Assembly: GCA_013388925.1 (NCBI GenBank)
Contig: JACAEJ010000060.1
Coordinates: forward strand, 1-45,595
Reading direction: 5' to 3'
Length of the DNA: 45,595 bases
Source: Nitrososphaerales archaeon
GTDB lineage: Archaea > Thermoproteota > Nitrososphaeria > Nitrososphaerales > JACAEJ01
Part shown: positions 1 to 45,595 of the stretch, one piece after another
Layout: each line of letters starts with the position of its first letter
Position numbering within the stretch: the first letter of the stretch is position 1
Notes under the pieces: model-generated
Seen by the model: the letters and a program-made list of their open reading frames with translations, nothing else
The model's database searches: none
Told to the model about the DNA's origin: nothing
Translations under genes and position numbers: made by a program

Positions 1-512
1 AGCTCGGCTAAGGCTCTATTGAAGCTGGCGATAATGGCTAGAATAAAGCCATTTGAGGATTCTCCTAAAACTGCTACAGAGGCTTGAGTTTCTGAAGCGC
101 CCAAAGTTCTTGCTAGGTCTCTTACCTCTGGGTCAACAGACTCTATGGCGCTAGTGATAAAACTGACAGTTATAGGAGTTATTAAGATGGCTTGTCCTAT
201 GATGATCCCAAAAGGGGTATAGAGAATATTTAAGAAATCCAAGGGACCTGATCGTGAAAAGAAGAGATAAAGAATCAACCCTAAGGCTACAGTAGGTATG
301 CCTAACAAAGCATTAAAGAGACTCTTTAGAAGAATTTTTCCTCTAAACTTTTTTAGAGCTAAGATCATGCCGATAGGAGCGCCCCATAGGGCTGAGAGAA
401 AGGTTGCTGTGCCAGAAATCATGATAGACCTTGTTGTAATTTCGATTACGGTAGGGTCTCCAGAAAAAATGAGTTCGAGGGCTTCGATCAGTCCCTCAAG
501 TATCGCGTCCAC
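1..512 (-). CDS. tupB: Tungstate-type ABC transporter permease, TupB (partial)
   Basis: This gene is cut by the left edge, so its C-terminus is missing. It begins just downstream of the binding-protein gene on the same strand and would form the membrane channel of a tungstate or molybdate importer. Reading from a GTG at 512 gives about 170 residues. These include LFSALWG/PIGMILA-like hydrophobic segments and a permease-like EVRDLARTLGAS stretch, which resembles the EAA loop that docks the ATPase. No ATG, GTG or TTG lies in frame between the tupA stop and this GTG, so the start is likely. The order binding protein then permease matches tupAB operons; the ATPase TupC would lie left of the window. 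The family call rests on the neighbour as much as on the sequence. Confidence 0.8.
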   Translation of the reverse strand, partial: MDAILEGLIEALELIFSGDPTVIEITTRSIMISGTATFLSALWGAPIGMILALKKFRGKILLKSLFNALLGIPTVALGLILYLFFSRSGPLDFLNILYTPFGIIIGQAILITPITVSFITSAIESVDPEVRDLARTLGASETQASVAVLGESSNGFILAIIASFNRALAE

Positions 513-545
513 TGAAGTACACGCCCAAAATCGTTGGGATGAATG

Positions 546-1556
546 CTAACTGTAGAGTTCAGGGTGACCATCCCAATATTCTGACGGGCATTCTTCTCCA
601 TTTATGTAGGCGTAGTCTTTGATCCAAGTCGCCAAGGTTGGGTCCGTGTTTTCTTTCAGTATCGCCACAGCCGGAGGGAAGAGACTTCGACCATAGTCTT
701 CTTGTCCAAATTCCTCGAATATGTTCTGACCTTCCTCAGAGATCAAGAATTTTATGAAAGTTATGGCTCCATCAAAGTTCAAGTTTTCGTTGACTTTGGT
801 GGAGTTGACGGCCATAGCACTATAGATGTTGAGTAACTCTACACCCCCCTCTACAAGCACTACTAAGCTTATCTTTCCAGGTGTAGGAATACCATAATCA
901 TAATACACGAGATAGGTGCTTATGTCAGAGAGAGCGTAAGCCGAATAAGTATTTGCAATTCCAAGAGTTACAGCCATTGAACCACCAGCCTCAATGTACC
1001 ACTCTTCGTTCCTTAATTCATTGGCGTCAAAACCAGACGATGTCCAGAGCCTTTTCTCCTTGAAATGAGTCCCAGAACCGTCTCCTCTTGAGACCCATTT
1101 AGCCGTTCCGTTTCTGCCAGCTTCTACTATCTTTGTCAAAGCTTCTATAGGCAAGGAGCCGTTAATTCCTACAGGATCTTCTTCTGGACCCACTATAACA
1201 AAGAAGTTATAGGCAACGATCTTTCTACAGAGACCATATCCATTCGCTAAGAAAGTAGATTCTCCTGGCGGATCGTGCACTATCAACATGTCAGCATCTC
1301 CATTTTGAGCTTGTACTATCGCTTGACCAGTCCCCACTGGAACAAAGTAGAGATCAATAGGATACTCGGATTCAAACCTATCTTCAATTACATCATAGAG
1401 ACCTGTATCGTAAAGGCTGGTTGTTGTGGATACTACTAACCTTGATCTTTTGCTGGAAAAAACGCCTGTGAAGTAGGCCGTACCTACACTTGCGATAACA
1501 ATATCCGCGATAATGATGCTAGCCCAGATCACAGTATTTCTTTTTACAATTCTCAC
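546..1556 (-). CDS. tupA: Tungstate/molybdate ABC transporter substrate-binding protein, TupA family
   Basis: Extracellular oxyanion-binding lipoprotein or anchored protein that delivers tungstate (or molybdate) to the TupB permease. The 336-residue product starts with a basic stretch and one hydrophobic segment (about residues 8-32), a signal anchor, and then the TTTSLYDTGL signature of the TupA/WtpA-like family (about residues 44-53). Typical family features follow: VGTGQAIVQAQNGDADML, a VHDP motif, and RGDGSGTHFKEKRLW in the second lobe, where serine and threonine hydroxyls bind the anion. Length is normal. No lipobox cysteine is obvious. Tungsten is the preferred guess over molybdenum from the TTTS-type motif, but the sequence cannot settle anion choice. 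The promoter carries a ModE-like palindrome, so repression by metal sufficiency is likely. Confidence 0.88.
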   Translation of the reverse strand: MRIVKRNTVIWASIIIADIVIASVGTAYFTGVFSSKRSRLVVSTTTSLYDTGLYDVIEDRFESEYPIDLYFVPVGTGQAIVQAQNGDADMLIVHDPPGESTFLANGYGLCRKIVAYNFFVIVGPEEDPVGINGSLPIEALTKIVEAGRNGTAKWVSRGDGSGTHFKEKRLWTSSGFDANELRNEEWYIEAGGSMAVTLGIANTYSAYALSDISTYLVYYDYGIPTPGKISLVVLVEGGVELLNIYSAMAVNSTKVNENLNFDGAITFIKFLISEEGQNIFEEFGQEDYGRSLFPPAVAILKENTDPTLATWIKDYAYINGEECPSEYWDGHPELYS

Positions 1557-1575
1557 CCGTTATATGCACGGCAAG

Positions 1576-1606
1576 ATATCGGCGATATATCTTTTTAAAT
1601 ATATCG
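1576..1606 (-). promoter_or_regulatory. tup promoter with ModE-like operator
   Basis: Upstream of tupA is a perfect inverted repeat, CGATATAT-N8-ATATATCG (1583-1606), with a third half-site ATATCG at 1576-1581 that pairs with the inner arm around one central base. The N8 spacer holds the T/A-rich core expected of a leftward archaeal TATA box. The arms resemble the known bacterial ModE box, which is a CG-TATA type palindrome. A bound repressor would cover the TATA element. The match to ModE sites is inference from form. Confidence 0.6.
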
Positions 1607-1714
1607 GTAAGTCATTTAAATGAAGATTTTCTTTGGTTTGTTTCCCCAATGTCAAGTCGTGTTTATATTCTCAAGTAGGATCTAAAATCAATCATTGCTA
1701 CTTCCATCAAACCA

Positions 1715-2899
1715 TCAGAAGTCTGTCATTACACGGAACTGGTCTACTTCTTCCACACCCATTTTCTGAAGGAAGGCTCTTGCCGCTCCAGCAATGTCTT
1801 TTGCCGCCGTAATTGCTCTACCAACAACGATGATGTCTGCTCCCGCTTTCAGGGCAGCATCTACGTTCTTGACCCTTATTCCTCCAGCAACCGCAATCAG
1901 CGCATTCCCACATAATTTTCTTATTTCTGGGATGTTACCCCACGCATACTCTTCATGCTCAACATCTATAGCCCTGTGTAGTTCTAAGATGTCAGGCTTA
2001 ATCTTCAGTTTCGTGAGTATCTCTACCGGATCTAGAACATTTAGAGTATCCATCAAAGATAGAGCCCCGATTTTCTTGCACTCTTCAATGAACTTCTCCA
2101 TCGTTTTTATTGGGGCAAGCCCTGAGAAACCAACGACATCTGCAGTAGCATCTCCAGCTATTCTTGCTTCAAGGTTTCCCGTATCAAGAGTCTTCAAATC
2201 AGCAATAACAACTGATTCTGGTCTTAACTGATGAATTTTTTGAACGACTTCAACGCCATATCTTTTGATCAATGGGGTTCCGGCCTCTATGATTATTGCA
2301 TCGCTTCTTGGCAAAGTCCTAATGATCCCTTCCACTCTCCTCCAGTCTGGGATGTCAAGAGCAACTTCCAGATAAGGAGGTTTCTTCAGATTGTTGATCC
2401 TGAACCCTATCATACCATGTATCGCTTTATCCTTCTCCTCTAAAACTTTATCTATAGTTGGAAAGTTTTCCATAGCCCTCCTTAAAGCGAGCTTTGTTGC
2501 AGCGTAGTTATATCTGTATATCCTCTGGTATTCTTTTCCCCTTGGATGTATGAAAACCGAAACTATGACAACAAATTCTTCTGCCTGTTCTTTAGGAATT
2601 ATTCCTTCTTCCACAGCATCTGCGACTGCTTTGGCAACAGCGCTTTGAGCAGGCCCAAAGATCTTCTCTGCATCTTCAAGACTTCTTATTGTAACCTTTG
2701 GCACTATTAGAGTCGAAGGTTTGGCTGGAATATTAGGTCTTATCACACCAAGAATAGGTGTATGTCCCATCCTTGGTTGAGCAATCGAGTTCGCAAAGTC
2801 AATGCCTACAGAACCGTTCTTCTTGCCTACAATAAGATCGATATGTGCGATTTCCGGTTCCTCGCCAATAAGAGCTTCCCCTACAAAGAAATCAGTCAT
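1715..2899 (-). CDS. fae-hps: Bifunctional formaldehyde-activating enzyme / 3-hexulose-6-phosphate synthase (Fae-Hps)
   Basis: Fusion of two enzymes. Residues about 1-160 are Fae, which condenses formaldehyde with tetrahydromethanopterin; GEALIG and PEIAHIDL are seen, with the conserved histidine at position 19. Residues about 165-394 are Hps, a TIM-barrel of the orotidine-phosphate-decarboxylase superfamily with the DLKTLDTG motif and a late GGIRVKN phosphate-binding strand. In archaea that lack the oxidative pentose phosphate pathway, this pair runs in reverse to supply ribulose 5-phosphate, releasing formaldehyde that Fae captures. The length of 394 residues fits known archaeal fusions. 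The start overlaps the upstream 98-residue gene by 8 bp, so the two are probably co-translated. The C-terminal tail ([10 protein letters not shown]) looks native, not truncated. Confidence 0.93.
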
Positions 2900-3188
2900 A
2901 GTGATCTATCTTGTGCCCATAACCCATTGCTTTTGAGAATTCCACGAGTTCACTCTTTTCATGCCATACCCTTATATGAATAAAACCCCCCCTTTCGTCC
3001 AGACCCATTATTTCTCTAGCAAATGTCGGAAAGTCAGGAGGCAAAGTTTTATCATTTCTTAAGAGGTAATCGAGATAATCCTTAAGAAAAGCAATCCTTC
3101 CCTCTTTGCCTTTTTCTTTCATTTTTACCTTGAGTTTTTTGTGAAAAACACCTTCCTCTTCCTCTTCTCTTTCACTCAAATTGACCAC
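2892..3188 (-). CDS. Small hypothetical protein coupled to Fae-Hps
   Basis: I do not recognise this 98-residue protein. The N-terminal 40 residues are very charged (a run of Glu, then alternating Lys/Glu). The C-terminal half is more ordered, with a short pattern FIHIRVWHEKSELVEFSKAMGYGH that could be a small alpha/beta fold. It starts at a GTG and its end overlaps the fae-hps start by 8 bp, which supports both that it is real and that it is made together with the enzyme. A regulatory or accessory role in formaldehyde or pentose metabolism is possible but is only inferred from position. Confidence 0.55.
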   Translation of the reverse strand: MVNLSEREEEEEGVFHKKLKVKMKEKGKEGRIAFLKDYLDYLLRNDKTLPPDFPTFAREIMGLDERGGFIHIRVWHEKSELVEFSKAMGYGHKIDHYD

Positions 3189-3266
3189 ATAAATCTTGTA
3201 AATTTCTTTACTATTAAAATTTTTTTATTTTATGTTAGACAAATTTAGTAGGACTTAACTGCTGTA

Positions 3267-3297
3267 TCATGATATTTTCATGAACAATTTAAATACG
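3267..3297 (+). promoter_or_regulatory. Promoter of the PEBP gene with paired TCATGA sites
   Basis: Two TCATGA palindromes (3267-3272 and 3278-3283) are spaced 11 bp start to start, about one helical turn, just upstream of a TATA-like AATTTAAATAC (3287-3297). That box lies about 25 bp before the ATG at 3317, as expected for a leaderless transcript. The paired sites could bind a dimeric regulator. Confidence 0.4.
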
Positions 3298-3316
3298 AGC
3301 GCAAGGAATAATTCCT

Positions 3317-3763
3317 ATGGTTAAGTTTACTTTAACTAGTAAGGTCTTTTCTGAAGCACAGTTCATACCAGTAAAGTATACTTGCCAAGGTCAAGATGTT
3401 TCTCCTCCTTTGGAATGGCAAGGGGTTTTAGAAGGTACTAAGGAATTCGCTATAGAATGCTTTGATCCAGATGCGCCTGGAGGCGGGTTTGTTCACTGGG
3501 TTTTGTACAACATACCTGGGAATATTAGTGCTATAGAGGAGGGGAAGATTCCTAAGGGAAGCAGAGAAGGAATGAATGACTTTGGGAGGAACAAGTACGG
3601 TGGCCCCTGTCCTCCTCGTGGGCGTCCTCATCGCTACGTTTTTACGATTTACGCTCTGGATAAAGCTCTAGGCGAGATCTATACTCTTGACGATCTTAAG
3701 AGGGAAATAAAAGGTCATGTTTTGGCTGAAGCTAGGTTGACTGGACTCTATCAGAGAAAGTAA
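3317..3763 (+). CDS. PEBP-family protein (YbhB/YbcL type)
   Basis: Phosphatidylethanolamine-binding / Raf-kinase-inhibitor-like fold of 148 residues, the normal length for prokaryotic members. The anion-pocket motifs are present: DPDAPGGGFVHWVLYNIP (near residues 50-68) and NDFGRNKYGGPCPPRGRPHRY (near 88-108). The prokaryotic role is uncertain; small-molecule or phosphate-ester binding is the usual suggestion. It stands alone on the plus strand with its own promoter, divergent from the fae-hps pair and 60 bp upstream of the ModE-like regulator. Confidence 0.9.
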   Translation: MVKFTLTSKVFSEAQFIPVKYTCQGQDVSPPLEWQGVLEGTKEFAIECFDPDAPGGGFVHWVLYNIPGNISAIEEGKIPKGSREGMNDFGRNKYGGPCPPRGRPHRYVFTIYALDKALGEIYTLDDLKREIKGHVLAEARLTGLYQRK

Positions 3764-3823
3764 GAACAACTCAACTGTGAGAAACTGATTATCTTAAATA
3801 AGCACGATGCTTTATCCAAGCCA

Positions 3824-4930
3824 ATGGTAAAGTCAAGGTACAGATACGGTTTTACTGCATGGCTAGAACATAATGGAAAGTATTTGTTAGGGGAGAAGGA
3901 GGCCAAGATACTTGAGGGCATAAGCACTAAAGGCTCTTTCATGGGAACTGCAAAGTTTCTAGGAATATCGTATGCTCATGCTTGGAATACTGTAGACAGA
4001 ATTAGCAAGATAATGAGAAAACCGATCATAGAAGCAAGGAGAGGAGGGGAGTCTGGCGGGAGTGCAAGGCTTACCGAAGCAGGCTCGTCGATACTGAGAG
4101 AATACAAGAGGATTGAGAAGCAAATAGCTGATTCTATTTCTTACAAAGAAAAAAGGCCCTTGATCAAGTCAAAAGTCTTTAGATACGATATTGAAGCCCC
4201 AGACCTATCAGTGATTGGCAGCCATTGCATTGGTATTGAAATCATCATCGATCTATTGATGAGTGAGCTAAAGTTTACGCCAGAGCTGGCCTTCGTAGGT
4301 TCGTCCGGAGGATTGGCTGCTGTAATGCTTGGAGAGGCAGATATCGCAGGTGTTCATCTTCTTGACGAGGAGACAGGACAGTATAACTTGCCTTTCCTCA
4401 AAAGATACTTTATAGATGACAAGGTAGTTGTAGTAAGAGGGTATCTGCGTGAGCAAGGCTTTCTTGTTATAAAGAGCAATCCAAAGAGCATCACAGGATT
4501 TGAGGATTTGCTTAGAAAGGATGTCAAGCTTGTGAATAGAAGTCTAGGCTCAGGGACAAGAGCTACTCTCGATAGGGAGATGAAGAAGGTAGCTGAAAAG
4601 AGAAAAGCAGGATTCAAAGAGCTATCACTGGAGATAAGGGGTTACAATTTAGAGGTGAAGTCTCACGATGATGTTGCAAAGTTTGTAAGCACTGGCAAAG
4701 CCGATGTGGGGCTCGGTATTAGGGCTGTAGCTGAAAAATATGAATTGGACTTCATCCCCTTGATCGAAGAAAATTTTGACTTTGTAATAGATAGGGAGCG
4801 TTTGAGGAAAACCCTTGTCAATTCGTTCGTAAAGACTTTAGGCTCTGAAAGATTCAAGACAGAGTTGGAGAAGCGTGCACCAGGGATCAGAGTAACGAGA
4901 GAGACTGGCAAAATAATCTACGAACCTTGA
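3824..4930 (+). CDS. ModE-type HTH regulator fused to a periplasmic-binding-like ligand domain
   Basis: Likely transcription regulator of molybdenum or tungsten genes. Residues about 20-105 match the ModE/LysR winged helix: STKGSFMGTAKFLGISYAHAW, then the ARRGGESGGSARLTEAG wing. Residues about 125-368 form a type-2 periplasmic-binding-like domain (SVIGSHCIGIEI, GSSGGLAAVMLGEADIAGVHL, VNRSLGSGTRATLD, KADVGLGIRAVA) that should sense a ligand inside the cell, since no signal peptide is present. In this family the sensor replaces the TOBE/Mop domains of bacterial ModE. The same kind of domain is fused to the MoeA encoded at 8217-10058, and a ModE-like palindrome sits before tupA, so tupA is the obvious target. 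The sfsA gene follows after 7 bp. The ligand itself cannot be told from sequence. Confidence 0.87.
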   Translation: MVKSRYRYGFTAWLEHNGKYLLGEKEAKILEGISTKGSFMGTAKFLGISYAHAWNTVDRISKIMRKPIIEARRGGESGGSARLTEAGSSILREYKRIEKQIADSISYKEKRPLIKSKVFRYDIEAPDLSVIGSHCIGIEIIIDLLMSELKFTPELAFVGSSGGLAAVMLGEADIAGVHLLDEETGQYNLPFLKRYFIDDKVVVVRGYLREQGFLVIKSNPKSITGFEDLLRKDVKLVNRSLGSGTRATLDREMKKVAEKRKAGFKELSLEIRGYNLEVKSHDDVAKFVSTGKADVGLGIRAVAEKYELDFIPLIEENFDFVIDRERLRKTLVNSFVKTLGSERFKTELEKRAPGIRVTRETGKIIYEP

Positions 4931-4937
4931 GAATCGA

Positions 4938-5654
4938 ATGGATAGGCTTATGATCGAATTCTCCCTAAGGATCAAAGATAGGGTAGTAAATGGCGTATTC
5001 AAAACTAGGTTGAATAGGTTTTCAGCCTTAGTAGAGATTGAGGGCAAGGAGGAAAGGTGTTTTCTCCAAAACCCCGGTAGACTGAGAGAGCTCTTAGTTC
5101 GTGATGCCGAGGTATTCCTCAAGGTGGCGAAGAGCAATAACAGGCAGACAAGTTACGACCTCATAGCCATAAATCATAATGGCATACTTGTATCCATTGA
5201 TTCAAAGATGCCAAATAAGCTCTTGCTGGAAGCCATTAAAGAACACAAAATGGAGGAGTTTTCAATGTACAATTATGTAAAGCCAGAGTTCAGCTTTGGT
5301 CATAGCAAATTCGACTTCCTTCTAACGAACAGCAACGATAGGTGCCTGCTCGAGGTAAAGTCCTGCACCCTAGTGAATGGCAATAAAGCGCTGTTTCCCG
5401 ATGCCCCGACAGAGAGGGGAAGGAGGCACATTCTAGAGTTGATAAAAGCAAGGAAGGAAGGGTACGAATCCTGTGTTCTATTCCTTATACAGAGGCCAGA
5501 TGTCAATTCCTTCTCTCCAAACGACAGCATGGACCCTAAATTTGGAAAAGCGTTAAGAGAGGCGCTAAAGCAAGGTGTAAAGATTTACGCTTACCGCTCT
5601 AGCTTCGATGGAGAATCCATAACGTTGTTGGACAAAGTTAGAGTAATTTTATAA
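4938..5654 (+). CDS. sfsA: DNA/RNA nuclease SfsA
   Basis: SfsA-family protein of 238 residues, normal length. An N-terminal OB-like part (residues about 15-85, with RLNRFSALVEI and the HNPGR-like FLQNPGRLREL motif) precedes a PD-(D/E)XK nuclease-like domain. FDFLL and LLEVKSCTLV supply the catalytic acid and lysine, and FPDAPTERGRRHILEL follows. The C-terminal RPDVNSFSPND motif is typical. The old name 'sugar fermentation stimulation' reflects a phenotype, and nucleic-acid binding or cleavage is the supported activity. It lies 7 bp after the ModE-like regulator, so they probably share a transcript, although no functional link is known. The annotated ATG could be replaced by the second ATG five codons later. 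Confidence 0.92.
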   Translation: MDRLMIEFSLRIKDRVVNGVFKTRLNRFSALVEIEGKEERCFLQNPGRLRELLVRDAEVFLKVAKSNNRQTSYDLIAINHNGILVSIDSKMPNKLLLEAIKEHKMEEFSMYNYVKPEFSFGHSKFDFLLTNSNDRCLLEVKSCTLVNGNKALFPDAPTERGRRHILELIKARKEGYESCVLFLIQRPDVNSFSPNDSMDPKFGKALREALKQGVKIYAYRSSFDGESITLLDKVRVIL

Positions 5655-5671
5655 GACCTCTTTCTGTAGCG

Positions 5672-5860
5672 TTAAGAAGTGATCCACATGGATATGAAGT
5701 AGCAGTAGTTCACGAAGAAGACCGTCCCATAACCTCCCAAAGCAAGAATTAAGAATACCATTATCCGATACCTTATCAAGAAAAAATGACATTTTGGCAA
5801 AAGAGTAGCCAAAATCGTTTTGTTAGTTATGGGAGGATTTTTCAGAAGTAACGTACTCAT
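5672..5860 (-). CDS. Small single-pass membrane protein coupled to the MFS gene
   Basis: A 62-residue product with a basic N-terminal half and one long hydrophobic segment (residues about 34-58). Its ATG overlaps the TGA of the MFS transporter in an ATGA arrangement, so ribosomes could re-initiate directly. That coupling is the main reason to believe it. It fills most of the gap between sfsA and the transporter. I do not recognise a family; it could be a small accessory subunit of the transporter or a chance open frame. Confidence 0.4.
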   Translation of the reverse strand: MSTLLLKNPPITNKTILATLLPKCHFFLIRYRIMVFLILALGGYGTVFFVNYCYFISMWITS

Positions 5861-7020
5861 GTAAGTGGTTTTGTATAACTTCTGAAGCTAAAAAGGACTA
5901 TGATCAGAGCCAAAATTTGTACTAAGGCTCCAATGAGATAAGGCAACTGAGGACCGAAAATCTCAAGGATTAACCCCGAAATGGGGGCCCCGGTAGCCAA
6001 GCCAAGGATGTTCATCGTCTGATGAATGCCTACCGATGTCCCTCTGCTACCCTTTGATGTGGAAGTCGCTACCACAGCAGAGGTGACAAATATGGCACCC
6101 ATTGCAACTCCTAGAGCTATAGAGCTGGCCAAGACGAAGCTCAAAGCCAGATTGGAGGCCAAGATGGTCTGGGAGATTGTCAGGCCGGTAAGTCCTATCA
6201 AAGTCGGAATTCTAGGACCTCTTCTGTCTGTCAGAATGCCAAAGAAGTAGAACAAGGCTATGGATATTATAGTAGAGAGACCAATGTACAATCCAACCAT
6301 GCTTGCAGCCTCTCCCATCACAATCCCTAGAACGTCCATAAAAGTGAGCGAAAGGATGCCAGTTATTACCCCAAAGGCGTAATAAAGAGCATATATGGAG
6401 ACGTAAGACGACAAGAGCCATCCAATGGATTTCTTTATCTCTGCAAAGACCCTCTTTGGGCGCGAACTTCTTGTAAGAGTTTCAGGCACAAAGAGGGACA
6501 GAACCAGCCCGATCACCATTATAATAGAGAGTACCTGAAATACCGCTTTAAAGCCTAGAACATAGGTCAACAGTCCAGAGGCTATGGAGCCCACGGCCAT
6601 TGAGAAGCCTACACCTACCCAATATATGGCGAAACTCCTGCCTAGAGAGGATGTCTTGATGTCTCCGACAAGGGCAATGATAGCTGGGAATGTTAAGGAG
6701 CCACCGACTGCATGGAAGGCTCTGACTATAAGGAGTTGGGCAGGGTTCACGGTAAGGGAGTAAAGATAGACGATTATGCTGTCTGAGAGGAAAGCGAGAA
6801 TCAAAGCCCTTCTCCTGCCAATGATATCAACAGAAAACCCCATAGCGAAGCTGGCCGGGATAGCTACAATCGAATATAGCCCAGCCGTTAAGCCTGCCAA
6901 AGCCTCATTTGCTCCAAGAGATCTGGCGTAAAGGGCTATTACTGGAACCATAAAAGAAGTATCAATGAGTCCGATAAAGCCCAATGTAGTAGCCAAGGGA
7001 AGAAAGGATCCTTTACGCAA
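5857..7020 (-). CDS. Major facilitator superfamily transporter
   Basis: A 387-residue protein with about twelve hydrophobic helices and the MFS loop motif between helices 2 and 3 (GFSVDIIGRRRALI), with a related copy in the second half (GILTDRRGPRIPTL). The overall look is that of DHA1-type exporters of drugs or metabolites: N-terminal acidic residue in helix 1 (LIDTSFMVPVIALYARSLGA) and GLYSIVAIPASFAMG. The substrate cannot be assigned. It is followed by the coupled small membrane protein and has no obvious functional partner nearby. Confidence 0.85.
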   Translation of the reverse strand: MRKGSFLPLATTLGFIGLIDTSFMVPVIALYARSLGANEALAGLTAGLYSIVAIPASFAMGFSVDIIGRRRALILAFLSDSIIVYLYSLTVNPAQLLIVRAFHAVGGSLTFPAIIALVGDIKTSSLGRSFAIYWVGVGFSMAVGSIASGLLTYVLGFKAVFQVLSIIMVIGLVLSLFVPETLTRSSRPKRVFAEIKKSIGWLLSSYVSIYALYYAFGVITGILSLTFMDVLGIVMGEAASMVGLYIGLSTIISIALFYFFGILTDRRGPRIPTLIGLTGLTISQTILASNLALSFVLASSIALGVAMGAIFVTSAVVATSTSKGSRGTSVGIHQTMNILGLATGAPISGLILEIFGPQLPYLIGALVQILALIIVLFSFRSYTKPLT

Positions 7021-7124
7021 CCTCGATTCGAGTGCTCAAGGAAATCTGTCTCCTTTATATTTCTTAACCTTCTTCACGTTGCTAAAGTATCACAACAGGT
7101 CATCGTATAAGAAAGGATTCGGAC

Positions 7125-7457
7125 TCATACGTAGAATCGCGAGGCTTCGCCCTCTATTATCTCACCAACCTTCATGAAGTAAAGCCTTGTGGCGTAAGGC
7201 ATGAATGGAAGGTTCTTTTCTATGGCTTGTATCAGAAACTGGACTGCCCTCCTAGATGTTTTGAGTTGGAACTTCATCCATAAAACAGGATCTTGCTTTA
7301 TGGATATGCTATCACGTAAATCTTCAGAGCAAAGAGACTTGGCATCTGACTCTACTATCCTGAACCAGTATGCTAAAACATCGGGATCGAGCCCGAGCTT
7401 CTTGTCCTCGATCATCTTCAACAGCTTATCTATCGCACCAATCCCAATGTCTTCCAT
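7125..7457 (-). CDS. Hypothetical helical protein
   Basis: A 110-residue protein of unknown family. It is rich in amphipathic helix (MEDIGIGAIDKLLKMIEDKK, then WMKFQLKTSRRAVQFLIQAIEKN) with no membrane span, signal peptide or metal-binding cysteine cluster. It is divergent from the GDPD gene across a 61-bp gap that holds AT-rich promoter sequence for both. The ordered amphipathic composition and clean placement between two real genes support it as coding. No function can be offered. Confidence 0.6.
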   Translation of the reverse strand: MEDIGIGAIDKLLKMIEDKKLGLDPDVLAYWFRIVESDAKSLCSEDLRDSISIKQDPVLWMKFQLKTSRRAVQFLIQAIEKNLPFMPYATRLYFMKVGEIIEGEASRFYV

Positions 7458-7518
7458 ATAGATACAAGAAGAGCAGGGCTTAACATTAAAAGGTTACCCC
7501 AAGTAGTGAGCAATTGAT

Positions 7519-8196
7519 ATGATGATAGTTGCCCATAGGGGAGCGTCTGCTTACGAGCCCGAGAATACGTTAAGAGCCATCGAGAAGGCGATAGAGCTTG
7601 GTGCGAATATGGTGGAGGTGGATGTTCGGCCGAGTAAAGACGGGCATATAGTAGTGATCCATGATGATAGTGTTGATAGAACGACCAATGGTGAGGGCTA
7701 TGTTAAAAATATGACTCTGAAGGAGTTAAAAAAGTTGGATGCTGGGATAGGTGAGAGAGTCCCAACCCTTCAAGAAGTGATAGGTGCTGTAAGGCGGAGA
7801 GTGGTACTAGTAATCGAGATAAAGGTTCTAAACTTTGAAGAGGCAGTGGTAAGAACCGTTGAAAAAGAGGGCATGGAAAAAGAAGTTATGATAACTTCGT
7901 TTTACCACCCTGTGTTGGAAAGAGTGAAGAAGATCGATTCGATCATAAAGACGGGAGTGATCTTCAAGTGCCACCCAATAAGATCGGCAGAACTTGCTTT
8001 AAACGCACGTGCAGATGTGCTATTCCCGGAATACAAGTACACTTCGAAAGAGATGGTCGAGGAAGCCCGGAAGAGCAATTTGGAGATATATCCTTGGACG
8101 GTCGATGATCAAGCTTTGGCAGATCGATTTATCAAGATGGGAGTGAATGGCATAGTCACGAACAAGCCAGATATCCTAAAAAGTAGAAAACAATGA
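7519..8196 (+). CDS. ugpQ: Glycerophosphodiester phosphodiesterase
   Basis: Hydrolyses glycerophosphodiesters to glycerol phosphate and an alcohol. The 225-residue product has all GDPD landmarks: IVAHRGASAYEPENTLRA at the start (catalytic His in HRG, metal-binding Glu in PENT), VEVDVRPSKDGHIVVIHDDSVDRTT (metal Glu/Asp and the second catalytic His), EIK in the middle, and a late YPWTVDD before the final helix. It has no signal peptide, so it is cytoplasmic. In an archaeon the likely role is turnover of glycerophosphodiester head groups of ether lipids. Two ATG codons open the frame; either may be used. Confidence 0.93.
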   Translation: MMIVAHRGASAYEPENTLRAIEKAIELGANMVEVDVRPSKDGHIVVIHDDSVDRTTNGEGYVKNMTLKELKKLDAGIGERVPTLQEVIGAVRRRVVLVIEIKVLNFEEAVVRTVEKEGMEKEVMITSFYHPVLERVKKIDSIIKTGVIFKCHPIRSAELALNARADVLFPEYKYTSKEMVEEARKSNLEIYPWTVDDQALADRFIKMGVNGIVTNKPDILKSRKQ

Positions 8197-8216
8197 TATC
8201 ACTCAATAAGCACCTG

Positions 8217-10058
8217 TCATATAGGGGCCAAAGCCGATCTAAAATCCTCGCTCTTCATTATGCGCAGCAACCTTTTACCAACTCTGGTGGAAAGGAGACG
8301 TTCGTAGGCGAGATAGTTCACGCTCGTAGGAAAAGCTTCTACAAAGCCAAGGCCATACTTCTTGGCCATGCGCAGGGGTAAGAGGGCTACTATGTCCCTT
8401 CGATTTAGGATTTGATCCACAGCAGCATCGTAAGACCATACCTCGATTACTTTAAAGTCCTTTGCCATCTTCCTTATTCTATCTTCAGCATGCGCTCTTA
8501 GACCCGAACCTATCTTGGGAAGCACCAAAGTCGATCCTGAACTTAATGCGCCCTCTCCATAGAAAGCCCAGACCATGTCCATCTTGAAGCTACCGATTTT
8601 GGCGATTTTAGAAGGAAAATCGTACAAGTTCAAGGCTCTCTCATCCTCTGGTGTGCACGCTACCAAGAGGTCTGCCGTTTCGCTTCTTATCAATGCCAAG
8701 CCATGCTCTAACCCCCTGAACTCAGATCTCACCCTTACCCCTGATCTTCTAAGTTCGCTTAAGACAAGCTGTGATACGGGGCTTGGGTCGCCGACCATTA
8801 CAAGATCGGCAACTTTTACCTGCGGAAAGAGCCTTACCTTGACTCTTTCGTCCTTCTCTATCAGCTCGATGTTTTCGGGAATTTCCACAATCCCATCTGC
8901 AGAGCAGAGAGATGCTATGGCGCCAGAGCCTCCAAGAATGGGTACCGCAACTAGACCCTTTTCGCTACGTTTTAGGAATACTGGGAGGTACTCCCTTCTC
9001 CCCCTCTCCGATATATGTCTGGTGGCCAAGCCTGACTTCAAGGTCTTCCTAGTCTCGAGCTTCTTACCTGAGATTGACCTTAGAAAGGGATCGACGATCA
9101 AGTAGTACATAGTCAAGGCTGAGACGGGAAAACCTGGTAACCCGAATATTGGCTTGTCACCTATGGCAGCCAGTATGGTAGGCTTTCCTGGCTTTGCTGC
9201 TATTCCGTGGACGATTAGACCGGGGCTTCCAAGCCCCTCAAATACCTTGTACGCTAGATCGCTGACTCCAGCCGAGGTGCCACCCGACATTACTATGGCA
9301 TCGGCGCAATTTAACCCCTCCACGATTGCTCCACGAATTTCTTCAAAGTTGTCTATCTTCACGCCAAGATAGATAGGTATGCAACCAGAACTCTGAACCA
9401 GAGCCCCTATGGAGTATTGGTTGACATCGTAGATCTTTGATGGACTCAGTTCTAAGCCCGGTTCTAAAAGCTCATTCCCTGTAGAAAAGATGGCAACTCT
9501 AGGTCTCAGAAATACTTTGATCCGACCATAACCAAGCCCTGCCAGTGCCCCTATCTTTTCAGCTGTGAGCCCCTCACCTTTTTCCATAACTAATTGACCG
9601 TTGTACACATCAGAGCCCATGGTAGCTACGCCCGATCCCTTGCCTAAGGAGGAGTGAATGATAGCGTAGTCTCCATCTATAGAGGTATCCTCGACCCGAA
9701 CTACGGCGTCTGCACCCCTTGGGAGAATTGCACCTGTATCAATCTCTATACACTCCTTCTCCTTTATCTCCAACGAAGAGCCCTCTCCAGCATATACCCT
9801 ACCTACTACTTTGAACTTCACAGGATTTACTTCTGATGCAAAGGATGTGGCGATGGCCCTAACGGCGTAGCCATCAACAATAGCCCTGGAGAAAGGTGGA
9901 AGATCGATCTTCGCTACAATGTCCTCGCCCAGTATCCTCCCATAGGTCTCGGTAATCTTCACTTCTTCTATTCCCAGAGGAAGGGGCTTAACATGCCCCT
10001 TTAGAGCATTGAGAGCCTCATCAACAGTAACTAGTCTCTTAAAGATCGATCTGCTCAA
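8217..10058 (-). CDS. moeA: Molybdopterin molybdenumtransferase MoeA fused to a PBP-like domain
   Basis: Inserts molybdate or tungstate into adenylylated molybdopterin, the last step of Moco/Wco synthesis. Residues about 1-412 are a full MoeA with VDGYAVRA (61-68, intact catalytic Asp), DTGAILPRGADAVV, FSTGNEL, SGGTSAGVSD (258-267) and GLPGFPVSA. Residues about 415-613 are a periplasmic-binding-like domain (VGDPSPVSQLVLSELRRSG, KIGSGLRAHAEDRI, DIVALLPLRMAKKYGLGF) of the type also found in the regulator at 3824-4930. Such MoeA fusions are known in archaea. The gene follows the second moeA after 7 bp, so they form one operon. It ends 20 bp from the convergent GDPD gene. The fused domain may present the anion or sense cofactor; this is inference. 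Confidence 0.94.
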   Translation of the reverse strand: MSRSIFKRLVTVDEALNALKGHVKPLPLGIEEVKITETYGRILGEDIVAKIDLPPFSRAIVDGYAVRAIATSFASEVNPVKFKVVGRVYAGEGSSLEIKEKECIEIDTGAILPRGADAVVRVEDTSIDGDYAIIHSSLGKGSGVATMGSDVYNGQLVMEKGEGLTAEKIGALAGLGYGRIKVFLRPRVAIFSTGNELLEPGLELSPSKIYDVNQYSIGALVQSSGCIPIYLGVKIDNFEEIRGAIVEGLNCADAIVMSGGTSAGVSDLAYKVFEGLGSPGLIVHGIAAKPGKPTILAAIGDKPIFGLPGFPVSALTMYYLIVDPFLRSISGKKLETRKTLKSGLATRHISERGRREYLPVFLKRSEKGLVAVPILGGSGAIASLCSADGIVEIPENIELIEKDERVKVRLFPQVKVADLVMVGDPSPVSQLVLSELRRSGVRVRSEFRGLEHGLALIRSETADLLVACTPEDERALNLYDFPSKIAKIGSFKMDMVWAFYGEGALSSGSTLVLPKIGSGLRAHAEDRIRKMAKDFKVIEVWSYDAAVDQILNRRDIVALLPLRMAKKYGLGFVEAFPTSVNYLAYERLLSTRVGKRLLRIMKSEDFRSALAPI

Positions 10059-10065
10059 TTCCTAT

Positions 10066-11316
10066 CTACCCTTGAATGGGACTGTAAAGAAGTACTTCTA
10101 CCTCTGAACCGCCATCGAACCCCTCCGATCCTATTGGCACCATTAGAAAGCCGTTGGCTTCTGTGAGGGAAGAGACGGCGCTCGAACCCAACACTCTGAT
10201 TGGCTCGGCGACGAGCCCTTCATCCTTTCTCCTCACCTTCACCCTAACGTAACTGACTACACCCAGGCTGGAAGAGACTCTGGACTTTAGCACAGCTTTC
10301 ACAATAGGCCTTGGAGGTTCCATTGCACCGACCATCATGTATAGCAGGGGTCTTACGAGGGCCATGAAGCCAACTATGCATGCGACAGGAAAGCCCGAGA
10401 GCATGAAGACAGGTTTGCCATTCAGCACAGCCACGCCTGTAGGTCTTCCAGGTTGAATACCTATGCCTCTTATCACCAGATCAACCTTTCCAGCCCTTCG
10501 AACAGATTCTGGCACAAGGTCCGATTCGCCTACCGATGTCCCCCCAGTCATGATGAGGGCATGATGATCCTCGATGGATGATCTTACAGCATGCGTAAGA
10601 GCTTCGAGATCGTCTTGAACAACACTGAGGCGGCGAGCTTCTATCCAGTGCTCCTTACAGAGGGCAGATAAAGCATAGGCGTTGGTATTGACTGTCTTGT
10701 AAACATCGCCAACCTCATAAGGCTCTATCAATTCACTCCCCGTAGGGATTATCGCTATGCGTAACTTCTCAAGGACCTTGACTCTGGTCTGCTTTAAATG
10801 GGCAAGCATGGCCATGTCAAATGGATCTATTATCTTGCCCTTCCTTATCACTTTTTGACCCTTCTTTACATCCTCTCCTCTTTGAATGACGTTGTCTCCT
10901 ATAGGGAAGCTCTTTGATACCTCAATCTCGTCATCGGAAGCTCTTACATATTCTACCGGAACTACGGTATCGAAGCCGTTGGGCAGAGCGGAACCAGTGA
11001 CCACTTTGATTGCCTTTCCTTGAGTACTCTCTATAGTCGGGCCCACGCCTATCTTGATTTCTCCTATCACCCTCAACCTAACTGGATAGTATTGTGAGGC
11101 TGATAGCACATCTGTCCCTCTGACAGCGTAGCCCTCGAAAGCCGATTTGTTTACAGGAGGAAGATTGAAACTTGATATTATGTCTTCCGCCAGCACACTA
11201 CCCAAGCTCTTATCGAAGTCTATCTCCTCAGTGGTCAATTCTGTCTTCAATTTCTTTGAGACGAGAGCTATGACTTCATCAACCTTTGCCAGCTTCTTCA
11301 GAAACTTATACCCCAT
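10066..11316 (-). CDS. moeA: Second MoeA paralogue, with DGYAV changed to EGYAV
   Basis: A 416-residue MoeA with the usual domain order: swivelling N-terminal domains, the MoCF fold with PTGSEL and TGGTSVGESD (257-266), and a C-terminal beta domain. It lacks the extra PBP-like domain of its neighbour. In the loop where Escherichia coli MoeA has catalytic Asp59 (DGYAV), this protein has SAFEGYAVRG (about residues 58-67), an Asp to Glu change; the neighbouring paralogue keeps Asp. Two MoeA proteins per genome are common in archaea that use tungsten, and a split between Mo and W or between substrates is plausible. It is the upstream gene of the pair. Confidence 0.93.
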   Translation of the reverse strand: MGYKFLKKLAKVDEVIALVSKKLKTELTTEEIDFDKSLGSVLAEDIISSFNLPPVNKSAFEGYAVRGTDVLSASQYYPVRLRVIGEIKIGVGPTIESTQGKAIKVVTGSALPNGFDTVVPVEYVRASDDEIEVSKSFPIGDNVIQRGEDVKKGQKVIRKGKIIDPFDMAMLAHLKQTRVKVLEKLRIAIIPTGSELIEPYEVGDVYKTVNTNAYALSALCKEHWIEARRLSVVQDDLEALTHAVRSSIEDHHALIMTGGTSVGESDLVPESVRRAGKVDLVIRGIGIQPGRPTGVAVLNGKPVFMLSGFPVACIVGFMALVRPLLYMMVGAMEPPRPIVKAVLKSRVSSSLGVVSYVRVKVRRKDEGLVAEPIRVLGSSAVSSLTEANGFLMVPIGSEGFDGGSEVEVLLYSPIQG

Positions 11317-11350
11317 GTGATCTAATCCCTTTGCCAGACTAGTAAACTTT

Positions 11351-11596
11351 TCACCTTACGAGGTACAAGATCAAAAGGATAAGGCTTACCAAAATCAATA
11401 TAGGTGAGGTTACAAAGTAAAAATTCCCGCTTCTATATACATAAATGATGATGGGAGGCAACTTCTCGAGCCTTTCTATCGATGGTAGATAGTTGGCAAT
11501 GATAGGCAATAACACCAAAACAAGACCGATCATGATCAGTAATATGCCCAGATATGTGAGAAATTGATAATCACTAGGCGAAGGGCTAGTCTGCAA
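11351..11596 (-). CDS. DUF2905-like small membrane protein
   Basis: An 81-residue protein with two hydrophobic helices (residues about 12-34 and 60-80) separated by a linker of form ERLEKLPPIIIYVYRSGNFYFV. The GKLPGDI...NFxFYFP pattern of DUF2905 proteins is recognisable in this linker and in the following TSPILI. The function of that family is unknown. It lies 34 bp upstream of the moeA pair on the same strand, so it may be co-transcribed with it, but the family is widespread and the link may be incidental. Confidence 0.7.
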   Translation of the reverse strand: MQTSPSPSDYQFLTYLGILLIMIGLVLVLLPIIANYLPSIERLEKLPPIIIYVYRSGNFYFVTSPILILVSLILLILYLVR

Positions 11597-11685
11597 AGCT
11601 CCTCACCATCCAAGATGCGCATCGGCACAGTTGTATTTAGATGCTTCTAAATTCGATTTCTTCATTCTCTTACCTTAAGAACGTA

Positions 11686-12279
11686 TTATGGTCGGCCCTT
11701 ATGGAAGATTCTCATGACCATCTGGGCAATGGCGTCTTCTTCCATTGCTTCAACAATAGCCCTAGCCTCATTCAAGCTTGATCCCACACCTATGACACCA
11801 TGCCTTCTAAGTATCAGAGCGTTTCTCCCGACGATATTCTTGCCTACCATCTTACACAACTCCTCCGATCCAGGCCTTTCGAAGGGGAGTATCTTGACTC
11901 TTCTCAGCATCGCAGATGCTTCTGCGGTGATGGGTTTGAAGGTCTTGCCCACCATGGTAATGCCTATTGTGATGGGGTTATGGGTATGCACTACTGCGTT
12001 CACATCCTTTCTTGCCTTCAAGATTTCCATGTGAAGGCGCCATTCTCTGGATGGTTTATGAGCACCCTTCATGATTCTACCGTCGGTGCCCATCTTGACA
12101 AGGTTTCCTTCCTTCAGCCCGTATTTTGCCAAGCCTGTAGGAGTGATCCAAAAGAATCTCGATTCTGGGGCCCTTGCGCTGATATTGTCACTTAAGCTCG
12201 ACACAAGCCCCCTCAAGTATAGAGCTCGCATACATTCGACTATGTCCTTCTTCAGTCTTTTTTCGTTTAGATCCTCGAT
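11686..12279 (-). CDS. Class II aldolase/adducin family protein (fuculose-phosphate aldolase type), near-cognate start
   Basis: Zinc-dependent aldolase that would cleave a sugar phosphate to DHAP or a related product. Seen: SLSDNISARAP, the SREWRLHMEIL acid motif, VVHTHNP (two zinc histidines) and LRRHGVIGVG (third histidine). The first ATG (12231) would cut into the conserved N-terminal helix. The frame stays open upstream and encodes IEDLNEKRLKKDIVEC, as the family expects, back to a TGA at 12288. That extension contains no ATG, GTG or TTG. An ATC at 12279 lies 6 nt after a Shine-Dalgarno-like GGGTGA; an in-frame CTG lies at 12255. I therefore give the longer gene with an uncertain start. 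The substrate is unknown. Confidence 0.8.
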   Translation of the reverse strand: MEDLNEKRLKKDIVECMRALYLRGLVSSLSDNISARAPESRFFWITPTGLAKYGLKEGNLVKMGTDGRIMKGAHKPSREWRLHMEILKARKDVNAVVHTHNPITIGITMVGKTFKPITAEASAMLRRVKILPFERPGSEELCKMVGKNIVGRNALILRRHGVIGVGSSLNEARAIVEAMEEDAIAQMVMRIFHKGRP

Positions 12280-12381
12280 TTTGCTTCACCCAACCCATAA
12301 TAGACACACATCTCTCTATAAGGGTGATTATGGATTACCTAGAAAACAAGGCAAGATAAAGGTTGGGACGAACATGAGTAA

Positions 12382-12390
12382 TTTATAAAA
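12382..12390 (+). promoter_or_regulatory. TATA box of the aIF1 gene
   Basis: ATTTATAAAA lies about 45 bp before the ATG at 12432, with a second AT-rich stretch (CTTTAAATAA) just after it. The predicted transcript has a short leader containing AGAGG before the start codon. Confidence 0.5.
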
Positions 12391-12431
12391 CTTTAAATAA
12401 CCATTATTCATCTCGTCAATTAGAGGCAATA

Positions 12432-12737
12432 ATGGAAGTCTGCCGCAAATGTGGCCTGCCAGAAGACCTTTGCGTTTGTGAAGAATTAGAAAAAGAACAG
12501 ATGAGGGTTGTTGTCCGCCTCGAAATGAGAAGGTTTAGGAAACCCACTACCATGATCGAGGGGCTGAACCCAAAGCGAACTGATCTGAACAAGATAGCCC
12601 AGAAGTTGAAGAGTAAACTGGCGTGTGGTGGGACGGCAAAGGATGGATACATACTCTTGCAAGGGGATCACAGAGACATTGTTAAAGAAGAGCTAGTTCA
12701 ACTAGGCTTCAACGAATCATCGATAGAAGTCCAGTGA
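12432..12737 (+). CDS. Translation initiation factor aIF1 (SUI1)
   Basis: A 101-residue SUI1/eIF1-family protein that scrutinises start codons on the 30S subunit. The N-terminus carries a four-cysteine knuckle (CRKCGLPEDLCVC), as in many archaeal members. The SUI1 domain follows: RRFRKPTTMIEGL, then KLKSKLACGGTAKDGYILLQGDHRD with the canonical CGGT segment, and a final helix and strand. It begins a short operon with the zinc-ribbon gene 16 bp downstream. Because this factor enforces start-codon fidelity, it is relevant to the possible near-cognate starts in neighbouring genes. Confidence 0.95.
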   Translation: MEVCRKCGLPEDLCVCEELEKEQMRVVVRLEMRRFRKPTTMIEGLNPKRTDLNKIAQKLKSKLACGGTAKDGYILLQGDHRDIVKEELVQLGFNESSIEVQ

Positions 12738-12753
12738 AGCATGAGGGAATTTC

Positions 12754-12960
12754 TTGTCAGAAGATGATCTTGATGGCAAGTCGAGAATGAGACTACGCCA
12801 TACATCGATAAAGCGAAAAAAGCTTTGCCCAAGATGCCTGAGCGATCTTGAAGTGGCCTCACCTTTCGGGGGGTGGCTTATACCACAAGAGTATAGATGC
12901 AAAACTTGTGGTTATTATGGTCCAGTAGCCCTAGAGTTTAATGAGCGAGAGAAGGCCTAA
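12754..12960 (+). CDS. Small zinc-ribbon protein
   Basis: A 68-residue protein, basic at its N-terminus, with two cysteine pairs (CPRC and CKTC) about 24 residues apart that form a zinc ribbon. The loop is SPFGGWLIPQEYRC, followed by GYYGPVALE. Similar tiny zinc ribbons are frequent in archaea next to translation or transcription genes, but none has a firm function that I can name. The start is a TTG 16 bp after the aIF1 stop. An alternative would be the ATG at codon 12, which would still keep the ribbon. Confidence 0.7.
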   Translation: MSEDDLDGKSRMRLRHTSIKRKKLCPRCLSDLEVASPFGGWLIPQEYRCKTCGYYGPVALEFNEREKA

Positions 12961-12983
12961 CTGTAGAAGCCAGCTTACAATAT

Positions 12984-13150
12984 GTTTATATAGTGAAGCC
13001 AACGCTTCACGGTCCTAAGTGGTAGAAGTGGGGGATTCAGTTCATAGAAGAAAGATGTGCCTTGAGGCGCTTCTTTCCTAGAGATAATACTACGTACGTC
13101 AGCCAAAAAAGTTCCCCGAACATTCGCCCATTGTTGGAGAGATGATGTAA
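12984..13150 (+). promoter_or_regulatory. his operon promoter and structured leader
   Basis: A GTTTATATA box (12984-12992) is followed at once by a perfect 7-bp inverted repeat GTGAAGC-CAAC-GCTTCAC (12993-13010), which would span the region just upstream of or at the transcription start. Farther down are an imperfect hairpin around GTGCC-TTGA-GGCGC with flanking GAAAGA/TTCTTTC (about 13050-13080) and a small GTTC-CCC-GAAC element. A GGAGAG Shine-Dalgarno (13136-13141) precedes hisG. The 190-bp region between the zinc ribbon and hisG otherwise holds no gene that I can see. The first repeat looks like an operator; the leader hairpins may be regulatory. Confidence 0.5.
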
Positions 13151-14134
13151 TTGTCCAAAGTCAGGTTCGCTCTTCCTAAAGGCTCCCTCGAAAATGCAAC
13201 TTTTGAAATCCTTAACAGATCAGGGTATAAACTGTCAGGCCAGGAGCGCACATATAGACCCTCCATAAACGATCCAGGGATAGAACCTAGGATATTAAGA
13301 CCGCAGGAGATACCAGTCTACATAGCGGAGGGCCTTCAAGATATAGGCATAACTGGATTGGATTGGATAAAAGAGACCAATTCTGACGTCGAAATTCTTC
13401 TAGATCTAGAGTATGGCGCCATCAAGCTCGTACTTGCTATTCCTAAGCCTTGGACGAAAATAAACTCGCTTTCAGAACTCATCGAAAGCTTTTGGAGAGA
13501 GAAGAGGGAGTTAAGATTTTCGACAGAGTACCTCAACACCACAGTTTCATATCTGAAATCCAAATCGACATATAGAGAATGCTATGGCGACCTAGACCCG
13601 CTGGTCATAACTCCATGGTGGAGGATGGGCAGTAATCCGAGCGTAAGCATCTTCCTCTCCTTTGGAGCAACAGAGGCAAAACCACCAGAGACCGCTGATG
13701 CCATCATAGATGTGACAGAGACAGGCACGACCCTCGAGAAGAACAACCTAAAGATAATTGAGGTCATAAGCAAATCTACAGCCCACCTTATAGCAAACAA
13801 AGATGCCTTAAAGGATCCTGAAAAGAGAGAGAAGATCTACGACATACTTACCTTGCTGAAAGGGGCCGTCGATGGGAGAAAGAAGTTGCACATATTTGTC
13901 AATGTAAGCAAGGAGAATCTGCAAAAGTTGCTAAAGCAACTGCCAGCGCTCAAGAGACCAACGATATCTCCTCTCTCCGCAAAGGACTGGTACTCCGTTA
14001 ATACTGTGATAGAGAAAGACGCTTTCATTGAGCTTCTGCCAAAGTTAAGGAGGCTAGCCCAAGGACTTGTCGTCTATGAGCCAAGGCAGGTCCTATCCCT
14101 CGATGAGGTTTTGAACATGGAGAAAAAGGTGTGA
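13151..14134 (+). CDS. hisG: ATP phosphoribosyltransferase, long form (HisG)
   Basis: First enzyme of histidine synthesis: joins ATP and PRPP. The 327-residue protein starts KVRFALPKGSLE, has the GLQDIGITGLDW segment of the catalytic lobes and the ADAIIDVTETGTTLEKNNLKII PRPP-binding region. It then has a C-terminal domain (about 225-327) of the ACT-like regulatory type that gives histidine feedback in long-form enzymes, so HisZ is not needed. The start is TTG at 13151, 9 nt after GGAGAG. Directly before it and in the same frame is ATG ATG TAA, a two-codon open frame ending in a stop, which is odd. It heads a nine-gene operon. Confidence 0.95.
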   Translation: MSKVRFALPKGSLENATFEILNRSGYKLSGQERTYRPSINDPGIEPRILRPQEIPVYIAEGLQDIGITGLDWIKETNSDVEILLDLEYGAIKLVLAIPKPWTKINSLSELIESFWREKRELRFSTEYLNTTVSYLKSKSTYRECYGDLDPLVITPWWRMGSNPSVSIFLSFGATEAKPPETADAIIDVTETGTTLEKNNLKIIEVISKSTAHLIANKDALKDPEKREKIYDILTLLKGAVDGRKKLHIFVNVSKENLQKLLKQLPALKRPTISPLSAKDWYSVNTVIEKDAFIELLPKLRRLAQGLVVYEPRQVLSLDEVLNMEKKV

Positions 14135-14140
14135 TGTGTC

Positions 14141-15463
14141 ATAATAAAGCTGTGGAAGATTTCAGACCTGCCTAGCCAGTTCCTTGAAGATAGAGTACGC
14201 TTTTCCCCTAAGTGGGTTGAAGGGTTAGAGGATTACGTAAAGGGGATAGTAGATGAGATCAGAAAGAGTGGCGATAAGGCCCTGATCAATTTCATCAAAA
14301 GGTATGACGGGGTCGAGACTGATATAGAAAATTTCTTGGCCGATAAGGGCGAGATGGATAGAGCCTATGATTGTGTTAAAGAGGAAGAAATCTCAGCCTT
14401 GAATTTCTCGAAGAAGAGAATAGAGGATTTTCAAGGTTCCATCCTTAAAAGGTTGAAATTTAGTTGGTATGATAGAGAAAGAGGCGTCAGGGTAAGAAAC
14501 CTTGCATTACCCATAGAGAGCGTAGGGTGCTACGTTCCAGGAGGCTATTCACCATACCCAAGTAGTCTCCTAATGACAGTAGTTCCTGCAAAGGTTGCAG
14601 GTGTGCCTCGAGTGGCGGTATGTTCCCCACCCATGGGTGACGGTAAGCTCAATCCTATCCTCCTCGTGGCCGCAGACATCTGTGGAGTAAATGAGATATA
14701 CAAAATGGGAGGGGCTCACGCCATAGCGGCCCTAGCTTACGGGACAGAGAGCGTAAAGCCTGTAAAGAAGATAGTTGGACCTGGGAATAGATATGTTACC
14801 ACCGCAAAGATGCTGGTATCAAGAGACGTAGCGATAGATATGCCGGCGGGTCCTAGCGAGGTGCTGGTACTTGCGGATGATTCAGCAGACCCGTATTTTA
14901 TCGCCTTAGACCTAATAGCACAGGCAGAGCATTCACCAGAGAGCGTCTGCGGGCTGGTTACAACATCAAAGGAACTAGCAGATAAGGTCGTATCAGGATT
15001 GAAGAAAATGGTTCCAAACATCGGGAGGGCAGACGTAGTCATAAAAGCCCTAACACAAAACGGCTTTGTAGTGATTTGCAACAATAATGACGAAGCAGTA
15101 GACTTCATAAACGATTTTGCCCCAGAGCATCTGGAGATCATAATGGAAAGATTTGATAGAGTGATAAGGAGGATAAGATCGTCTGGAATGATCTTCTTGG
15201 GTCCTTACAGTCCTGTTCCATCTGGCGACTATTGTATAGGAACCAACCACGTGTTGCCCACAGGAGGATCCGCAAAAGTCTACTCCAACCTTTCAGTGAT
15301 GGACTTTACAAAGAGAGTAAGTATGGTAAAATGTTCCAAAGAAGGTCTACGTAGGATGATGAACCCCATAAGCACGCTAGCCCGTAGCGAGGGTCTGACA
15401 AACCATGCTTTGGCCGTGGAAGAAAGATTCAAGACCAGCTCTTCAAGATCTCGGCCTAAATAG
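14141..15463 (+). CDS. hisD: Histidinol dehydrogenase (HisD), non-standard start
   Basis: Oxidises histidinol to histidine, the last two steps of the pathway. Seen: VGCYVPGGYSPYPSSLLM, GAHAIAALAYGTESVKPVKKIVGPGN, DMPAGPSEVLVLAD, AQAEHSPES (zinc and catalytic His/Glu), FAPEHLEI and GTNHVLPTGGSA. The first standard start is too far in (TTG about 14333 or ATG 14336). Upstream, the same frame encodes about 65 further residues expected for HisD (LWKISDLPSQFLEDRVRF...VDEIRKSGDKALINFIKRYD), reaching back to the hisG stop at 14132. That stretch has no ATG, GTG or TTG. Candidates are ATA (14141, 14144) or CTG (14150), shortly after AGGTGTGATG. The start given is the earliest ATA and is uncertain. Confidence 0.9.
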   Translation: MIKLWKISDLPSQFLEDRVRFSPKWVEGLEDYVKGIVDEIRKSGDKALINFIKRYDGVETDIENFLADKGEMDRAYDCVKEEEISALNFSKKRIEDFQGSILKRLKFSWYDRERGVRVRNLALPIESVGCYVPGGYSPYPSSLLMTVVPAKVAGVPRVAVCSPPMGDGKLNPILLVAADICGVNEIYKMGGAHAIAALAYGTESVKPVKKIVGPGNRYVTTAKMLVSRDVAIDMPAGPSEVLVLADDSADPYFIALDLIAQAEHSPESVCGLVTTSKELADKVVSGLKKMVPNIGRADVVIKALTQNGFVVICNNNDEAVDFINDFAPEHLEIIMERFDRVIRRIRSSGMIFLGPYSPVPSGDYCIGTNHVLPTGGSAKVYSNLSVMDFTKRVSMVKCSKEGLRRMMNPISTLARSEGLTNHALAVEERFKTSSSRSRPK

Positions 15464-15473
15464 GTAGATCTTC

Positions 15474-16589
15474 GTGAACAAAAAATCGGAAGATTGGCTT
15501 AAAAGCAGACTGGGAGAGATAAAATCCTTTACAAAATACGTAAAGCCAAAGTCGGTCGTGGATGTCGCGTTAAAGGCAGGGGTGGAGCCTCAGAAGGTGG
15601 TGAAGCTCAATCAGAATGAGAACTTGTTCCTGCCCAAGGAGTTCCTCCTCTCCCTTATTGATGAAGTTATAGGTGAGATCGACCCGAGGGTCTATCCCAA
15701 GGAAGAAGAAACGGAACTCAAGGATGCTTTGGGAAGGTATGCAGGTCTGCCTTCGGACTACGTATTGTTAGGTAGTGGGAGTGATCAACTCATAGATCTT
15801 ATCGTCCGAACCTTCTTGAGAAAGGAAGATATCTCCATCTCCATCTCGCCCACGTACTCTATGTATGGATGGTCGGCTAATCATTTGGGAGTCAAGTACC
15901 TTGAAATTCCTCTGAAGGGGGATTTTTCTTTGGACGTTGAAGAGATCTTGAAGTCTTCAAAAGGGAGAACGGGCATATGCTTTGTATGCTCCCCAAACAA
16001 CCCGACGGGCAACCAATTCATAGAGGAGGATGTGACAAAGCTAATTGAGAGTTTTCCTGGGCTGGTTCTGTTGGACGAAGCTTACGTCGAGTTCGCAGAA
16101 AAGTCATTGACAGAATTTGTCAAGGATTACGAGAATCTTATCGTGACTAGGACCTTCTCGAAGGCCTTTGGTCTAGCCGGATTGAGGGCAGGATATGCCA
16201 TAGCCAATCCCGAGGTTTCAAATGTTACATCCGAGTATGCCCAGTTTCCTTATGTTTTGAACTGTATTGCTTTGAAGTTGGCTTTAAAAGTTCTAGATAA
16301 CATTGGAAAATTTAGAGAGAGCATCAAGGGGATAATACTGGAGAGGGAGAAGCTCATAAGAAGGCTCAACGGTATAAAGGGCGTAAAAGCTTTCAAATCG
16401 GATGCAAACTTCGTCCTCTTCACGGTGACAAATTCCTACGGGAGGGTGTTTGATGAAATCCTCGAAAAAGGTATATTGTTAAGGAAGATAGGGAGGGTCT
16501 TGGATTTAAGAGGGTGTTTGAGAACGACAGTGGGGTTGCCCTACATGAACGATCTTCTCATAGAAGTTCTATCATCGATTGGTGGATGA
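15474..16589 (+). CDS. hisC: Histidinol-phosphate aminotransferase (HisC)
   Basis: PLP enzyme of fold type I, 371 residues, normal length. Seen: KLNQNENLF, YPKEEETELKDALGRYAG, the LGSGSDQLIDL phosphate loop, CSPNNPTGN, LLDEAYVEF with the PLP-ring Asp and Tyr, and TRTFSKAFGLAGLRAGYAI with the Schiff-base lysine. A GTG start at 15474 lies 10 bp after hisD. Its end leaves 1 bp before the ATG of the HAD gene, whose Shine-Dalgarno is inside the hisC terminus. Confidence 0.95.
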   Translation: MNKKSEDWLKSRLGEIKSFTKYVKPKSVVDVALKAGVEPQKVVKLNQNENLFLPKEFLLSLIDEVIGEIDPRVYPKEEETELKDALGRYAGLPSDYVLLGSGSDQLIDLIVRTFLRKEDISISISPTYSMYGWSANHLGVKYLEIPLKGDFSLDVEEILKSSKGRTGICFVCSPNNPTGNQFIEEDVTKLIESFPGLVLLDEAYVEFAEKSLTEFVKDYENLIVTRTFSKAFGLAGLRAGYAIANPEVSNVTSEYAQFPYVLNCIALKLALKVLDNIGKFRESIKGIILEREKLIRRLNGIKGVKAFKSDANFVLFTVTNSYGRVFDEILEKGILLRKIGRVLDLRGCLRTTVGLPYMNDLLIEVLSSIGG

Positions 16590-16590
16590 T

Positions 16591-17796
16591 ATGCTCGAAG
16601 AAGAGTACGTTACAATTAAGTTGGAGCTTGGTACAGCCTTCTTAAGAAGAGATAGCCTTGAAAGGCTGTCAAGGGTCGATGCGATGATATTTGACTGTGA
16701 TGGTGTACTTATAGATGCAAGGAAATCCTACTTGGCAGCCATAAAAGAGACTGTAAACTACATCTTCTCCCTGATGACAGGGTTGAGGATCGAAGAGCGG
16801 TTCTTAGATGAGTTGATCTACATTCTCAAAAAAGGGGGCGGTTTTAACAATGACTGGGCCGTATCCTATGCAATATCCTTGCTTGCCCTAACCGTTATGC
16901 CGGAAGAAGCAAAAGAGGAGTTTATGAAGATCGCAGATTCTGAGCCCTTTAAGGCGGCCAACAGGCCTTTGGATAGGGTGCGCCTATTTGGGGGGATATC
17001 GAAAAGAATTGGAGAAAAAGATCTTAAGATCTCAGAAGAAGCCTCAAAGGGTCTGACCGAATTAGTGGAAAGGGCAAGCTCGTCTGGCTTTGGTTTCTTC
17101 GAGAAGAATCTCTTCTCCAATGATTCCATCTTGAGTGATCTAAAGTTTCTGTGCTCTGGCAAGAAATTCTTATCTTATCCTGGGATGGTTGGTGAAAGCC
17201 CTCTTATAACGATCTTTGAGGAAAAATTCTTAGGGTGTAAGCTCTTTGGGGAAGTATACAAGATAGGGTGTGTATTTCATGAAGGTAGTGGGTTGATAGA
17301 AAGAGAGGAGATCATGATAAAAAGAGAGATTCTACAAAGAATCTCATCTTTGATTGGTAGAGCGAACTATGGCATAGCTTCAGGGAGACCTTTCTTTGCC
17401 TCAAGGTACACCTTAAGGAGTTTGTTGAACGAGTTCAAACCAGAAGCAAGAGTTTTCTTGGAGGATATAGACAGAGCAGAGAGGGATGCGAAACAGAAAG
17501 GGGAGATGGTCGACTTGAGCAAGCCGAATCCATACTCACTATTGAAGTGCGCAAAGGGTCTTATGCCCTTCGATTATGTATTGTACCTCGGAGATTCTAT
17601 GGAAGATGCCATTATGGTTGATCTGGCCAACAAAGTAGAGAGACGCTACTTATTCGGAGGCATTTATGACTGCGCCATAATGAAAGATCGGCAGATACAA
17701 GACTTTCTTGAAAAAGGAGCAGATTTGATCTTACCATCGGTAAGGGGCTTACCTCTCGTGCTAGAGTGCATAAAGGAGGGGAGAACCCTTGCGTAA
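16591..17796 (+). CDS. HAD-superfamily phosphatase in the his operon, candidate histidinol-phosphatase
   Basis: A 401-residue HAD protein with FDCDGVLID (nucleophile and acid Asp about 35 and 37), GIASGRP for motif II, a lysine before NPYSLLKCA for motif III, and YLGDSMEDAIMVDLA for motif IV. It is larger than usual for subfamily I; about 200 residues lie between motif I and II as a large cap. No HisN, PHP-type or bifunctional HisB phosphatase lies in the operon, and this gene sits between hisC, which makes histidinol phosphate, and hisB. The role in dephosphorylating histidinol phosphate follows from position and from other archaeal his-linked HAD proteins; it is not shown by the sequence. 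I chose the ATG at 16591 because GGTGGATGAT precedes it. Confidence 0.82.
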   Translation: MLEEEYVTIKLELGTAFLRRDSLERLSRVDAMIFDCDGVLIDARKSYLAAIKETVNYIFSLMTGLRIEERFLDELIYILKKGGGFNNDWAVSYAISLLALTVMPEEAKEEFMKIADSEPFKAANRPLDRVRLFGGISKRIGEKDLKISEEASKGLTELVERASSSGFGFFEKNLFSNDSILSDLKFLCSGKKFLSYPGMVGESPLITIFEEKFLGCKLFGEVYKIGCVFHEGSGLIEREEIMIKREILQRISSLIGRANYGIASGRPFFASRYTLRSLLNEFKPEARVFLEDIDRAERDAKQKGEMVDLSKPNPYSLLKCAKGLMPFDYVLYLGDSMEDAIMVDLANKVERRYLFGGIYDCAIMKDRQIQDFLEKGADLILPSVRGLPLVLECIKEGRTLA

Positions 17797-18367
17797 AGCC
17801 CAGTTTGAGAGGAAGACGAGTGAGACAGAGGTAAGGGTAGAGGTGAACCTTGACGGGAGAGGTAAGAGCGATGCAAGGACAGGTTTGAAATTCCTTGATC
17901 ACATGATAAAGACCCTATCCACTCACAGTATGATCGATATCAGCGTTATAGCAAAAGGGGACTTAAAGCACCACTTGGTGGAAGATGTAGCCATAGGATT
18001 GGGAGAGGCATTGAAAAAGGCCCTTTCAGACCGCAAAGGATTGTATCGCTTTGGATCGAGCTTGGTGCCCATGGACTGCTCCCTTGCCATCGCCGCCATA
18101 GACCTTGTGAAAAGACCCTATAGCGTACTCGATCTAAAGATAGAAGGCAAAGCGATAGAAGATATAAAGTCTGAGGACGCCTATCATTTCCTGAAGTCTT
18201 TGGCCTCATCCTTAGAGGCAAACCTCCATGTGCAGGTCCAGTACGGATTGAACGATCACCACAAGATAGAAGCAGCCTTTAAGGCTTTGGCGCTATCGCT
18301 AAGACAGGCAACATCCATAGATCCAAGGAGAAAGGGCATCCCCAGTGCCAAGGGTGCCATAAAGTGA
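17789..18367 (+). CDS. hisB: Imidazoleglycerol-phosphate dehydratase (HisB)
   Basis: Dehydrates IGP to imidazole acetol phosphate. A monofunctional 192-residue enzyme: ERKTSETEVRVEVNLDG at the start, FLDHMIKTLSTHS and HHLVEDVAIGLGEAL for the first metal site, and DHHKIEAAFKALALSLRQA for the second. The start is TTG 17789 after a strong GGAGGGGAG, overlapping the HAD gene end by 8 bp. There is no phosphatase domain, so a separate histidinol-phosphatase is needed. Confidence 0.95.
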   Translation: MRKAQFERKTSETEVRVEVNLDGRGKSDARTGLKFLDHMIKTLSTHSMIDISVIAKGDLKHHLVEDVAIGLGEALKKALSDRKGLYRFGSSLVPMDCSLAIAAIDLVKRPYSVLDLKIEGKAIEDIKSEDAYHFLKSLASSLEANLHVQVQYGLNDHHKIEAAFKALALSLRQATSIDPRRKGIPSAKGAIK

Positions 18368-18966
18368 ACATAACAATCTTGAATTATGGCGTAGGAAACC
18401 TTTACAGCATGAAGTGCGCTCTAGAGAAGATAGGGGCAAATCCTAGAATAGCAAAGGTAAACCAACTGCAGAAGAGTACGGATGGCTTAATCCTGCCAGG
18501 GGTTGGAAACTTTACAGAGGCGTTGGAAAATATTGGCTCATTGAAGAAGAAAGTCTTGGACCTAGTTGATTCGGGCACGTTGGTCTTGGGCGTATGCCTA
18601 GGAATGCAGATCTTCTTCAAAAAGAGCGAAGAGGGAAGAGGTGAAGGTTTGAATTTGATGTCAGGCAGAGTGAAGAAGTTACCAGAGCACGTCAAGATAC
18701 CCCACATGGGCTGGAATAATCTCAAGATAGTTAGATACAATGAAATCATAGAAGGCCTAACCGAAGAATCTTATGTCTATTTTGTGCATTCATACTATCC
18801 ATCGCCTTCAAATAAAGACGTCATAGTCACCAAGACAGAGTATGGGGCGAATTTCCCATCAATATTGGCTCACAAGAATCTATATGGTACTCAGTTTCAT
18901 CCTGAAAAATCGGGAGAGACGGGCCAGATCATCTTGGAGAACTTCGTAAAGTTGTCAAGAAGGTAG
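18364..18966 (+). CDS. hisH: Imidazole glycerol phosphate synthase, glutaminase subunit (HisH)
   Basis: Class I glutamine amidotransferase, 200 residues, that feeds ammonia to HisF. Catalytic Cys in LGVCLGMQIFF, then YFVHSYY, and the His/Glu pair in TQFHPEKSG. The GTG start overlaps the hisB stop (GTGA), so translation is coupled. Its TAG stop at 18964-18966 is followed directly by hisA in the same frame. Confidence 0.95.
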   Translation: MNITILNYGVGNLYSMKCALEKIGANPRIAKVNQLQKSTDGLILPGVGNFTEALENIGSLKKKVLDLVDSGTLVLGVCLGMQIFFKKSEEGRGEGLNLMSGRVKKLPEHVKIPHMGWNNLKIVRYNEIIEGLTEESYVYFVHSYYPSPSNKDVIVTKTEYGANFPSILAHKNLYGTQFHPEKSGETGQIILENFVKLSRR

Positions 18967-18972
18967 ATCGAT

Positions 18973-19698
18973 CTGGAAGTAATACCGGCCGTGGACCTGA
19001 AGGATGGTCAAGTCGTAAGGCTGACAAGAGGAGACCCAAGACTATCAAAGTCCTATTCATCCTTAGGTAGCCCCTTGAATGTCGCCAAAATATGGATTGG
19101 AGAGGGAGCCAAGACTATACACATAATCGATCTGGACGCGGCGCTGGGCTCCGGTAACAACCTAGCAACAATAGAAGACATGGCCAAGACTCTTGATGTA
19201 AATCTTCAAGTTGGTGGGGGGATAAGAAGCCCCGATTTAGCAAGAAGACTGTTCGATTTGGGGGTGATGAGGGTAATAGTTGGCACTATGGCTTTCAAGG
19301 ATAGAGGGGCATTGATCGAACTCTTACGAGAGTATGGTGAAGATAGAATCGTTTTATCTCTAGACTATTATGGTAGAGAAATCATGGTCAAGGGGTGGAG
19401 AGTCTCATCGAAGATCGATATCCAAGATGGCATTAAGGATTTCCTCAATCTTGGAGTAAGAGCCTTCTTGGTTACATCAATAAAGAGGGATGGCACTCTT
19501 ACTAGCCCTGATTTCAAGATACTGGAAGAGATTTGCAAGATAAAAGATACAAAGATAATAGCTGCAGGGGGTGTGAGTAGGCTCGAACATCTATCTATGC
19601 TAAGAGACATAGGGGCCAATAAAGTAGTTATAGGGAAGGCGCTATATGAAAATAAGTTCACTTTGAGAGATGCTATAAATATAGCAAAGGAGGAATGA
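18973..19698 (+). CDS. hisA: ProFAR isomerase (HisA), likely CTG start
   Basis: Isomerises the open-chain aminoaldose to the ketose (Amadori rearrangement). (beta/alpha)8 barrel: [13 protein letters not shown] with the catalytic Asp, [16 protein letters not shown] phosphate-binding loop, [14 protein letters not shown], and a final [11 protein letters not shown]. The first ATG/GTG/TTG is the GTG at 18991, inside the conserved [10 protein letters not shown] strand, which would remove the catalytic first strand. The frame is open back to the hisH stop and encodes [11 protein letters not shown] after a CTG at 18973. Starting at this CTG gives the usual HisA N-terminus, 9 nt after AGAAGG. An ATC at 18967 is also possible. 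Confidence 0.9.
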
Positions 19699-20501
19699 AG
19701 TTGGTATTGTCCAAAAGAATCATACCGTGCTTGGATGTAGATCATGGGAGAGTAGTCAAGGGCATAAACTTTGTGAACTTGAGAGATGCAGGGGATCCTG
19801 TAGAGCTTGCTCAAAGATACAATGAGGCAAGGGCCGATGAACTGGTTTTCTTGGACATTACAGCCTCTCCAGAAAAGAGAAAGATACTGGAGAAGGTCGT
19901 GATGGACGTTGCAAAGAATCTCAACATACCATTCACTGTAGGAGGAGGAATAAGAGGGGAGGGGGATGCGAGAATGATCTTGTGTAGTGGTGCAGACAAG
20001 GTATCGATAAACACAGTTGCCATCGAGAAGCCCCAAATAATCTCAAGACTTGCAAAGGTCTTTGGCAGTCAGTGTGTAGTTGTGGCCATAGATGCAAAGC
20101 GTCGGTACAATAAGAAGGGTCAGATCATGATAAAGACAGACGAGGGGGATTGCTGGTTCGAAGCCTACACCTATGGTGGGAGGAAGCCTACAGGGATAGA
20201 TGTAGTAGCATGGGCTCAAAGAGCTGCAGAGCTAGGCGCTGGAGAGATTTTGCTCACTTCTATGGATAGAGACGGCACTGAGAAGGGATACGATCTAGAG
20301 CTGACCAGAGCCATATCCGAGAGGGTAAATGTTCCTGTGATAGCTAGCGGAGGGGCAGGCAAGCCTGAGCACTTCTATGAGGCTTTCACCACGGCTAAGG
20401 CCGACGCAGCCTTGGCAGCTTCAGTCTTTCACTACGATAGGTTCCCCATACCTGTCGTCAAGAGATACCTTATTGGGAGAGGGATAGACATAAGACTATG
20501 A
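19695..20501 (+). CDS. hisF: Imidazole glycerol phosphate synthase, cyclase subunit (HisF)
   Basis: Cyclase barrel of 268 residues that makes IGP and AICAR with ammonia from HisH. Seen: [21 protein letters not shown] with the catalytic Asp, [47 protein letters not shown] with the second catalytic Asp, and [10 protein letters not shown]. The ATG overlaps the hisA stop as ATGA, and its own TGA overlaps the hisI ATG the same way. Confidence 0.96.
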
Positions 20502-20860
20502 ACAAGGTCAAGATAAAGCAACTAGTATTTGATAAGAACAATGGGCTCATACCAACCATAGCCCAAGATTACGGAACCAAGAGGGTTCTCATGTTGGCCT
20601 ATATGAACGAAGAGTCGTTGGTGAAGACCATCGAGACAGGCTATGCCCATTACTGGAGCAGATCGAGGAATAAGTTATGGATGAAGGGGGAGACCTCTGG
20701 AAATGTTCAGAAGGTAAGAGAGATAATGATAGACTGCGACAAAGATGCAATACTACTGCTCGTCGACCAGAAAGGTCCGGCCTGCCACACCGGTAGCGAG
20801 ACATGCTTTTTTAACAAATTGGAGATGGGTTTGAAGCCCAAACCGGACAAAGGCAAATAA
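20498..20860 (+). CDS. hisI: Phosphoribosyl-AMP cyclohydrolase (HisI)
   Basis: Opens the purine ring of PR-AMP. The 120-residue product has [30 protein letters not shown], the zinc/magnesium-binding [21 protein letters not shown], and ETCFF. It is the single-domain form: the HisE pyrophosphohydrolase is not fused and is not elsewhere in this window, so it must be supplied from another locus or by another enzyme. It is the last gene of the his operon. Confidence 0.95.
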
Positions 20861-20910
20861 TAGAAGTTTTGAATATGCTTTTATTCTTGTAGTCCAACAT
20901 ATAATACATC

Positions 20911-21180
20911 ATGAGCATAGATGCAAGATTGTCACTCAATACGTACAAGGTCTACAAGGAGAACCACATCTCAGTCAATAGAGAGAAGTGCGCAACATGT
21001 ATTGACAAGCCCTGCATCTCCTGCTGCCCTACAGGCACATACAGTTGGGAGAAAGATGATTTGATAGTCTCGTTCGAAGGTTGCGTCGAATGTGGAACGT
21101 GTGAGATAGTGTGCCCTTACAAGAAGATTCTTCTTTCCTACCCTCCAGCCGGTCATGGCATAGTCTATCGCTACGGATAG
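20911..21180 (+). CDS. fixX: FixX-like ferredoxin
   Basis: An 89-residue ferredoxin-like protein of the FixX/ETF-QO C-terminal type. CATCIDKPCISCCP and CVECGTCEIVCP provide the iron-sulfur ligands, and the C-terminus YPPAGHGIVYRYG is characteristic. With FixC it accepts electrons from the FixAB flavoprotein, completing the electron-bifurcating complex that uses NADH to reduce ferredoxin or flavodoxin and quinone. It is placed just upstream of fixA on the plus strand but is separated by a terminator-like hairpin. Confidence 0.92.
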   Translation: MSIDARLSLNTYKVYKENHISVNREKCATCIDKPCISCCPTGTYSWEKDDLIVSFEGCVECGTCEIVCPYKKILLSYPPAGHGIVYRYG

Positions 21181-21206
21181 AGTCATTTATCTATGCTCAA
21201 AAATGC

Positions 21207-21224
21207 AAAGGGTTGCCCTTTTTT
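21207..21224 (+). terminator. Hairpin with T-run after fixX
   Basis: AAAGGG-TTG-CCCTTT forms a 6-bp stem and runs into T's (to 21224), in the 105-bp gap between fixX and fixA. It looks like a terminator or attenuator. If used, fixX and fixAB levels would differ. Confidence 0.5.
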
Positions 21225-21285
21225 GTACACTAATCCACAAAATAGTCAAGCTTTTTTCCATGTTCTTGTTAGGTAACGACCGATC

Positions 21286-22119
21286 GTGGAGCGGAAGAAG
21301 GTGTCTTCCCAAGGTCTGAAGATCATAGTCTGCATAAAACAGGTACCCGCTGTACCAGACGTAAGGATAGACCCTGTGACAAACACACTCATACGCGAAG
21401 GCGTGCCAAGCATACTGAACCCCTGGGATGTGATTGGAGTTGAGGAAGGCATCAGACTCCGTGAGAGGTATGGTGGAGAGGTAACCGTCATAACGATGGG
21501 TCCCCTGCAAGCCAAGGAAGCTGTGATTGGAGCCCTAGCCATGGGGGCCGATAGGGGCATCATACTTAGCGACCTGACTTTCGCTGGTGCGGATACAATA
21601 GCAACAGCGCACACCCTATTGGCGCAGATCAAGAAGATGTGGTATGATATCATAATCTGTGGAAAACTTTCTATAGATTCTGAGACTGGCCACTTAGGAC
21701 CTCATCTAGCGGAGTTATTGGATATCCCACAGATCTGTTATGTGAAGAAGGTTGATGTGGACATGATTGAGAGAAAGGTTATTGCCCAAAAAGAGGCAGA
21801 CGATGGGATAGAAGTAGTAGAGGCACCTTTACCTGTTTTGATAACCACCACTAATAGCCTGAACGAGCCACGCCTTCCGACTCTTAGGGAGGCAGTTAAC
21901 GCAAGAAGGAAAAAGATAGAAGTAGTGACTGCTTCAGAGCTTGGTGGAGACCTGAGTAAGTACGGGTTGAAGGGTTCTCCTACTTTTGTGGACAAGCTCT
22001 TTCGACCTCCTGCCCGTAGGCCCGAAATGTTGCTTCAAGGCGACCCGAAGGAGGCTGTAGAGATTCTTGTTCAAGCTCTATTGAACAGAAATATAGTGAA
22101 TGTAAGGAGCCGAGAATAA
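21286..22119 (+). CDS. fixA: Electron-transfer flavoprotein beta subunit (FixA)
   Basis: EtfB/FixA, 277 residues. Core: LKIIVCIKQVPAVPDVRIDP, GVPSILNPWDVIGVEEGIRL, VTVITMGPLQAKEAVIGALAMGADRGI with the AMP/FAD contact region, and SIDSETGHLGPHLAELL, the FixA-type bifurcating flavin site. Length is larger than classic EtfB (about 255), as in FixA-type proteins. The GTG at 21286 adds about 10 residues before the conserved LKIIVCIKQ; a GTG at 21301 is an alternative. fixB starts 2 bp after its stop. Confidence 0.93.
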   Translation: MERKKVSSQGLKIIVCIKQVPAVPDVRIDPVTNTLIREGVPSILNPWDVIGVEEGIRLRERYGGEVTVITMGPLQAKEAVIGALAMGADRGIILSDLTFAGADTIATAHTLLAQIKKMWYDIIICGKLSIDSETGHLGPHLAELLDIPQICYVKKVDVDMIERKVIAQKEADDGIEVVEAPLPVLITTTNSLNEPRLPTLREAVNARRKKIEVVTASELGGDLSKYGLKGSPTFVDKLFRPPARRPEMLLQGDPKEAVEILVQALLNRNIVNVRSRE

Positions 22120-22120
22120 A

Positions 22121-23197
22121 GTGGTAAGTAAGACGGAGATCGGAGGGGCTGAAGAATCGGCAAGCTATAAGGGAGTATGGGTCTTTGCAGAGCAGAAGGA
22201 CGGAAATCTTAGGGGTGTGGGTCTCGAGCTACTGGGCGTTGGGAGAAGACTAGCTGATAGGCTCGGAGAAGAACTTGTGGCGGTGTTGCTGGGGTGTGGG
22301 ATAGAAGAACTAGCAAAGGATTTAGTGGCTTACGGGGCTGACAAGATAATATTAGCAGAACACGAGCTTCTAGGGCGATACACAACAGAAACTTACATGA
22401 ATGTCTTGGCAGAGCTTGTCTACAAGTACAAACCGTCTGTACTTTTGATGGGAGGCACCTTGAACGGGCGTGAACTCGCTCCCCGCCTTGCAGCCCGTCT
22501 TAGTACAGGAATAACAGCAGATTGTACAGATTTTGATATAGACAAGGATGGGCATCTACTTCAGATAAAGCCCTTCAGCAAGCTCATGGCGAAAATAAAA
22601 TGCAGAACTAAGCCCCAGATGGCCACAGCCAAGCCCAATGCATTCAAGAGACTAAAGCCGGACTGGAGCAGGAAGGCCACAGTTATTCGTGAAGAAGTGA
22701 AAGTAAGTCCCAATGAGACAAGGACAAGGGTCATCGAAGTCGTTAAGACGACCAACAGCATTTATGGTAATGTAGAAGAAGCTGATGCAATTGTGGCTGG
22801 TGGGCGAGGCTTGGGCTCCAAAGAAAATTTCAAATTAATCCACGATTTGGCAGACCTTCTGGGAGCAACTGTAGCAGGTACTCGTTCAGTGGTAGATAGG
22901 GGGTGGCTTCCTGCCAGCCAACAGGTTGGACAGAGTGGGAAGATGGTCACTCCGAGGCTATATATAGCTGTAGGTATATCGGGTGCCACATACCACACAG
23001 TAGGGATGCAGAAATCGGAGGTAATAGTGGCCATAAATAAGGACGTTAAAGCACCAATCTTCCAGATAGCCACCTATGGCATTGTGGGAGACCTGTTCGA
23101 AATATTGCCCATTTTTATGGATAGGTTGAAGAAAGAGTATCAAGAGGGAGTGGACATCGAACAACCATCAGAGCAGAAGCCTTCTAATCCCTACTAG
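22121..23197 (+). CDS. fixB: Electron-transfer flavoprotein alpha subunit (FixB)
   Basis: EtfA/FixB, 358 residues. The N-terminal domain opens with GVWVFAEQKDGNLRGVGLELLGVGRRL. The C-terminal FAD domain has AIVAGGRGLGSKENFKLIHDLADLLGA, SRSVVDRGW-like TRSVVDRGWLPASQQVGQSG, YIAVGISGATYHTVGMQ and IVAINKDVKAPIFQIATYGIVGD. These are standard signatures. A GTG start lies 2 bp after fixA. The last 30 bp (23168-23197) overlap the end of fixC on the other strand. Confidence 0.95.
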   Translation: MVSKTEIGGAEESASYKGVWVFAEQKDGNLRGVGLELLGVGRRLADRLGEELVAVLLGCGIEELAKDLVAYGADKIILAEHELLGRYTTETYMNVLAELVYKYKPSVLLMGGTLNGRELAPRLAARLSTGITADCTDFDIDKDGHLLQIKPFSKLMAKIKCRTKPQMATAKPNAFKRLKPDWSRKATVIREEVKVSPNETRTRVIEVVKTTNSIYGNVEEADAIVAGGRGLGSKENFKLIHDLADLLGATVAGTRSVVDRGWLPASQQVGQSGKMVTPRLYIAVGISGATYHTVGMQKSEVIVAINKDVKAPIFQIATYGIVGDLFEILPIFMDRLKKEYQEGVDIEQPSEQKPSNPY

Positions 23198-24478
23198 ATC
23201 GAGCAGAAGGCGCCATAGACCGATTCTTTCCTTCACCTTTCTTACTATCTTCTTGCGTTTGTATCTTCCCAATTCTCCATTCATCGTCAGTAGCTCTCTA
23301 ATCGCATAGTTTATCATATCAGGATAGATGCTAAAAAGACGAGGATTGTTTGCAAACATCTCTGGCAAGTTTCTTAAATGGTATAGCTCTCGCACAACAT
23401 AACTTGATCTAAGGAGTTTTTCATAATTTGATAGGGTCTTGAGGGAGTAATCCCCCCTCTCCTTAGCCTCTATCACAGTCCTACCGGCATAAATGCCAGA
23501 TGCCATGGCCATATTTACCCCCTCTTGGTACACGCTACTGGTCAGAAAGGCAGCATCGCCAACCAGCAGCAACCCGTCCATGCATAGCTTCGGAATGCCA
23601 TAGTAGCCCGCTTCGGGGACCAGATGGGCGCTATACTCCTTTGGTTCTCCTCCTTCTATCATGGGTGCCATAATGGGGTGTGACTTGAACTCGTCCAAAA
23701 GATCGTAAGGCCTCATTTTCATCCGAATCAGATGCTCCAATAGTACTACGATACCTATGCTCAGACTGTTCTGATTCGTGTATACGAAGCCGCCGCCCAT
23801 CATTCCATGGGTCACGCCGATTATCTGAATGGCTGCTCCCTCATATCTACCCAAGTTGAACCTAGATTCGATGACCACAGGATCTAACTCAAGAGTCTCT
23901 TTTATCCCCAAGGCAACTTCTTTAGGATTTAGAGGGCGGCGCAGGCCGGCCTTTACAGCCAATTTGGAGTTCGCCCCATCCGCTACTATTACAACATCGC
24001 CATAAAGCTCATTCTCAGAACCACTGCCAGCTCTTATGCCTATCACCTTTCCCTTGTCCCTGATCAGATCAGTAACATTTGTGGAAGTTACAAGCAAGGC
24101 TCCAGCTTCTTCTGCAATACCTGCATACCAGCGGTCGAACTTTGCCCTAAGAACCGTGAAGGCATTGTAAGGAGGCTTGGCAAAGGCCAAGTCTTTAAAG
24201 TTCATTGTCAGTCCTGAGCTCTTCGATAGAATCATCAGTCTATGATCTACTATTCTTCTTTCGATGGGTGCCTTTGCCAAAAAATCAGGAATAATCGATT
24301 CAAGAGGCCATCTGTACATAGCACCACCGTACATGTTCTTTGCCCCAGGGTAGTCTCCCCTCTCTAGTAAGGCCACGCTGAGTCCTGCCTTTGCCATAAC
24401 ATATGCAGCTGTAGTTCCAGCAGGACCTGCCCCAACCACTATAGCATCGAACTTCTCTGACCTCATACCTCTGACCAA
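23168..24478 (-). CDS. fixC: FixC, ETF-quinone oxidoreductase family flavoprotein
   Basis: A 436-residue flavoprotein with the Rossmann FAD motif DAIVVGAGPAGTTAAYVMAKAGLSVALLERG near the start, GAKNMYGGAMY, the middle DVVIVADGANSKLAVKAG, and LLVGDAAFLTSSVYQEGVNMAMASG for the flavin ribityl contact. It passes electrons from FixAB to the quinone pool together with FixX. A TTG opens the frame; the ATG four codons later is an equal candidate. Unusually it is convergent with fixXAB and overlaps fixB at the 3' end by 30 bp, so the four subunits cannot be on one mRNA. Confidence 0.93.
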   Translation of the reverse strand: MVRGMRSEKFDAIVVGAGPAGTTAAYVMAKAGLSVALLERGDYPGAKNMYGGAMYRWPLESIIPDFLAKAPIERRIVDHRLMILSKSSGLTMNFKDLAFAKPPYNAFTVLRAKFDRWYAGIAEEAGALLVTSTNVTDLIRDKGKVIGIRAGSGSENELYGDVVIVADGANSKLAVKAGLRRPLNPKEVALGIKETLELDPVVIESRFNLGRYEGAAIQIIGVTHGMMGGGFVYTNQNSLSIGIVVLLEHLIRMKMRPYDLLDEFKSHPIMAPMIEGGEPKEYSAHLVPEAGYYGIPKLCMDGLLLVGDAAFLTSSVYQEGVNMAMASGIYAGRTVIEAKERGDYSLKTLSNYEKLLRSSYVVRELYHLRNLPEMFANNPRLFSIYPDMINYAIRELLTMNGELGRYKRKKIVRKVKERIGLWRLLLDLVGIRRLLL

Positions 24479-24538
24479 AATTCCTAATCTGGCTTTTTAA
24501 TATTCCGTGTAGTTACTTGCCCATTAGATGCTTCTAGA

Positions 24539-24560
24539 AATCTCTAAAAGGTGAGAGATT
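24539..24560. other. Perfect 7-bp inverted repeat between fixC and the aKMT-like gene
   Basis: AATCTCT-N8-AGAGATT forms a perfect hairpin in the 150-bp gap upstream of fixC and downstream of the methyltransferase gene. It may be an operator of fixC (minus-strand start 24478) or a terminator of the upstream gene. The rest of the gap shows no gene. Confidence 0.4.
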
Positions 24561-24628
24561 GGGAGAGATCCCATCCCCGGGTTTCACGAAGTGTTTGTGA
24601 TGAAATTTAGCCTGATCCTTTTGGCAGA

Positions 24629-25171
24629 TCAAAAGAGCGGAAAGAGTCTGTGCCCGATTCCGGTGGGAGATGAAGACGAATTTATACTACCTTGTGGTAT
24701 AGGGGTCTTTACTGGGTCAAAGATGTAAAAATATAGGGTATGCCCTATCGGATCGTCCTTAACAATCTTTGATGGAGCCCAACCCCTTATCTCATAATCA
24801 TGGGATACCACGCGGGTGCCACTCCTGAGCTCCTTCTCAAGTTTTGGTCTTAGCTTTTCGTTGGCCGAAGTTGTAAGGTAAAGCGTGACTATATCGGCAT
24901 TGGATATGTCTACATTGAAGAAGTCTTCGTTGATTACCTTTATCTTATCATCTAAGTTTAACCTTTTTATCTCGGTAATGGCCCTCTTGAAAAGATCCTC
25001 GCGAATCTCTATTCCTATGCTACGCAAGTTGAATTCTTTTGCCGCTGTGATGACTATCCGACCATCCCCCGAGCCCAAGTCATAAAGAATTTCGTCAGGC
25101 TTCGGCGCGGCCAGTTGTAGCATCTTCTTTACCACATTGATGGGTGTTTCGACGAAGGGTGACACATTCAT
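24629..25171 (-). CDS. aKMT-like protein lysine methyltransferase
   Basis: A 180-residue class I SAM methyltransferase. PINVVKKMLQLA leads to YDLGSGDGRIVITAAKEF, the SAM-binding motif I. Then come IGIEIREDLFKRA, VINEDFFNVDISNADIVTLYL and LEKELRSGTRVVSHDYEIRGWAP. This order and wording closely follow the crenarchaeal aKMT enzyme, a Dot1-related broad-specificity protein lysine methyltransferase that modifies chromatin proteins such as Cren7. The extra 20 residues at the C-terminus (SSSSPTGIGHRLF) are not typical. Family assignment is from memory of the aKMT pattern; substrate is unknown here. Confidence 0.8.
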   Translation of the reverse strand: MNVSPFVETPINVVKKMLQLAAPKPDEILYDLGSGDGRIVITAAKEFNLRSIGIEIREDLFKRAITEIKRLNLDDKIKVINEDFFNVDISNADIVTLYLTTSANEKLRPKLEKELRSGTRVVSHDYEIRGWAPSKIVKDDPIGHTLYFYIFDPVKTPIPQGSINSSSSPTGIGHRLFPLF

Positions 25172-25280
25172 GGATAGATGGTTCAGACATCGTTTATAAA
25201 AAGATTAATTTCAAGACAAAATAAGGGAAAATCTTTGCGTTACCATTGTACCCATGTTAAGAGGCTAGGCGTGCGTTGGT

Positions 25281-26090
25281 CTAAAAGGCTACCAAGGAGC
25301 CTTTATGCTTTAACCTCCTCTCGATCAGGCGGAATGTAAAAAGACCGAAGAAGAGCATGCCTATGGATATTGCACCAGTAAGGATGAGCTCGAAAAAGGG
25401 TTCAAAGAGAGTGGGCGTGCCTATGGCAGAATGTCTTATCATATCTATAGGGTAAGTGAGGGGGAATATGGATGCTATTGTCTTTAAGGGTTCTTGAAGA
25501 GTAGCGGCGGGCACGAATACGCTCGCAAATATCATCACAAGAAAGTAGGTCAAACTTCCTATGCCCTCCGGGGTTTTCAGAAGAAGGGTCAAAGAAGCGA
25601 ATGTTATGCCGAATCCAAGCATTACAACTATCATCAGAATGTAAGAGAGCACCAATAGGGGAGGATCATTTATGAGAAGGGGTATGCCCAGGGCAAGGTT
25701 CATCAGAGGCAGTAAGATAGCTATTAGCAAGGCTCCTGTAGCGAAGCTTTGAAGGCCAGTCCCAACTATAAAAGCGAGCCTTGAAGCAGGCGTCAGAAAC
25801 ATTTGCTCCAGAGTACCAGTCCTATTCTCTCCCTGTAATGAAAAACCTAGGTTCCAGACGGCATACCCAAAATTCACCATGAACACAAACCCCCAAACCA
25901 GAGAATTCATTGCAGAAGATTTTCCCTCGCCCGATAGACTTGGCAAAAATATCAGCACCCCAATTGAGAACATGATGAAATACAGGGTAGAGTCTATGAG
26001 CTCCGATACTATCCACTCAGGGTATCTGACCATCATCTTCCAGTTTTTCCACGATGCCGCAAAAAGGTCGGAGGCTAGGCCTTTTGGCAA
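25281..26090 (-). CDS. ABC-2 type transporter permease
   Basis: A membrane subunit of an ABC-2 exporter, about 270 residues with six hydrophobic segments. ASWKNWKMMVRYPEWIVSELIDSTLYFIMFSIG is the usual start; ENRTGTLEQMFLTPASR is the conserved cytoplasmic loop. The frame is open to 26174, but that start would overlap the previous permease by 83 bp. A TTG at 26090 lies directly after the upstream stop and before the conserved region, so I place the start there. It is the third gene of the ATPase-permease-permease operon. Its C-terminus (LKHKGSLVAF) is cytoplasmic. Substrate unknown. Confidence 0.85.
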   Translation of the reverse strand: MPKGLASDLFAASWKNWKMMVRYPEWIVSELIDSTLYFIMFSIGVLIFLPSLSGEGKSSAMNSLVWGFVFMVNFGYAVWNLGFSLQGENRTGTLEQMFLTPASRLAFIVGTGLQSFATGALLIAILLPLMNLALGIPLLINDPPLLVLSYILMIVVMLGFGITFASLTLLLKTPEGIGSLTYFLVMIFASVFVPAATLQEPLKTIASIFPLTYPIDMIRHSAIGTPTLFEPFFELILTGAISIGMLFFGLFTFRLIERRLKHKGSLVAF

Positions 26091-26091
26091 C

Positions 26092-26928
26092 TTAATATTT
26101 GGCAAAGTCTCCCTTCCTTCTGGCCTGCTTATCGGCTTTATTGAATACAAAGATGCCCACAAGAGGATAAACAATCATCATAAATGCTAAGACCAATAGA
26201 CGCCATGATTCACTTAGAAAGAACTGAGGCAACAGAGAGAAAGTTCTGACGAGGACCGTTGCGTGGGTCAATGGAATCGAATTTGATATGAATTGCAACC
26301 AAATCGGCAGGATGGTAATAGGATAGAGAGAGCCAGAGAGTATGGCCAAGGTGGTGTTGAGAAGGTTCACTATAGAATAACTCCTTTTACTCTTAAAGGA
26401 CAAAGCTCCAAACAATAGACCCATTCCATAGAGTGGGAGAAGACCTATTATGAACAGTAGGAAGATTTGAAAGAGAGAAACTAAAGAGAAGATTCCCCCT
26501 ATTAAAAGACTCGAAGCAACACCTGTGATAAGCACAGGTGAGATGAACAATATGTCAGCAACCGTGAAGCCTATTGCCAAGGAGACAAAGGGCACAGGAG
26601 CCATGGCGTTCTGCTCAAGCGTTCCTCTCCATCTCTCATTGTTTAGTAAGAGACCCACATCCCACATGATTACGGCGGCCATCATCCAGAAGAGACCGCC
26701 CATGACAAGATAAACGAATGCGTTCTCCGTTCCTGTGAAGGCACTAAAGTTGCTATAGGCTTCAGAGCCACCAGCGTACCCCCCAATGGTTTGCATCAGT
26801 ATCGACATTATGTAGGGAGCGGCGAACATCGTCAGAATCCATGTAGAATACCTCAAGGATATTTTGAGCTCTTTATAGGCTGTGGCCATTATGCCATCAA
26901 AAAAGTGTGTGAACGATTTAGCCAACAA
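26092..26928 (-). CDS. ABC-2 type transporter permease
   Basis: A second ABC-2 permease, about 278 residues, with six hydrophobic segments and the ERWRGTLEQNAMAPVPF loop that parallels that of the downstream permease; the two probably form a heterodimer. The longest frame starts at 26958, inside the ATPase gene. A TTG pair at 26928/26925, 5 nt after GGGAGG, is the better start and gives LLAKSFTHFFDGIMATAYKELK at the N-terminus. It ends KADKQARRKGDFAKY. A role in antibiotic, lipid or polysaccharide export is typical of the family. Confidence 0.87.
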   Translation of the reverse strand: MLAKSFTHFFDGIMATAYKELKISLRYSTWILTMFAAPYIMSILMQTIGGYAGGSEAYSNFSAFTGTENAFVYLVMGGLFWMMAAVIMWDVGLLLNNERWRGTLEQNAMAPVPFVSLAIGFTVADILFISPVLITGVASSLLIGGIFSLVSLFQIFLLFIIGLLPLYGMGLLFGALSFKSKRSYSIVNLLNTTLAILSGSLYPITILPIWLQFISNSIPLTHATVLVRTFSLLPQFFLSESWRLLVLAFMMIVYPLVGIFVFNKADKQARRKGDFAKY

Positions 26929-27919
26929 GACGCCTCCCTGTGAATTTAAGAAATACATCCTCCAGACTGGGCTCGTCCACAGTCACGCTCAATATTTCCC
27001 CATTATGTCTCGTGACCATGTTGACAATTTCAGAGAGGGTGCCATCCTCATTCCCGACTATCGCCTGCAGTAGAATGGACTGCCCATCATCTGTCTCACT
27101 CACAGTCCACTCCGCGTCGTTTGGGAGATTCTCGGCGCGGATCTCTTTCAGAGAGAGGTTACGAATTATCATTTTTATGCTCTTCCTCTCCGAGAGCTTG
27201 GCCTTCAGCTCGCTCGGTGATCCTGTAGCAACTATCCTGCCTTGATCCACTATCGCAACTCTATGGCATAGCTCATCTGCCTCTAACATATTTTGAGTCG
27301 CCAAGAGGATAGTCTTGCCCTTTTCCTCGTTAAGGTTCTTAATTACGTTGCGTATGTGCCTTGAAAATTGAGGGTCCAAGCTCATGGTAGGCTCGTCCAA
27401 AAATACTATAGGCGCATCATTGACCAAAGTCTTTGCGAAATTCAGCCTTACTCTCTGTCCCGATGAATAGTTTTCAACTAGCTCATCGGCCTTTTCTTCT
27501 AGACCCATCAAAGCCAAGAGCTCGCCTATCCTTTTCCTTGCCAAGTGATTGGGTACATGATAAAGCCTTGAAAAGTAGAGGAGGTTCTCTCTGCCTGTAA
27601 GTTTCCAGTAAAGAGTTCTCTCACCCGTTAACATTACTCCCAGACTTTCTCGGACTTTTATTGGCTCTTTCAGGATGTCATAACCATTCACCTTTGCAGT
27701 ACCATAATCAGGGATTATCAACGTGCTAAGGATCTTTATGAGAGTGGTCTTGCCAGCACCGTTGGGACCGAGTATGCCCATTATTTCGCCCTCCTTGACG
27801 CTCAAGCTTAGCCCATCTAGAGCTCTTGTCCAGACCTTTTCTCCTGTAAAGGGCAGCCTACCTATTCTCTTCTTACTCAAAAAGACCTTCGTTAGATTGG
27901 TAGCGACAATGGCATCCAA
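26918..27919 (-). CDS. ABC transporter ATP-binding protein (ABC-2 exporter)
   Basis: A 333-residue ATPase of the CcmA/DrrA type. Walker A GPNGAGKTT, Q-loop region VMLTGERTLYWKLTG, signature NYSSGQRVRLN, Walker B IVFLDEPTMSLD and H-loop ATQ (Gln where many have His). The C-terminal extension (about 230-333) ends SLEDVFLKFTGRRLVG, typical of drug/nodulation-type exporters. It powers the two permeases downstream, with an 11-bp overlap into the first. It is 70 bp after the S8 gene on the same strand, so read-through from the ribosomal operon is possible. Confidence 0.92.
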   Translation of the reverse strand: MDAIVATNLTKVFLSKKRIGRLPFTGEKVWTRALDGLSLSVKEGEIMGILGPNGAGKTTLIKILSTLIIPDYGTAKVNGYDILKEPIKVRESLGVMLTGERTLYWKLTGRENLLYFSRLYHVPNHLARKRIGELLALMGLEEKADELVENYSSGQRVRLNFAKTLVNDAPIVFLDEPTMSLDPQFSRHIRNVIKNLNEEKGKTILLATQNMLEADELCHRVAIVDQGRIVATGSPSELKAKLSERKSIKMIIRNLSLKEIRAENLPNDAEWTVSETDDGQSILLQAIVGNEDGTLSEIVNMVTRHNGEILSVTVDEPSLEDVFLKFTGRRLVG

Positions 27920-27989
27920 CGTGATTAGCCTGTCTGGACATAGATATAATGCTTATCCGACAATATTCGCCTTTAGACAGATAACTCTA

Positions 27990-28394
27990 TCAGTAAATAT
28001 ACCCTATGAGTCTACCGCCAAGACCAAGGTTCATAGCTTCACTATGCGACATAATGCCCTTTGGTGTAGATACTATCAATATCCCGCTACCTATGGCAGG
28101 CAGAAACCTGTGCTCCCAATCGATATACTTATCCTTTTTGACGGCGAATCTTGGCGAGACGACACCACACTTGTTGACTCTCCCTAGAAGCTGGATTCTA
28201 AATTTTCCCAATAGTCCGTCGTCTATATACTCAAACTCTCCTATGTATTTGTACCTCTGTATGGTCCTTAGGACTTCGCTGGCAAGATTGGAGGCAGGTA
28301 TGACTAGGCACTCCTTCTTCCTCCTGATCTCATTGTTTTGAATCGTCGAGAACATGTTGGCTAAAATATTCTTGGCGGGCATACCATCAATCAC
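27990..28394 (-). CDS. rps8: 30S ribosomal protein S8
   Basis: Archaeal uS8 of 134 residues: NILANMFSTIQNNE, EFEYIDDGLLGKFRIQLLGRVNKCGVVSPRF, and the C-terminal VSTPKGIMSHSEAMNLGLGGRLIGYIY that binds 16S rRNA. The GTG start is adjacent to the S14 stop. In the archaeal spc-type order L6 should follow, but here the next gene downstream is an ABC exporter. Confidence 0.96.
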   Translation of the reverse strand: MIDGMPAKNILANMFSTIQNNEIRRKKECLVIPASNLASEVLRTIQRYKYIGEFEYIDDGLLGKFRIQLLGRVNKCGVVSPRFAVKKDKYIDWEHRFLPAIGSGILIVSTPKGIMSHSEAMNLGLGGRLIGYIY

Positions 28395-28559
28395 TTACTC
28401 AAACTTTCTGAAGCCAACCTTCTCAGCCACTTCCCTAAAGCACTGTCTGCACAGCATTATATTATACTTCTGTATGACCGGGCCGTACTGACCGCACCTC
28501 TTGCAGTATCTAGATCCTTTGCCAAACTTTCTCTGTTTGCCGTGTCTGATCTTGACCAT
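28395..28559 (-). CDS. rps14: 30S ribosomal protein S14 (zinc form)
   Basis: A 54-residue protein, [22 protein letters not shown] then [17 protein letters not shown], with two CxxC pairs binding zinc, as in archaeal uS14. The ATG overlaps the L5 stop by one base, and the stop abuts the S8 start. Confidence 0.95.
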
Positions 28560-29095
28560 CAGTAGACTTCAACCCCTAACTCTTTCTTAAAGAAGTCTTC
28601 TGCTTCATCCTTGGTCACCACATGGTTCCTACCAACTTTCGACCTAACTCTTCTTCGCCTCGACACTCTATAGCCAGGGCGTTCCAAAGCTGCAGATACA
28701 TTCAAACCAAAGATTCCAATATCTGGATCATATCTCATGTTCGGTATCTCTATATGCTCTTTAATACCAAAGGAACAATTCCCCCTTCCGTCAAAGGACG
28801 AAGCAGGGATTCTCATCCCTTTGGCAACCAGAAGACGCTTTAGAGTTTCTAAAGCCTTGTCGCCACGAAGGGTCACCATTGCAGCTATGGATTCTCCTTT
28901 GTGAATGCCAAAGTCACGCACAGTTCTCTTAGCCATCTTAGGGCAAGATTTTTGATTTGAGAGGTCGTCCAAGGTCCTTTTTGCCCGCTCGAGCACATCG
29001 CCCGATTTTCCAACTCCTATGTTAAGCACCACTTTGCCTATCCTTATATCACACATCACGTTTTTGATAGATTTTGATGTTTGAGTAATTGACAA
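28559..29095 (-). CDS. rpl5: 50S ribosomal protein L5
   Basis: Archaeal uL5, 178 residues: [66 protein letters not shown], and a basic [12 protein letters not shown]. Binds 5S rRNA. It lies 2 bp after the S4e stop and shares one base with S14. Confidence 0.96.
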
Positions 29096-29097
29096 AC

Positions 29098-29817
29098 CTA
29101 GACTCCCCTACTTATTTTTATCATGGGCTTTTCCTCTCCAACTGCAAAAACAATATTTGAAGGGAGCTCTGTCGGTAAGCCCTCGATCGACATAGAAACC
29201 ATTTTTGGGCGAGAGAAAGTCCCCAGCTTTATCTGCTCTACTTTGCCTATTCGACCTACCTTCGCTCCTTTTGTGACAATAACAGTGGTTCCTTTTTGCA
29301 ACTTCACAGACTTTATGACTTTCTGGGAAGGTATCTCCATCAAGCAAGTGTCATCCAGATTTAGCTCCACTCCATCCCCAACAATAGACCTGCCATCATG
29401 AAAGCCGTACTGAGTACGCCCTCCATCAATAGTCTTCTTCACCATGACCTTACAGAGCTTTAAGGACTTTTCTGATCCATCTATGGCAATAGGATAAAGA
29501 GGGTTGCCCAGAATGGGAACCAGCCTGAAGATTTTGCCAATAGACGGTATCTCGACTACGTCCATCAATCCGACAGGGAAGTCTGGCTTTCTTCGGGGAA
29601 CTCCATCGACTATTATCTTCTCTTCGTGGATTACGGTCTTGGCCTCTCTATAGGTCTTGACCAAGCCAAGTATGTCCCGAATTAGTAGAGCGACAGGATA
29701 GCTTTCTTCCTTAGGATGTGGCCCTGGAACTGTAGTCGTAACGAAGCCAAATCTTTTTCTAGGAATCTTCCAGAAGGCTGGCGCCTTCGATCTCTTGGTC
29801 ATTTTATTCCCAACCAT
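29098..29817 (-). CDS. rps4e: 30S ribosomal protein S4e
   Basis: An archaeal/eukaryotic-type eS4, 239 residues, absent from bacteria. N-terminal LKRSK-like basic part and FWKIPRKRFGFVTTTVPGPHP, an S4 RNA-binding domain (IVDGVPRRKPDFPVGLMDVVEIP) and a KOW-like C-terminus (GTTVIVTKGAKVGRIGKV). It lies 6 bp after L24. Confidence 0.96.
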   Translation of the reverse strand: MVGNKMTKRSKAPAFWKIPRKRFGFVTTTVPGPHPKEESYPVALLIRDILGLVKTYREAKTVIHEEKIIVDGVPRRKPDFPVGLMDVVEIPSIGKIFRLVPILGNPLYPIAIDGSEKSLKLCKVMVKKTIDGGRTQYGFHDGRSIVGDGVELNLDDTCLMEIPSQKVIKSVKLQKGTTVIVTKGAKVGRIGKVEQIKLGTFSRPKMVSMSIEGLPTELPSNIVFAVGEEKPMIKISRGV

Positions 29818-29823
29818 CTCTCA

Positions 29824-30183
29824 TCAAGCCTCCTCATGGGCTTCTAGTTTGTCCTTTCTCCATTTATCATCCAGGTTTAGGTTCATTATTACTACCTTAG
29901 ATGAATGAACTTCTACGGGCACCGTCCCGCCTGCTATCTTCTCACGAGTAATGCCCTCTACCGTTATCCTTCCAGTCTTTGCGTTCACTCCTTTCACTTT
30001 GCCCTCTATCCCCTTGTATTCTCCTCTCATCACCTTGACGGTATCGCCCTTTCTCAAACGCATAGATCTTATGCCATACTTATCACGCAGATCATCCGAC
30101 AGATGTGAGGAGATCCTGTTCGATCTAATATGGGCAGGGGATTTGAAAAGCTTCTTTCTCACCTTAGATGGTTTCGATGACAT
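29824..30183 (-). CDS. rpl24: 50S ribosomal protein L24
   Basis: Archaeal uL24, 119 residues, with a basic N-terminus (SKVRKKLFKSPAHIR), then the KOW motif RKGDTVKVMRGEYKGIEGKVKGVN and VPVEVHSSKVVIMNLNLDD. Binds 23S rRNA early in assembly. Order L14-L24-S4e is standard. Confidence 0.96.
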   Translation of the reverse strand: MSSKPSKVRKKLFKSPAHIRSNRISSHLSDDLRDKYGIRSMRLRKGDTVKVMRGEYKGIEGKVKGVNAKTGRITVEGITREKIAGGTVPVEVHSSKVVIMNLNLDDKWRKDKLEAHEEA

Positions 30184-30196
30184 AAGAATGCACCTA

Positions 30197-30652
30197 TTAG
30201 ACTATAATGCTCGCCAAGTTTGCCACTCTTGGCCAACGCTCTGCTGCTTCTGCTGCTACCGGCCCTCTTATGTCCGTACCCTTCAACTCGCCCTCAGGAG
30301 TGACTATCACAGCGGCATTATCCTCGAATGTAACCCTAACTCCACTGATTCTTCTGATGGGATACTTTTGCCTGACGACGACCGCACCGAAGGTCTGTTT
30401 TTTCAGCTCAGGAGACCCTCTCTTGACCACTATGACCACATAGTCTCCAACTGACGCCGCCGGAATGCGCCTCAACCTCCCTCTATACCCTCCTACCTGT
30501 ACTACCCTCAGAGTCTTTGCACCGGTATTATCGGCACAGACTACTACAGAATTCACCGGTATAGCTCTAGTTACGTATAGCTTAAATTCTTCTACACCCT
30601 TTGCTGAGACGGCTCTGGATTTTTTCGACACCTTACTTACCCAACCTTTCAA
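30197..30652 (-). CDS. rpl14: 50S ribosomal protein L14
   Basis: Archaeal uL14, 151 residues: VNSVVVCADNTGAKTLRVVQVGG, RRIPAASVGDYVVIVVKRG, and FEDNAAVIVTPEGELKGTDIRGPVAAEAAERWPRVANLASIIV. The TTG start lies within the end of the S17 gene (20-bp overlap) and adds about 18 residues before the conserved core; the true start may be slightly internal. Confidence 0.95.
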   Translation of the reverse strand: MKGWVSKVSKKSRAVSAKGVEEFKLYVTRAIPVNSVVVCADNTGAKTLRVVQVGGYRGRLRRIPAASVGDYVVIVVKRGSPELKKQTFGAVVVRQKYPIRRISGVRVTFEDNAAVIVTPEGELKGTDIRGPVAAEAAERWPRVANLASIIV

Positions 30653-30956
30653 CTACTACAAAGGATAACGTCTTGGCCAAGGGTCTGCATTCTGCTATCT
30701 TCGCAGAGTCGCCATCATTTACTTCAAGGCATGGTGGGAGATGGGCATGAATCCTACTTCTACGCTTTTCATACTTCATGTACTTTTTGATATAATGCAG
30801 ATACTCCCTTTCGACAGTTGCCATATCTTTGGCCTTTATGCTAACAGCCTTGCCCTCCAAGACTCTCCCCCTTATGCTTAATGAACCGTGAAAAGGGCAG
30901 AACCTATCATTACAAGATTTTGTAGGCGGTTTGACATCTATTCCTATGTTCTTCAT
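30633..30956 (-). CDS. rps17: 30S ribosomal protein S17
   Basis: Archaeal uS17, 107 residues: NIGIDVKPPTKSCNDRFCPFHGSLSIRGRVLEGKAVSIKA, HLPPCLEVNDGDSAKIAECRPLAKTLSFVVVERLG. The N-terminal Cys/His stretch is typical of archaeal S17. It begins 4 bp after the Rnp1 stop. Confidence 0.96.
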   Translation of the reverse strand: MKNIGIDVKPPTKSCNDRFCPFHGSLSIRGRVLEGKAVSIKAKDMATVEREYLHYIKKYMKYEKRRSRIHAHLPPCLEVNDGDSAKIAECRPLAKTLSFVVVERLGK

Positions 30957-30960
30957 GATT

Positions 30961-31242
30961 TCACCTAAACTTTTCTGCCCTATCCTCAGACCTACCGGCG
31001 AGTAGGGAGCCGTGAATCCTTACTTTTGTGCCATCTGGCAATTTGAAGATAAAAGCAGAGTAGGCCTTTGGTATTATCTTTACCCCATCTTTGACGAAAA
31101 GCTTTAACGTATTCTTACTTTCATCAACAACCTTACCAGAAACATTCTTTAATGTAGGATCGTTGCTCTTTGCAACTAGAGCTTCCAGACCTATCAGCTC
31201 ATGGAACTGAATTGTAGCGGAAGTTATCTTCATTTCCAGCAA
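30961..31242 (-). CDS. rnp1: Ribonuclease P protein component 1 (Rnp1/Pop4)
   Basis: A 93-residue protein homologous to eukaryotic Pop4/Rpp29, with an Sm-like barrel: LVAKSNDPTLKNVSGKVVDESKNTLKLFV, KIIPKAYSAFIFKLPDGTKVRIHGSLLAGRSEDR. Needed for 5' maturation of tRNA. It is the first gene of the block here; L29, which usually precedes it, is not adjacent. Start may be TTG 31242 or the ATG three codons later. Confidence 0.95.
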   Translation of the reverse strand: MLEMKITSATIQFHELIGLEALVAKSNDPTLKNVSGKVVDESKNTLKLFVKDGVKIIPKAYSAFIFKLPDGTKVRIHGSLLAGRSEDRAEKFR

Positions 31243-31267
31243 CCTTGTTTTAAGGTTCGATATAAGT

Positions 31268-31280
31268 GGTATTTTAAATG
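31268..31280 (-). promoter_or_regulatory. Promoter of the truncated ribosomal block
   Basis: On the minus strand CATTTAAAATACC reads as a TATA element about 30-38 bp before the Rnp1 start, implying that transcription of Rnp1 to S8 begins here and not in an upstream S10-type operon. Confidence 0.45.
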
Positions 31281-31311
31281 CTTTCCCTATTGATGTCCAT
31301 AAAGCACACTC

Positions 31312-32265
31312 CTAGACCATCAGTCTCAAGATACAAGGTAAGTTTCCTCTGAATTTCTCGGTGACATGAGAAATATACTCCCAAAAGCGGTCTAAGGCTT
31401 GGTTGTCCTTCTCCCTTCTTTTAATTACAAAGATCGGCACTTCATCGTGAGAGGCGCCCAAATGAATGGTTTTTATCAATCCCGCTCTTTCAGCCTTTAT
31501 TGCAACGATTCCAGGTACGACGCTCACCCCCAGACCTTGAGAAACTCCTGTAACGATGGCTGTAGACTTTCCTAGACGAAGTTTGACGTCCAGTTTTCTG
31601 GGGTCTATTCCATAGGAACCAAATAGATCTTCGACCATCAGGTTCAAGTCGGAACTTTTCTCGCCCAGTATTAGTGGGTAGCGAATCAATTCCTTGATGT
31701 CTATACTCTCTTTTGAGGATAATTCATGACTCGGCGCAGATATAACAAAAAGCCTATCTCTAGCGATCTCTAGGCTATCTAAACCTTGTATTCTTTTCCT
31801 TAAGAACTCTCTAGTTAGCTGTATCGATATTAGATCTACACGCTTATTCTCCAACATCTCCAAAGACAAAAACTCGTTAAGAATCTTCATCGAAAATTCG
31901 ATGTATGGGTTCATAGTCTTGAAATTACTGATCAGACATGGCAAGATATGCTCTCCAGGCACTTCGTTCGCCGCGATCCTTACTTGTCCTCTCGTCTGAG
32001 TTTTGGGAGAAGCGACGATGCTAGGGCTGTTCAGAATTTCCAAGATCTTCCTAGCGACGTTTACCACCTGTCTGCCCTCATTGGTGAGGGTTACCCCTCT
32101 GAAGTCCCTTTCGAAGATTTTAACCATGAAGTAGTCTTCCAGCTTGTTCATCTGATTCATTACGGTGACTGTTGTTGTCCTAAGGTTCTGGGCGGCCTTG
32201 GTAAAACTCTTCGTATCGACCACTTCGAGCAGGGTTCGAAAATTAGAGATCTTAGGCTCCTTCAT
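31312..32265 (-). CDS. LysR-family transcriptional regulator
   Basis: A 317-residue LTTR. The N-terminal helix-turn-helix is NFRTLLEVVDTKSFTKAAQNLRTTTVTVMNQMNKLEDYFMVKIFERDFRGVTLTNEGRQ (residues 8-66). The C-terminal effector domain (RGQVRIAANEVPGEHILPCLI ... GQGLGVSVVPGIVAIKAERAGL) has the two-lobed fold that binds a small inducer. It is divergent from the CobW/CstA pair across 64 bp holding two CTTAAG palindromes, so control of those genes and of itself is likely. The inducer is unknown. Confidence 0.9.
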   Translation of the reverse strand: MKEPKISNFRTLLEVVDTKSFTKAAQNLRTTTVTVMNQMNKLEDYFMVKIFERDFRGVTLTNEGRQVVNVARKILEILNSPSIVASPKTQTRGQVRIAANEVPGEHILPCLISNFKTMNPYIEFSMKILNEFLSLEMLENKRVDLISIQLTREFLRKRIQGLDSLEIARDRLFVISAPSHELSSKESIDIKELIRYPLILGEKSSDLNLMVEDLFGSYGIDPRKLDVKLRLGKSTAIVTGVSQGLGVSVVPGIVAIKAERAGLIKTIHLGASHDEVPIFVIKRREKDNQALDRFWEYISHVTEKFRGNLPCILRLMV

Positions 32266-32267
32266 TC

Positions 32268-32299
32268 CTTAAGAAATACTTAAGACAATGTTTAAAAAG
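32268..32299. promoter_or_regulatory. Divergent promoter with paired CTTAAG sites
   Basis: CTTAAG occurs at 32268-32273 and 32279-32284, 11 bp apart, one helical turn, 3-19 bp upstream of the LysR start. GTTTAAAAAG (32290-32299) can serve as TATA box to the right (CobW ATG at 32330) and, on the other strand, to the left. The arrangement fits autoregulation by the LysR protein. Confidence 0.45.
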
Positions 32300-32329
32300 A
32301 TTTAGCACTTCTTTTGGGAAGAAAATTTC

Positions 32330-33436
32330 ATGACAGAGAAAGTAAAGCTGGCATTCATAGGCGGATTTCTTGGTGCGGGTAAGACCAGCTTGATGATAGA
32401 ACTTGGGAAAAGATTAGCCTCGAAATCAGGGAAGAGGGTGGCTCTTATTACCAACGACCAAGGCGAAGTCCTCGTCGATACCAAAACAATTAGAGATTTT
32501 GGATTCTCTTGCGCAGAGGTTTTGCAAGGATGCTTCTGCTGTAAGTTTCCAGACTTTGTAGATTCTCTTCACAAGATTCTTGTTAAGATCAAACCTGATG
32601 TGATACTCGCGGAACCTGTTGGAAGTTGCACAGACCTCCTTGCGACGGTCTATGCACCTTTGAGGCAGTACTATGGAGATGAAATTAGCCTATCACCCTT
32701 TCTTGTACTTGTAGATGCGTCCACCATCCTAGATTATAATCGAAAGTTCAATCTTATACTTCCAAGGGCACCCTTAGGATTTCTTATCTCGTGGCAGATT
32801 AAGGAGGCAGACATAGTTGGAGTCAATAAGTTAGATTTGGTGGAAGAGCCACAACTCGCAGAAACAAAGAGCCTCTTGGGCGATATCAACCAAGGGGCGG
32901 AATTGGTCCCCCTTTCAGCAAGAACTGGTTACAATTTAGATGAGTTGGTGAAGATATTAATGGAAAGGGAGCATCATACCCGCTCCTCTATCGATGTTGA
33001 TTATGACTTGTACGGCGTTGCGGAAACCGAACTCGGTTGGTTCAATGGCTCTTGGAAGGTAACATCTGAAAAGACCATCAGGCCAGAAGAGTTTGTCAAT
33101 GATTTGATGGAAGAGATCGGCAAAAGAATAGAGGGCAAGGGTGGTCAAGTAGTACACCTAAAACTCAACTTCTCGACTGTAGAGGGATCGGCCAAGGCCA
33201 GTCTGGTGAATCTTGGGCAAGGCGTAGGCTTCACAAATGTGTTGCCCCCTCCTTCAAAATCTATCGATATTATAATGAACGTCAGGGCTAGACTCGATCC
33301 TGATGGTATTACGGACTGTGTTCTTGAGTCGCTAAAACTAGTAATCCCGAGATATAAAGCCGAATACTCTGACTGGTTTGCAAAGAGCTTCAGACCTGCT
33401 TTTCCGAGACCATACCACCGTCTGCCTCGGCCATGA
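32330..33436 (+). CDS. CobW-like G3E GTPase (metal chaperone family)
   Basis: A 368-residue G3E GTPase. Walker A GFLGAGKTS (12-20), the CxCC metal motif GCFCCK (Cys 68, 70, 71), EPVGSCTDLLAT, and GVNKLD for guanine recognition. Family members deliver Zn, Co or Ni to target enzymes at the cost of GTP. The C-terminal part (240-368) ends in a patch rich in Pro, Arg and His (RPAFPRPYHRLPRP) that may bind metal. No nitrile hydratase, urease or hydrogenase target lies in the window. It shares a probable transcript with cstA 13 bp downstream. Confidence 0.87.
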   Translation: MTEKVKLAFIGGFLGAGKTSLMIELGKRLASKSGKRVALITNDQGEVLVDTKTIRDFGFSCAEVLQGCFCCKFPDFVDSLHKILVKIKPDVILAEPVGSCTDLLATVYAPLRQYYGDEISLSPFLVLVDASTILDYNRKFNLILPRAPLGFLISWQIKEADIVGVNKLDLVEEPQLAETKSLLGDINQGAELVPLSARTGYNLDELVKILMEREHHTRSSIDVDYDLYGVAETELGWFNGSWKVTSEKTIRPEEFVNDLMEEIGKRIEGKGGQVVHLKLNFSTVEGSAKASLVNLGQGVGFTNVLPPPSKSIDIIMNVRARLDPDGITDCVLESLKLVIPRYKAEYSDWFAKSFRPAFPRPYHRLPRP

Positions 33437-33449
33437 AGGGTGCTATGAG

Positions 33450-35243
33450 ATGAATGCAGCTACCATTCTGGCAGTGGCCATATGCATCTTCTTTTTGGGT
33501 TATCGATTCTACTCGAAGTTCATAGCGAATAAGATTCTACGTATTGATCCAAGTCGAACCACCCCTGCGGTTCAGGTGAACGATGGCAAAGATTACATAC
33601 CTACCAAAAGAAGTGTAGTCTTCTTTTATCACTACGCTACCATCGCTGGGGCTGGTGTCCTCATCGGTCCAACACTGGCAGTTGAGTATGGATGGTTGCC
33701 TTGCATTATATGGATTCTCGCAGCTACTTGCCTTGCGGGCGGAGTTCACGATCTGGTGATCATGTTCGCCTCTGTGAGGCACGGTGGCAAATCGGTAGGG
33801 GAGATTGCACGAAAAGAGCTTGGCAGGATAGGAGGAAGCGCAGTGATGATAGGCATACTCTTCCTTGCAGCAACGTGCATTGCTGGGCTCGGTTTAGGTG
33901 TCGTCACTGCGTTGGAGAATAATCCATGGGGAGCTTTCAGCGCTATCGTGACAATTCCCATCGCTTTGTTTGTAGGTATATATATGCGCCACATTAGACC
34001 AGGAAAGGTTGCTGAGGCATCTCTTCTAGGCGTGGGACTCATTCTAGCGTTCTTCCTTATCGGCTCTCTGATACCTGAGTCTAGCCTTGTAACCTACTTC
34101 ACGCTCACCAAAGAGCAACTCACTATCCTTATAGGATTATACGCCTTTATCGCAGCGATTCTACCAACAGACCTGCTCCTTGTTCCACGGGACTATCTGA
34201 GCGCCTACATAAAAGCAGGTGTTATCGCTTTACTTGTAGTTGGGGTCTTCTTGGTTCATCCTGATTTTAACATGCCTCCCGTCACCCAATACATCCAAGG
34301 TGGGGGGCCCGTAGTACCCGGTGCGCTTTGGCCCTTTCTATTCATAATCATAACTTGTGGCGCCATATCTGGCTGGCACAGTCTCTGCTGCTCGGGTGTG
34401 ACCCCAAAATTGGTCAGAAATGAGCGTGATATAAGACCAATTGCGTACGGAGGTTGGCTTCTGGAGAGCTTATGTGCGGTCGTAGCCCTATCACTAGCAG
34501 CGATCATGATACCTGGAGACTATTTTGCCATCAACGCATCGCCAACGGCTTACGCCCAAACAGGTCTCACACCCGTACTTCTGCCCGAAATATCTTGGAG
34601 TGTGGGACTAGATCTGCAGGCAAGGACTGGTGGCATTGTATCTTTTGCTGTAGGTATGACCCAAGTTTTCTCGAAGATATTAGGAGGCAAGGAGGCCATG
34701 GCACTCTGGTATCAGTTCTCAATACTGTTCCTAGCGATCTTCACGATGGCCATCATGGACCATGGCACCCGTATGTCAAGGTTCTTCTTCCAAGAAACCT
34801 TCAGCTGGGCCCATAAATCATCCAATCCAACCAATCGTCTGCCAGGTGCGGTTCTTGCAGCCGGTATTAGTGCCCTATTCTGGATGTACTTGCTCTACAC
34901 TGGAGAGATAGGGGTCATTTGGCCCATCTTCGGGATATGTAACATACTACTCGCCTCCATAGGTCTGGTCATAGGCACATCCTTCATAATGAAGCGAACT
35001 AAACCGATCTACGGGCTCGTAACCTTTTGGCCAGTGTTCATCTTCGCAACGGCGGCCACATATGGAGCCTTTTTGAAAATCATAAACGAGTTGATTCCTG
35101 CAGGGACCTTGACAGGAGCTGTACAGGCCAGCATATTGATCATCGTGACAGTTTTGGTGCTTTTGGTTCTGATTGAATTCCTAAAGCAGACCGTAGAGTT
35201 ACACAAAAAGAAGAATGTAGTTTCTCAGAAGGGACCATTGTAA
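33450..35243 (+). CDS. cstA: Carbon starvation protein CstA (peptide transporter family)
   Basis: A 597-residue polytopic membrane protein with about fifteen hydrophobic helices. YIPTKRSVVFFYHYATIAGAGVLIGPTLAVEYGWLPCIIW and GGVHDLVIMFASVRHGGKSVGEIAR are the N-terminal CstA hallmarks; SGWHSLCCSGVTPKLVRNE lies mid-protein. Bacterial CstA takes up peptides or pyruvate under carbon starvation. The frame is open farther upstream (33378), but the ATG at 33450 aligns with the first helix and avoids a long overlap with the G3E gene. Confidence 0.92.
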   Translation: MNAATILAVAICIFFLGYRFYSKFIANKILRIDPSRTTPAVQVNDGKDYIPTKRSVVFFYHYATIAGAGVLIGPTLAVEYGWLPCIIWILAATCLAGGVHDLVIMFASVRHGGKSVGEIARKELGRIGGSAVMIGILFLAATCIAGLGLGVVTALENNPWGAFSAIVTIPIALFVGIYMRHIRPGKVAEASLLGVGLILAFFLIGSLIPESSLVTYFTLTKEQLTILIGLYAFIAAILPTDLLLVPRDYLSAYIKAGVIALLVVGVFLVHPDFNMPPVTQYIQGGGPVVPGALWPFLFIIITCGAISGWHSLCCSGVTPKLVRNERDIRPIAYGGWLLESLCAVVALSLAAIMIPGDYFAINASPTAYAQTGLTPVLLPEISWSVGLDLQARTGGIVSFAVGMTQVFSKILGGKEAMALWYQFSILFLAIFTMAIMDHGTRMSRFFFQETFSWAHKSSNPTNRLPGAVLAAGISALFWMYLLYTGEIGVIWPIFGICNILLASIGLVIGTSFIMKRTKPIYGLVTFWPVFIFATAATYGAFLKIINELIPAGTLTGAVQASILIIVTVLVLLVLIEFLKQTVELHKKKNVVSQKGPL

Positions 35244-35318
35244 AAGATTTTTTATGATTGCCTCAGATTACACAAAAGGTTTATCACAAAGTATCAGAGA
35301 TGCTTCCTAGGTGAAAGA

Positions 35319-36419
35319 TTGAAGGTTACACTCTCTGTGATCAAGGCAGATGTTGGAAGCTTGGTAGGCCATCATGTGGTTCATCCAGACCAGATAAAAG
35401 CTACATCAGAAAAGCTAAGAGGAGCAAGAGAATCGGGTCTGCTCATAGACTATCATGTCACAAACGTAGGAGACGACCTCCAGCTGATAATGACCCATAG
35501 CAAGGGCGTGGATAATGAGGAAATTCATAAGTTGGCCTGGGATACCTTTAGCGAGGTGACAGAAAGAGTCTCAAAGAAATTGAAGCTCTACGCCGCTGGC
35601 CAGGACCTCCTTGTAACCGCTTTCTCTGGGAATGTCAAAGGCATGGGACCAGGGGTTGCTGAGGCCGAGTTCGAGGAACGTGTCAGCGAGCCTGTAGTAA
35701 TCTTTATGGCGGACAAGACAGAGCCTGGAGCTTGGAACCTTCCCCTCTACAAGATCTACGCAGATCCTTTCAATACAGCAGGCTTGGTCATAGACGAACA
35801 ACTTCACAAAGGTTTTACTTTTAGGGTGATGGACATATACGAGCACAAGGTGGTGGACCTTCACGCTCCTGATGAAGTTTACGACCTACTGGCCCTGATA
35901 GGGACTACAGGAAGGTACGTAATCCATTCGATATTTAGGCGCACCGACAACCTTTTAGCAGCAGTTGCAAGCACTTCAAGACTGTCCCTTATCGCTGGGA
36001 GATACGTTGGCAAGGACGATCCTGTAATGTTCGCAAGGGGGCAGCATGGCTTGCCTGCAGTTGGAGAGATTCTCGAGCCTTTTGCCTTCCCTCACCTTGT
36101 CGCGGGATGGATGAGGGGCTCACATAATGGGCCTCTGATGCCCGTCCCGATAAGAAATGCCAAGTGCACTAGATTCGATGGTCCTCCGAGAGTTGCAGCT
36201 GTTGGATTTCAGCTCAACGAAGGTAAGCTCGTAGGCCCAGAAGACATGTTCGACGATCCAGCCTTCGATAGGGCAAGAGATATGGCCAACACGGCAGCGG
36301 ACTATATGAGGCGGCACGGTCCGTTCATGCCAGCCAGGCTAGGCCCAGAAGAGATGGAGTACACAACCCTTGCAGCTGTGCTGAAGAAGCTAGAAGGAAG
36401 GCTCAAACCTGTAGAATAG
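35319..36419 (+). CDS. fbp: Fructose 1,6-bisphosphate aldolase/phosphatase (bifunctional, archaeal)
   Basis: Condenses DHAP and glyceraldehyde 3-phosphate to FBP and hydrolyses it to fructose 6-phosphate, making gluconeogenesis one-way. The 366-residue protein has VIKADVGSLVGHH at the start, with a metal-binding Asp. GRYVGKDD places Tyr229 and Lys232 at exactly the positions of the known Schiff-base pair of Thermoproteus FBPA/P. TEPGAWNLPLYKIYADPFNTAG and GPPRVAAVGFQL are typical. A TTG start follows AGGTGA. The TIM gene lies 54 bp downstream. The pair indicates an autotrophic or sugar-making metabolism. Confidence 0.96.
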   Translation: MKVTLSVIKADVGSLVGHHVVHPDQIKATSEKLRGARESGLLIDYHVTNVGDDLQLIMTHSKGVDNEEIHKLAWDTFSEVTERVSKKLKLYAAGQDLLVTAFSGNVKGMGPGVAEAEFEERVSEPVVIFMADKTEPGAWNLPLYKIYADPFNTAGLVIDEQLHKGFTFRVMDIYEHKVVDLHAPDEVYDLLALIGTTGRYVIHSIFRRTDNLLAAVASTSRLSLIAGRYVGKDDPVMFARGQHGLPAVGEILEPFAFPHLVAGWMRGSHNGPLMPVPIRNAKCTRFDGPPRVAAVGFQLNEGKLVGPEDMFDDPAFDRARDMANTAADYMRRHGPFMPARLGPEEMEYTTLAAVLKKLEGRLKPVE

Positions 36420-36473
36420 ATCGATTCCATCGTGGCCGAACGTACATAAGCTGTCCGGCATCGTTAGAGGAAA

Positions 36474-37181
36474 GTGAATTTAATGGGCGATATTGGCTTG
36501 AGCATGAGAGAGAAGATCATGATAATAAACTTCAAGAACTACCCTGAGGTTTCGGGCGATGGAGCCATAAGATTGGCAAGGGTTGCAGAGAAAGTAGCAA
36601 AGGAGCTTGATGTTGAGATCGTTCTTGCCCCACCAACCCCCGACCTTTCTAGAGTTGCTAGGTCTGTCACCATACCTGTCTTTGCTCAGCACACAGATCT
36701 GGCCAAACCTGGCAGTACAACAGGTTTCATAGTACCTGAAGTGGTAAAGGCATGTGGAGGAGTTGGCACAATACTGAACCATAGCGAGAGGAGGGTACCC
36801 ATCAAGGTGATAGAGGAACTGATACCTAGACTCAAGGGCCTGGGGCTATATTCTGTGGTCTGTGCCAAGACTCCCAGGGAGGTGAAGGATAGAGCTGTCC
36901 TTCTGCCAGATTATGTGGCGGTCGAGCCTCCAGAGCTCATAGGGACAGGCAGAGCGGTATCTAAGGTCAAACCTGATGTGATATCAAGATCCGTTGATGA
37001 GGTAAGAGGAGTTAGAGATTCTGTCAAGCTGATCTGTGGGGCAGGGATTACATCGGGCGAGGATGTTGCCATAGCGCTAGAGCTGGGGGCCTTTGGTATC
37101 TTGGTAGCCAGTGGTGTCATAAAATCAGAGTCATGGGATTCGAAAATAAGAGAGTTAGCTAGGCCTCTAGTTTCCAAGTAA
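36474..37181 (+). CDS. tpiA: Triosephosphate isomerase (archaeal short form)
   Basis: Interconverts DHAP and glyceraldehyde 3-phosphate. Archaeal TIM of about 225 core residues: IINFKNYPE with the active-site lysine, TILNHSERR with the histidine, YVAVEPPELIGTGRAVS with the catalytic glutamate, and ICGAGITSGEDV plus ILVASG for phosphate. The frame opens at GTG 36474; ATG 36483 and ATG 36504 are alternatives, and the last fits family length best. GAGG at about 36468 favours an upstream start. It is co-oriented with FBPA/P and supplies its substrates. Confidence 0.95.
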   Translation: MNLMGDIGLSMREKIMIINFKNYPEVSGDGAIRLARVAEKVAKELDVEIVLAPPTPDLSRVARSVTIPVFAQHTDLAKPGSTTGFIVPEVVKACGGVGTILNHSERRVPIKVIEELIPRLKGLGLYSVVCAKTPREVKDRAVLLPDYVAVEPPELIGTGRAVSKVKPDVISRSVDEVRGVRDSVKLICGAGITSGEDVAIALELGAFGILVASGVIKSESWDSKIRELARPLVSK

Positions 37182-37200
37182 TCAAAACTACTTCATTGAG

Positions 37201-37285
37201 TATCCATCCAATGTTGCCGATGCTATAAAGTTCAATACGTGAAGATTTTGAGAAAATAGTTTAAATATTATTGAATGGTTTAAAT
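37201..37285 (+). promoter_or_regulatory. Promoter of the FrhB-like gene with direct repeats
   Basis: GTTTAAAT occurs twice (37259-37266 and 37278-37285), 19 bp apart, and both could act as TATA boxes; the second is about 30 bp before the ATG at 37314. Farther up, TATCCATCCAA (37201-37211) is repeated exactly at 38590-38600 upstream of the dsrE-like gene. Confidence 0.4.
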
Positions 37286-37313
37286 AATCAAATGCTAAAC
37301 CCTGTGGGGATGA

Positions 37314-38483
37314 ATGATGTCGGCCAAACCCAAGACATCTAGCGACTTTCTATTTTATGGTGTAAAAGAGGCAGAGCAGTACGAATCCGTACTAGGTGTC
37401 AAGCCCAAAACCTTCGAGGACCTCTTTAATGATGTGATAGATGCAGACAAGTGCACCTTCTGTGGTGGCTGTTTTGCATCATGCCCCTTCTCCGTAATAG
37501 GATTCGAGAACGAACTCCCAAAACTTGTAGGACCATGCTATGAATGTCAAATCTGTTGGTATACATGCCCGAGAACAGTCTATGATTATGACGAGATGGA
37601 TAAAGCCGTCTTCGGCAGGGTTCGAAACGAGGACGAACGCCTGGGAGTATATACTGCGGTCTATGCAGCGAAATCGAAGATCAAAGAAGTTTCGGGCGTC
37701 GCTCAGGATGGTGGGATAGCCACAACCTTATTGATGTATTTATTGGACAAAGGGCTCGTCGATAGTGTGGTAGCATCCAAGAGAAATGTAGATGTATGGA
37801 GGCCTTGGCGCAGAGATTATGAGACAAAGGGGGACATATGGAGACCTTGGCCCAACGTGGTATTCGATTCTAGCCAACTGGTAGGAGCGTCTGGGACGAA
37901 GTATTCGACAAGCCCTGTAACCATAGGGCTGAGATATGCGGTAGAGGACTGCGCCAGTAGTAGGGTAGGGGTTGTTGGAGTCCCTTGTGAAGTCCAGACC
38001 GTCAGGAAGATGCAATATGTTGACAAAGCCTGCTCAAAGCTAGGAAGTCATGTAAAGTTTGTCGTGGGGCTCTTCTGCATGGAGAGTTTTTGGTATAAGG
38101 ACCTGGTGAAGTTTGTAGCGTCGAAGGGCATCGATATGAACAACGTCAAGAAGTTTGCCATAACGAAGGGCAAATTCATTGCTTATGCAGAAGACAAGGA
38201 GGTTATCAGTGTGCCCTTGGATGAAATCAAGGCTCATGTTAGAGGAGGATGCCACATATGCAAGGACTTCACGGCAGAGCATGCGGATATATCTGTAGGA
38301 TCGGTAGGTTCTCCTGATGGCTGGTCGACTGTCATGGTCCGAACAAAGGTTGGCGAGGAGCTCTTCAAGGGTGCTTGTGAGGCCGATTATATAGAATTTA
38401 AGCCCATAGAAGAGGTCAAGCCGGGGTTAAAGTCTGTTCTGAAGCTCTCCGATGGCAAGAAAGAGCACGCAAAGACAAAATAG
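37314..38483 (+). CDS. FrhB/FdhB-like F420 or iron-sulfur flavoprotein (CoF420 hydrogenase beta subunit family)
   Basis: A 389-residue protein. Cys 47, 50, 53, 57 (CTFCGGCFASCP) and 75, 78, 81, 85 (CYECQICWYTCP) bind two 4Fe-4S clusters. The FrhB domain follows, with DGGIATTLLMYLLDKGLVDSVV, GVVGVPCEVQTVRKMQ, CMESFW and GGCHICKDFTAEHADISVGSVGSPDGWSTVMVRT. Family members exchange electrons between F420 (or another carrier) and iron-sulfur proteins through FAD. No hydrogenase or formate dehydrogenase catalytic subunit is adjacent, so the partner is unknown; it may be a free-standing F420- or ferredoxin-linked reductase. It has its own promoter. Confidence 0.9.
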   Translation: MMSAKPKTSSDFLFYGVKEAEQYESVLGVKPKTFEDLFNDVIDADKCTFCGGCFASCPFSVIGFENELPKLVGPCYECQICWYTCPRTVYDYDEMDKAVFGRVRNEDERLGVYTAVYAAKSKIKEVSGVAQDGGIATTLLMYLLDKGLVDSVVASKRNVDVWRPWRRDYETKGDIWRPWPNVVFDSSQLVGASGTKYSTSPVTIGLRYAVEDCASSRVGVVGVPCEVQTVRKMQYVDKACSKLGSHVKFVVGLFCMESFWYKDLVKFVASKGIDMNNVKKFAITKGKFIAYAEDKEVISVPLDEIKAHVRGGCHICKDFTAEHADISVGSVGSPDGWSTVMVRTKVGEELFKGACEADYIEFKPIEEVKPGLKSVLKLSDGKKEHAKTK

Positions 38484-38563
38484 AATACGTGGATTCTTCC
38501 TTTTACTTCTCTGACCCGTTTGAAAAACTCGTATTATTCTAGTAACCATATAAATCCAAAATG

Positions 38564-38668
38564 TTTATAAATGGACAATATGGATGGATTATCCATCCAA
38601 ACAAAGACGACAGCGACTCTGCGCTCCCAGTAGATGGGGTGGGTAAGCCTCTCCTCTCCCACCCCATT
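38564..38668 (+). ncRNA. Candidate small RNA or structured leader
   Basis: In the 367-bp gap before the dsrE-like gene, a clear TATA box TTTATAAAT (38564-38572) with an upstream CCAAAA is followed by a perfect inverted repeat GGATGGAT-T-ATCCATCC (38582-38598) at the expected transcription start. About 40 bp later lies a 10-bp GC-rich hairpin, ATGGGGTGGG-N14-CCCACCCCAT (38634-38667), then TTG TT. The coding gene does not begin until 38851. This fits a short transcript ending in a hairpin, or a long structured leader. No known RNA family was recognised. The remaining part of the gap (38669-38850) shows nothing I can name. Confidence 0.4.
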
Positions 38669-38850
38669 GTTAGAGATAAGTTTCTGAAATAGAGATCATA
38701 TAGGTCCTAGTATGAGTGGTGCGGGTATAAGGGGAGCTCATAATACCGATAAAATTCGCTTTAACCCCAAAATAGGAAGCTAAATGAATAAATATCTCGT
38801 TTGATAGTAAGATGACATTTCGGTTGTGCTAAAAATAAGGAAGTGAAACC

Positions 38851-39171
38851 ATGAAGATAGGAATCGTAATCTATTCGAATGAATCGGAAACCGTATGGAA
38901 CGCTTTTCGGTTCGGGAACTTTGCCTTGAAAGAAGGCGATGAAGTAAAGGTGTTCTTATTGGCAAGAGGCGTGGAGTGTGAGTCTCTTGATACTGATAAA
39001 TTCAAGGTCACAGAGCAGATGAAGGCATTTGTTAATAACCGTGGCAGAATATTTGCCTGTGGTACGTGCCTTAAAATTCGTCAATCCAAAGGTTCGGAAA
39101 TGTGTCCATTGTCAACGATGAGAGATTTATATGATATCATCAAGGAGAGTGATAAAATTGTTACATTCTAA
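38851..39171 (+). CDS. DsrE/DsrF-family sulfur-relay-like protein
   Basis: A 106-residue protein with the DsrE fold. KIGIVIYSNESETVWNAFRFGNFALKEGDEVKVFLLARGVE is the first Rossmann-like half, and RIFACGTCLKIR (conserved Cys of CGxC, about residues 72-76) the second, ending ESDKIVTF as usual. Members carry persulfide sulfur or act in redox handling. It follows GGAAGTGA. No dsr or tus genes are nearby, so its partner is unknown. The stop overlaps the remnant of the HEPN gene on the other strand by 11 bp. Confidence 0.85.
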   Translation: MKIGIVIYSNESETVWNAFRFGNFALKEGDEVKVFLLARGVECESLDTDKFKVTEQMKAFVNNRGRIFACGTCLKIRQSKGSEMCPLSTMRDLYDIIKESDKIVTF

Positions 39172-39343
39172 TGCACAGCCGAAATACACTCACTTCATTC
39201 GCTGGAGTATATTTCTCCAAGTACGCTCTTACAATATTCTCCGAAGGCTTAACGAGCCTTATTCCCTTGCTCTGCTTGAAGCACCATATCAGGTATCTTC
39301 TATTGTCTTGCATAGTATCGCCACATGATATCGCAGAAGTCAT
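39161..39343 (-). pseudogene. Truncated HEPN-domain remnant
   Basis: A 60-residue frame that overlaps the end of the nucleotidyltransferase gene, as HEPN partners of MNT proteins often do. The stretch WCFKQSKGIRLVKPSENIVRAYLEKY resembles the N-terminus of HEPN proteins in archaeal MNT-HEPN pairs. The frame then ends abruptly at the border with the dsrE-like gene, without the remaining helices or the RX4-6H catalytic motif. It looks like the front third of a HEPN gene cut by a deletion or rearrangement. A family match is from pattern only. Confidence 0.5.
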
Positions 39344-39911
39344 CTATGCCTTTCAGCAGAATGTGATTGGAAACAACCTCTCTTACCAACGGATCATTGC
39401 TTTTCAACCCTTCTAGGAATCGCTTTTTGTTTGAAGACTTCACGCTTATCACTCTTCCGATGAGGCTACCAGCTTCCACAAGAGCGTTCCTATCAAGTTT
39501 CCTATCAGTCAGAATAAAAAGGTCAACGTCACTTTCTTCGGTTGCTTCTCCTTTGGCAAAGCTTCCAAACAGTATGATCGCGCCTTCTATCTTGTCTCTG
39601 ATTTCGTTTACAGTCTTCTTGATAAGAAAATTTCTTGTGAGGTAGTTGATGGATGAGAAGGTCTCTGCCAATATCATGTAATACTTCGTGATTGAATTGC
39701 TCAGATTCGGGCAGTATTCCTTGTTCCTTCCTTTAAAGACGCTCGAGAGAACGTCCATCTTTTCTAATCTTTTGAGCTGCAATTGTATGGCTTTGACATC
39801 TACTTTGGTCTCTCTCGCTATCTCCCTTAAATGCAAAGATCTCCTATAGTCGTTATTGTAAAGTCCAAGTATCTTCAGGGTGGTCTGGTTGATGTTGTAT
39901 TCTTCCAACAT
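39300..39911 (-). CDS. Winged-HTH nucleotidyltransferase (MNT-type)
   Basis: A 203-residue protein with an N-terminal winged helix (LHLREIARETKVDVKAIQLQLKRLEKMDVLSS, residues about 26-58) and a minimal nucleotidyltransferase domain (GAIILFGSFAKGEATEESDVDLFIL, residues about 108-133; the GSF and SDVDL motifs are intact). In complete MNT-HEPN toxin systems the MNT partner AMPylates or nucleotidylates the HEPN RNase to silence it. Here the HEPN part is truncated. A palindromic operator sits at the start codon, so the HTH likely represses its own gene. Confidence 0.83.
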   Translation of the reverse strand: MLEEYNINQTTLKILGLYNNDYRRSLHLREIARETKVDVKAIQLQLKRLEKMDVLSSVFKGRNKEYCPNLSNSITKYYMILAETFSSINYLTRNFLIKKTVNEIRDKIEGAIILFGSFAKGEATEESDVDLFILTDRKLDRNALVEAGSLIGRVISVKSSNKKRFLEGLKSNDPLVREVVSNHILLKGIDDFCDIMWRYYARQ

Positions 39912-39912
39912 A

Positions 39913-39930
39913 TGTTGTATTTATACAACA
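39913..39930 (-). promoter_or_regulatory. Palindromic operator of the MNT gene
   Basis: TGTTGTATTTATACAACA is an 8-bp inverted repeat with a 2-bp spacer, one base upstream of the ATG at 39911. On the minus strand CTTTTAAG (about 39936-39943) serves as TATA box, which places the transcript start within the palindrome and makes the message nearly leaderless. Confidence 0.55.
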
Positions 39931-40260
39931 AAGAACTTAAAAGCTTTCGTTTTGAGAAGTAAGTTACGCGTAAGATATGCACGAAATTAAATGAAGACAG
40001 CAAATTCAGAAATGAACGAAGTACTATCTAAGATGGGGGACCAGATAGGCTCTAATCCATACAAAGCAGTCATGGTTCGAACCTTCTGTGGCCAGGGACA
40101 GATCATTTCCCCTCTAGTTCGATTCATCATTAATTATCATCCCCTCCCCCTTGAAGGCTACTTCCAGGATTAGATACAACGGTGCTGATTCATCCTACTG
40201 TCTGAGTAATGGCATACTCAATATGACACCTTTCTGGAAAGATTCAGGTATAAGGGTAAA
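39931..40260. other. Gap without a supported gene
   Basis: About 330 bp between the MNT operator and the VapB promoter. A 60-residue frame (39991-40173) has low-complexity composition and no start signal, and I do not support it. An isolated GGTTCGAACC (40074-40083) looks like a tRNA T-loop, but its flanks do not pair. Decayed mobile or toxin DNA is possible. Confidence 0.4.
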
Positions 40261-40263
40261 TCT

Positions 40264-40280
40264 ATTTATACTTCAAGTAT
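40264..40280 (+). promoter_or_regulatory. VapBC promoter and operator
   Basis: ATTTATAC (40264-40271) is a TATA box that overlaps ATACTT-C-AAGTAT (40268-40280), an inverted repeat of 6-bp arms around one base. Binding of the AbrB-like protein here would block transcription. This supports the ATG at 40303, preceded by GGGAG, as the true start. Confidence 0.5.
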
Positions 40281-40302
40281 GAAAGTTATACTGGTGGGAG
40301 AA

Positions 40303-40617
40303 ATGGAGCAAAAAGAGCCTGAAATCGCTGTCGTTGGGACAAAAGGCCAGATCGTCATACCTCAACAACTAAGAAGAGAGTTGAAGATAGCGCCAAAGAC
40401 AAAGCTGGCAGTCTACAGGAAGGGTGACAAACTCGTCGTCACAAAACTCAAGGTTCCTCCATTGGGAGAGGAGTTAAGATCTTTATTTAAGGAGATTGAC
40501 GAAAAGTACGAGGGAAAGAAGAGACCAACCGAAAAAGAAATCCTAGAAGAGATTCAAGCATACAGGCGGGAAAAGAGAGCCGAACAAGGCGCGTCGAATG
40601 GTTCGCGTAGTTGTTGA
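40303..40617 (+). CDS. AbrB/SpoVT-family antitoxin (VapB-like)
   Basis: A 104-residue protein with an AbrB swapped-hairpin DNA-binding domain: VVGTKGQIVIPQQLRRELKIAPKTKLAVYRKGDKLVVTKL. A charged helical tail (FKEIDEKYEGKKRPTEKEILEEI) would embrace the PIN toxin. The frame is open to ATG 40279, but that codon lies at the TATA box, so I place the start at 40303 after GGGAG. The last 20 bp overlap the PIN gene. Confidence 0.85.
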   Translation: MEQKEPEIAVVGTKGQIVIPQQLRRELKIAPKTKLAVYRKGDKLVVTKLKVPPLGEELRSLFKEIDEKYEGKKRPTEKEILEEIQAYRREKRAEQGASNGSRSC

Positions 40618-41002
40618 CACAAACGTTCTAGTGTCTGCTTTTATAGGCCGAGGGAAGCCTAGAAGATTGCTCCTTAAGTTGTTGGAAGCACACTCAATGG
40701 TCTTGTCTCGGCAGATGTTGGCAGAGTTGGCCGACGTTCTCTCAAGAGAGAAGTTCAGCGATGTTAGAAATTCTCAAGTTGATAGGTTCCTATCAAGTCT
40801 GGTAAGTAAATCTAAGGTAGTTACGGTAAGGTCAAGTTTTAAGGTAATAGAGGAAGACCCAGATGACGACATCGTTCTTAACACGGCGCACGGTGGAAAG
40901 GCTGACTACATAGTGACAGGAGACAGGCACCTGTTAGCTTTGAAGTCTTTCAAAGGAATTGAAATAGTGAAGGCCACCCAGATGCTCGAGATTATCAGAT
41001 AG
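40598..41002 (+). CDS. PIN-domain toxin (VapC-like, COG1569 type)
   Basis: A 134-residue PIN ribonuclease: VVVDTNVLVSAFI with the first catalytic Asp, LAELADVLSREKF with the conserved Glu, and DPDDDIVLNTAHGGKADYIVTGDRHLLAL with the last acidic pair. The catalytic set looks complete, so the toxin is probably active against RNA. It overlaps its antitoxin by 20 bp, which is usual for coupled pairs. The RNA target is unknown. Confidence 0.87.
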   Translation: MVRVVVDTNVLVSAFIGRGKPRRLLLKLLEAHSMVLSRQMLAELADVLSREKFSDVRNSQVDRFLSSLVSKSKVVTVRSSFKVIEEDPDDDIVLNTAHGGKADYIVTGDRHLLALKSFKGIEIVKATQMLEIIR

Positions 41003-41100
41003 ATGGGTGTGAAGATTCCGTTCGTTTCAGATATCCACTACAGGGCTGGAGGATGAATTTATAGGTATGTAAGAGTATAATAAATGATGGAGGTGGATAA

Positions 41101-41514
41101 ATGGCCTCGCAAGAGAAACCTGAAGTTGCTTTCATCTTATCCCTGATAGGTGGAATACTGATGCTCGTAGCTGGATTAGTATCATCCATGTGGTTCATGT
41201 ATGGAGGTTTTGGCGGTATGATGGGCGGATTCGGAGGCATGATGGGAGGCTGGCATGATATGATGGGAAGCTTTGGAGTCCCCATCGGTTTTATGATCGG
41301 TCTTTCGCTTACAGGATTAGTGGCCAGTATACTTGTCATCGTTGGCGCAATAATGCTCAACGCTCGTCCAGCAGAGCATACGACTTGGGGCGCAATAATT
41401 CTAGCCTTCTCTATAATCAGCCTGCTGGGTATGGGCGGTTTCTTTATAGGCGCAATACTAGGGATAGTTGGCGGTGCTCTGGCACTCGCCTGGCGACCTG
41501 TATCTAAAGCATAG
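41101..41514 (+). CDS. Met/Gly-rich four-helix membrane protein
   Basis: A 137-residue protein with four hydrophobic helices (residues about 8-30, 58-84, 96-115 and 115-132). The loop after the first helix is MYGGFGGMMGG, repeated with slight change (FGGMMGGWHDMMGSFG), so it contains an unusual cluster of Met, Gly and one His. Met-rich loops of this kind can bind copper or silver, but no transport motif is seen. GGAGGTGG precedes the ATG. It is just outside the virus block. I do not recognise a named family. Confidence 0.7.
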   Translation: MASQEKPEVAFILSLIGGILMLVAGLVSSMWFMYGGFGGMMGGFGGMMGGWHDMMGSFGVPIGFMIGLSLTGLVASILVIVGAIMLNARPAEHTTWGAIILAFSIISLLGMGGFFIGAILGIVGGALALAWRPVSKA

Positions 41515-41576
41515 GATGGTGAAGTTAAAATCCCTGACGGTATTCTAGAAAGACAACAAGAATAGTTAGGCAACCA

Positions 41577-41726
41577 GTGACGAAGCTTAGGTCGCCCCAA
41601 AAGAAGTTCAAGAGGGTTCCTATCAGGGACTTCTTTGGAGAAGTGGTATGCTACAAAAAGGTTAGAATCGGCAGGAAAAAGAAAGCAAAGAAGAAGCGCA
41701 GACGTAAGTCGTATTGGATTCTTTAA
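41577..41726 (+). CDS. Small very basic protein
   Basis: A 49-residue frame, MTKLRSPQKKFKRVPIRDFF then a Lys/Arg run (GRKKKAKKKRRRKSYW). About 40 percent of residues are Lys or Arg. It begins at GTG 41577 with no clear Shine-Dalgarno and converges on the ABC/GNAT gene, overlapping its stop by 4 bp. It could be a small nucleic-acid-binding protein of viral or ribosomal type, or a chance frame in a short gap. Confidence 0.4.
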   Translation: MTKLRSPQKKFKRVPIRDFFGEVVCYKKVRIGRKKKAKKKRRRKSYWIL

Positions 41727-42886
41727 TTATGATCTTTACTATTTTTAACCCAAATGTAGTACTTCTTGCCCCTCCTCTCAAGGGCCTCGGGAACCTCGGT
41801 CATACCTGCCTTCTCGAAGAAGGGCGCATACTTCGCCATGACCGCTATGGCTTCAACGTACTTCTTGCCGGCCAAGGCTAGGGTCTCCCTGACCAGCTTC
41901 GTTCCCAACCCGATAGATCGGTATCTCGAGTGTATGATTACCCGGCTGATGCAGGCGAAGTTACGGTTCACCTCTTCAAGTGGGAAGGAGCGCCCAAGGT
42001 AGATACTGCGGCCGAAGTACTTCCTCCGACTTGGTGTGTACACGATGACCCCTATTGTTCTATCCCCAAGGACCATTTGGAAGACTTTCAGAGACGGCGG
42101 CAGCCCCGACCTGTAGTGAAAGCGACCAAGAGGCCCATAGTCTGTCCTAGACGCTTGTACGATTCTAATACCTCGCACAATTGAGCATTCTTTTGGAGCG
42201 TCCTCGTTAAGGTACGTGACCTTGACATCTTCTCCAAACGATTTTTCAATAAAGACTGATGGGCCGAGGTCTTCAAAGAGATCTGTATGAGTTGTGGCCA
42301 CCAAGACCGTCTTGCCCTTCTTTCTGGCAACCTTCTGAAGGCAGAACGCTACAACCTTGGCCATCTCTCTGTCGAGGGTTGCACAGAACTTATCCATGAC
42401 CCAGACATCGGCCCCGCTGGCCAGCATCTTCGAGATCTTGTATCGATACTTCTGGCCGTCACTGAGCTCCCTATATCTCCTGAGGAATAAGAAGGCTTCA
42501 TTCAAGCCTGCCATGGAAAGATTGCGCAAAGCCTCTTCTGTGGAGGGTCCTGCTCCGTGAACGAGAACCTCATGGGGATCAATCTTCAGGTCCTTGTCAG
42601 TGATTGCCTCGCCGAAGACGTCCTTGTACACCTTGATCTGCTTCACAAGCTCTCTTGATAGAACAGATTTGCCCGACCCGCTCTCCCCTGTAATATAGAC
42701 CAGATCCCTTGGATTGATGTCGACTGCAAAGTTCTTGAAGACTGGGAATCTTCTAGTGTCAAGACCTATCCCGAAGGCTTCAGCAACAGCCATAGTCCGA
42801 TCTGTAATGATGCTCTTCGTCTGAAAGCTCTTATTGACTCTGAAGATCTTCCTTGGCTCTCTTTCGAGTAGAACTTTGAGCTTCAT
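41723..42886 (-). CDS. ABC-type ATPase fused to GNAT acetyltransferase (COG2401-like), Walker B Glu replaced
   Basis: A 387-residue fusion. Residues 50-225 are an ABC-type ATPase: Walker A GESGSGKS (67-74), signature LSDGQ (141-145), Walker B VWVMD (161-165) and H-loop His200. The catalytic Glu expected after Walker B is Lys166 (MDKF), so hydrolysis may be slow or absent. Residues about 240-387 are a GNAT-like acetyltransferase with the RSIGLGTKL acetyl-CoA loop (about 323-331). There is no membrane domain. It is the last gene of the leftward virus block, 12 bp after the terminase. The cellular COG2401 function is unknown. A DNA-packaging or host-modifying role is inference. Confidence 0.85.
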   Translation of the reverse strand: MKLKVLLEREPRKIFRVNKSFQTKSIITDRTMAVAEAFGIGLDTRRFPVFKNFAVDINPRDLVYITGESGSGKSVLSRELVKQIKVYKDVFGEAITDKDLKIDPHEVLVHGAGPSTEEALRNLSMAGLNEAFLFLRRYRELSDGQKYRYKISKMLASGADVWVMDKFCATLDREMAKVVAFCLQKVARKKGKTVLVATTHTDLFEDLGPSVFIEKSFGEDVKVTYLNEDAPKECSIVRGIRIVQASRTDYGPLGRFHYRSGLPPSLKVFQMVLGDRTIGVIVYTPSRRKYFGRSIYLGRSFPLEEVNRNFACISRVIIHSRYRSIGLGTKLVRETLALAGKKYVEAIAVMAKYAPFFEKAGMTEVPEALERRGKKYYIWVKNSKDHN

Positions 42887-42898
42887 GAAAATCTTTCC

Positions 42899-44176
42899 TC
42901 AAGAGACTGATAGAGGCACGAACCTTCCTGAGCCTTGCCTGACTGCCCAGCAGGCAAGAGACAAAGCCCTTCCTAGATCATCATGGGTCCCTGATCTGTG
43001 AGAGAAGGTATAACCTCCCGTCCTAGTTCTTTGAAATTCAATACAGTTTAAGGACGCTATCAGCTCAGTCAGATCATGGGATATTGAAATCTCCTTCCTC
43101 TCCATCAACGTTCTAAGATTGAGTAGAACTTTTTGAATATCCGAAGATTTGACAGACAGAGTCAGCGCCTTCAGCTCCTTCAGATGCTCAACTACTGAGA
43201 TGCCAGCTCCAATCTCCTCCACGCACACTATTCTATGTGAATATGCTCTATGATGGTCATGAACTTGAAGGGTCGCGCCAGTATAGTCATCTTGCATCCA
43301 AGCCTTGCAGTATTGAACGATGATCTTGTTCTCTTGCCTTTCAACAGTTGTAATGGCGTTAAGGTCCTCTCTGCCCCCGAAATCAAAGCCCATATAGTTC
43401 TCTCCTTTTGGTGATACTCTTGGCTCATAATCGCTCAGACACGATTGTATGAGACCCATGGGGAAGAATGAATCCTCGTCTTCTACAAATTCTGCGTCAT
43501 ATTCTAGCCTAAACCTTCTATCCCCTACCAGCACGCGCTGCTCTTCCAAAAACTCCTTCTTGATCAGAGGGTTTGCTGAAGACGGAAGATGGTAGCTGCT
43601 CCATTCTGGCGAGGTGAAGGCACGGTAGAAGATGTGGTCCTTGGACCAGGGGGTGGACAGCATCCATATCGCACCATCGGTCGTTGATATCTGTGGGAGA
43701 ACAGCGTTAGATATTACTTCTTCATATATGAATGAAGCCTCATCAAGAATTATCAGATGGGCTGTATGGCCTCTTAACGTTGCTCCATACCTTCCAGCAG
43801 GGAGAGCGATGATCCAGGAACCATTACTAAAACGCAGTCTTGTCCTAGAGCGATATGTTACACTTCTCCGGATCGGAGAGCCTTCTATGAAATCAAGGAT
43901 CTTGTCTTGCATGAGCATACTCTGTCTTAATGTTGCTGAGACGATTAGCGTGGTAGTTCTGGGATGTGTCAGAGTGAAATGAATGGCTTTGGCAGCTATA
44001 GTGGTGGATTTGCCCACCTGCCTCCCTGCACATACTACTATCCTCTTTGATGAATCTCTAAGCAGTTTTTCTTGATATGGAAAGGGCTTCCACTTCAACA
44101 CAAGCTCGCAGAAGAGCAGAGGATCATCGAATATTATCTCAGCGATCTGATCGTTGATACGGCGTTGTGAAAACAC
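42899..44176 (-). CDS. terL: Phage/virus terminase large subunit (TerL)
   Basis: A 425-residue packaging motor. Residues 30-200 are the ATPase: Walker A GRQVGKST (51-58), Walker B LIILDEAS (141-148), and coupling motif LSTP (173-176). Residues 260-410 are the RNase-H-like nuclease: GFDFGG (Asp265), VEE (Glu320-321) and HDD (398-400). All catalytic acids are present, so it should be active. This gene is diagnostic of tailed (Caudoviricetes-type) archaeal viruses. The start is GTG 44176; a TATA-like TTTAAATATGG (about 44195-44205) and a C-rich run lie just upstream, so TerL may also be transcribed separately. Confidence 0.93.
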   Translation of the reverse strand: MFSQRRINDQIAEIIFDDPLLFCELVLKWKPFPYQEKLLRDSSKRIVVCAGRQVGKSTTIAAKAIHFTLTHPRTTTLIVSATLRQSMLMQDKILDFIEGSPIRRSVTYRSRTRLRFSNGSWIIALPAGRYGATLRGHTAHLIILDEASFIYEEVISNAVLPQISTTDGAIWMLSTPWSKDHIFYRAFTSPEWSSYHLPSSANPLIKKEFLEEQRVLVGDRRFRLEYDAEFVEDEDSFFPMGLIQSCLSDYEPRVSPKGENYMGFDFGGREDLNAITTVERQENKIIVQYCKAWMQDDYTGATLQVHDHHRAYSHRIVCVEEIGAGISVVEHLKELKALTLSVKSSDIQKVLLNLRTLMERKEISISHDLTELIASLNCIEFQRTRTGGYTFSHRSGTHDDLGRALSLACWAVRQGSGRFVPLSVS

Positions 44177-44205
44177 CGACCCCCCCTTCCATATTTAAAC
44201 TCAAA

Positions 44206-44562
44206 TCATTCGATGAATATTCTTACGATCTTCTTGCCTTCTCTGCGCTTAGCTATCTCCTCAAAAATCTTGGCCAAATCTTGCTCATCTTTAACTTCAA
44301 TGCCTCTTAGCTTGAAGGCTTGCATAAGAGGGCCTGCTATTTTACTCAAGTTATCAAGGTACTTGAGTTTTTTATCTTCTTCGTCTTCATACAGATCGAT
44401 CCTGCCATCACACCACTTCAATCTAGCACCAAGTATAGCTATTGCTCCATCGATAGTTATGCTTGCCTTCTTTGCAGATCTGCCAAAGAATCCTTTCTGG
44501 TGTGGCCTAGCTCCTCCTATTCCCTTTGAATTTGTACTTTCAGGGGGGTTATCTTGATTCAC
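44206..44562 (-). CDS. Unknown virus protein, possible small terminase or accessory
   Basis: A 118-residue protein, not recognised. A flexible basic N-terminus (residues 1-35) is followed by SITIDGAIAILGARLKWCDGRIDLYEDEE and two charged helices (DKKLKYLDNLSKIAGPLMQAFKLRG, AKIFEEIAKRREGKK). Its place just before the terminase is the usual position of the small terminase subunit, and its size fits. No HTH is obvious. Position supports the suggestion; sequence does not prove it. Confidence 0.6.
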   Translation of the reverse strand: MNQDNPPESTNSKGIGGARPHQKGFFGRSAKKASITIDGAIAILGARLKWCDGRIDLYEDEEDKKLKYLDNLSKIAGPLMQAFKLRGIEVKDEQDLAKIFEEIAKRREGKKIVRIFIE

Positions 44563-44565
44563 AGG

Positions 44566-44775
44566 TCAACCCTTCTTTTCCTTTCTTGAAAAATACCAGG
44601 CAACTGCAGACCCAGCCAGAGGACCAAGAACACTGGCAGCTTGGTAGTCCCCCTTCCAGAGCAGAGCTATTAATCCTCCAACAAGAGTAAGAGCCAAGAA
44701 GGCACGATAATCCCTTTCGCCAACTGCTATCTTTCCATCTCTAACAACGATCTTATGCTCTCTTTCTTCGCTCAT
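44566..44775 (-). CDS. Small two-helix membrane protein in the virus block (holin-like)
   Basis: A 69-residue protein with two hydrophobic segments (LTLVGGLIALLW and ASVLGPLAGSAVAWYF) and a basic C-terminus (SRKEKKG). Holins and similar small virus membrane proteins have this form. It overlaps the gene before it by 23 bp and lies 3 bp from the next, so it belongs to the virus operon. No lysin gene is in view, and archaeal viruses often lack one, so the holin role is tentative. Confidence 0.6.
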   Translation of the reverse strand: MSEEREHKIVVRDGKIAVGERDYRAFLALTLVGGLIALLWKGDYQAASVLGPLAGSAVAWYFSRKEKKG

Positions 44776-45088
44776 ATTCTCTCACGCTCCTACAATAGTT
44801 CGTTATCTTGACTTGCTTTAGAGGGACTCTGGACTTCGAAATTTTTACAAGTAAAGGTAAAGGTATCAGAGTCACATCCTTATGATAATCAGAAGACTCA
44901 ACGATTATGGTAAGATAGCTCAATTTCTCGCTTTCAATTATCCCTTCAAATACGCCTATCGTAGTCATAGGATAGTCTGGGCTTGTGACAGGTTCGCCAG
45001 CTGGCATGTTCTTTATCGTATTTGCATCCAGCCAGTCTACTCTGATACACTCTCCTTTCTTCAAAGTTTTCAAAATGTGGTCCTTCAT
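44753..45088 (-). CDS. Unknown virus structural-region protein
   Basis: A 111-residue protein of mostly beta character (IGVFEGIIESEKLSYLTIIVESSDYHKDVTLIPLPLLVKI), not recognised. It starts at ATG 45088, overlapping the connector-like gene stop (ATGA). Position next to the head-tail connector suggests head closure or neck, but this is only by place in the block. Confidence 0.6.
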   Translation of the reverse strand: MKDHILKTLKKGECIRVDWLDANTIKNMPAGEPVTSPDYPMTTIGVFEGIIESEKLSYLTIIVESSDYHKDVTLIPLPLLVKISKSRVPLKQVKITNYCRSVREYERRKRA

Positions 45089-45429
45089 AGAGGCCTGTCC
45101 TCCGAGATTTCCGTGAGCTTGATGGCCTGGCCCTTGCCTTTCTGGGCAACGTATGCTTCTACATGCTCCTTGGCCTGCTCATAGCGAGATCGGATCTCTC
45201 CAGGAGAAGCTTCTCTGAATCTGAACAAGGAAGCTGCCAGATCTGCTGAAGAATGCTTGATGATGCTAGGAACTGTAGTTAGAGGGACTGTGAAGCCCTT
45301 TTCTTCAAGCAAAGCATCTATGGAGGAATCAGCCTGCTCTATGAAGCTTGTAATTGCAGTATCCTCGCTTGTATCTGTGACTGGTATGTTGAGCTTTGCC
45401 TTTACGTCATTAGCAGTACAATAGGCCAA
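45085..45429 (-). CDS. Head-tail connector-like protein (gp6/DUF1320-like)
   Basis: A 114-residue helical protein: MAYCTANDVKAKLN at the start, then DTAITSFIEQADSSIDALLEEKGF and IIKHSSADLAASLFRFREASPGEI. This pattern is that of phage gp6-type connectors and DUF1320 proteins, which form the ring joining head to tail. Family match is by pattern. It lies 2 bp after the partial gene at the right edge. Confidence 0.75.
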   Translation of the reverse strand: MAYCTANDVKAKLNIPVTDTSEDTAITSFIEQADSSIDALLEEKGFTVPLTTVPSIIKHSSADLAASLFRFREASPGEIRSRYEQAKEHVEAYVAQKGKGQAIKLTEISEDRPL

Positions 45430-45431
45430 TT

Positions 45432-45595
45432 CTATCGCCTCTTCATCCTTCTTTCACGCTCTTTCAGAGTTTGAGCAAGAATCTCATTATCAAAAAGAAA
45501 GGCTTCGAAAGAATCGGGCTGCAATCCCAGAAACTCACTCGGCCTCTTATGAAGTGCTAGACTCAGCGAGCCTATCGCCCTCCCTATTCTGCTCC
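45432..45595 (-). CDS. Virus protein, partial at right edge
   Basis: The C-terminal 53 residues of a gene that continues beyond the window: SRIGRAIGSLSLALHKRPSEFLGLQ, then EAFLFDNEILAQTLKERERRMKRR and TAG at 45432. The pattern looks like a tail-assembly or small structural protein, but I cannot name it. It is too short for the usual track cutoff yet in clean frame with the block. Confidence 0.6.
   Translation of the reverse strand, partial: SRIGRAIGSLSLALHKRPSEFLGLQPDSFEAFLFDNEILAQTLKERERRMKRR

Follow-up and report, generated by a model that had tools for sequence, protein, structure and literature searches.

What might an ABC ATPase joined to a GNAT acyltransferase domain do at the end of the packaging genes of a virus, and what does it mean when its catalytic glutamate is replaced by lysine? 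Both questions arise from one gene in contig JACAEJ010000060.1 of a Nitrososphaerales archaeon, of which we have analyzed a stretch of 45,595 nucleotides (the window). The initial annotation proposed a protein acetyltransferase controlled by ATP binding, with no described function. Our analysis suggests a different activity. The family to which the protein belongs most likely acylates the bases of DNA, a reading to which we give a probability of about 0.55. It would thus be Mom-like in its action, although we do not file it as Mom.

An ABC-GNAT fusion in a viral packaging block

The gene (ABC-GNAT) is an open reading frame on the minus strand, and frame 1 of the plus strand over the same interval contains several stops. 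Its features are as follows.

41723..42886, minus strand: ABC-ATPase/GNAT fusion gene, 387 aa with an ATG start, with Pfam and PHROG matches and a structural model
42227..42847, minus strand: ABC ATPase domain, approximately residues 14-220, from PF00005, phrog_293, the AlphaFold2 model and Foldseek matches to ABC nucleotide-binding domains
42665..42688, minus strand: Walker A GESGSGKS, residues 67-74, with G67, S69, G70, G72 and K73 invariant in alignment A1
42452..42466, minus strand: ABC signature LSDGQ, residues 141-145, with L141, S142 and G144 invariant in A1
42389..42406, minus strand: Walker B VWVMDK, residues 161-166, the Lys166 codon AAG lying at 42389-42391
42287..42289, minus strand: switch His200, invariant in A1, and His in 181 of 186 filled rows
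41741..42184, minus strand: GNAT domain, approximately residues 235-382, from Pfam, the GNAT-only model, and Foldseek and VIA-align matches
42113..42118, minus strand: HY motif His257-Tyr258, invariant in A1, pairing with the HY of Mom in hhalign and with HYS in Mom-like proteins
41903..41920, minus strand: acetyl-CoA loop RSIGLG, residues 323-328, with G326 invariant in A1, and R323 and G326 nearly invariant in alignment A2

The two domains lie in a single polypeptide, while in phages SSU5 and nickie they are encoded by separate nearby genes. Pfam matches the ABC half to PF00005 (1.9e-9), and the GNAT half to PF13673 (1.5e-4) and PF00583 (5.7e-4), both slightly below the curated cut-off. The PHROGs matches are phrog_293 (4.7e-33), phrog_11143 (4.7e-25) and, for the GNAT half, phrog_886 (2.1e-13). 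An AlphaFold2 model of the protein made from a 44-sequence input has a mean pLDDT of 90.9, and that of the GNAT domain alone a mean of 88.2. When solved structures were searched by sequence, the best 60 of 954 matches were all ABC ATPases, either transporters or ABC-F proteins. PADLOC matches the protein to mad3 and mad8, but this looks like general ABC similarity and we do not adopt either identity. The initial annotation was right that the Walker A motif, the signature and the acetyl-CoA loop are intact, and the D-loop ATLD is also present. Around 100 amino acids near the C-terminus, between FFEKAGM and KYYIW, are carried by most archaeal relatives in A1 and are absent from the window protein and from L028 1843-2997.

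The database of viral contigs that we searched (viral_contigs) contains at least 564 relatives, 564 of the 600 stretches examined encoding one; a scan of the same database with the single protein found none. In named phages many relatives are labeled ABC transporter or hypothetical protein. We saw no ABC membrane permease in the window block or among the scanned cluster representatives. For 118 neighbors of bacterial-type loci, the 25 listed families (of 77) include three matches to MFS_1, two to SBP_bac_5 and one to Mem_trans. We conclude that the window gene is a new archaeal member of a well-conserved viral family of ABC-ATPase/GNAT fusions.

ABC-GNAT is the last clear gene of a leftward-reading block, in which a connector is followed by three small open reading frames, the terminase large subunit (TerL) and then ABC-GNAT.

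42899..44176, minus strand: TerL, 12 bp upstream of ABC-GNAT as initially annotated; Terminase_6N 9.5e-14, PHROG terminase large subunit 1.8e-39, and a member of the TerL cluster
44206..44562, minus strand: 118-aa open reading frame just upstream of TerL, by position a possible small terminase subunit, with a weak homolog in the L029 block (1.5e-4)
45085..45429, minus strand: Gp36-like head-tail connector; PF07030 8.8e-10, phrog_195 4.1e-9

It is the Gp36-like connector that identifies this as a head and packaging block. No Pfam or PHROG family matched the 118-aa reading frame over the cut-off. The contig ends at 45595, and the rest of the virus is therefore cut off. Beside the viral edge, a pair of small open reading frames at 40279-41002 looks by eye like a VapB/VapC-type antitoxin with a PIN toxin.

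Lysine at the Walker B position

In an alignment of homologs Lys166 coincides exactly with the catalytic glutamate of Walker B, as had been claimed. The initial annotation allowed that the true glutamate might lie one residue away; this is ruled out by the neighbors, D165-K166-F167. The first alignment, of 19 homologs, has Glu at this position in 16, Asp in two and Lys in the window protein only. In a larger set containing all rows of at least 60 bits (n = 211) the column is filled in 186 rows, with Glu in 181, Asp in three, Asn in one and Lys in one. The three Asp rows correspond to two distinct genes, because L037 and L143 are one contig. With a single occurrence, lysine is clearly not a trait of the family. 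The nearest relative found, 65% identical to the window protein, has Glu. The scan of genome_contigs used a pattern that demanded Glu or Asp at the Walker B position, and therefore Lys copies could not surface there; the part of the viral_contigs scan that used an LS[DEN]GQ pattern and the relatives search with the whole protein were both able to find them. A 24-mer across the codon, in either its A or its G variant, is absent from viral_contigs, a database that may leave out near-identical records. As far as can be judged from the alignments, Lys166 is a private change in one copy, and possibly an error.

Replacing the Walker B glutamate of ABC ATPases usually blocks hydrolysis, and Lys166 should therefore stop ATP hydrolysis or slow it badly. 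The window copy would then be impaired, held in an ATP-bound state, or else an assembly error. A single transition separates its codon from one for Glu, which leaves an impaired copy, a drifted copy and an assembly error all possible. The designed ATP-binding switch of the initial annotation fares poorly against a change present in one sequence only. For this one copy we think it probable that Lys166 is an assembly error or marks a decaying, inactive allele, which would call for no special mechanism and would fit any reading of the family as a whole. This agrees with the proximity of the Glu codon, the rarity of lysine, the glutamate of the nearest relative and an assembly in 89 contigs. It sits less well with the intact reading frame and remaining catalytic motifs, and with a position that is not fully fixed, two distinct relatives having Asp there and another Asn.

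Association with the terminase

We surveyed 186 loci containing the fusion, reduced to 175 by dropping 11 doubly present contigs. Of these 175 loci, 98 have a same-strand TerL no more than 4 kb away and 61 have it directly upstream within 300 bp, in archaeal viruses and bacterial phages alike; these are raw counts over mutually related loci, among which near-identical contigs may remain. Divided by source, TerL lies within 4 kb at 54 of 80 IMG/VR contigs (which are viral by selection), 21 of 37 archaeal and 13 of 43 bacterial genome-contig loci, five of nine other archaeal genome loci (including the window) and five of six named phages. Single named-phage terminases matched 84 of the 102 members of the TerL cluster. 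The order also varies. TerL precedes ABC-GNAT at many archaeal loci (the window, L029, L030, L032 and L034), while L131, L134 and L141 have ABC-GNAT, ParB and then a TerL-like gene, and bacterial phages have ParB, ABC-GNAT and then TerL. Thus the link to packaging first seen in the window is real and recurrent, and occurs in several gene orders.

It is not universal. Neither TerL nor ParB was found at 54 of the 175 loci, 20 of which have 5 kb on both sides, out of 68 such loci. The closest homolog (G005) has no TerL within its 1.8 kb of upstream sequence, which contains reading frames that at other loci are found further upstream in the block. Within flanks of 4 kb, ABC-GNAT lies among replication genes in Thomasclavelia TR-TP2, Enterococcus 9184 and Nonlabens P12024S, and after tail genes in Komp_PAO1_1 and Porphyromonas 008a; no terminase is in view in the T4-like PX29 and vB_VmeM-32, or in pT24 and EastWest. 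Archaeal gene cluster 2 was considered as a portal, but named phage portals matched none of its 59 members, and its representative has no Pfam or PHROGs match; we dropped the label for archaeal loci. This cluster has a match on contig C64 of the genome from which the window comes. An archaeal genome (G022) has two ABC-GNAT copies, on contigs C7 (L036) and C19 (L035), of which one adjoins a TerL fragment and one adjoins ParB.

These positions bear on the proposal that the GNAT domain acetylates a protein, such as the terminase, portal, capsid or a host protein, with the ABC domain acting as a switch. TerL does adjoin the gene at many archaeal loci, and there is a viral precedent in the phiKMV GNAT Rac, which acetylates the host RNA polymerase according to PMC7824862. 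However, the terminase is not a constant neighbor, and in three phages the gene stands among those for replication.

Partner genes

At 40 of the 175 loci, archaeal ones included (L131, L134 and L141), a gene for a ParB-like protein lies on the same strand no more than 1.6 kb away, and named-phage proteins matched all 33 members of the ParB cluster. Such genes occur at only three of 80 IMG/VR loci, and no ParB_N protein was found in the genome of the window, which is 94% complete, so a step involving ParB cannot be general. Both ParB and TerL are near at 22 of the 175 loci, in more than one gene order. This would suit an accessory role in packaging, whereby a ParB-like clamp together with the ABC ATPase, like ParB with SMC, marks concatemeric DNA or delivers it to the terminase, and the GNAT domain is regulatory. 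Yet the GNAT domain has retained the acyl-CoA loop and the invariant residues, and so looks catalytic; moreover ParB is missing from the window's own genome, and the Mom-like exchange discussed below would be left unexplained. We therefore regard such a role as distinctly unlikely. DpdB, a ParB-like ATPase, serves the insertion of dPreQ0 into DNA according to PMC12839542, which notes that some clusters may do without it; ParB folds bind CTP, ATP or GTP (PMC12704722).

The commonest family among same-strand neighbors of 46 loci is Formyl_trans_N (8 of 118 neighbors, in the 25 of 77 families listed). By coordinates, the gene immediately after ABC-GNAT is that of a formyltransferase in 18 of 51 phage records, comprising 10 Gordonia, five Porphyromonas, Komp_PAO1_1, MT836387 and MT835523. 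In phage Jace there is a row of ParB, ABC-GNAT, aspartate decarboxylase (PF02261, 2e-33) and CoA-transferase III (PF02515, 2.2e-8).

L212 5098-6206: Jace gp87-gp88, aspartate decarboxylase and CoA-transferase III, directly after ABC-GNAT

This row could supply an unusual acyl-CoA, in one phage. The pair is not a recurrent partner, since the CoA-transferase occurs in Jace only, no other phage in the collection having one at E 1e-5; aspartate decarboxylase is present in 13 other records, several of which look by eye like host DNA.

Genes of an ASCH cluster, of which one member was tested against Pfam, lie near ABC-GNAT at 12 of 80 IMG/VR loci. Phage MismyG has an ASCH gene as well. Eight of the 12 converge on ABC-GNAT, either overlapping its end or lying less than 1 kb from it (L065, L073, L084, L092, L099, L102, L107 and L121), and these are therefore not in one operon with it. 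PMC6972931 describes YqfB, an ASCH protein, as an amidohydrolase that acts on N4-acylcytosine derivatives.

Three labels in the records did not stand. The 'DNA methyltransferase' of nickie (gp158) is weakly ParB-like (ParB_N, 0.0028), the 'DNA modification methylase' of Javan420 is ParB-like (5e-12) and the 'tRNA-methyltransferase' of Axumite (gp3) is a formyltransferase (1e-8). At L007 1805-2452, L209 3504-4022 and L217 4642-5472 the labels tRNA-methyltransferase, DNA modification methylase and DNA polymerase are misleading, the products matching a formyltransferase, ParB_N and a GNAT, respectively.

Exchange with a Mom-like gene

A direct comparison is provided by two sister Porphyromonas phages, 008a and 012a. 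Along 3.1 kb, as far as the tail genes extend, their DNA is 88% identical, and in the final 93 bp on the right it is 82% identical. Inside these shared flanks 008a has ABC-GNAT, a formyltransferase and one short open reading frame, where 012a has one Mom-like gene.

L211 3658-5667: segment of 008a with ABC-GNAT and the formyltransferase
L252 4827-5707: segment of 012a with the Mom-like gene

The product of the Mom-like gene is 33% identical to Mom of phage Mu (E 1e-19), and mom likewise lies near the right end of Mu. In Microbacterium phage Appa (L253 3469-4621) a ParB-like gene overlaps a Mom-like gene, which mirrors the pairing of ParB with ABC-GNAT.

Relationship of the GNAT domain to Mom and other acyltransferases

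We compared a mainly archaeal and a bacterial profile of the GNAT domain with other families by hhalign, after removing three shared sequences. The two are clearly related to each other (P = 1.6e-17). Against an alignment of eight Mom sequences they give P = 2.7e-5 and 4.3e-4 (archaeal and bacterial profiles, respectively), and the best values after shuffling of columns are 0.037 and 0.036, from 100 shuffles per comparison with all 400 results complete. With a 43-sequence Mom alignment we obtain 1.7e-4 and 4.3e-3, with best shuffles of 0.007 and 0.019; the match is weaker here, and the bacterial profile is therefore barely above chance. Control proteins, labeled RimI-like and Elp3-like by eye, give 0.17 and 0.25 against the eight-sequence Mom alignment, and range from 0.12 to 0.72 over both Mom sets. 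Our GNAT profiles match RimI-like proteins (9.7e-5 and 1.2e-3) about as well as they do Mom.

When the GNAT model is searched with Foldseek, Mu Mom (8bv8) ranks fourth, with E 4.3e-6, and structural comparison of the two gives Z = 13.2 and an rmsd of 3.4 over 142 aligned positions. RimI and Ard1 tie with it at Z = 13.1 to 13.2, the best Z being 13.5. We make no claim of membership of the Mom family because of this tie in structure and the equal RimI-like match in sequence. The link to Mom in sequence is weak, and is the weakest line in favor of DNA acylation; it is the gene context that carries the case.

A GNAT fold that matches RimI and Ard1 as well as Mom would equally serve a protein acetyltransferase, the activity that the initial annotation proposed. 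No specific support for that activity emerged. It leaves without explanation the Mom-like exchange, the formyltransferases, the ParB-like partners and the decarboxylase and CoA-transferase pair that in one phage suggests acyl-CoA supply. Judged by this context, DNA bases are the likelier target of acylation. We consider acetylation of a protein unlikely.

A third possibility is that RNA or a nucleotide is acylated, as by TmcA, the tRNA cytidine acetyltransferase that combines a P-loop ATPase with GNAT. TmcA (2zpa) is found by Foldseek with both the full model (rank 36, over 401 alignment columns) and the GNAT model (rank 23), and the ASCH neighbors speak for this reading too. However, the TM-score is low, at 0.30 over the query, the P-loop domain of TmcA is not of ABC type, and the ParB-like partners and the Mom-like exchange favor DNA. 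We find this very unlikely.

A proposed mechanism of DNA base acylation

We return to DNA bases as the substrate. This reading draws on the Mom-like exchange, the ParB-like partners, the formyltransferases, the Jace operon and the ASCH-cluster neighbors; the replication-gene setting in three phages and the match of the GNAT domain to Mom by profile and Foldseek are further points in its favor. There are limits, in that the formyltransferase and ASCH genes occur in subsets of loci only, and the Jace operon is single. We know of no modified base in any carrier of ABC-GNAT.

From the domains, their motifs and conservation, the gene context and the exchange, we infer the following mechanism. The ABC domain would dimerize on binding ATP, and clamp or scan the viral DNA, aided in many phages by the ParB-like partner. 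The GNAT domain would transfer an acyl group from acyl-CoA to the exocyclic amine of a DNA base. This would be acetyl by default, and could be some other group in phages that carry genes for its supply. ATP hydrolysis would reset the clamp, and the mark would shield the viral genome from host nucleases. A gene placed last in the head and packaging block would be expressed late, like mom in Mu, so that the mark should land on DNA about to be packaged.

A broader proposal is more tentative, and we think it possible rather than likely. Alongside Mom, ABC-GNAT would form a second class of viral enzymes that acylate bases, one driven by ATP and common to archaeal and bacterial viruses. The acyl group would depend on which of several interchangeable supply genes is present: formyl with the formyltransferase, beta-alanyl with aspartate decarboxylase and CoA-transferase, and acetyl with neither. 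The mark would be made late, on DNA on its way to the terminase, and a copy with Lys166 could be poor in hydrolysis and stay clamped on DNA.

If DNA bases are indeed acylated, hundreds of viral contigs carry a DNA-modification system, those of viruses of uncultured archaea among them. It would provide a further way in which viruses hide their DNA from host defense, and new enzymes for the labeling of DNA. The Mom-like exchange and the acyl-supply genes form the testable core of the proposal, and Lys166 is its least interesting part.

Comparison with known systems

The idea that an ABC-coupled GNAT acylates a nucleobase of DNA is already in print, so the family is not without a described function as first annotated. 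PMC7824862, naming Tenacibaculum phage pT24 and citing Iyer 2013, reports the prediction that an ABC ATPase-coupled GNAT acyl-modifies a DNA base. One of our relatives lies in a pT24 record and is 36% identical to the protein of Pasteurella phage Pmp13; the record is tied to that paper by the name of the phage, not by accession. Apart from PMC7824862, a literature search, mostly without subscription papers, found no paper describing the ABC-GNAT module, the wordings COG2401 and MK0520 included. What is new here is the contextual support.

The closest known proteins are fusions of the COG2401 or MK0520 type (phrog_293, phrog_11143 and phrog_886), which have the same domains in the same order, and we take the window fusion to be of COG2401 type. 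In one phage record the relative is labeled 'MK0520 protein, ABC-type ATPase fused to a predicted ...'. The window protein differs from these in having lysine for the Walker B glutamate, a residue that is usual in the family but does not define it, Asp and Asn also occurring, and in lacking the C-terminal insertion of most archaeal relatives in A1.

Three other systems share part of this architecture. TmcA acetylates cytidine in tRNA(Met), and has a P-loop ATPase joined to GNAT as in the window protein; it acts on tRNA, and its ATPase module is helicase-like, whereas Pfam and Foldseek place that of the window protein as an ABC domain. The protein acetyltransferases RimI and Ard1 have the GNAT fold and are among the tied best structural matches of the window domain, but each is a single GNAT domain with no ABC ATPase. 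Mu Mom, whose product is N6-carbamoylmethyladenine, has no ABC domain either, and its sequence similarity to ABC-GNAT is at the limit of detection. It has in common with the window protein the GNAT fold, the HY motif and a weak profile match, and in the sister Porphyromonas phages a Mom-like gene occupies the same slot.
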